A stretch of DNA of 17,278 bases from an uncultured Prevotellaceae bacterium (lineage in GTDB: Bacteria > Bacteroidota > Bacteroidia > Bacteroidales > Bacteroidaceae), in NCBI GenBank assembly GCA_900315105.1, contig OMXX01000085.1, forward strand, positions 1 to 17,278, given 5' to 3'. Positions 1 through 17,278 of this stretch are shown here, one piece after another. The translations under genes were made by a program, and so were the position numbers. The notes beneath the pieces are model-generated. The model saw only the letters and a list, made by a program, of their open reading frames with translations, did no database searches and was not told the origin of the DNA. How positions within the stretch are numbered: the stretch's first letter is position 1; the number at the start of each line of letters is the position of its first letter.

Positions 1-468
1 ATAACGCCCTGCCTCGTTGAGCAGTTCCTGCGAACAGCCAGGGATGCTCTTCAGATGGATATAGCCGTTGAAACGATGCACCAACCTCAGGTCGCGGGCG
101 ATGGCGGTGAGGCGCTCCATAGTATAGTCTGGGTTGCGCACGACACCGCTGCTCAGGAACAATCCCTCGATATAGTTACGACGGTAAAACTCCATTGTGA
201 TCTCTTCGAGTTCACTGACAGAGAGTGTGGCCCGCTTGATATCGTTCGAACGACGGTTGATGCAGTAGGCACAGTCGTACATGCAGTAGTTGGTCAGCAT
301 CACCTTCAACAATGAGATACAGCGCCCATCGTCGGCAAACGAGTGACAGATGCCTACGCCACCGACGGTAGAGCCTACCATGCCCTGTTTCCCTTTGCGC
401 ACGGTGCCGCTCGACGAGCATGAAACATCATACTTCGCCGACTCCGCCAAAATGCGCAGCTTTTCCAT
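1..468 (-). CDS. Radical SAM protein, putative DNA modification/repair family (3' end outside window)
   Basis: The minus-strand frame is open to the window edge and gives about 156 N-terminal residues starting MEKLRILAESAKYDVSC. It contains CMYDCAYCINRR, a CxxxCxxC cluster (C62, C66, C69) that in radical SAM enzymes binds the 4Fe-4S cluster used to cleave S-adenosylmethionine. The flanking GICHSF, DGRCISLL, RRNYIEGLFLSSGVVR and HRFNGYIHLK segments match the family annotated as putative DNA modification/repair radical SAM protein, usually encoded next to a uracil-DNA-glycosylase-like partner. That partner would lie beyond the left edge. The substrate of this family is not established. An in-frame ATG at 486 exists, but the -7 promoter element ends at 492, leaving almost no leader, so the ATG at 468 is preferred; it also matches the usual family start. 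Confidence 0.85.
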   Translation of the reverse strand, partial: MEKLRILAESAKYDVSCSSSGTVRKGKQGMVGSTVGGVGICHSFADDGRCISLLKVMLTNYCMYDCAYCINRRSNDIKRATLSVSELEEITMEFYRRNYIEGLFLSSGVVRNPDYTMERLTAIARDLRLVHRFNGYIHLKSIPGCSQELLNEAGRY

Positions 469-491
469 CGTCTTCTCCGTTAGCATGGTTG

Positions 492-522
492 CAAAGTTAC
501 GAAAAGTCGAGAGCAGAACAAA
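492..522 (-). promoter_or_regulatory. Bacteroidetes promoter for the radical SAM gene
   Basis: On the minus strand TTTG (519-522) is followed after 19 bases by TAACTTTG (492-499), an exact match to the -33/-7 consensus of the Bacteroidetes primary sigma factor. Transcription should begin near 486, about 18 bases before the chosen start codon. The promoter lies wholly inside the 99-bp direct repeat, so the second copy at the far end of the island also carries it. Confidence 0.75.
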
Positions 523-590
523 AGATTTTAATCTTTTTTATGCCGAGACAGAGTAAGTTCGCCATCTCTGATGGCAAAGTTACGAAAAAA
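492..590. repeat. Left copy of a perfect 99-bp direct repeat
   Basis: This stretch is identical base for base to 14774-14872; homology ends abruptly on both sides (g versus a on the left, g versus c on the right). It contains two copies of CAAAGTTACGAAAA, i.e. TAACTTTG on the minus strand, and an internal stem GCCATC (561-566) pairing with GATGGC (570-575). It brackets the recombinase side of the island. It may be a duplication made on integration, or a dispersed intergenic repeat through which the island was gained or could be lost. Confidence 0.9.
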
Positions 591-884
591 GCTTGTAAAA
601 GCGAAGCGATTTTGGAAGATTAACGCAATTCGGCCTGAAATAAAGGCAAGACGGGGAAGAACGAGGAAGTTCAATTTGGGGCAAAAAGCAAATTAGGGAG
701 GAATGGTGAAGGAGTTAGGTTTCTAATTCGTAACCCAGGAAATGGGGTCTGAAGCGTGTAAAACTTCTTAAAACAACAACGCAAATCGAGGCAGAATGGC
801 GCACCATTCACCATCCTTTCACCGCCCGTTTCTTATTCCGCAAACAGCTACATTTTGCATAGCAATGGATGCCAAAAGAAATAG
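591..884. other. Non-coding left end of the island, possible recombinase-binding region
   Basis: No convincing gene lies in this stretch. It carries the left copy of a 25-base repeat (712-736), a GAATGGTG at 701-708 whose complement CACCATTC recurs at 802-809, a short perfect hairpin GAATGG/CCATTC (794-799 and 804-809), and the clustered motif CACCATTCACC followed by TCCTTTCACC (802-823). Position between the boundary repeat and the recombinase gene, and the density of short repeats, fit arm-type recombinase binding sites. This is an inference from layout. Confidence 0.35.
712..736 (+). repeat. Left copy of 25-base imperfect repeat ending AATTCGTAACCC
   Basis: Matches 14693-14717 in the same orientation at 21 of 25 positions, with the last 12 bases (AATTCGTAACCC) identical. 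In a circular form of the island the two copies would lie on either side of the 99-bp junction, as arm-type sites would. The right copy coincides with the small RNA terminator, so an alternative is that this is the remnant of a second terminator of the same type. Confidence 0.5.
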
Positions 885-892
885 TAGTTTTG
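885..892 (+). promoter_or_regulatory. -7 element TAGTTTTG for the recombinase gene
   Basis: TAGTTTTG fits TAnnTTTG and ends 28 bases before the ATG at 921. No good TTTG is found 19-21 bases upstream, so the promoter is incomplete by consensus and may need an activator. Confidence 0.4.
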
Positions 893-920
893 CAGCCAAA
901 ATTAAAAAAGAGTAAGAAAC

Positions 921-2100
921 ATGAGAAGTACTTTTAACATTCTGTTCTATGTGAACAAGAGTAAAGAAAAGAATGGTGTAGTGCCAGTGATGGGCAGGGT
1001 TACGATAAACGGAACTCAGAGCCAGTTCAGTTGTAAGAAGTCCATCCCGCTTGACATGTGGGACGTGAAGGGCAATTGTGCCAAAGGCCGTAGCAAGGAG
1101 GCATTGCAGATTAACCGCGAACTTGATAATATCAAGGCGCAAATCATCAAGCACTATCAGCACCTGTCAGACCGCGAGGCTTTTGTGACGGCAGAGATGG
1201 TGCGCAATTCCTATCAGGGTTTTGGGAGCGAGTACGAGACATTATTGAGTGCTTTCGACAAGGACATTGCCAATTTGGGCTATGGAGCGTTCGCGGAAGG
1301 ATGTGGCAGAGTTCATTCAGTCGCACTACCGTCGCGCAGACATGTCGATGCTGGAATTGACACCTGAGTTCATCAAGGACTTTGCCGCCTATCTCAGCAC
1401 AGACCGAGTGCTGGCTAACGGTACTATTTGGCAGCGATGCATGTGGCTGAAAGGCGTTGTGTTGAGAGCGCACTACAACGGTAAGATTCCCCGTAACCCG
1501 TTCGCACAGTTCCATATCAGCCCGAATTGCAAGGAAAGGGAATTCCTGACCGAAGAAGAACTGAAGGCTGTCGTAACCCATGAGTTCGAGGATGACAATC
1601 TGGCCTTCGTTCGTGACATTTTTGTATTCGTGTGCTTCACCGCCCTCTCGTTCATCGACGTGAAGAACCTGACGACGGACAACATCGTAGACATCAACGG
1701 TGACAAGTGGATTATCAGCAAGCGTCACAAGACCAACATCCCCTTCCAGGTGAAGCTGATGGACATACCCTTGCAGATTATTGACCGCTACAAACACCTA
1801 CAGGAAGACAAACTGGTGTTCGGCAAGATGAATTACTGGTCGATGTGTAAGAAACTGAAAACGGTGATGACAGCCTGCGGCATTGAGAAAGCCATCTCCT
1901 ACCATTGTGGCCGGCACTCTTTCGCAACCTTGGCGCTTTCAAAGGGAATGCCCATCGAGAGCGTGAGCCGTGTATTGGGACACACCAACATCGTGACCAC
2001 CCAGATTTATGCAAAAATCACAAGTCAGAAACTCGATAATGACCTGACGATGCTTGGTAACAAACTCAATGCATCATTCAAGGGCCTCAAAATGGCATAG
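921..2100 (+). pseudogene. Tyrosine recombinase/integrase, frameshifted
   Basis: Two overlapping frames together make a Bacteroides-type phage integrase. The first (921 to about 1292, about 124 residues) has the N-terminal arm-binding region (MRSTFNILFYVNKSKEKNGV) and the start of the SAM-like core-binding domain. The second resumes at RKDVAEFIQ (codon at 1294) and continues to 2100 with the catalytic domain, including HCGRHSF (H-x-x-R), LGHTNIVTTQIYAKI (the late His and the nucleophilic Tyr). The join needs one extra base near 1293. Residues usual between DKDIAN and the YGAF-like segment also seem missing: the summed length is about 392 residues against roughly 405-410 for relatives as remembered, consistent with a small deletion. 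Probably inactive; a sequencing error is the main alternative. It faces the HTH genes convergently. Confidence 0.8.
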
Positions 2101-2124
2101 AGTACAGTGGGCCAAAACCTCAAA

Positions 2125-2169
2125 GCAGAAAGACGAATGATTAGCGAAGTCTGTCATCCGTCTTTCTGC
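2125..2169. terminator. Hairpin terminator between convergent recombinase and HTH genes
   Basis: GCAGAAAGACG (2125-2135) pairs perfectly with CGTCTTTCTGC (2159-2169). After one mismatch the stem continues with ATGA (2137-2140) pairing with TCAT (2154-2157), leaving a 13-base loop. It sits 25 bases after the recombinase stop and 48 bases from the end of the minus-strand HTH gene, so it can serve both directions, although only weak T-runs follow. Confidence 0.65.
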
Positions 2170-2216
2170 GTTATATTCTCCCTGCACACGAACCAGTAAC
2201 GGCTCTTTCTTTTTCC

Positions 2217-2513
2217 CTATCGTTTATATGCCGGATGATAGCAACTCTCCAGAACCCTTTCCAAATCACTTTCACGATAAAGTACCTTGCCACCTAATAA
2301 CACATAAGGTAATACGCCATCATTTCGGTATTCCTGTAGTGTTCGTCTGCTGACCTTCAGAATCTGCGCCACCTCTCTGTCTGTCAAGTAGCGTTCACCA
2401 TCCAATAATGGACGATAATTGCCTATCACCTTCTTATAGAGGACAAGCAACTCCTTCATATTCTCCAGAGCATTCTTCACTCCAACATTATGCGGCATAA
2501 TCAGTTCATTCAT
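2217..2513 (-). CDS. Helix-turn-helix protein, excisionase/MerR-like (second of pair)
   Basis: 98 residues. The C-terminal half (about 43-89) reads YLTDREVAQILKVSRRTLQ then YRNDGVLPYVLLGGKVLYR, the HTH_17 winged-helix pattern of excisionase-family DNA-binding proteins: a helix-turn-helix recognising DNA, then a wing ending in a conserved aromatic/Arg. The N-terminal 40 residues are a probable helical extension. The ATG at 2513 overlaps the stop of the upstream HTH gene by 4 bases, so the two are co-translated. In Bacteroidales elements such pairs help the recombinase excise the element (Xis2c/Xis2d of CTnDOT is the known model) or regulate its genes; the role here is by analogy. Confidence 0.8.
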   Translation of the reverse strand: MNELIMPHNVGVKNALENMKELLVLYKKVIGNYRPLLDGERYLTDREVAQILKVSRRTLQEYRNDGVLPYVLLGGKVLYRESDLERVLESCYHPAYKR

Positions 2514-2830
2514 AAGTGCTTCGTTTTGAGATTACACATCTTATCATCCTTATCTCTACCAGCCACAGCATACAGAATCCTTTCCACATCCTCAGGCTTA
2601 TAGTACACCTTACGGTTGATTTGAGAATAGGCCAACGTTCCGTTGTCACGAAGCGTTTGTAATGTTCTTGGGCTGATGTTCAGCATTTGGCACACGTCTT
2701 GGTTATCAAGCCAGTTGTCCAACCTTTTGTCATTGCCTCTACTGGCCATCTCTTTCATCTTTGTGACGAAGCTATTGAAACTCGTCAGCAGTTCCTCGTA
2801 GGTACTGCGCTCAATTGATACAACTTCCAT
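2510..2830 (-). CDS. Helix-turn-helix protein, excisionase/MerR-like (first of pair)
   Basis: 106 residues. Residues about 39-88 (DNWLDNQDVCQMLNISPRT continuing LQTLRDNGTLAYSQINRKVY) form the same HTH_17 fold as its downstream neighbour, but the two differ clearly in sequence, so they are an old pair rather than a recent duplication. The N-terminus is helical with repeated acidic and basic residues; the tail (GRDKDDKMCNLKTKHL) is basic. First gene of a two-gene operon transcribed towards the recombinase. Likely role: excision accessory factor or transcriptional regulator of the island; no catalytic residues are expected. Confidence 0.8.
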   Translation of the reverse strand: MEVVSIERSTYEELLTSFNSFVTKMKEMASRGNDKRLDNWLDNQDVCQMLNISPRTLQTLRDNGTLAYSQINRKVYYKPEDVERILYAVAGRDKDDKMCNLKTKHL

Positions 2831-2857
2831 GTCTGTTTAGTTTTTGTAATTTGCGGG

Positions 2858-2865
2858 CAAAGGTA
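2858..2865 (-). promoter_or_regulatory. -7 element TACCTTTG for the HTH operon
   Basis: On the minus strand TACCTTTG matches TAnnTTTG and lies 27 bases before the ATG at 2830. No clear TTTG is present at the -33 position. Confidence 0.5.
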
Positions 2866-2948
2866 TATCATGATTCCCAGATAAGCTCATTCTGAAAATT
2901 CCTTGTTGTGAAATAACACTTCAGGGAAATATAATCCTAATGTCTGCC

Positions 2949-3027
2949 GAGCTTGCTCGTCATAAAGCAAACAAGCATCTTTGTGTGGTAGTCCACAGAA
3001 AAGTGCGTATTAGGCTACACCCTTCTA
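2949..3027. repeat. Left inverted repeat framing the cargo
   Basis: This segment matches the complement of 14475-14558 in four blocks: GAGCTTGCTC (2949-2958, 10/10), GCATCTTTGTGTGG (2975-2988, 13/14), a 23-base perfect block from CAGAAAAG to GGCTAC (2996-3018) and CCTTCTA (3021-3027, 7/7). The 7-base gap between blocks two and three differs in sequence between the ends but both form a hairpin; here TGTGG (2984-2988) pairs with CCACA (2993-2997) around TAGT. Could be transposon ends, recombination sites, or paired structural elements. Confidence 0.8.
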
Positions 3028-3134
3028 TGGAATCTATTTGCAGCATTGCAAACAAAATGTGATAGCAAACAGGTACCATACGAGTGTATCTTTAGAGATT
3101 TGTCAGTAAACAAAGTTAAAAATGATATATATTC

Positions 3135-3166
3135 TTCGCTAATTCCAATAAAAATGCGTAAATTTG
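3135..3166 (+). promoter_or_regulatory. Promoter for the cargo operon
   Basis: TTCG (3135-3138, one base off TTTG) lies 20 bases before TAAATTTG (3159-3166), which fits TAnnTTTG. Transcription should begin about 6 bases later, giving a leader of roughly 16 bases before the ATG at 3189. It is the only good promoter seen ahead of the chain of overlapping genes that starts the cargo. Confidence 0.6.
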
Positions 3167-3188
3167 CCAAATAATTATCTGTTTGTGT

Positions 3189-3572
3189 ATGAAATGGTGC
3201 AGAATATCTACCGGCACCGAATCGGTGCAAGTCGCTACGGACGAGATTGTATATATCCGTGCCGACGACAACTATTCTGACTTAGTACTGACGAATGACA
3301 AGGCAAAGTGCCGTGCCATTGTTCACATTGATCAATTCTATTACATCGGCACCCGCCACAAGGAAACCCTTTGGGATTTTGTTAAAGCCTTTCGCGAATA
3401 CGGCTTCATCGATACCATCTACATTACTGACGGTTCCGGTTATGTATTCTATCAAGATAAGTATGGTATTAGGCATGACATAGACGATTCGGCCGATTAT
3501 CCACATACGAGATGGAAAGGTATGGTTTCTTGGTTGTTATTTAGAAACAAAGATAAATGGCAAAGCAGTTAG
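3189..3572 (+). CDS. Small protein with LytTR-like N-terminal half
   Basis: 127 residues from the first ATG; a TTG two codons upstream is less likely given the promoter position. Residues about 10-35 (SVQVATDEIVYIRADDNYSD then LVLTND) resemble the first strands of a LytTR DNA-binding domain, in which the motif for reading DNA follows a D-I-x-Y-I-x-A-D-x-N-Y-S stretch. The rest (VKAFREYGFIDTIYITDGSG, ending RWKGMVSWLLFRNKDKW) does not follow the LytTR pattern, so this may be a chimera or a separate small family. No signal peptide or membrane segment is visible. Its last 16 bases overlap the LRR gene that follows, so the two are translated together. A regulatory role for the operon is possible but unproven. 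Confidence 0.6.
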   Translation: MKWCRISTGTESVQVATDEIVYIRADDNYSDLVLTNDKAKCRAIVHIDQFYYIGTRHKETLWDFVKAFREYGFIDTIYITDGSGYVFYQDKYGIRHDIDDSADYPHTRWKGMVSWLLFRNKDKWQSS

Positions 3573-6502
3573 ATTATACATTACTTACAAAGGTAACTCA
3601 GCAAGACTTGAACGAAGGGGTTTGGGATGCTGAGCATAAGGGCTTATATAGCAAGGACGGAAAGAGATTCTTGCAATATATGAGACCTAAAAACCTTGAA
3701 CGGGGAGTGCCAGATACATTCCAACTTAAAACTGGAGTGGAGGTGATCTGTGAGAAAGCATTCGCAAAAGGTTTTTTCCCACTTACATCTTTTATTATTC
3801 CCAAAAGTGTTGTTGCTATTGGAGATGAGGCTTTCCAACAGATGCATCTGCCTCAGCATGCCAATTTCACAATCACCAAAGGACTGAAATTCATTGGGTA
3901 CAAAATCTTAGGAAATTATGAAGGAATACTGAATATAATTATTGAAGAGGGAGTTAAGGAAATAGATTTAAGTTATATTCTTGATTGTGCCCCAGCAGTC
4001 ACTCTTTACCTGCCTTCTACATTAGATAGTATTGGTGATAAAGGCTTTGGGGAAGTTGATAATACAGAGCATATTCACTTAGCTGATGGAAACAAACATT
4101 TCTGTATGGACAATGGTATCTTGTATAATTACGACAAGACAAAACTATTAAGATGTCCTGTTACTAAAAGAGGAGAAGTCATAATCCCAGAAGGAGTTAA
4201 AACCATTGGAACCTATGCTTTTCGTCTTAGTGGATATAAATATGCTATCGACGCTGAACCAGAACGCAAACTGTCTGTTGTCCTACCTCAAAGTCTTACA
4301 AAGATCGAGTTAGGAGCATTCAGACATACATGGATTGATTCAATATTCATTCCTACAAACGTTTCTGAGATAGAGGAAGGCGCATTTGAAAATGCCATAC
4401 ATCTTAAAATAGATGTGTCGCCAGAGAATAAGTACTTCGAAGTGTGCAATAATTTGCTTATAGATAAAAGATCAAAGAAAGTGCTGTATGCGATGAGCAA
4501 TAAGGTGAAAATACCAAATGGAATCATGGAAATCGCCGATTACGCATTAGGTCATCTGCAATCAAGAAGAATAGTGATACCTGAAGGTGTAACTCGTATA
4601 GGCAAAGATAATCTCAATCTTAATAAAGCACTGAAAATTAGTCTGCCATCTACCCTGAAGGACATTACAAGGTCTTCGTTTGGGGGATTCTTTGGCGTCC
4701 CCCATACGATAGAGGTTCCCACAGGTATGGGAAAGGAGTTCAAAGAGAAATTATATGACTTTGGCGATTATGATATATCTTCATATATTCAGGAAAAGAA
4801 AGAATCCGTCATTTACGATTCGTCAGATTTGCTAAAAATCAGCGAGGATGGAAAGACCGTGCTTGGTGTGTATGATAATAACATCACTGCAATTGTGATT
4901 CCTTATGGTATAGAGGTTATTGGTGAAAGCGCTTTTCAAAGATGTTCTCTTTTGAGAGAAATCGTAATTCCGCCAACTGTAAGACGTATCGGTAAAGGAG
5001 CATTTTATGGATGTAAATACCTCCACTCTATAAATCTTCCTTCACATCTTAATAAAATCGAAAGTTTGGTTTTTTATGGTTGTCAGTTCTTGGAAAAAAT
5101 AGATATCCCCTCAGGTGTAGAAGAGATTGGGGTTTCTGCTTTCAATGATTGTTCGTCACTTAAAAAGATAGAGTTGCCACATAGTTTGAAGAAGATAGAA
5201 AGTAGTGCTTTTTCTAATTGCTTATCCCTACGCTCAATTAGAATTCCTGGAAGTGTCAAGTCTTTAGACGGCTTTTTATGTTTTTGGAAATGCAAAGGAT
5301 TGAGGAAAATAGAAATAGAAGAAGGTGTAGAAGTCTTGGGTAGTGTTTTTTCTGATTGTACATCTGTAAAGACCATAGTTATTCCAAACAGTCTAAAAAA
5401 AGTTGATGGTTATTCTTTTGAGTGTATGCCAGCATTGAGGAATATTGTATTGGCTAAAGATAATCCCAATTTTGTCTTTATTGATGGAGTACTATATTCA
5501 AAAGACATAAAGCGTATCATCCGTTATATCCCAAAGGGAGAATCCACTTTCGAAGTTCCCAAAAGCGTGAGAACTATAGATAAGATGGCTTTTCGTAATT
5601 GTAGGCATTTGGAAGAGATCATTCTTCATGATAGTATAAGGGAAATTGATTGTTTTGCTTTTGAACATTGTACAAAACTGAAAAAGATTGTACTATCCTC
5701 AAAACTAAAGAAATTAGGGAATAATACTTTTTTCGGTTGCTCATCTCTTTCTGAAGTTGTGATTCCTGATGGCTTGATAGATATTGGGTGGTGGAATTTT
5801 GGGTGGTGTAAATCATTAACTCATCTTCATCTTCCTGGAACACTAAGACACATCAGTACTGGTTGTGCGTCATCTATAAGAAGTTATACAGTAAGTTCAA
5901 ATAATAAGTATCTTACAGCAATAGACGGAATCGTTTATGATAAAAAGGTTACGAAATTGTTAGCAGTACCTAAAGATATTGCTTTGAAAACAATAAAAAT
6001 ACCTCAAACTGTGACAGAGATAGATAGCGTTGCTTTCTCTGATTGCAAAAAGATAAATCATATTGTATTACCAAAAGGATTAAAAAAGATTGGACATAGT
6101 GTTTTCGAAAACTGCATATCACTTCAAAGCATAGAACTGCCTAATGGTATTGAGATGATTCCTGAGCGTGCTTTCTATGGATGCAAAGCACTGAAAACTA
6201 TAAAACTTCCACACAAATTAAGAAGAATTGAAGAAGGAGCATTTTCGCTATGTGACAGTTTGACATCCTTAACAATTCCTCCAAGTGTAAAGAGTTTTGG
6301 AAGCTACCCATTTCCAAAGAGTTTAAAAGAATTACATATAGGCTATAAAGACCCAAAGGAAGCGGAGCTGTTTTGGAGAGATTTGTTTTTTTACCTTCAG
6401 AATCAAGAAGGAACGATTTTGTATGTTCCTAAGGGTACTAGAGAGAATTATATGAAAGACGATGAAATCCTTTTTGATACACTTATAATAGAAGAACAAT
6501 GA
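3557..6502 (+). CDS. BspA-type leucine-rich-repeat protein, no signal peptide (LRR1)
   Basis: 981 residues, built almost wholly of LRR_5 repeats of about 23 residues with the pattern IxIPxxVxxIGxxAFxxCxxL, for example IVIPPTVRRIGKGAFYGCKY. It has a non-repeat N-terminal region (about 1-55), a first repeat block to about residue 415, a capping segment at about 425 (LLKISEDGKTVLGVYDNN), then a second block to about 945 and a C-terminal cap (ILYVPKGTRENYM). Typical DGVLYSKD-type insertions occur inside the array. Most BspA-like proteins are exported adhesins, but the start MAKQLDYTLLTKVTQQD is polar, with no signal peptide and no sorting domain at the end, so it is predicted cytoplasmic. It is overlapped by the preceding gene (16 bases) and by the DUF1810 gene (4 bases). 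Probably a binding or sensing scaffold; ligand unknown. Confidence 0.85.
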   Translation: MAKQLDYTLLTKVTQQDLNEGVWDAEHKGLYSKDGKRFLQYMRPKNLERGVPDTFQLKTGVEVICEKAFAKGFFPLTSFIIPKSVVAIGDEAFQQMHLPQHANFTITKGLKFIGYKILGNYEGILNIIIEEGVKEIDLSYILDCAPAVTLYLPSTLDSIGDKGFGEVDNTEHIHLADGNKHFCMDNGILYNYDKTKLLRCPVTKRGEVIIPEGVKTIGTYAFRLSGYKYAIDAEPERKLSVVLPQSLTKIELGAFRHTWIDSIFIPTNVSEIEEGAFENAIHLKIDVSPENKYFEVCNNLLIDKRSKKVLYAMSNKVKIPNGIMEIADYALGHLQSRRIVIPEGVTRIGKDNLNLNKALKISLPSTLKDITRSSFGGFFGVPHTIEVPTGMGKEFKEKLYDFGDYDISSYIQEKKESVIYDSSDLLKISEDGKTVLGVYDNNITAIVIPYGIEVIGESAFQRCSLLREIVIPPTVRRIGKGAFYGCKYLHSINLPSHLNKIESLVFYGCQFLEKIDIPSGVEEIGVSAFNDCSSLKKIELPHSLKKIESSAFSNCLSLRSIRIPGSVKSLDGFLCFWKCKGLRKIEIEEGVEVLGSVFSDCTSVKTIVIPNSLKKVDGYSFECMPALRNIVLAKDNPNFVFIDGVLYSKDIKRIIRYIPKGESTFEVPKSVRTIDKMAFRNCRHLEEIILHDSIREIDCFAFEHCTKLKKIVLSSKLKKLGNNTFFGCSSLSEVVIPDGLIDIGWWNFGWCKSLTHLHLPGTLRHISTGCASSIRSYTVSSNNKYLTAIDGIVYDKKVTKLLAVPKDIALKTIKIPQTVTEIDSVAFSDCKKINHIVLPKGLKKIGHSVFENCISLQSIELPNGIEMIPERAFYGCKALKTIKLPHKLRRIEEGAFSLCDSLTSLTIPPSVKSFGSYPFPKSLKELHIGYKDPKEAELFWRDLFFYLQNQEGTILYVPKGTRENYMKDDEILFDTLIIEEQ

Positions 6503-6930
6503 TGGAGAATATAGATAATAAACAAACTAAGGCTCGACAGAGGAATCTGCTGCGATTCATTCATGCCCAGGATAGTGGTGGTATCTATGATGGTACTGGC
6601 ACTTATGCCGAGGCTTTGCAGGAGGTGAAAGACGGGCATAAGCATGGACACTGGATCTGGTATATTTTTCCTCAGATGATAGGCTTGGGGAAGTCTGAGA
6701 TTGCCCAGTTCTATGGCATCAATGGACGTGAAGAAGCCAAGGCTTACATCGAACATCCCGTACTTCGTGAACGTCTTGTGGAGATATGCGAAGCTGTTTT
6801 GAATAGCAAAACGTCAGTTTATGATTTATTCGGGCAGGATACAATCAAGGTTAGGGCGTGCATTCTGTTGTTCGCATCAGTCTGTGACATTCCCGTATTT
6901 AAGCAAATAAAGAGCAGATACCGTTGGTAA
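6499..6930 (+). CDS. DUF1810 family protein
   Basis: 143 residues. The segment LLRFIHAQDSGGIYDGTGTY, then EALQEVKDGHKHGHWIWYIF, PQMIGLGKSEIAQFYGI and YIEHPVLRERLVEIC is the DUF1810 signature; many members carry the misleading name calpastatin. The family is a small soluble single-domain protein without an established activity. Compared with relatives as remembered, this one has about 18 extra residues at the N-terminus and stops soon after VFKQIKSRYRW, without the usual FGG-type tail, so the C-terminus may be clipped. Its ATG overlaps the LRR1 stop (ATGA), tying it to the same operon. Base composition is visibly GC-richer than the LRR genes on either side. Confidence 0.85.
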   Translation: MMENIDNKQTKARQRNLLRFIHAQDSGGIYDGTGTYAEALQEVKDGHKHGHWIWYIFPQMIGLGKSEIAQFYGINGREEAKAYIEHPVLRERLVEICEAVLNSKTSVYDLFGQDTIKVRACILLFASVCDIPVFKQIKSRYRW

Positions 6931-6958
6931 TAAGTATACGAAATGGGTCTATATAATA

Positions 6959-7212
6959 TTTCGCGAGAACATCGATTCTCTGGTGTTCGTGCTGACGGGA
7001 ATGCGTGGCATCGACTTCAGCATGGCCTTTCAGGTAAAGATGGCCGACGAGTTGCCTCGCTACGCAGACTTCGGTATGGCCGTCCAAGCGTGCCAGCTTC
7101 GGCTCCGCCAATAATCTTCTATCTGACTTATAAGCGTGAGTTCGGTATCGCCCCTAGTGAGCGTTTCCAGAAGATTCGCAAGAAAGGGGATGTGTGGAGG
7201 TTCTTGTTATAA
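6959..7212 (+). pseudogene. AraC-family regulator C-terminal relic with two frameshifts
   Basis: Three frames must be joined to read an AraC-type helix-turn-helix: MADELPRYADFGMAVQA, then after one extra base (7091) ASFGSANN, then after one extra base (7116) FYLTYKREFGIAPSERFQKI. The last two match the second HTH of AraC proteins (F-G-S-x-x-x-F-x-x-x-Y/F-K-R-E-F-G-x-x-P-S-E). The upstream part is only weakly recognisable. No intact start, ligand-binding domain or single reading frame exists, so this is debris left between the DUF1810 and second LRR genes. Its higher GC content agrees with a different origin. A single 89-residue frame from 6943 covers part of it and should not be taken as a real protein. 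Confidence 0.55.
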
Positions 7213-7245
7213 TCAAATTGAAATAACGATTTATATTATAAGAGT

Positions 7246-9975
7246 ATGGATAATCTGTTAATTATATCAGACGATGGTAAAGAAGTAAAAGGTATAAGAG
7301 ATAAATCTGTTGTACATATATCTATTCCCAATGGAGTGACACGAGTCGGCAATAAAGCATTTGAGAATTGTATTTTTCTCCAGAATGTTGAAATACCCAA
7401 TGGGGTAAAAGCTATTGGATGGGCTGCATTTAAAGCGTGTAAGTCCTTAAAGAGCATAATTCTCCCAAATAGCATAACAGATGTTGAAAGTTGCGCTTTT
7501 GTAGATTGCTCATCTTTGACAGAAATATGCTTGTCAAATGCTATGTCTAACCTAAGTGTGGGCATTTTCCAAGGATGTACATCATTAAGAAAAATCACGA
7601 TTCCAAATAGCATAACAAGAATAGGCGGAGGTTCATTCAAGGGATGTTTATCTCTTAAAGATATTACTATCCCTGAAAATGTGACTTCTATTGTAGGTAA
7701 CGCATTTGAAGGAACAAAATGGTATAATGATTTGCCTGATGGAGTTATATATATCAATAAGATTCTATTCAAGATTAAAGGCACTTTTCAAGATTGTACA
7801 GTTTGTGTTGATGAAGGAACGATTAGTATTGCCAATCAAGCATTTAAGGGCTGTAGTAGTTTAACAAATATCACAATTCCTAATAGCCTAACTAACATTG
7901 GAACGTGTGCATTCGAAGAATGTTCGTCTTTACAAAGTATTGTTATTCCAAATAGCATAAAGAGTATTCCTTATAGTGCATTTAGGAGGTGTGCTTCTCT
8001 ACAAAGAATTACACTCCCAGATAGTATTACTGATATTGGCTGTCAAGCATTTAAAGACTGCTTGTCTCTTGAAACTGTAGTTATTCCTGAAAGAGTCTCA
8101 TGTATAGGAGAAGAAGCCTTTTCTGGTTGTTCATCCTTACAGAATATCGAAATTCCCAAAAGTGTGACAAGCATTGGTGATAAAGCGTTTTCAGGATGTT
8201 CATCTCTTGATGCTATTAACATCCCTGACAGCATCATTTCAATTGCAAGTAATGCATTTGAAAGGACAAAATGGTATAATGACCAACCTGATGGGGTCGT
8301 ATACATAAACAAGATTCTTTTAAACATTAAAGGTTCTTTTCAAGAAAGGACCATCAGTATTATAGAAGGTACTGTTGGTATTGCTAATAAAGCGCTTGAA
8401 GCCTGTACTTCTTTACAAAGTATTGTGATTCCCAATAGTGTGAAAAGCATTGGTGATTGTGCCTTTAAAGAGTGTTCGACTCTTGAAACTATAGATATTC
8501 CTAATAGTTTATTTTGTATAGGAAAAGAAGCTTTTTCTGGTTGTTCTTCCTTACAGAATATCGAAATTCCCAATAGTGTGACTAGTATTGGTGATAAAGC
8601 ATTTTCCGGATGTGCATCACTTGAAAATGTTGATATCCCAAATAGTATAACGCAATTAAACGATTATATATTCTACAGATGTAACTCATTAAAATGTATT
8701 GATATTCCTAATAGTGTAATTAGTATTGGCAACCACACATTCTCTGATTGCAAATCACTTGAGAGTGTTGATATCCCAAATAGCGTAAGAGAAATAGGTG
8801 CTAAGGGGAGGCCTATGTATCAAGGGTATTCATTTTACCATACTGGATTAAAGGAAGTATATATCCCGAAGAGTGTAAAAAAAATAGGGAAGCATGTATT
8901 TGAATGCTCTACATTGGAAAACATTATTGTGGACGGTGAGAATCAAGATTATATGTCTATTGATGGAGTTTTGTTTGAGAAGTGTGACAATAGTAATGAA
9001 ACAACTCCTATATATAAGTTATTAACATACCCTCCCCGAAAAGAACGAACCTCGTATAACATTCCTGATTTTGTTACTACAATAGGCCAATATTCTTTTT
9101 CTGATTGTTGCATTCTAAAGAACATCGAGATTCCTAATGGTGTCATTTCTATTGAGGATAGTGCTTTTTCTGGCTGTTCTTCACTTATGAATATAGAACT
9201 TCCAAATAGTGTTGTGAAAATTGGTACATACGCGTTCTGTAACTGCAAATCCTTAAAATGTATAGATATACCAGAAAGTGTTACAACCATCGGCTATTTT
9301 GCTTTTAACCGTACAGGATTGACGAAAGTTTACATTCCCAATACAGTAAAAGAAATTGGGGAGCATGCCTTTTGCAATTCCCCAATTGAAAAGATATGTG
9401 TTGCAGAAGGTAATGAATACTTTATGTCTAAAGATGGCATTTTATTTCAAAAAAATGAAGACAGAGGTGCTGATGTAACATATAAGATTCTTAAATATCC
9501 TCCTCAACGGAATGATGTAACGTATACTGTTGATAATTTTGTGACAAAATTAGATTGCTGTGCCTTCAAAAAAGCAGAAAGTTTAGAGGAGATAATTATG
9601 CATAATGGCATTTCAGACTTTGGAGGTCAACAGACATTTGCCAAGTGTATTTCATTAAAAGAAATCAATATTCCACCTATGGTGGAATGTTTACCTATGT
9701 CATGTTTTGAGGATTGTAGAGCATTGGAAAGCGTATACATATCAAACAGAACTCATTTGACAATCGAGGAGGATGCTTTTAGTGGCTGCTATTCGCTTAA
9801 GAAATTGCATTTTCGATTAGAAGAGACTAGTGAGATAAAAATTGAAGATAAAGCATTTCCTAATTCATTGTTTGATAATTGCGTGCTATGTATTCCCCCA
9901 GGGACTCGATGGGCATATAGACATCATCATATATTAGGAAAGTTCAAGAATATTGAGATAGAAAAGAAGGATTGA
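7246..9975 (+). CDS. BspA-type leucine-rich-repeat protein, no signal peptide (LRR2)
   Basis: 909 residues of LRR_5 repeats with a 23-residue period, such as NIEIPNSVTSIGDKAFSGC. The start LLIISDDGKEVKGIRDKSVV is polar with no signal peptide and resembles the internal cap at about residue 425 of LRR1, so the two proteins are related. Long internal copies are visible: the AFE-TKWYND region recurs 552 bases apart (8 repeats) and the FSGCSSLQNIEIP region 414 bases apart (6 repeats), both exact multiples of 69 bases, pointing to recent repeat duplication. The C-terminus has the family cap (LCIPPGTRWAYRHH). Its stop is 2 bases before the ATG of the GHKL ATPase gene, so the products are likely made together. 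Predicted cytoplasmic recognition protein; target unknown. No clear promoter is seen directly upstream. Confidence 0.85.
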   Translation: MDNLLIISDDGKEVKGIRDKSVVHISIPNGVTRVGNKAFENCIFLQNVEIPNGVKAIGWAAFKACKSLKSIILPNSITDVESCAFVDCSSLTEICLSNAMSNLSVGIFQGCTSLRKITIPNSITRIGGGSFKGCLSLKDITIPENVTSIVGNAFEGTKWYNDLPDGVIYINKILFKIKGTFQDCTVCVDEGTISIANQAFKGCSSLTNITIPNSLTNIGTCAFEECSSLQSIVIPNSIKSIPYSAFRRCASLQRITLPDSITDIGCQAFKDCLSLETVVIPERVSCIGEEAFSGCSSLQNIEIPKSVTSIGDKAFSGCSSLDAINIPDSIISIASNAFERTKWYNDQPDGVVYINKILLNIKGSFQERTISIIEGTVGIANKALEACTSLQSIVIPNSVKSIGDCAFKECSTLETIDIPNSLFCIGKEAFSGCSSLQNIEIPNSVTSIGDKAFSGCASLENVDIPNSITQLNDYIFYRCNSLKCIDIPNSVISIGNHTFSDCKSLESVDIPNSVREIGAKGRPMYQGYSFYHTGLKEVYIPKSVKKIGKHVFECSTLENIIVDGENQDYMSIDGVLFEKCDNSNETTPIYKLLTYPPRKERTSYNIPDFVTTIGQYSFSDCCILKNIEIPNGVISIEDSAFSGCSSLMNIELPNSVVKIGTYAFCNCKSLKCIDIPESVTTIGYFAFNRTGLTKVYIPNTVKEIGEHAFCNSPIEKICVAEGNEYFMSKDGILFQKNEDRGADVTYKILKYPPQRNDVTYTVDNFVTKLDCCAFKKAESLEEIIMHNGISDFGGQQTFAKCISLKEINIPPMVECLPMSCFEDCRALESVYISNRTHLTIEEDAFSGCYSLKKLHFRLEETSEIKIEDKAFPNSLFDNCVLCIPPGTRWAYRHHHILGKFKNIEIEKKD

Positions 9976-9977
9976 AT

Positions 9978-12900
9978 ATGATTATGACACAAGAAGAATA
10001 TCTCGCTTCGGTAGAGAAATCAAAGGAAGAGGCTCACGATGAGACAATGTGGGGAAAACCTGCTCGTGACATCATAACTGGTATTGGTAATAATAGCGGT
10101 ATTAGACCTGTCCGCGCAATATGGGAGTTGGTTCAAAATGCCCGCGACGTAGTGGGCGAAGGTCAAAGAGCCCATATTGTGTTTACTAGAAAAAAAGATT
10201 CTCTCGAATTTAAGCACAATGGTATTCCTTTTACTCATAAGACCATAGAAGCATTAATCATGCAGACCAGTTCCAAGGTTAGTAGTAATAATGTTCAGGT
10301 TGGTCAGTATGGAACAGGTTTCTTAACTACCCATATGTTTGGCTTGATGTTCAAATTGACCGCTCCACTATTAACTTCAGAAGAATTCCCCCGATATTAC
10401 AAGATCTCAGAATTTGAGATTGACAGATCAGCAACTGACAAAGAGGTAATGCGAGGCAAACTGAAAGAGCAGTGGAAAAAGACACAAGATTGGGGGCGTG
10501 ATTATGCACAAACTACAGACACTCCATTTGAATACACTTTATTCAGTTATATTCATGAAAGTAATCAGGCAAGGTTAAATGCAGAAAGCGCTTTTGCAGA
10601 CGCTCCAGATATGGTTCCTTTTGTTCTGAGCATTAATCCAAATGTAGAAAGTATATGCTTTGAAGATCATATTAAATACGAGACTATAACCTATTTGCGT
10701 GAAAAGCAGGATATGGACTACGTGGAGGATCTTACAGATGGTAAAATATATAAAACCAAAGTCCATAGAACAAAGATTAATACTAACAATCTTCAAAAAG
10801 AAGAGAAAGATTACTTTGTGTATAGTATTGTCAGTAATGATAAAACAGAAGATGAACCCTTTGTCAATAAGGTTGTAGTTATGTTGCCCATAACAGAGGA
10901 TGCGGATGGCTCATTAAGGGTGTTGCAATTTGACAAATCATTACCTCAGATTTATATTTATCTCCCTCTGTTAGGCACAGAAGAATGGGGGGTCAATTTT
11001 CTGCTTCATTCGCCATTATTTACTTGTGACAAAGATAGCCGTGATAGTTTGCGGCTTGTTGGAAATGGGCAGAATAATGATGACCAAGCAGAAGCAAATA
11101 GATCTATAATCGAATTGGGAAATAAATTAATATGCCAGTTTATTGATAAAAAAATAACGGCACTGCACGATGCAAAGTATTTGTGCCAAGCCTCATTCAA
11201 GACACAACAGCCTGAAGCAAAATTGAGCGATTATTATAATAGTTTGCAGACTTTCTGGCGCAATAAATTTGAAAATCTTTGTATTGTTGAAGGAGGCTTG
11301 TCAAGTAGATATCTTGTAAGTGCCATAAAGGTCTTAGATGAAACTTTAGCAAAGGCTTGCGAAGAGGATTCTACATTGTTGGATGCAATTTATGGCCTTT
11401 TTGATAGAAATAGACTTTGGACAGTGCCGAAAAAAGAGGATATGGTGTATTGGAGCGATACTATCAATAGATGGTATCGAGATGAGACTACTAATAACCA
11501 TCAGCTAACGATAGAAGATTTGGCAAAAACGATTCCCTCACTTACTATTACTGAAAATGATTTGACGTGGCTGCATAAGTTGTGTAACTACATTTCAAAG
11601 AATCAAGATACATTGTTAGATACATATACCTTAATACCTAACGAGAGACTCTCTCTTCACAAAAAAACTCCTTTACAAAAGACTGTATCGTTTGCAAAGG
11701 TTGTCAAGGATGCTATAGCATTAATGGATCCTGCATCAGTGGACAATTTTGTACATCCGACTTTTGCTGATTTAGCGAATGATACGGTATTCGATTATAC
11801 TAAAGCAAAGGAAAGCATTACAAACTACATCAACAATCATAATGCAGAACAGAATGGCGTGCGAAACAACATTATGACGAACAAAAACCATGATTTGCAG
11901 AACCCTCAAATGCAGAAGCTATTTAATTTAAACATGTATGAAGACAAGAAATTGAGCGACGATGCAGTACAAGTAATCCTAAATCTGTATCAAACCCTTC
12001 TTCCTGAAGATAGTGAAGCCATTCCTGCAAAATTGTTGCCAGTAATTGCGTCATATTATGACAAAACTTTGCAAGAGAACGTTGTAAGGCTTGACAAATC
12101 GTATGAATTGGATGTACGCCAATTCTATACAACTTTAATATATGACTCGCTCTTCAAATTTACTTTGAGAGACGATAAGCAAACCAAGGCCACATGGGTC
12201 AAGAGTATGGTGGAACTTGTATATAGCTATTCGGATATCAAGAGCTATCTGACATATTATCAGGTATATCCTGACCAACAGGGAAACTACAAGTATGCTG
12301 AGTGGCTTAAGAAAAAGGCTGCGACATTACCCGATAGAGCATTGGAAATATATGATACTATTATAAGAAATGTGTCATCAACAGATAATTCGAAGAGTAT
12401 AAAAAAGGAACTTGTTTCTTCAGAGTTTGCGAATTGGTTTGTTAGTACAAATATTCTTGATGGATTGAGTCAATGTAAAGAGATAGAAGATGAAGTTCAG
12501 AAGAAAGGTTACTCTATAACAAATTATGAGCATCAAAAACTCATAGTAGAAATTGTTGAGCATCTGACCCGCAATGATGTAGAAAATGAACATTGGCACG
12601 CATTGTTTAGGGATATTGATAAGAACAAGGGACAAATCATGTTTTCAGTGATACAGAGTCAAACTAAGAAAGACAGTATCTTTGCCTTGATGAAAGTGGA
12701 CGATGAGAGCAAGTTGAAAGCAATTGCAGAATTGGTAAATAACCCAGATTTTGATAGTATCCTTACGATTTCGAAGAATGTTATTGACCAAAAAGCACGT
12801 GAAGCTAATGATTTCCAATTCAAAAAGGACTTAGGTGCTTATGTAGAAGATATTCTCTTGAAGGAATTAAATAAGGAGCTTGGTAATAATGTCATAGAGG

Positions 12901-13370
12901 TGCCAGAGCCTGTCCGTAACGAGCAGGGAGGACAAGATTTAATACTTAGAATAAATGGAGAAGACTTTTATTATTTCGAAGTCAAGTCTCGTTGGACAAG
13001 TGATCGCTCTGTATTGATGAGTACGGAACAGCATAGGCAATCTTACGAGAACAAGGAACATTATGCTCTGCTTGCTGCAGATATGGTTGGCTATGATATG
13101 GATAAAGTTCGCAGGCATGAGTTCCCCAAATTTGAGGAAGTGAAAGAAAGAATAGTTGTACTTGATGAGATTGGCAAACTCAATGAAAGATTGAAAGACG
13201 CCACATTAAATGACGATAACCAAGTCCATGTAGCAGGAGGTTATCATGTCCTCATATCACAAGATGTTATTCGGAACAATGCAAAAAGTTTCGATTCCTT
13301 TATCGATTCATTAAAACTTGCTATAAGAAAGAGAATTCAAGAAACAAATGCTATTAGTAAAAATTTCTAA
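9978..13370 (+). CDS. GHKL (sacsin/Hsp90-like) ATPase with C-terminal PD-(D/E)xK nuclease domain (DUF3883-like)
   Basis: 1130 residues. The N-terminus has the Bergerat ATP-binding fold: N-box IWELVQNARDVV (E50, N54, D57), FKHNGIPFT (N81-G82), and the glycine loop GQYGTGFLTTHMFG (G109, G112, G114), in the style of sacsin-type bacterial proteins. A long, mostly helical middle follows without a recognised domain. The C-terminus (about 955-1070) has GQDLILRINGEDFYYFEVKS, where D987, E1001 and K1003 form D-x13-ExK, the metal-binding core of PD-(D/E)xK nucleases, preceded by a helix (LGAYVEDILLKELNKELG) as in DUF3883 domains. Likely an ATP-driven switch controlling nucleic-acid cleavage. GHKL ATPases linked to restriction-type nucleases are known in prokaryotic defence loci. 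The ATG at 9978 is chosen; a TTG at 9972 would overlap LRR2, and an ATG at 9984 is also possible. Cleavage itself is inferred. Confidence 0.8.
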   Translation: MIMTQEEYLASVEKSKEEAHDETMWGKPARDIITGIGNNSGIRPVRAIWELVQNARDVVGEGQRAHIVFTRKKDSLEFKHNGIPFTHKTIEALIMQTSSKVSSNNVQVGQYGTGFLTTHMFGLMFKLTAPLLTSEEFPRYYKISEFEIDRSATDKEVMRGKLKEQWKKTQDWGRDYAQTTDTPFEYTLFSYIHESNQARLNAESAFADAPDMVPFVLSINPNVESICFEDHIKYETITYLREKQDMDYVEDLTDGKIYKTKVHRTKINTNNLQKEEKDYFVYSIVSNDKTEDEPFVNKVVVMLPITEDADGSLRVLQFDKSLPQIYIYLPLLGTEEWGVNFLLHSPLFTCDKDSRDSLRLVGNGQNNDDQAEANRSIIELGNKLICQFIDKKITALHDAKYLCQASFKTQQPEAKLSDYYNSLQTFWRNKFENLCIVEGGLSSRYLVSAIKVLDETLAKACEEDSTLLDAIYGLFDRNRLWTVPKKEDMVYWSDTINRWYRDETTNNHQLTIEDLAKTIPSLTITENDLTWLHKLCNYISKNQDTLLDTYTLIPNERLSLHKKTPLQKTVSFAKVVKDAIALMDPASVDNFVHPTFADLANDTVFDYTKAKESITNYINNHNAEQNGVRNNIMTNKNHDLQNPQMQKLFNLNMYEDKKLSDDAVQVILNLYQTLLPEDSEAIPAKLLPVIASYYDKTLQENVVRLDKSYELDVRQFYTTLIYDSLFKFTLRDDKQTKATWVKSMVELVYSYSDIKSYLTYYQVYPDQQGNYKYAEWLKKKAATLPDRALEIYDTIIRNVSSTDNSKSIKKELVSSEFANWFVSTNILDGLSQCKEIEDEVQKKGYSITNYEHQKLIVEIVEHLTRNDVENEHWHALFRDIDKNKGQIMFSVIQSQTKKDSIFALMKVDDESKLKAIAELVNNPDFDSILTISKNVIDQKAREANDFQFKKDLGAYVEDILLKELNKELGNNVIEVPEPVRNEQGGQDLILRINGEDFYYFEVKSRWTSDRSVLMSTEQHRQSYENKEHYALLAADMVGYDMDKVRRHEFPKFEEVKERIVVLDEIGKLNERLKDATLNDDNQVHVAGGYHVLISQDVIRNNAKSFDSFIDSLKLAIRKRIQETNAISKNF

Positions 13371-13406
13371 ACCCTGTTATAAGTAATGGGATTGAAATAA
13401 AATATG

Positions 13407-13414
13407 TAATTTTG
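13407..13414 (+). promoter_or_regulatory. -7 element TAATTTTG for the RhuM gene
   Basis: TAATTTTG matches TAnnTTTG and ends 15 bases before the ATG at 13430. No convincing TTTG lies 19-21 bases upstream. It suggests that the RhuM gene can be transcribed apart from the LRR2/ATPase pair, which ends 37 bases earlier. Confidence 0.45.
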
Positions 13415-13429
13415 CAAACGAAACGAGAT

Positions 13430-14446
13430 ATGGCGAAAAGAAGAGAAATAAGAAACAGTACTGCTGAGTTCCTAATCTTTCAGATAGAAGGAAAGGAACA
13501 AGGGATAGAGGTATACTATAAGGACAAAACAGTGTGGTGTACCCAGAAAGCAATGGGTATGCTGTTTGACTGCTCAACGGACAATGTGGGACTTCATCTG
13601 AAGAACATATTTACAAGCGGTGAACTGGTTAAGGATTCAGTTACCGAGAAAATCTCGGCAACTGCCTCTGATGGGAAGAACTATATGACTCAGTTTTACA
13701 ACCTCGATGCCATCATAAGTGTGGGATATCGTGTCAATAGCATCCGGGCTACTCAGTTCCGCCAGTGGGCCACAAGTGTACTTCGTGAATATGCCATTCG
13801 TGGTTATGTGCTGGACAGGAAACGAATGGAGAATGGTACGTTCTTGGATGAGGACTACTTTGAACACCTGTTAGCAGAGATTCGTGAGATTCGTCTGTCT
13901 GAGCGACGTTTTTATCAGAAATTGACGGACATCTATGCGACAGCAATTGATTACAATCGTGATGCGCCAACGACAAGACTCTTCTTCAAGATGATGCAAA
14001 ACAAGATGCACTATGCCGTTCATGGACGTACGGCAGCTGAACTGATAGTAGAACGAGCCGATGCCGAACAAGAACACATGGGACTGACCACTTGGGAGAA
14101 TGCACCTGACGGAAAGATTGTCAAGACAGATGTATCAATTGCCAAGAACTACCTAAAAGAGGTGGAACTGGCAGACATGGGACAACTTGTGAATGGTGTA
14201 CTGGAATTGGCAGAACGTATGGCTAAACGTCATATCCCTATGACAATGGAGGATTGGGCCAAACAGATTGATACCATCTTGGCGGCAGGTGGTAATGAAG
14301 TGCTGCAAACAGCAGGTTCAGTAACAGCGGACGAAGCCAAAGAGCATGCTGAGACAGAATTTGAGAAGTACCGCATCGTTCAAGATCGTTTGTTCCAGAG
14401 CGACTTTGACAAGTATTTGGGTGGGTTACCTTTTGAAAGTGAGTAA
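13430..14446 (+). CDS. rhuM: RhuM family protein
   Basis: 338 residues from the ATG; a TTG six codons upstream overlaps the -7 element and is rejected. The N-terminal region is a DNA-binding-like domain (VYYKDKTVWCTQKAMGMLFD, LHLKNIFTSGELVKDS), followed by the family hallmark YNLDAIISVGYRVNSIRATQ and FRQWATSVLREYAIRGYVLD. The second half carries MQNKMHYAVHGRTAAELIVE, RADAEQEHMGLTTWE and VSIAKNYLKEVELADMGQLV, all standard for full-length RhuM proteins, so it looks intact. The name comes from a Salmonella pathogenicity-island gene; its biochemical activity is unknown, and homologues are frequent in restriction-modification and defence regions. It lies downstream of the GHKL-nuclease gene on the same strand but has its own -7 element, and its GC content is higher than that of the LRR genes. 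Confidence 0.85.
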   Translation: MAKRREIRNSTAEFLIFQIEGKEQGIEVYYKDKTVWCTQKAMGMLFDCSTDNVGLHLKNIFTSGELVKDSVTEKISATASDGKNYMTQFYNLDAIISVGYRVNSIRATQFRQWATSVLREYAIRGYVLDRKRMENGTFLDEDYFEHLLAEIREIRLSERRFYQKLTDIYATAIDYNRDAPTTRLFFKMMQNKMHYAVHGRTAAELIVERADAEQEHMGLTTWENAPDGKIVKTDVSIAKNYLKEVELADMGQLVNGVLELAERMAKRHIPMTMEDWAKQIDTILAAGGNEVLQTAGSVTADEAKEHAETEFEKYRIVQDRLFQSDFDKYLGGLPFESE

Positions 14447-14474
14447 GATTCCTGTATGCAACATATCATTTCGG

Positions 14475-14558
14475 TAGAAGGACGTAGCCTAATACGCACT
14501 TTTCTGGCAGGTGCCACAAAAAGATGCCGCAATCAGTTCAATAGCGTTGAGCAAGCTC
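14475..14558. repeat. Right inverted repeat framing the cargo
   Basis: Complement of the left repeat: TAGAAGG (14475-14481), a 23-base perfect block (14484-14506), CCACAAAAAGATGC (14514-14527) and GAGCAAGCTC (14549-14558). Spacing of the first three blocks is the same as on the left; the gap to the last is 21 bases instead of 16. The variable 7 bases again form a hairpin, TGGCA (14505-14509) pairing with TGCCA (14512-14516). It begins 28 bases after the RhuM stop. Confidence 0.8.
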
Positions 14559-14580
14559 AGAATAAAAAGTTGAATATGAA

Positions 14581-14612
14581 TTTGGTTCTTTCAAAAAGAT
14601 TGATTACCTTTG
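14581..14612 (+). promoter_or_regulatory. Consensus promoter for the small RNA
   Basis: TTTG (14581-14584), a 20-base spacer and TACCTTTG (14605-14612) match both boxes of the Bacteroidetes housekeeping promoter exactly; this and the radical SAM promoter are the best in the window. No open reading frame with a plausible start follows, which points to an RNA product. Confidence 0.7.
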
Positions 14613-14692
14613 CACCCGATGATGAGTCATAAAACGGCTGGTGGCTCACCGTCGGGTGTTCTTTGATGCAGTTTATCGCAGAATGTGGAATT

Positions 14693-14717
14693 GAGTACGG
14701 TTACCAATTCGTAACCC
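14693..14717 (+). repeat. Right copy of 25-base imperfect repeat
   Basis: Same orientation as 712-736, 21 of 25 bases identical including AATTCGTAACCC. Here it forms the perfect stem of the small RNA terminator, whereas in the left copy the matching arm is imperfect (GGTTTC against GTAACC). Confidence 0.5.
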
Positions 14718-14725
14718 TATTTTTT
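14699..14725 (+). terminator. Intrinsic terminator of the small RNA
   Basis: GGTTAC (14699-14704) and GTAACC (14711-14716) form a perfect 6-bp stem with a 6-base loop, followed after three bases by six T residues (14720-14725). Confidence 0.7.
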
Positions 14726-14773
14726 CTCAATCCCCCAGACTGCCTTTATATAAAGAAAAACTGAGAATTCTTA

Positions 14774-14872
14774 CAAAGTTACGAAAAGTCGAGAGCAGAA
14801 CAAAAGATTTTAATCTTTTTTATGCCGAGACAGAGTAAGTTCGCCATCTCTGATGGCAAAGTTACGAAAAAA
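14774..14872. repeat. Right copy of the perfect 99-bp direct repeat
   Basis: Identical to 492-590 and in the same orientation. Here the minus-strand promoter it contains does not lead into a gene, because the radical SAM gene lies behind the other copy. This suggests that one copy is the original upstream region of the radical SAM gene and the other arose with the island. Confidence 0.9.
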
Positions 14873-14924
14873 CGAGAGAAATGCAAAAGGAAAACTCGTT
14901 TTTCTTTTCATTTCCGAGTGCATG

Positions 14925-14949
14925 GTAAGTTCGGCGAAGCCAAAGTTAC
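14925..14949. repeat. Palindromic module GTAAGTTCGGC / GCCAAAGTTAC
   Basis: GTAAGTTCGGC, three bases, then GCCAAAGTTAC. The 99-bp repeats carry the same plan at 553-583 and 14835-14865: GTAAGTTCGCC, a loop, then GGCAAAGTTAC. Three such modules in one window, two of them inside the boundary repeats, suggest a dispersed intergenic repeat family with built-in -7 elements (TAACTTTG on the minus strand). Confidence 0.45.
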
Positions 14950-15012
14950 ATGAAGTTAAGCGCAAAAACAAAAGAAATCATTCTTTTTTGCTGAGTTTTC
15001 GAAAATTATGCT

Positions 15013-15020
15013 TATCTTTG
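15013..15020 (+). promoter_or_regulatory. -7 element TATCTTTG for the SpoIIE phosphatase gene
   Basis: TATCTTTG matches TAnnTTTG; the only TTTG upstream is 22 bases away, slightly far. A start near 15027 would give a 12-base leader to the ATG at 15039 or a 36-base leader to the ATG at 15063. Confidence 0.5.
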
Positions 15021-15038
15021 CCGCATAAATGTTACTAG

Positions 15039-17048
15039 ATGAGACGAAGCAATGGGATCGTCATGAAACAGAAATATCAATCTTTTGCCAACAGGCTGAC
15101 CGGGAAAGTGCTGGTGACCGTGCTGCTAATCATGCTTTTTACGCTGGCGATGACTTTCATCGCAGCCTACCGAAGTATGAGGGGCGAGATCCGTGGCCGC
15201 TATCTGAGTATGAGGAATGTGGTGACGGAGAAGATTCATCTGGAGGTGAAGACCATAGAGATCGAGACCGCTAACGTATCCGACGAGGTGGAGCACCATC
15301 TGGCTTCCCCGGAGACTGTCATGGCGGCATTGGAAAAGGAACTCCGTCTGAACAACTGCGCAACAGGTTATTTCGCAGCCTTTGAGCCAGACTATTTCCC
15401 GGAAGAAGGGAAATGGTTTGAACCTTATGTCTATAAACGGAGTGACGGGTCATACCTTTCTGACCAAGTGGGGTCGGAACGGCACAACTATCTGGAGTCT
15501 GACTGGTATCAACGGGCTATGAAAGAGAAGAAAGGCTTCTGGACATCCCCTTACATCTACCATAATGGAACGGACTATGACGGGACATTCTGTACCTTTG
15601 TCATGCCGATTAGAAGAGCGGACGGGCGCATCATTGGCGTATGCGGAGCCGATTTGCTGCTGGACGACCTGATGAAGGATCTGCGTGAGATCGACGATGT
15701 CAGCCGTAGCGAGGGCATGCAGAATATTGACCAGCGTTACAAACACCTCGATTTCTACTCCTTTATTATTAATGACGAAGGTACCTATATCGCCCATCCC
15801 GATAAGGACTGTGTACTGAAGGAGAACATCATGTCGCATATGGGGAAGGATTTCCTGACAATAGACAACAGGCGTATCGCCAATGACATGATGCAGATGA
15901 AGAGTGGTATCGAGACTGTCATGATCGACGGCTCGTTAGCGGATCTGTATTTCAACCCTGTGGAATCGACCAACTGGTCGATGGCTATTGTTGTGCCAAA
16001 GAAGGCACTGCTCCAACCGATCTTCTTGCTGTTGATCAGTCTTCTGTCGGCTACGGGACTGGGGCAGATCCTGGTATGGGTCATCTGCCGTAGGGATATC
16101 CGGAAGATCGCAAAGCCATTGGAGGCCCTGACACAGTCCACTGATGAGGTGGCGAAGGGTAACTTCGAGGCACCTCTGCCACAGCTTGAGTATCACGATG
16201 AGATCAGTGTGCTGCGCGATTCCGTTGCCACCATGCAGCAGTCCTTGGTGCAATACATCCAGGACCTGAAGGAGACGACGGCGAAAAAGACGGCGATAGA
16301 GAGTGAGCTGAACGTGGCGAGGGACATCCAGATGTCGATGATTCCCGACCAATATCCACCGTTCCCGAAACGCGGTGATATCGATATCTACGGATCACTG
16401 ACTCCTGCCAAGGCGGTTGGCGGTGACCTGTTTGACTTCTTCATCCGCGACGAACGCCTGTTCTTCTGCATCGGCGATGTCAGCGGCAAGAGTGTGCCTG
16501 CCGCCCTGATGATGACGGTAGTGCGCTACCTGTTCCGTAGTATCTCCCCCCATTTCGATGAGCCTGGACAGATCGTGAAGATCATGAACGACTGTCTGGC
16601 TGCCGACAACAAGGCACTGCTGTTCTGCACCTTCTTCTTGGGTGTGCTCGACCTGAAGACTGGTATGCTGACCTACAGCAATGCCGGTCATGAGGCGCCA
16701 TACGTGATAGCCTCTGGGGTCGAAAGATTACCGGTCGATGTCAATATCGCCTTAGGTGTTATGGAGGGAATGACCTTCACGGCCCAGGAGATGCTGTTGC
16801 CCGCCAACGCCTTGCTGTTCCTCTATACCGACGGTCTGACCGAGGCCACCGATCAGGATAAGAATCTGTTTGGCAAGAAACGCGTGGAGGATGCCTTACG
16901 CCGGGCTATGGATGAGGGACTGACGGAGGCTGCCGGATATGTCGATAGGATGATCGGTGAAGTGGCAGCCTTTGTGAAGGAGGCGCCTCAGGCCGACGAC
17001 CTGACCATGCTGGCAATCAGAAACATTAAAGATAAAACATTGATATAA
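15039..17048 (+). CDS. Membrane sensor serine phosphatase (dCache-HAMP-SpoIIE/PP2C, RsbU-like)
   Basis: 669 residues (661 if it starts at MKQKYQS, 15063). Transmembrane helix 1 (about 23-44) is followed by a periplasmic dCache-type sensor (about 45-320; DWYQRAMKEKKGFWTSPYIY and CTFVMPIRRADGRIIGVCG are typical), helix 2 (about 324-350), a HAMP domain (351-403), a linker helix with the LNVARDIQMSMIP signature, and a PP2C/SpoIIE phosphatase domain (about 445-665). Metal-binding acids are present: GGDLFDFF (D463, D466), GDVSGK (D480), YTDG (D598) and QADDLTM (D653, D654). Such enzymes dephosphorylate a STAS anti-anti-sigma factor in response to an external signal, and a STAS gene follows after 11 bases. 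It appears intact and belongs to the GC-richer backbone. Confidence 0.9.
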   Translation: MRRSNGIVMKQKYQSFANRLTGKVLVTVLLIMLFTLAMTFIAAYRSMRGEIRGRYLSMRNVVTEKIHLEVKTIEIETANVSDEVEHHLASPETVMAALEKELRLNNCATGYFAAFEPDYFPEEGKWFEPYVYKRSDGSYLSDQVGSERHNYLESDWYQRAMKEKKGFWTSPYIYHNGTDYDGTFCTFVMPIRRADGRIIGVCGADLLLDDLMKDLREIDDVSRSEGMQNIDQRYKHLDFYSFIINDEGTYIAHPDKDCVLKENIMSHMGKDFLTIDNRRIANDMMQMKSGIETVMIDGSLADLYFNPVESTNWSMAIVVPKKALLQPIFLLLISLLSATGLGQILVWVICRRDIRKIAKPLEALTQSTDEVAKGNFEAPLPQLEYHDEISVLRDSVATMQQSLVQYIQDLKETTAKKTAIESELNVARDIQMSMIPDQYPPFPKRGDIDIYGSLTPAKAVGGDLFDFFIRDERLFFCIGDVSGKSVPAALMMTVVRYLFRSISPHFDEPGQIVKIMNDCLAADNKALLFCTFFLGVLDLKTGMLTYSNAGHEAPYVIASGVERLPVDVNIALGVMEGMTFTAQEMLLPANALLFLYTDGLTEATDQDKNLFGKKRVEDALRRAMDEGLTEAAGYVDRMIGEVAAFVKEAPQADDLTMLAIRNIKDKTLI

Positions 17049-17059
17049 ATATTTAGCTT

Positions 17060-17278
17060 ATGAAGACTACAATTGAAACTACAGAGGGTAAGGCCCTCGT
17101 CACTTTTGAAGGTATTTTAGACTCCTATATCGCTGAAGAGGTGGGCGAACAGCTTGTACAGCTGTACGAGTTGGAAGACACGGAGATCACGCTCGACTGC
17201 ACGAAACTCGAGTACATCGCTTCGAGTGGCCTGCGTCTGTTCTTACTCCTTCTGAGGAACACGAAGGCCAACGGCTGC
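17060..17278 (+). CDS. STAS-domain anti-anti-sigma factor (3' end outside window)
   Basis: 73 residues to the window edge. MKTTIETTEGKALVTFEGIL starts a STAS strand-helix pattern, and LDCTKLEYIASSGLRLFLLL has the conserved D/C-x-x-x-L-x-x-I-x-S-S-G-L-R loop, where one of S55/S56 would be the phosphorylated serine. This is the expected substrate of the phosphatase encoded 11 bases upstream. The two form a partner-switching module together with a kinase/anti-sigma protein that probably lies further right. Confidence 0.88.
   Translation, partial: MKTTIETTEGKALVTFEGILDSYIAEEVGEQLVQLYELEDTEITLDCTKLEYIASSGLRLFLLLLRNTKANGC

What the first reader, a model, noticed from the sequence alone, without database searches (positions are those of the whole stretch)
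7246..13370. Two-gene operon pairing an intracellular LRR protein with a GHKL ATPase-nuclease: candidate new defence system
The LRR2 stop and the ATPase start are 2 bases apart, so their products are probably made in fixed ratio. LRR2 is a 909-residue recognition-type array without a signal peptide. Its partner has an intact Bergerat fold (E50/N54/D57, GQYGTG) and a C-terminal D987-x13-E1001-x-K1003 nuclease core. Sensor-like repeat protein plus ATP-switched nuclease, on an island with a recombinase and RhuM, follows the plan of anti-phage systems. Family knowledge: GHKL ATPases linked with restriction-type nucleases, and DUF3883 domains in defence loci, are known; I know of no described system with a BspA-type LRR sensor.
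Basis: partly seen in the sequence, partly recalled or inferred. Interest (0 to 1): 0.85.

Follow-up and report, generated by a model that had tools for sequence, protein, structure and literature searches.

The report
Known-family defence ATPase-nuclease beside passenger LRR
The ATPase-nuclease closely matches an already catalogued anti-phage protein family (Tiamat/TmtA) on what looks like a mobile gene island, and the repeat protein beside it was not found next to its relatives, so this is probably not a new two-part immune system.

Summary
In detail: an LRR_5 protein without signal peptide (7246-9975) is followed after 2 bases by a 1130-aa ATPase-nuclease gene (9978-13370). GHKL motifs and a C-terminal D987/E1001/K1003 core are conserved, and the C-terminal domain modelled alone resembles PD-(D/E)XK nucleases. 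PADLOC matches the ATPase end to end to TmtA (Tiamat; 3e-212). Of 44 other TmtA-type loci, 0 have an LRR_5 gene in the flanks held (38 have at least 2 kb upstream). The two closest (77% identity) have RhuM beside TmtA and no LRR. No listed LRR2 relative exceeds 46% identity, while the ATPase has one at 98%. 8 of 44 TmtA genes lie with type I restriction genes, a GHKL theme in print since 2008. Best reading: a Tiamat-family effector carried with RhuM and other low-GC cargo on a 14.3-kb probable integrative island bounded by 99-nt exact direct repeats; the LRR gene is probably a passenger. Neighbours of the closest ATPase relatives (89-98%) could not be read. New member of a known kind.

The parts
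492..590 (.). left copy of a 99-nt exact direct repeat, candidate attL
921..2100 (+). tyrosine recombinase gene split over two frames (Arm-DNA-bind_5 in 921-1367; SAM-like and catalytic domains in 1249-2100); described only
2217..2830 (-). two HTH_17 genes, the 2217-2513 one excisionase-like
3557..6502 (+). LRR1, 981-aa LRR_5 protein without evident signal peptide
6499..6930 (+). DUF1810 protein overlapping the LRR1 stop by 4 nt; match ends at profile position 123 of 136
7246..9975 (+). LRR2, 909-aa LRR_5 protein without evident signal peptide; probable passenger
9978..13370 (+). TmtA (Tiamat-family) GHKL ATPase with C-terminal PD-(D/E)XK-type domain; alternative start at 9984
12690..13367 (+). 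C-terminal NOV_C/PD-(D/E)XK piece modelled on its own (holds D987, E1001, K1003)
13412..14446 (+). RhuM-family gene (PADLOC candidate PDC-S05)
14774..14872 (.). right copy of the 99-nt exact direct repeat, candidate attR

Best explanation
The 1130-aa protein is a member of the TmtA/Tiamat defence family. Inferred mechanism: a sacsin/Hsp90-like GHKL ATPase (about residues 1-514) followed by a helical middle region works as an ATP-driven switch or clamp that senses infection and unleashes a C-terminal PD-(D/E)XK nuclease on DNA. It is carried, with RhuM, on a 14.3-kb probable integrative island. The LRR gene directly upstream is most likely a cytoplasmic BspA-type passenger that may share the transcript but is not a required subunit. 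Shown: profile match, conserved motifs, predicted folds, no LRR beside the relatives examined. Inferred: nuclease activity, trigger, anti-phage role of this copy, mobility of the island.
Confidence: 0.8

Rival explanations
1. LRR2 is a lineage-specific sensor subunit that gates the TmtA ATPase-nuclease: the reader's two-gene system, restricted to a small recent clade.
For: Close spacing, no evident signal peptide, low-GC genes on one strand. In L004, L008, L017 and L062 a recognition subunit (HsdS) ends 4-5 nt before TmtA, so TmtA can follow a recognition gene.
Against: LRR_5 in 0 of 44 other loci, the two at 77% identity included. No close LRR2 homologue listed although P0004 is 98% identical to the ATPase and lies on a 22.9-kb contig. 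DUF1810 overlaps LRR1 by 4 nt, so tight spacing is not special here.
Confidence: 0.08
2. TmtA and RhuM are the functional unit, LRR2 being inserted cargo.
For: RhuM lies next to TmtA in the window, in L002 (same order, 75% DNA identity) and in L001 (upstream, a different RhuM with a sub-threshold Bro-N match).
Against: RhuM was found near TmtA in only 2 of 44 other loci, and RhuM proteins 91-96% identical to the window's fill all 120 listed hits from many contigs, so chance sharing of an island suffices.
Confidence: 0.1
3. The ATPase is not a defence effector here but a housekeeping or stress GHKL protein.
For: No phenotype data for this copy; the sacsin/Hsp90-like fold is shared with chaperones.
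Against: Full-length TmtA match; sporadic presence (8 of 399, 4 of 393 and 14 of 345 genomes, counts that include the centre genome G002 each time and G006 once); type I restriction genes beside it in 8 of 44 loci; nuclease-like C-terminus.
Confidence: 0.05

Closest known systems
Tiamat (TmtA), PADLOC PDLC03967; that TmtA is Tiamat of Millman et al. 2022 is recalled, only papers that mention Tiamat were seen
   Same: End-to-end profile match, GHKL ATP-binding start
   Different: Sits directly behind an LRR_5 gene; PADLOC holds several TmtA models and these calls do not show which one holds the tested protein
MORC/paraMORC GHKL ATPases of restriction-modification operons (Iyer et al. 2008, PMC2292703; abstract and passages seen)
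   Same: GHKL ATPase allied with nucleases and restriction genes; several TmtA relatives lie with type I genes
   Different: Here the nuclease domain is fused and no helicase or methylase is beside it; membership of paraMORC was not tested
NOV_C (PF13020) restriction-type nuclease domain; DUF3883 is called a novel REase domain in PMC3710099 (passage seen)
   Same: NOV_C match and PD-(D/E)XK core
   Different: Fused to a sacsin-type ATPase rather than a SNF2 helicase; that PF13020 is the former DUF3883 is recalled
BspA-type LRR_5 proteins of Bacteroidales
   Same: LRR2 and LRR1 are ordinary LRR_5 arrays
   Different: No evident signal peptide, as in 35 of 120 listed LRR2 hits by a crude hydropathy cut; N-terminal cap shared with P0159, P0177, L082 and L083

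Membership tests
Tiamat/TmtA | full-length match to a TmtA profile | tested here: met
   3.3e-212, profile 5-1060 of 1063; PADLOC gives no cut-off in this output
Tiamat/TmtA | GHKL (Bergerat) ATP-binding motifs | tested here: met
   E50, N54, D57, GQYGTG invariant in 84; sacsin/Hsp90-like model
Tiamat/TmtA | acts as a single gene (recalled) | tested here: inconclusive
   no constant neighbour among those sought: LRR 0, RhuM 2, type I genes 8 of 44 loci
Tiamat/TmtA | protects against phage | not testable with these tools
   needs a plaque assay
PD-(D/E)XK nuclease (NOV_C/DUF3883) | conserved D...ExK core | tested here: met
PD-(D/E)XK nuclease (NOV_C/DUF3883) | restriction-type fold | tested here: met
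   predicted long helix, core strands 988-992, 995-1005, 1012-1015, helix 1016-1024, strand 1029-1035; D212, Hjc, RecU, PvuII matches; Foldseek E-values weak
PD-(D/E)XK nuclease (NOV_C/DUF3883) | cuts DNA | not testable with these tools
   biochemical assay needed
LRR-sensor plus ATPase-nuclease two-gene system (proposed) | LRR gene conserved directly upstream of the ATPase | tested here: not met
   0 of 44 other loci; 38 with at least 2 kb upstream; the 89-98% relatives were not readable
paraMORC GHKL family | sequence membership in paraMORC families | not tested
   only context compared with PMC2292703
integrative element | integrase plus bounding direct repeats | tested here: inconclusive
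   99-nt exact repeats 492-590 and 14774-14872 and an integrase are there, but the integrase is split over two frames and the repeat could be a dispersed one
integrative element | empty site with one repeat copy | tested here: inconclusive
   no genome held for the window; right-flank gene not found at E 1e-180 in 399 genomes

The most novel reading that the evidence does not exclude
TmtA is a portable ATP-gated nuclease that can be plugged behind different recognition genes: HsdS specificity subunits in type I loci, and, in this lineage, a cytoplasmic BspA-type LRR protein acting as sensor.
Probability: 0.06. Interest if true: 0.7.

Novelty: new member of a known kind. Interest (0 to 1): 0.25.

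Why it matters
It turns a claimed new system into a mapped member of a known one whose mechanism the papers seen call unknown (passages). The gain is mechanistic: this branch of TmtA carries a conserved PD-(D/E)XK-type domain behind a sacsin/Hsp90-like ATPase, giving concrete residues for testing how Tiamat works, and its relatives recur beside type I restriction genes.

Tried and rejected
LRR2 as conserved partner: rejected (0 of 44). RhuM as conserved partner: not supported (2 of 44; RhuM is common). Phage or plasmid carriage: no relative of the ATPase in the phage records, none confirmed in viral contigs, three distant partial matches in plasmids, no near DNA match of 500-15000 in plasmids. 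Sequence search of solved structures: three weak MORC2 hits (E 0.49, a GHKL ATPase) for the whole protein, two unrelated hits at E 0.2 for the C-terminal piece. Host and empty site: no whole genome held; the right-flank SpoIIE protein had relatives of at most 37% identity at E 1e-100 in 5 of 44 genomes of one genus and none at E 1e-180 in 399, so the host genus stays open. The inverted repeat 2975-3046/14456-14527: its 22-nt core hit one viral contig, L079, not studied; a 31-nt piece of the direct repeat hit none there. Contig lengths of listed LRR2 and RhuM hits were compared by eye with those of listed TmtA hits: two equal lengths seen (5202 for P0029/P0202, 3415 for P0102/P0264), both too short for both genes. 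Papers: nine searches. (LRR with anti-phage, defense system, Bacteroidales) and one search gave no paper. Of the papers naming Tiamat only passages of PMC10482375, PMC12926258 and PMC12629846 were seen, so 'no mechanism, no LRR pairing' holds for these passages only. Passages of PMC8011034 were seen and not used. Gene labels in loci rest on phmmer with a few queries at E 1e-4, so the type I and RhuM counts may be low.

Full report
What is there. ORF listing and translation confirm LRR2 (7246-9975, 909 aa) and the ATPase ORF (9978-13370, 1130 aa) on the same strand. Two bases part the stop from the first ATG; relatives L001 and L002 start at the window's third residue, so 9984 is as likely a start, with a gap of 8 bases. 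LRR2 is an LRR_5 array (4.2e-208) whose first 40 residues hold no strongly hydrophobic segment; by the same crude cut 35 of 120 listed LRR2 hits lack one too. The strand also carries LRR1, a DUF1810 gene overlapping LRR1 by 4 nt, and RhuM, so tight spacing is not special to the LRR2-ATPase pair.

What the ATPase is. Pfam gives only a sub-threshold NOV_C for the whole protein and NCBIfam a sacsin-type ATP-binding domain (2.2e-16), but PADLOC's TmtA model PDLC03967 matches end to end (3.3e-212), as it does for 8 of 8 homologues scanned. That TmtA is the Tiamat protein of Millman et al. 2022 is recalled. Passages of PMC10482375 and PMC12926258 put Tiamat among systems of unknown mechanism; PMC10482375 also finds it almost always chromosomal in Actinobacteria. 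Passages of PMC12629846 describe it as frequent in an island hotspot of Pseudomonas. 905 homologues passed E 0.001 among the 7991 candidates scored. In 84 aligned sequences E50, N54, D57, GQYGTG, E1001 and K1003 are invariant and D987 is at least 90%. Among 35 rows from the window and loci, some near-duplicates, all rows with a residue at these sites agree: 34 of 34 for the first three, 33 of 33 for D987, 35 of 35 for E1001 and K1003.

Is the LRR a partner? Loci came from a genome scan with an alignment of 23 homologues (26 loci) and from searches of 399, 393 and 345 genomes (8, 4 and 14 with a match, the centre genome G002 included each time; the draws overlap). From these, 19 stretches with longer flanks were fetched, leaving out places already held. 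Of the 45 loci, 44 hold a TmtA-type ORF (L025 does not). LRR_5 genes were sought with both window LRR proteins at E 1e-4: 0 of 44 have one in the flanks held, while the window does. 38 of the 44 have at least 2 kb upstream, 34 at least 2 kb downstream, and 29 have a gene of at least 1000 aa with 2 kb upstream. L013, L015 and L024 come from one assembly with the same neighbourhood, and several rows are fragments or diverged. The same search finds the LRR genes in L082 and L083. The two closest loci, L001 and L002 at 77% identity, have no LRR; L001 holds only 2.5 kb upstream. In L002 DNA similarity to the window covers the ATPase and RhuM only; in L001 the ATPase and parts of an upstream RhuM.

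A second line: the LRR2 relatives listed are at most 46% identical (7999 candidates scored, 120 listed), though the ATPase has a 98% relative on a 22.9-kb contig and four at 89-90%. A close LRR2 on those contigs should have headed the list. This is indirect, since the contigs were not read. A third line: a 40-residue search with the LRR2 N-terminal cap hit 2 of 201 genomes. One LRR gene lies between an ABC ATPase and a MacB permease (L082); the other lies beside genes that look like housekeeping ones by eye (L083; one neighbour scanned, no Pfam match).

What does accompany TmtA. RhuM: 2 of 44 (L001, L002), but proteins 91-96% identical to the window's RhuM fill all 120 listed hits, from many contigs. 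Type I restriction genes: 8 of 44 (L004, L008, L017, L019, L023, L061, L062, L063), with HsdS 4-5 nt upstream in four. In a tree of 33 rows (L015, L024 and a duplicate of the window left out) these fall in three places as drawn; the count made against the three other labelled rows needs only one change, and some branches are long. GHKL ATPases in restriction operons were described by Iyer et al. 2008 (PMC2292703; abstract and passages seen), so the theme is not new.

The island. A 99-nt exact direct repeat at 492-590 and 14774-14872 frames 14.3 kb with a tyrosine recombinase near its left end, split over two frames, and two HTH_17 genes, one excisionase-like. Imperfect 25-nt repeats lie just inside (712-736, 14693-14717). 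GC is 33-39% in most windows from 3501 to 13500, 43% at 6501-7500, against 44-56% from 14501 on. No empty site could be compared.

Verdict. A Tiamat-family ATPase-nuclease on a probable integrative island, with an LRR gene that is probably a passenger. An LRR partner limited to the unread 89-98% clade remains possible.

Noticed in passing
L004, L008, L017, L019, L023, L061, L062, L063: TmtA-family genes lie inside or beside type I restriction genes, in four cases 4-5 nt behind HsdS, in three places of the drawn tree.
   Followed up: partly
window 492-590 and 14774-14872: 99-nt exact direct repeats bound the island; 25-nt imperfect repeats lie just inside (712-736, 14693-14717).
   Followed up: partly
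window 2975-3046 and 14456-14527: Inverted repeat of 72 nt (76%) with an identical 23-nt core flanks the LRR-to-RhuM cargo; one viral contig (L079) holds a 22-nt core.
   Followed up: partly
window 921-2100: Integrase gene split over two reading frames.
   Followed up: no
window 3183-3572 and 6943-7212: Short ORFs without a Pfam match that may be gene remnants.
   Followed up: no
L020:8943-11132; L019:8083-9837; L023:8055-9809: A second ATPase gene lies next to TmtA: HATPase_c_3 in L020; in L019 and L023 GHKL-like by eye only.
   Followed up: no
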